Assembly (NCBI GenBank): GCA_029210545.1
Contig: JARGFV010000120.1
Coordinates: 1-7,186 of the forward strand
DNA length: 7,186 bases
From: a bacterium
GTDB taxonomy: Bacteria; BMS3Abin14
Direction: 5' to 3'
A program made the position numbers and the translations under genes. The notes under the pieces were generated by a model. The model was given only the letters and a program-made list of their open reading frames with translations, was not told the DNA's origin and searched no databases. Shown here one piece after another: positions 1 through 7,186 of the stretch; the stretch's first letter is position 1, and the number at the start of each line of letters is the position of its first letter.

Positions 1-19
1 GCTTTTTTTCAAAGAGCTG

Positions 20-58
20 GAACGGTTCAAACTGCTGCTGAAACCGTTCAAATTGCCT
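20..58. repeat. Two-copy 21-base imperfect direct repeat
   Basis: The stretch around GGTTCAAACTGC (25-36) recurs 21 bases later as CGTTCAAATTGC (46-57). From base 21 onward most positions match at that offset. AACGGTT (21-27 region) and AACCGTT (42-48 region) are also inverted relative to each other, so a weak hairpin is possible. The period is a multiple of 7, the period of the other spacer arrays in this window, but two copies are too few to be sure of a link. The stretch lies in the left-edge spacer, where I could not identify a gene. Confidence 0.35.
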
Positions 59-104
59 GGCGCGCCAATGGCCGCGGATTTAAGGGGGCGGTTTAAAGGA
101 ATAG

Positions 105-148
105 CCTTAAGAAATAACATGTGTGTGAGTCCATGTTATTTCCTGAGG
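105..148. terminator. Stem-loop over the 3' end of the radical SAM gene
   Basis: GAAATAACATG (111-121) and CATGTTATTTC (132-142) are perfect reverse complements, 11 bp with a 10-base loop. After one mismatch the stem extends outward to 105-109/144-148, including a G-T pair. The minus-strand stop codon (TAA, 136-138) lies inside the right arm. The stem is AT-rich and no clean T-run follows on either strand, so it is either a weak or bidirectional terminator or a 3'-end-protecting structure. Confidence 0.55.
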
Positions 149-1431
149 GATGGATTGAAATATCCATACCTCAGATCCGGGAACCGCTTCTGAAGCTCCC
201 CCATGGCCTGCCGCACACCGCCGGCCGTTCCGCCGCTGAACGTTCCCGACCCTTCCAGGCACTCCATGTACAGGTCCGGGTCGATATTGAGGTTCCTCCA
301 CTGGATCATGGAGACCTTCCCCCGCCCCATGAGGCTGGTCATGGCCTCGATCTCGGCTCGCTGGTCCGTGACACCGGGGAATACGAAATAGTTCACAGAG
401 ACAAACCGGTCATACTCCCTGGCAACCTCCATGCTCTTGACAACATCCTCAAACCGGTACCCCACCGGCCTGAAGTACGCCTCGTAAAGCTCCGGCCGGG
501 CTGAGTTCATGCTCACCCGGATACTGTCCAGCCCGGCGGCAAAAAGGGCCTCGAGGGCCTTCGGATCGCTGGCGTTGGTGTTCAGGTTGATCGTCCCCTT
601 GTCCGTTTTTTCCCGGATAAAGGCGATGGATCGCTCCAGGAGTTTCCAGTTGGTCAGGGGCTCTCCCTCACACCCCTGTCCGAAACTAACGACTGCTTCA
701 CTGGCCGTTTCGATATGCCTGACGGCGACCTGGGCTACCTCTTCCGGGGTAGGAATGAAATCGATGCGGTCCTGGGTGCACGGGACAGAGGAACCCTCCT
801 GGAGGGAGATGCAGCCGATACATCGGGCGTTGCATCCCCTGGAGGTTGGCAGAGGGGCCTCGTACCGGCCCAGGAACAGGTTGCGAGCGGCCGGACAGCG
901 GTAAACTGTGCAGCAGCGGGCCAGGTGGGCAATGAGTCGGTTGTCAGGGTTGGATCGGACCCTCTGGCGTGCGGCCTCGTCTTCCTCACCATCGGTCGGG
1001 AAGTTGTCAAGATCCTGCCTAATGTCGGGATCGATACGGATCCCGGCTGCTACAAAACCTTCATCTTTCCAACCTGCTGCGGCGTAGGCGTACAAGGGCA
1101 GAACCGGTGCCACCTTTTCCTTTTCGAAGGCAGACCACAGCAGGACCGTGTGAGCCGGAGCAAGGAATGCCGATACGGCAAAAATAGGCTCACCCTGAAA
1201 TGACCTGACGGTTTCGATGATGCCGGTGTCGGGATCGATCCCCACCGGGCGGCGGCCGGGCAGGGTGTGGAGGTCAGAGCCGTAAGGCAGGGGAATGAGC
1301 TCCCCGGCAGCCGGGGGCCGGTGCTTCCGGCCGCTCGATCCCGCCATCCTGAGATGAGGATGCTCGAAGACCTGTCCGTCCCCGTCGGACATGAGCATGA
1401 AAGGAAGATGCCTAAGGTCGGTCTCGGTCAT
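136..1431 (-). CDS. Radical SAM protein of unknown function
   Basis: This is a 431-residue cytoplasmic-type protein without signal peptide or membrane segment. The radical SAM cluster motif CxxxCxxC is C200-N-A-R-C204-I-G-C207. It is followed by GQGCEGEPL at 251-259, matching the glycine/GE motif that binds SAM, then NLNTNAS (282-288) and SIRVSMNS (303-310), which look like later strands of the partial TIM barrel. The family cleaves SAM reductively through a [4Fe-4S] cluster to start radical chemistry. Residues 1-190 precede the barrel and resemble no domain I can name. Additional cysteines (C173, C174, C179, C218, C254, C391) might hold an auxiliary cluster. The ATG at 1431 is the only conventional start upstream of the conserved-looking LPFMLMSDGDG stretch, because the frame is open back to a TGA at 1522-1524 without ATG, GTG or TTG. 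Its ribosome-binding site is weak. The gene lies 187 bases downstream of the beta-barrel gene on the same strand. The substrate cannot be told from the sequence. Confidence 0.9.
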   Translation of the reverse strand: MTETDLRHLPFMLMSDGDGQVFEHPHLRMAGSSGRKHRPPAAGELIPLPYGSDLHTLPGRRPVGIDPDTGIIETVRSFQGEPIFAVSAFLAPAHTVLLWSAFEKEKVAPVLPLYAYAAAGWKDEGFVAAGIRIDPDIRQDLDNFPTDGEEDEAARQRVRSNPDNRLIAHLARCCTVYRCPAARNLFLGRYEAPLPTSRGCNARCIGCISLQEGSSVPCTQDRIDFIPTPEEVAQVAVRHIETASEAVVSFGQGCEGEPLTNWKLLERSIAFIREKTDKGTINLNTNASDPKALEALFAAGLDSIRVSMNSARPELYEAYFRPVGYRFEDVVKSMEVAREYDRFVSVNYFVFPGVTDQRAEIEAMTSLMGRGKVSMIQWRNLNIDPDLYMECLEGSGTFSGGTAGGVRQAMGELQKRFPDLRYGYFNPSLRK

Positions 1432-1450
1432 AGTCTCGATCCCGGTAATA

Positions 1451-1480
1451 GTGACAGGGACAGGAATGGGAACAGGAACA
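1451..1480. repeat. Five-unit degenerate hexamer repeat upstream of the radical SAM start
   Basis: On the plus strand it reads GTGACA, GGGACA, GGAATG, GGAACA, GGAACA in strict 6-base phase. It sits 19 bases upstream of the minus-strand ATG at 1431. In the frame of that gene it would encode alternating Val/Ile and Pro, but no standard start codon lies upstream in that frame, so it is probably leader DNA. The rest of the 1432-1618 spacer shows only short hairpin-capable GC stretches near 1545-1570, with no convincing terminator or promoter. Confidence 0.6.
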
Positions 1481-1618
1481 TTAATGGCGATCAGCGGGCT
1501 GAACGATACGCCGCTGCAATATCATGGAGGAAAAGCCTTGACGCAGGGCTGCGCTCACCCGCAGGGAACCGCGGAAAAACCTCCGGGACCTGTATTTTGA
1601 CCCTGTCCTTCCCGATGC

Positions 1619-2815
1619 TTACCGGGCCCCGCCAAGCACCAGGAGAAGGCTGTTTTGGCCCAGCGGTTTCCCGGTTTCCTCGATCTGCAGGTCCTTGAGG
1701 TGACCACCGAAGACCAGCACCCTCGACACACTGATGGCCTGTTCCTGCATGCCGGGCGTATAATACAGGATGTTTTTTCCCTTCCCCTTGATCCCGGGAT
1801 CAGGATCCATACCTGTAGCATAGCTCTTTTTCTGAAGAGCCTTGGTGACGCTTTTTTCAGTTGCTGAATCCGTGACCCCTTCCGCGATCATGACCACTAC
1901 AATAGTGCCAGGCGTTGGTGACACGGCACGTTTTGTTTTTACGGCCTTTTTCTTTTTGACCTTCTTGTCGACCCTTTTGGGCCCCTTGCCGTCACTGAAC
2001 ACGATCGTCGCTGTGGTCGTCGCTCTCAGGTCGTAGACGCTGTCAGCCAGGCCAACCCCTGCTGCAAAACCCCACTGTAAACCCTTCGGCGAGGATTTTC
2101 GGACCCCAACCAGGGCGTTGCCTTCGGTAACCTTGTCATCCCCGAGAGCTCCGGAATGGGTATGGGTCGACCCTGAAACCTCTGCCACTAGATCCCACGT
2201 TTCTCTCAAGGATTTCTCAAACCATAACCCGTAGAGCAGATCCGAATCCTCTCCGCTCACAGATTTGAGGTATTTTTGATAGCCGAGGTTTACACCGAAA
2301 GTCAGCTCTTCTGATCCGCTGGAGTAAGCCAATCGCAGGCCCGGGACGGTGGTGTTAAGTGTAAAAGGAAACAGGGTGCCTTCATCCGCCGTGGGAAGGA
2401 TAACCGAAAGTTCCCCTGCAAAACCGGATCTTGCTATCTCACCGCGCACGAAAGCACGAAGGTCCAGCATGTCGGATTCGTTGAATTCCGGGTCTCTGAC
2501 AATATAGGGGATCGTAATTCCGGTCAGGATGTTCTGACTGGGGCTGTACGCGCCAGTGATCTTGAAGATAACATCCCAGTCGTCACTGTTATCGGTGTTT
2601 CTGAAAAGATCGATGGCGGAACCCAGATTCCAAAGCCCTGTGCGGCCGATGTCCCCTGTCCAGGTATGAAACAGGCTGTCAGGAGTGACGGGTTCAATGA
2701 TAGCGAGAGTTTGTAAGCCAGCCGAATCAGGATATAGATAATCTGCTTGCAGGGTGGGCGGTATGGCCAGGAAAAGAAAGGAGATGACTATCAAAAAACT
2801 ACGCTTAACCAACAT
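1619..2815 (-). CDS. Exported beta-barrel protein with C-terminal LytR_C-like domain
   Basis: This 398-residue protein starts at the ATG at 2815. A signal peptide is clear: KR at 4-5, a hydrophobic core at 7-20, and probable cleavage after LQA (residue 24). Residues 25-275 alternate polar and apolar residues with Gly and aromatic positions (ILTGITIPYIV, LTFGVNLGYQKYL, LVAEVSGSTH, ATTTATIVF), typical of amphipathic outer-membrane strands. The last strand ends in Phe273. Residues 276-299 form a Lys-rich linker. Residues 304-395 (GTIVVVMIAEGV, NILYYTPGMQEQA, SLLLVLG) follow the pattern of LytR_C (PF13399), a small alpha/beta domain found at the C-termini of LytR-CpsA-Psr proteins. I infer an outer-membrane barrel whose tail sits in the periplasm, possibly against peptidoglycan, as the unrelated OmpA tail does. 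An alternative start 14 codons upstream (2857) lacks a ribosome-binding site. Specific function is unknown. The barrel call rests on sequence pattern and the LytR_C call on recognised motif spacing. Confidence 0.8.
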   Translation of the reverse strand: MLVKRSFLIVISFLFLAIPPTLQADYLYPDSAGLQTLAIIEPVTPDSLFHTWTGDIGRTGLWNLGSAIDLFRNTDNSDDWDVIFKITGAYSPSQNILTGITIPYIVRDPEFNESDMLDLRAFVRGEIARSGFAGELSVILPTADEGTLFPFTLNTTVPGLRLAYSSGSEELTFGVNLGYQKYLKSVSGEDSDLLYGLWFEKSLRETWDLVAEVSGSTHTHSGALGDDKVTEGNALVGVRKSSPKGLQWGFAAGVGLADSVYDLRATTTATIVFSDGKGPKRVDKKVKKKKAVKTKRAVSPTPGTIVVVMIAEGVTDSATEKSVTKALQKKSYATGMDPDPGIKGKGKNILYYTPGMQEQAISVSRVLVFGGHLKDLQIEETGKPLGQNSLLLVLGGAR

Positions 2816-2820
2816 TTTTG

Positions 2821-2825
2821 TCTCC
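2821..2825 (-). promoter_or_regulatory. Ribosome-binding site fixing the barrel-gene start
   Basis: The minus strand reads GGAGA, then CAAAA, then ATG (2815). This is good Shine-Dalgarno spacing and favours the start at 2815 over the ATG at 2857, which has no purine-rich site before it. The start at 2815 also puts the signal peptide at the very N-terminus. Confidence 0.75.
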
Positions 2826-2976
2826 AAGTAGCAGCGTTCAGGACACAAAGATAACATGTTCCGGGAAACTATATGGAAAAGGTTTTATATGTTTTTTCGG
2901 CAAGTCCCCAGATTATTCTTTTCACTTTATCATATATTTTCACTGACTCGCATACTTTAACTTCTGCCTTGATTCC

Positions 2977-3007
2977 CCGGAATCTCGATTGATTTTCGAG
3001 ATCCCGG
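2977..3007. promoter_or_regulatory. Operator-like inverted repeat in the divergent promoter region
   Basis: CCGGAATCTCGA (2977-2988) and TCGAGATCCCGG (2996-3007) form a 12-bp inverted repeat with one mismatch and a 7-base centre. It lies about 35 bases upstream of the extended -10 at 3042-3050, where an activator, or a repressor of the divergent promoter, could bind. There is no T-run, so a terminator is less likely. No regulator gene is in the window to assign to it. Confidence 0.5.
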
Positions 3008-3041
3008 ATTTCGTGTTTCTGCTGAAACTTGCTTAAATAAC

Positions 3042-3050
3042 TGTTATAAT
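3042..3050 (+). promoter_or_regulatory. Extended -10 promoter for the cytochrome gene
   Basis: TGTTATAAT contains a consensus TATAAT (3045-3050) preceded by the TGn extension of sigma-70 extended -10 promoters. No good -35 hexamer lies 16-18 bases upstream, which such promoters tolerate. Transcription would start near 3057 and give a leader of about 60 bases before the ATG at 3120. Confidence 0.6.
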
Positions 3051-3109
3051 TTTAGTTTATGGACATTGGTTCACTTAATTCCGATAAAAGCCCACCAACA
3101 ATCTTAAAC

Positions 3110-3114
3110 GGAGG
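3110..3114 (+). promoter_or_regulatory. Strong ribosome-binding site of the cytochrome gene
   Basis: GGAGG at 3110-3114 is separated by five bases (ATACC) from the ATG at 3120. It supports that start, which also gives a well-formed signal peptide. Confidence 0.8.
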
Positions 3115-3119
3115 ATACC

Positions 3120-4517
3120 ATGAAAAGAGCGACGATCATCCTGGCATCGGCACTGCTGCTGACGACACTCATGACAGGTGGAGGGTTTGCCGTGGACATG
3201 GAGAAGTTTCCCTTCTTCCCATCCCTCTTCAATACGAAAACGGGTGGCCCGGTGTCCAGCACCGAGTTCGAGGACCCGGGACAATGCAAGATATGCCACG
3301 GGGAGATCTACAAGCAGTGGCAAGGCTCCATGCACTCCAATTCCTGGCTCGACCCGGTGTTTCAGGCACTCTGGAAGGTCGGGGACGATGAGACCGACGG
3401 AGCCATCCGCAACCTGTGTGCCGGGTGTCATTCGCCCATCGGTACGGTGGCCGAGGAGGTGGTCTTCGACCCGGACAAGGGGCGCTTCGTCGCTGGCCCG
3501 CTGGCGGAAAAGGGCGTTCAGTGTGATTTCTGCCACACGGTATCCGAATCCACCTGGAGGGACACCCCTGCGGCACAGCCCATGAACGGATCCCTCATCA
3601 TGGATCCGGGTGACGTCAAGAGGGGCCCTTACCGGGAATCCGATTCCCCCGGTCACGACACGGCTTACTCGGAGCTTCATACCTCGGCCGAATTCTGCGG
3701 CTCCTGCCACCACGTTTTCCATCCGGTGACCAACTTTCCCATCGAGCGGACCTACGATGAATGGAAACAGTCTGTCTACGCCCGGGAGGGGATCGTCTGC
3801 CAGGACTGCCACATGATGCCGCTGGAAAAGGCCATCGAGGCTGCCAGGACCATGAAAAAACCGGTGAATCCGGGCAAGGCTTCCCCTCTGGGACCGGACA
3901 GGGACACGGTCTATACCCACGAATTTGTTGGCGGCAACTTTGCTGTTCTGGCTCTGCTGGGAGCGGATAAACACGCCGGGATAGCCAGGGAGAGGCTCAA
4001 AAGCGCGGCCGAACTGAAGATCCATCTTCCTGAAAAGGCAATCACGGGGCAGTTGGTCAGGTTCAAGGTGGAGGTTGTCAACGTGGGAGCCGGGCATAAC
4101 CTTCCCACGAGCCTTACAGAGGTCCGCCAGATGTGGCTGGATGTCACGGTCACAGACCCGGGGGGCAACGTCCTCATGCGCTCGGGGGCCGTCGACGACC
4201 ATGGCGCCATTGATCCCGAGGCCAATATTTTTCACACCGTGGCCGTTGACAAGGAAGGCAACGTGACCCACAAGCCGTGGGCGATCTCCTACTTTTCAGA
4301 GGTCCGGGTGATCCCCCCCAAGGGGTCAGACACCAGCACATATACCTTCCTGATGCCTGGCAACCTGAAGAAGGGGGAGCTTTCCATCACTGCCGTGCTG
4401 CGTTACCGTTCCTTCTCACAGCACCTGGCCGACCTGCTCCTCGGTGAAGGCAAGGTCCAGGTTCCTGTGGTGGACATGAAAACGGAGCAAGCGGCGCTGA
4501 AAATTTCGAAGAAATGA
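3120..4517 (+). CDS. Exported pentahaem cytochrome c (c554-like) with C-terminal beta-rich domain
   Basis: This 465-residue protein has a signal peptide at 1-24 (MKRA, hydrophobic ALLLTTLMTGGG, FAV). Five CxxCH c-type haem sites follow: CKICH (56-60), CAGCH (100-104), CDFCH (135-139), CGSCH (193-197) and CQDCH (227-231). Extra histidines such as H72, H187, H198, H201 and H267 could be distal ligands. The arrangement resembles the cytochrome c554 family (PF13435), though four haems are usual there. From about residue 295 to 450 there is a beta-rich domain without haem sites. It contains GHNLPT (325-330), followed by EVRQMWLDV and a YR near the end, a pattern I associate with C-terminal domains of deltaproteobacterial multihaem cytochromes. 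It acts in the periplasm or beyond, moving electrons; partner and acceptor cannot be read from sequence. Two tandem stop codons (TGATGA) end the frame. The gene faces the same way as the thioredoxin/flavin gene 201 bases downstream. Confidence 0.94.
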   Translation: MKRATIILASALLLTTLMTGGGFAVDMEKFPFFPSLFNTKTGGPVSSTEFEDPGQCKICHGEIYKQWQGSMHSNSWLDPVFQALWKVGDDETDGAIRNLCAGCHSPIGTVAEEVVFDPDKGRFVAGPLAEKGVQCDFCHTVSESTWRDTPAAQPMNGSLIMDPGDVKRGPYRESDSPGHDTAYSELHTSAEFCGSCHHVFHPVTNFPIERTYDEWKQSVYAREGIVCQDCHMMPLEKAIEAARTMKKPVNPGKASPLGPDRDTVYTHEFVGGNFAVLALLGADKHAGIARERLKSAAELKIHLPEKAITGQLVRFKVEVVNVGAGHNLPTSLTEVRQMWLDVTVTDPGGNVLMRSGAVDDHGAIDPEANIFHTVAVDKEGNVTHKPWAISYFSEVRVIPPKGSDTSTYTFLMPGNLKKGELSITAVLRYRSFSQHLADLLLGEGKVQVPVVDMKTEQAALKISKK

Positions 4518-4533
4518 TGAGAGCGCCGCTTGC
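4487..4533. repeat. Inverted repeat spanning the cytochrome stop codon
   Basis: GCAAGCGGCGCT (4487-4498, inside the last codons) and AGCGCCGCTTGC (4522-4533, after the stop) are perfect 12-bp reverse complements. Within the 23-base loop, ATTTC (4503-4507) and GAAAT (4511-4515) can pair again. No T-run follows, so it is not a textbook terminator. A transcript structure that protects the 3' end or attenuates readthrough is plausible. Confidence 0.55.
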
Positions 4534-4536
4534 AGT

Positions 4537-4571
4537 GTCTAGGGTCTGGAGTCTAGGGTCTAGAGTTTGGA
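4537..4571. repeat. Heptanucleotide tandem array, five GTCTNNN units
   Basis: The units read GTCTAGG, GTCTGGA, GTCTAGG, GTCTAGA, GTTTGGA with no phase slip. The array lies in the spacer between the cytochrome and thioredoxin/flavin genes, directly after the 4487-4533 inverted repeat and before the 4582-4671 palindrome. The CTAG cores are individually palindromic. It does not encode a likely peptide, since TAG stops occur in it. Confidence 0.75.
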
Positions 4572-4581
4572 AAAAACGATC

Positions 4582-4671
4582 GTCATCGCGAGCAGTTAAT
4601 AAAGCGAAGCGATCTCAGGAAATGATGGAAAAGCCTGAGACTGCTTCGGTCAAATACCACCTCGCAGTGAC
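4582..4671. repeat. 90-base double-palindromic dispersed-type repeat, possibly acting as terminator
   Basis: The outer arms GTCATCGCGAG (4582-4592) and CTCGCAGTGAC (4661-4671) pair with one mismatch and one G-T. The inner arms CGAAGCGATCTCAGG (4605-4619) and CCTGAGACTGCTTCG (4634-4648) also pair with one mismatch and one G-T. Two 12-base internal strands (4593-4604, 4649-4660) face each other, and the loop is 14 bases. The arms resemble the GTCATTGCGAG...GCAATCTC palindromes I recall from intergenic regions of many environmental bacteria; that is memory, not a search. A T-run (4677-4681) follows on the plus strand, so it may also terminate the cytochrome transcript. Confidence 0.7.
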
Positions 4672-4706
4672 AAGTCTTTTTGAATTTTGAATATCGAACT
4701 GGTTTC

Positions 4707-4712
4707 AAGGAG
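4707..4712 (+). promoter_or_regulatory. Ribosome-binding site fixing the thioredoxin/flavin gene start
   Basis: AAGGAG lies six bases before the ATG at 4719. An upstream in-frame ATG at 4680 has no such site and would add residues before an otherwise normal signal peptide, so 4719 is preferred. Confidence 0.8.
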
Positions 4713-4718
4713 CCAACA

Positions 4719-5819
4719 ATGAAAAGAAAAGCGGCCTGGTTGATCGTTTTTATGCTTGTCGCGGCTGCCCCATCGGATGCCGCGAAAGATATCGTGTCGC
4801 CGGGGGACTTCTTGCCCGATTTTCGTTTTGTCACTTCCCTGTCCACCGGGGACGCTGCCTATCTGGGAGTGGCCGAGGAGATCTCCGGAAAGGGGCACTT
4901 CCTGGCACAGGACGTCTGGGGCGATATCCTCGTTGTGGAACTTTTCAACCGGTTCTGCTACGGCTGCCAGCAGGGGGCGCCCATTATAAACAGGGCTTAT
5001 GAACTGGTGGCCTCCGACCCGTTTCTGTCCACCAGGGTCAGGTTTTTAGGTGTCGGTGTCGGGAACAACCAGAAAACGGTGGATGATTTCAGCCGTGAGT
5101 TCGGGGTACAGTTCCCGCTGGTCCCGGATCCGAAGTTCAGTCTCCTCGACGCCCTCGGCAATCCGGGCGGTACGCCCTACACGATGATCCTGCGCCGCAC
5201 GAAGGAGGGGATGATGCTCATGGGAGCCCATTTCGGCGTGCTGGATTCCGCCGGGGAGTTCGTCCGGGAGGTGCGGGAAGTGGCGGAGGGCGATGTGGAG
5301 CAGTTGATCGCCAGTGCCCAACCCGTCGAGCTGGCCGCCTGGGTGGAGAAAGAACTCAAGCCGGACCTCACAGATGCCAGGATCGAGGAACTGGTCCTTC
5401 AGTGCATGGAGAGAGCCGGCTACGGATCGGTAGGCCTTTACACGGTGGATCTTCCGGATGGCGGCAAGGTGTATGTGGGCGAGAGCGGTCGGGGAAAAGT
5501 GTTCTCCAGGGTGATCAGCCGGCTTCCGGTGTGCGACGTCTGTCACCCGATCCACTTCATCCTCACCGTCAGTTTGGGGGGACAGGTAGTGGATTTTGAT
5601 TCCATCAGCGTGACCAAATACTGGAACAAGGAGTGGACGGCCGAGGAGATCGACTGGATGCGAAAAAGGCTGCTGGGCCAGTCCGTGCTCAAGGAACGGG
5701 CCTTTGACCCCGAGGTGGATGCCGTGAGCACAGCCACCATCTCTTCCTCCCTCATCTTCGACAGCCTTTCCAGGACAGGACCCCTGGTCCGGATCCTGAA
5801 GGATGGGGGGCATCTGTAG
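4719..5819 (+). CDS. Exported TlpA-like thioredoxin fused to FMN-binding-like domain with CxxCH
   Basis: This 366-residue protein begins MKRKAAWLIVFMLVAAAPSDA, a signal peptide of about 22 residues. Residues 30-200 are a thioredoxin fold of the TlpA/AhpC-TSA type: ILVVELFNRFC at 70-80 leads into the CYGC dithiol (C80, C83), and GGTPYTMIL contains the cis-proline P153. Residues 225-355 resemble the FMN_bind domain of NqrC/RnfG and related exported flavoproteins. DAVSTATISS (334-343) matches the D-x-x-S/T-x-A-T motif whose threonine (here T340) receives FMN from ApbE, although T338 replaces the usual glycine. CDVCH (272-276) inside this domain fits a haem c site or a metal-binding CxxCH. One polypeptide would thus carry a dithiol, a possible flavin and a possible haem, all outside the cytoplasm. 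It follows the pentahaem cytochrome gene, suggesting a shared electron path. No apbE gene is in the window. The thioredoxin assignment is firm, the flavin domain likely, and haem attachment uncertain. Confidence 0.87.
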   Translation: MKRKAAWLIVFMLVAAAPSDAAKDIVSPGDFLPDFRFVTSLSTGDAAYLGVAEEISGKGHFLAQDVWGDILVVELFNRFCYGCQQGAPIINRAYELVASDPFLSTRVRFLGVGVGNNQKTVDDFSREFGVQFPLVPDPKFSLLDALGNPGGTPYTMILRRTKEGMMLMGAHFGVLDSAGEFVREVREVAEGDVEQLIASAQPVELAAWVEKELKPDLTDARIEELVLQCMERAGYGSVGLYTVDLPDGGKVYVGESGRGKVFSRVISRLPVCDVCHPIHFILTVSLGGQVVDFDSISVTKYWNKEWTAEEIDWMRKRLLGQSVLKERAFDPEVDAVSTATISSSLIFDSLSRTGPLVRILKDGGHL

Positions 5820-5827
5820 ATGAGTTC

Positions 5828-5855
5828 ACAGTGAACAGTATACAGTGTACAGTGA
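5828..5855. repeat. Heptanucleotide tandem array, four ACAGTNN units
   Basis: The units are ACAGTGA, ACAGTAT, ACAGTGT, ACAGTGA in exact 7-base phase, beginning nine bases after the stop codon of the thioredoxin/flavin gene. The reverse complement matches the array at 6013-6038 at 20 of 26 positions, so the two can pair across the spacer. Confidence 0.75.
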
Positions 5856-5863
5856 GAGCGTTA

Positions 5864-5891
5864 TTTCGGGCCGGTTGACACCGGCCCGAAA
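5864..5891. terminator. GC-rich hairpin downstream of the thioredoxin/flavin gene
   Basis: TTTCGGGCCGG (5864-5874) and CCGGCCCGAAA (5881-5891) form a perfect 11-bp stem with loop TTGACA. It lies 44 bases after the stop codon at 5819. The strong stem suits a terminator, but a run of T does not follow directly on the plus strand, so efficiency is uncertain. The loop happens to be a consensus -35 hexamer, but the hexamer 17 bases on (GATGAA) is a poor -10. Confidence 0.6.
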
Positions 5892-5905
5892 ATGTTGGAT
5901 GAAAG

Positions 5906-5946
5906 TTGATGGACTCGCGAAAAGTCCCGGATTGGACTTTTTGCGA
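5906..5946. repeat. First copy of the TTGATGGACTCGC repeat, folded into a hairpin
   Basis: Bases 5906-5927 match 7110-7131 at 21 of 22 positions (G versus A in the CGCGAAAA/CGCAAAAA part). Here the repeat is followed by an inverted half-copy: TCGCGAAAAGTCC (5915-5927) pairs with GGACTTTTTGCGA (5934-5946) over 13 bp with a single G-T pair and a 6-base loop. The downstream copy instead folds through its own TGATGGACT/AGTCCATCA arms. Confidence 0.7.
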
Positions 5947-6012
5947 CCCTGTCAAAGTTATTTGTGCCAGATAAAACGCTAACAGCGAGATTTCGAGCGG
6001 TATTCGGAAGTA

Positions 6013-6047
6013 ACTGTAAACCGTGTACTGTAAACCGTTAACTGGAA
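6013..6047. repeat. Heptanucleotide tandem array, five ACYGKNN units, next to the aroF ribosome-binding site
   Basis: The units are ACTGTAA, ACCGTGT, ACTGTAA, ACCGTTA, ACTGGAA. The array is inverted relative to the one at 5828-5855 and ends three bases before the Shine-Dalgarno sequence GGAG (6050-6053) of aroF, so it would lie in the aroF 5' leader. Between this array and the hairpin ending at 5946 I see only a minor CGCTAACAGCG hairpin (5978-5988 region) and no clear promoter. Confidence 0.75.
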
Positions 6048-6060
6048 ACGGAGTTTCCCC

Positions 6061-7092
6061 ATGATCATCGTTATGAACGCCGGAGCTTCCACGGAGCAGC
6101 TCGAAGAGGTCATCCACAGGATCGAGGAGTTGGGTTACACGCCCCACGTCATCCACGGAGAGACCCGGAACGTCATCGGCGCCATTGGAGACGAACGGGG
6201 CAAAGCCCGTCTCCAGTATCTGGAGTCCCTGCCCGGTGTGGAACGGGTCGTTCCGATACTGCGCCCGTACAAGCTGGCCAGCATCGAGGTCAAGGACCAG
6301 GGGGTCGGGGAGCGGAGCTCCTTCGAGGTCGCCAGGGGGGTTGTGGTCGGCGGACCGAGGATCACCGTCATCGCCGGGCCTTGCAGCGTGGAAAGCAGGG
6401 AAAGCCTCGTGGAAACCGCCCTGATTGTGAAAAAGGCGGGGGCCAGCATCCTGCGCGGCGGGGCGTTCAAGCCGCGTACCTCCCCCTACGCGTTCCAGGG
6501 GCTGGAAGAAGAGGGGCTCAGGCTCCTCGCCGAAGCCAGTGAAGCCGCGGACATCCCCACTGTCACCGAGGTCGTGAACCCCGGCGATGTGGACCTTGTG
6601 GCCGGATACGTGGATATCCTCCAGATCGGAGCGAGGAACGTCCAGAACTTCGCGCTCTTGAAACGTCTCGGGGGAGTGGACAACCCCATCCTGCTCAAGC
6701 GCGGCATGATGACCACCATCGACGAGTTCCTGATGTCGGCCGAGTACATCCTGTCGGCGGGCAACAGCAGGGTCATCCTGTGCGAACGGGGGATCAGGAC
6801 CTTCGAGACCGCTACCCGCAACACCCTGGACCTGAGCGCTGTTCCGGTGCTCCGGGAAAGGACCCATCTGCCGGTCATCGTGGACCCGTCTCACGCGGCG
6901 GGGCACTGGCAGTACGTTCACTCCCTTTCCCTGGCTTCCATTGCTGCCGGGGCGGACGGGATCATGGTGGAGGTGCACCCGGAGCCGGAACTCGCCCTTT
7001 GCGACGGTCCCCAATCGCTCAAGCCGAAAAAGTTCGAGGCTCTCATGGCTGCCCTGGAGAAGGTGGCGAATGCAGTGGGGAGGGAGATCTAG
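6061..7092 (+). CDS. aroF: 3-deoxy-7-phosphoheptulonate (DAHP) synthase, type I-beta
   Basis: This cytosolic enzyme condenses phosphoenolpyruvate with erythrose 4-phosphate to DAHP, the first step toward chorismate and the aromatic amino acids. At 343 residues it has the normal length for the form with an N-terminal ferredoxin-like (ACT-like) regulatory domain, as in Thermotoga maritima. Residues 1-70 are that domain ([32 protein letters not shown]). Residues 95-340 are the TIM barrel: AGPCS (105-109), [17 protein letters not shown] (131-147), QIGARNVQN (188-196), LLKRG (211-215), DPSHAAGH (275-282), VEVHPEP (303-309) and CDGPQSL (314-320). The expected metal ligands C108, H278, E304 and D315 are all present. 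The start is supported by GGAG at 6050-6053, seven bases upstream. In the characterised enzyme the N-terminal domain mediates feedback inhibition by aromatic amino acids, likely here too. No other aromatic-pathway gene is in the window. Confidence 0.97.
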
Positions 7093-7109
7093 AATCGGAA
7101 TAAGGAATA

Positions 7110-7136
7110 TTGATGGACTCGCAAAAAGTCCATCAA
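7110..7136. repeat. Second copy of the TTGATGGACTCGC repeat, hairpin after aroF
   Basis: TTGATGGACT (7110-7119) and AGTCCATCAA (7127-7136) form a perfect 10-bp stem with loop CGCAAAA. It starts 18 bases after the aroF stop codon and may end the aroF transcript, although no T-run follows. Its left part is nearly identical to 5906-5927, marking it as a repeated intergenic element. Confidence 0.7.
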
Positions 7137-7137
7137 C

Positions 7138-7155
7138 GCGCCCCGCGCGGGGCGC
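7138..7155. repeat. Perfect 18-base GC palindrome
   Basis: GCGCCCCGCGCGGGGCGC is identical to its own reverse complement and consists only of G and C. It sits one base after the preceding hairpin. As a hairpin it would have a very stable stem of about 7 bp with a small loop. Confidence 0.75.
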
Positions 7156-7161
7156 CCAAAT

Positions 7162-7186
7162 CAATGACTCACACCGTAAGTCATTG
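7162..7186. repeat. Third hairpin of the cluster, reaching the window edge
   Basis: CAATGACT (7162-7169) and AGTCATTG (7179-7186) are perfect 8-bp reverse complements with loop CACACCGTA. The window ends on the last paired base, so the stem may extend further beyond the edge, through AAAT before it and its complement after it. Confidence 0.6.

Follow-up and report, generated by a model that had tools for sequence, protein, structure and literature searches.

An exported thioredoxin-FMN_bind fusion protein with a second dithiol predicted to lie near its putative flavin site, a candidate extracytoplasmic flavin-thiol relay

Which redox centres does a single exported protein combine outside the cytoplasm, and between which of them would it pass electrons? 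The question is raised by a forward-strand gene of the window (the whole stretch of DNA analysed, 7,186 nucleotides), which runs from an ATG at 4719 to a stop at 5819 (4719..5819, + strand) and encodes a 366-residue fusion of a TlpA/ResA-like thioredoxin with an FMN_bind-like domain. A first-pass annotation had proposed that thiols, flavin and haem may be joined in this one protein, on account of the motifs C80-Y-G-C83, C272-D-V-C275-H276 and D334-A-V-S-T-A-T340, and the 366-residue translation places all three exactly at these residues. Among 20,000 composition-preserving shuffles, two CxxC motifs occur in 0.09%, CxxCH in 0.07% and a loose D..[ST].A[ST] motif alone in 2%; two CxxC plus the loose motif occur together in 0/20,000. 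Conservation across 22 homologues is stronger evidence for the motifs than these shuffle statistics.

Whole genomes were searched with the protein and with profiles, and full-length relatives turned up both in the small lineage to which the window belongs (12 genomes) and in several other lineages; for five of these others, the phyla searched comprise 1-9 genomes each, and the candidate lineages that bear homologues are apparently separate from each other. One relative, the only one returned by a scan of genome contigs, comes from the unclassified 'bacterium isolate bin676', and plasmid and viral collections contained no relatives of the fusion protein. The alignment on which the following counts are based comprises 22 full-length homologues, the window protein included.

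The protein begins with a Sec-type signal peptide (residues 1-22, MKRKAAWLIVFMLVAAAPSDAA; 4719..4784, + strand), recognized by sequence and hydropathy, and hydropathy across all 366 residues predicts no further membrane segments. Next comes the thioredoxin domain (about residues 24-195; 4788..5303, + strand), which has AhpC-TSA/ResA matches and whose family profile gives E 1.8e-12 against ResA structures; together with the signal peptide, this bears out the exported TlpA/ResA-like domain with C80 and C83 that had been read from the sequence. Like the ResA/TlpA extracytoplasmic thioredoxins, its best profile match, it has a CxxC (CYGC, residues 80-83; 4956..4967, + strand), T-P near the active site and a signal peptide; unlike them, it continues into a flavin-type domain at the C-terminus, and no CcdA, the protein that usually reduces ResA, was detected in four nearly complete genomes of its own lineage. 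The first cysteine of the thioredoxin CxxC is present in 19 of the 22 aligned positions and the second in 20, and two double-redoxin homologues have an intact CHTC in the first redoxin domain. The second redoxin of these two-redoxin variants (L024, 1468-2844, - strand; L029, 496-1992, - strand) is without cysteines, and both end in the same CDVC-containing FMN_bind-like domain with a canonical TGAT.

The C-terminal domain (residues 219-366; 5373..5816, + strand) was compared with FMN_bind in several ways. Alone, the window protein scores 14.4 bits against PF04205, for which the curated cut-off is 22; PF04205 is matched by 15/15 family members in the domain alignment (best 1.5e-5), and hhalign of the domain profile against RnfG-type FMN_bind proteins gives 97.8% probability and E 1e-12 over 128 columns. 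The profile search thus upholds the FMN_bind-like domain claimed at first sight, and the domain appears on these comparisons to be a divergent FMN_bind relative, not a curated Pfam member. Against sequences of solved structures the FMN-domain profile gives weak matches, the best being RnfG at E 0.36, and AlphaFold with a two-sequence alignment yields a mean pLDDT of 38 for the whole protein and 41 for the FMN domain, too low for any geometry to be read from the models. With the RnfG/NqrC-type domains of PF04205 the fusion protein shares homology over about 128 columns, an invariant D..[ST].AT site and a periplasmic location; it differs in having a CxxC in the putative flavin-contacting loop, no ETPGLG and a thioredoxin partner.

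The flavinylation motif has been defined as D-x-x-[ST]-G-A-[ST] (PMC12052999). Its D, [ST], A and T are kept in 22/22 homologues (5718..5738, + strand, in the window), and FMN is predicted to be attached to T340. Immediately before A-T the family has T, S, G or Q, and 7/19 ordinary FMN_bind sites from the same searches also have a residue other than glycine there; the replacement of glycine by threonine is therefore not diagnostic, and the notion that it marks a distinct subfamily falls. An ApbE that could attach the flavin is encoded in the window's own genome, as the first reading would need (one ApbE, G000:C43, 256.7 bits, with a lipoprotein-like N-terminus), and ApbE was found in 18 of the 21 genomes carrying the fusion gene. 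It was not found in the fusion-bearing drafts G108, G299 and G238 (92%, 93% and 68% complete); summed incompleteness predicts about 2 such misses, versus the 3 observed. The two genes adjoin in one lineage only: in G225, a homologue is preceded at a distance of 33 bases by apbE on the same strand. This homologue has CDACE at the second dithiol and SQAT at the flavinylation site, departing from the canonical motif at the same position as the window protein. We infer that T340 of the divergent FMN_bind domain is covalently flavinylated by ApbE.

The invariant residues of the C-terminal domain (22/22 homologues) are D334, A339 and T340 together with the two cysteines of C272-D-V-C275 (5532..5543, + strand). 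In the profile alignment, CDVC is aligned with the K/D-G-Y-S loop (GYSG) of RnfG-type domains. The isoalloxazine of NqrC is held tightly between two loops, 6-7 (with Leu149, and Trp150 close by) and 8-E (PMC4348036). Judged by order and by way of the RnfG-type alignment, the CDVC/GYSG loop would be the equivalent of NqrC loop 6-7. A CxxC in this flavin-loop region is present in 22/22 thioredoxin fusions versus 0/19 other FMN_bind sites from the same searches, among them two FMN_bind proteins encoded in the window's own genome, one RnfG-like and the other membrane-bound. What marks the family is accordingly this CxxC, in a loop matching a flavin-contacting loop, and not the change of glycine to threonine.

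Conservation is different at His276 (5544..5546, + strand), which completes the CxxCH look-alike. Of the residues for which conservation had been proposed as a check, T340, C272 and C275 are constant and H276 is not: 17 of the 22 homologues have H, and the five replacements (2 K, 2 T and 1 E) require at least two changes on the tree. A haem c site requires the histidine of CxxCH; since His276 varies while the cysteines do not, the CxxC is conserved for a non-haem reason. The homologue with E is the one that adjoins apbE in G225, and it cannot bind haem c there because the histidine is absent. The first-pass proposal thus stands for the exported TlpA/ResA-like and FMN_bind-type domains, the conserved site and the genomic ApbE, and is not supported for haem; on the favoured reading the fusion protein binds none.

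The gene neighbourhood adds possible partners. In the window and in five further loci of its own lineage, the fusion gene has upstream of it the gene of a homologous exported pentahaem cytochrome c and downstream a DAHP synthase gene; in the window, the cytochrome (3120..4517, + strand) has 5 CxxCH and a Cytochrome_C554 match, and this upstream partner is conserved within the lineage. An ATGA overlap joins the cytochrome gene to the fusion gene in two own-lineage genomes, and in the window 201 bases with dispersed repeats lie between them. Elsewhere the contexts are likewise redox and include glutaredoxin, pyridine-nucleotide-disulphide oxidoreductase, flavodiiron-type, rubrerythrin and desulfoferrodoxin genes, and further octahaem cytochromes, peroxiredoxin-like genes and FMN reductases.

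Among the sites compared, the second dithiol, expected to lie at the flavin, is confined to proteins with a thioredoxin partner, and this suggests a relay that links thioredoxin dithiol, domain dithiol and flavin. Such an extracytoplasmic flavin-dithiol-thioredoxin relay is, in our judgement, the likelier account of the fusion protein, which, in poorly characterised bacterial lineages, probably moves electrons outside the cytoplasm between protein thiols and a covalent flavin. After export and covalent attachment of FMN at T340 by ApbE, the C272/C275 pair, in the loop expected at the isoalloxazine, would exchange electrons with the flavin, in the manner of the proximal CxxC of Erv1/QSOX or of thioredoxin reductase; the next exchange would be between C272/C275 and C80/C83 in the chain's own ResA/TlpA-like domain, which would act on substrate thiols or disulfides; and, as the operon suggests, the flavin may exchange single electrons with the co-encoded multihaem cytochrome c. 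Several points count against this relay. The low-confidence models give no support for C272/C275 being close to the flavin, and the match to the NqrC loop goes by way of the RnfG-type alignment; ApbE was missed in three fusion-bearing genomes and adjoins the gene in one lineage only; FMN_bind proteins such as NqrC perform mainly one-electron chemistry (PMC4348036); the first thioredoxin cysteine is glycine in one homologue, that of L011, from a 71%-complete draft; and the pentahaem cytochrome partner is not common to all lineages. The L011 gene (1438-2586, genome G009) reads GFSC at the thioredoxin motif, possibly through an error, and its FMN-domain CxxC is intact.

The direction of electron flow in such a relay is nearly evenly balanced, with a slight lean to net reduction of extracytoplasmic disulfides, a flavin/cytochrome route replacing DsbD/CcdA in the window's own lineage, over net oxidation. 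ResA is normally reduced by CcdA (PMC3884852). DsbD_TM/CcdA (PF02683) has no match in the fusion-bearing own-lineage genomes G000, G002, G003 and G008, all at least 97% complete, so the thioredoxin domain in this lineage either draws electrons from elsewhere or acts as an oxidase. A PF02683 match is present in 14/14 other-lineage genomes and in G009; the fusion protein is therefore not simply a DsbD/CcdA substitute everywhere, and the absence of CcdA from the fusion-bearing own-lineage genomes examined may be a lineage trait unrelated to it. What tips the balance slightly towards reduction is the ResA-like domain, the reductive or peroxide-defence character of the neighbouring genes in other lineages, and the missing CcdA. 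G000, G002, G003 and G008 also encode multihaem cytochromes with no detected DsbD/CcdA, which raises the question of their apocytochrome thiol reductant.

The same relay run as a sulfhydryl oxidase, from substrate thiols to C80/C83, C272/C275, FMN and the multihaem cytochrome, would make the protein an anaerobic counterpart of QSOX or of Mia40-Erv1-cytochrome c; we hold this version unlikely, if the least so of the alternatives, and what probability it has is a share of that given to the relay, not an addition to it. It resembles QSOX in the order of its modules and in its cysteine pairs, Erv1 hands electrons on to cytochrome c (PMC3800646), and a cytochrome is co-encoded in the window's own lineage; against this, the closest relative of the thioredoxin domain, ResA, is a reductase, the neighbours in other lineages are of the reductive or peroxide-defence kind, and a lineage without DsbD/CcdA still needs a reductant.

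Scarcely less credible than that version, and likewise unlikely, is a structural role for the FMN-domain CxxC, as a stabilising disulfide or an inter-chain metal site in a flavinylated carrier that is only incidentally fused to a thioredoxin domain, with no direct flavin-thiol exchange. Invariance of C272 and C275 is by itself no proof of redox activity, and NqrC-type FMN domains are one-electron carriers (PMC4348036), both of which suit such a role. It is opposed by the distribution of the CxxC (22/22 versus 0/19), which ties it to the thioredoxin partner, by the lack of any other invariant cysteine or histidine in the domain as a metal ligand, and by the position of the CxxC in the loop equivalent to the flavin-contacting one.

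It is improbable that the FMN domain escapes flavinylation, with T340 unrecognized for want of the glycine, or with a fold that binds free flavin or none. The window protein does lack glycine before A-T and falls below the Pfam cut-off, and changing glycine to alanine roughly halves flavinylation in the fumarate reductase that was tested (PMC12052999); yet D334, A339 and T340 are invariant, ordinary FMN_bind sites likewise dispense with the glycine in over a third of cases, and the homologue that adjoins apbE has Q at this very position. Least probable is haem c at C272-C275-H276, with dithiol, flavin and haem in one protein, for which speak the literal CxxCH, the histidine retained in most homologues and the neighbouring pentahaem cytochrome, by which the lineage presumably matures c-type cytochromes, and against which stand the E, K or T replacements beside constant cysteines, the lack of an invariant second axial ligand (His279 is present in just 11/22) and the fact that haem would fill the loop that packs against the flavin in NqrC.

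The favoured relay recalls, and is distinct from, known systems. With QSOX/Erv1 (ALR) the fusion protein shares the order of a thioredoxin CxxC followed by a flavin domain with its own CxxC, and Erv1 can use cytochrome c (PMC3800646); it differs in the predicted covalent FMN on FMN_bind, as opposed to non-covalent FAD in the Erv domain, the folds being unrelated. Indeed, Pfam and profile comparisons of the C-terminal domain gave no Erv-like match and matched FMN_bind instead, so that QSOX and Mia40-Erv1-cytochrome c, whose flavin domains are unrelated to this one, resemble the oxidative version in function only. The flavinylation systems in the available part of Meheust et al. 2021 include DsbD-thioredoxin-DUF3570 clusters, which likewise link ApbE substrates with extracytoplasmic thioredoxin-like proteins; theirs, however, are separate proteins with DUF3570 and DUF4266, and that part of the survey describes no thioredoxin-FMN_bind fusion with a CxxC at the flavin and does not mention CxxC (PMC8238504). 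DUF3570 and DUF4266 are absent from the window genes scanned, and DsbD_TM was not found in the window's own genome.

Within the portions available of the open-access literature, we found no description of a thioredoxin-FMN_bind fusion with a flavin-loop CxxC. Electron carriage is what flavinylated FMN_bind proteins are known for; the survey and review literature, as far as it was available, does not describe them as coupled directly to thiol-disulfide chemistry in one chain. Rather tentatively, we propose a distinct class of extracytoplasmic thiol oxidoreductase in which one secreted chain would combine covalent FMN, a flavin-proximal CxxC, a thioredoxin domain and wiring to a multihaem cytochrome, and which, where DsbD/CcdA is missing, would supply (or remove) respiratory-chain electrons for protein thiols, as an independently evolved counterpart of QSOX/Erv1 or of thioredoxin reductase. 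If the CxxC does sit on the flavin, the family would connect covalent flavins with multihaem cytochromes and with thiol redox outside the cytoplasm, and could account for the way in which lineages lacking DsbD/CcdA maintain exported thiols in the reduced state, for instance for maturing cytochrome c.

Several observations concern the surroundings of the gene. Parts of the intergenic gaps at 4518-4718 and 5820-6060 are found again at 77-95% identity elsewhere in the genome, on contigs L081, L082, L119 and L121; the first of these repeat-bearing gaps splits the cytochrome and fusion genes in the window and is absent in some relatives. Between a radical SAM gene (136-1431, - strand) and the cytochrome gene, the window encodes a 412-residue exported protein (1619-2857, - strand) with no Pfam or NCBIfam match. 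The radical SAM gene may be part of a conserved neighbourhood, as the same cytochrome gene is preceded in L066 (1791-3059) and L070 (881-2212) by genes whose products resemble its product at the N-terminus. In L071 and L077, from two separate lineages, the homologue directly follows formate dehydrogenase and FdhE genes, a context that may point to a part in formate respiration or in the maturation of enzymes.
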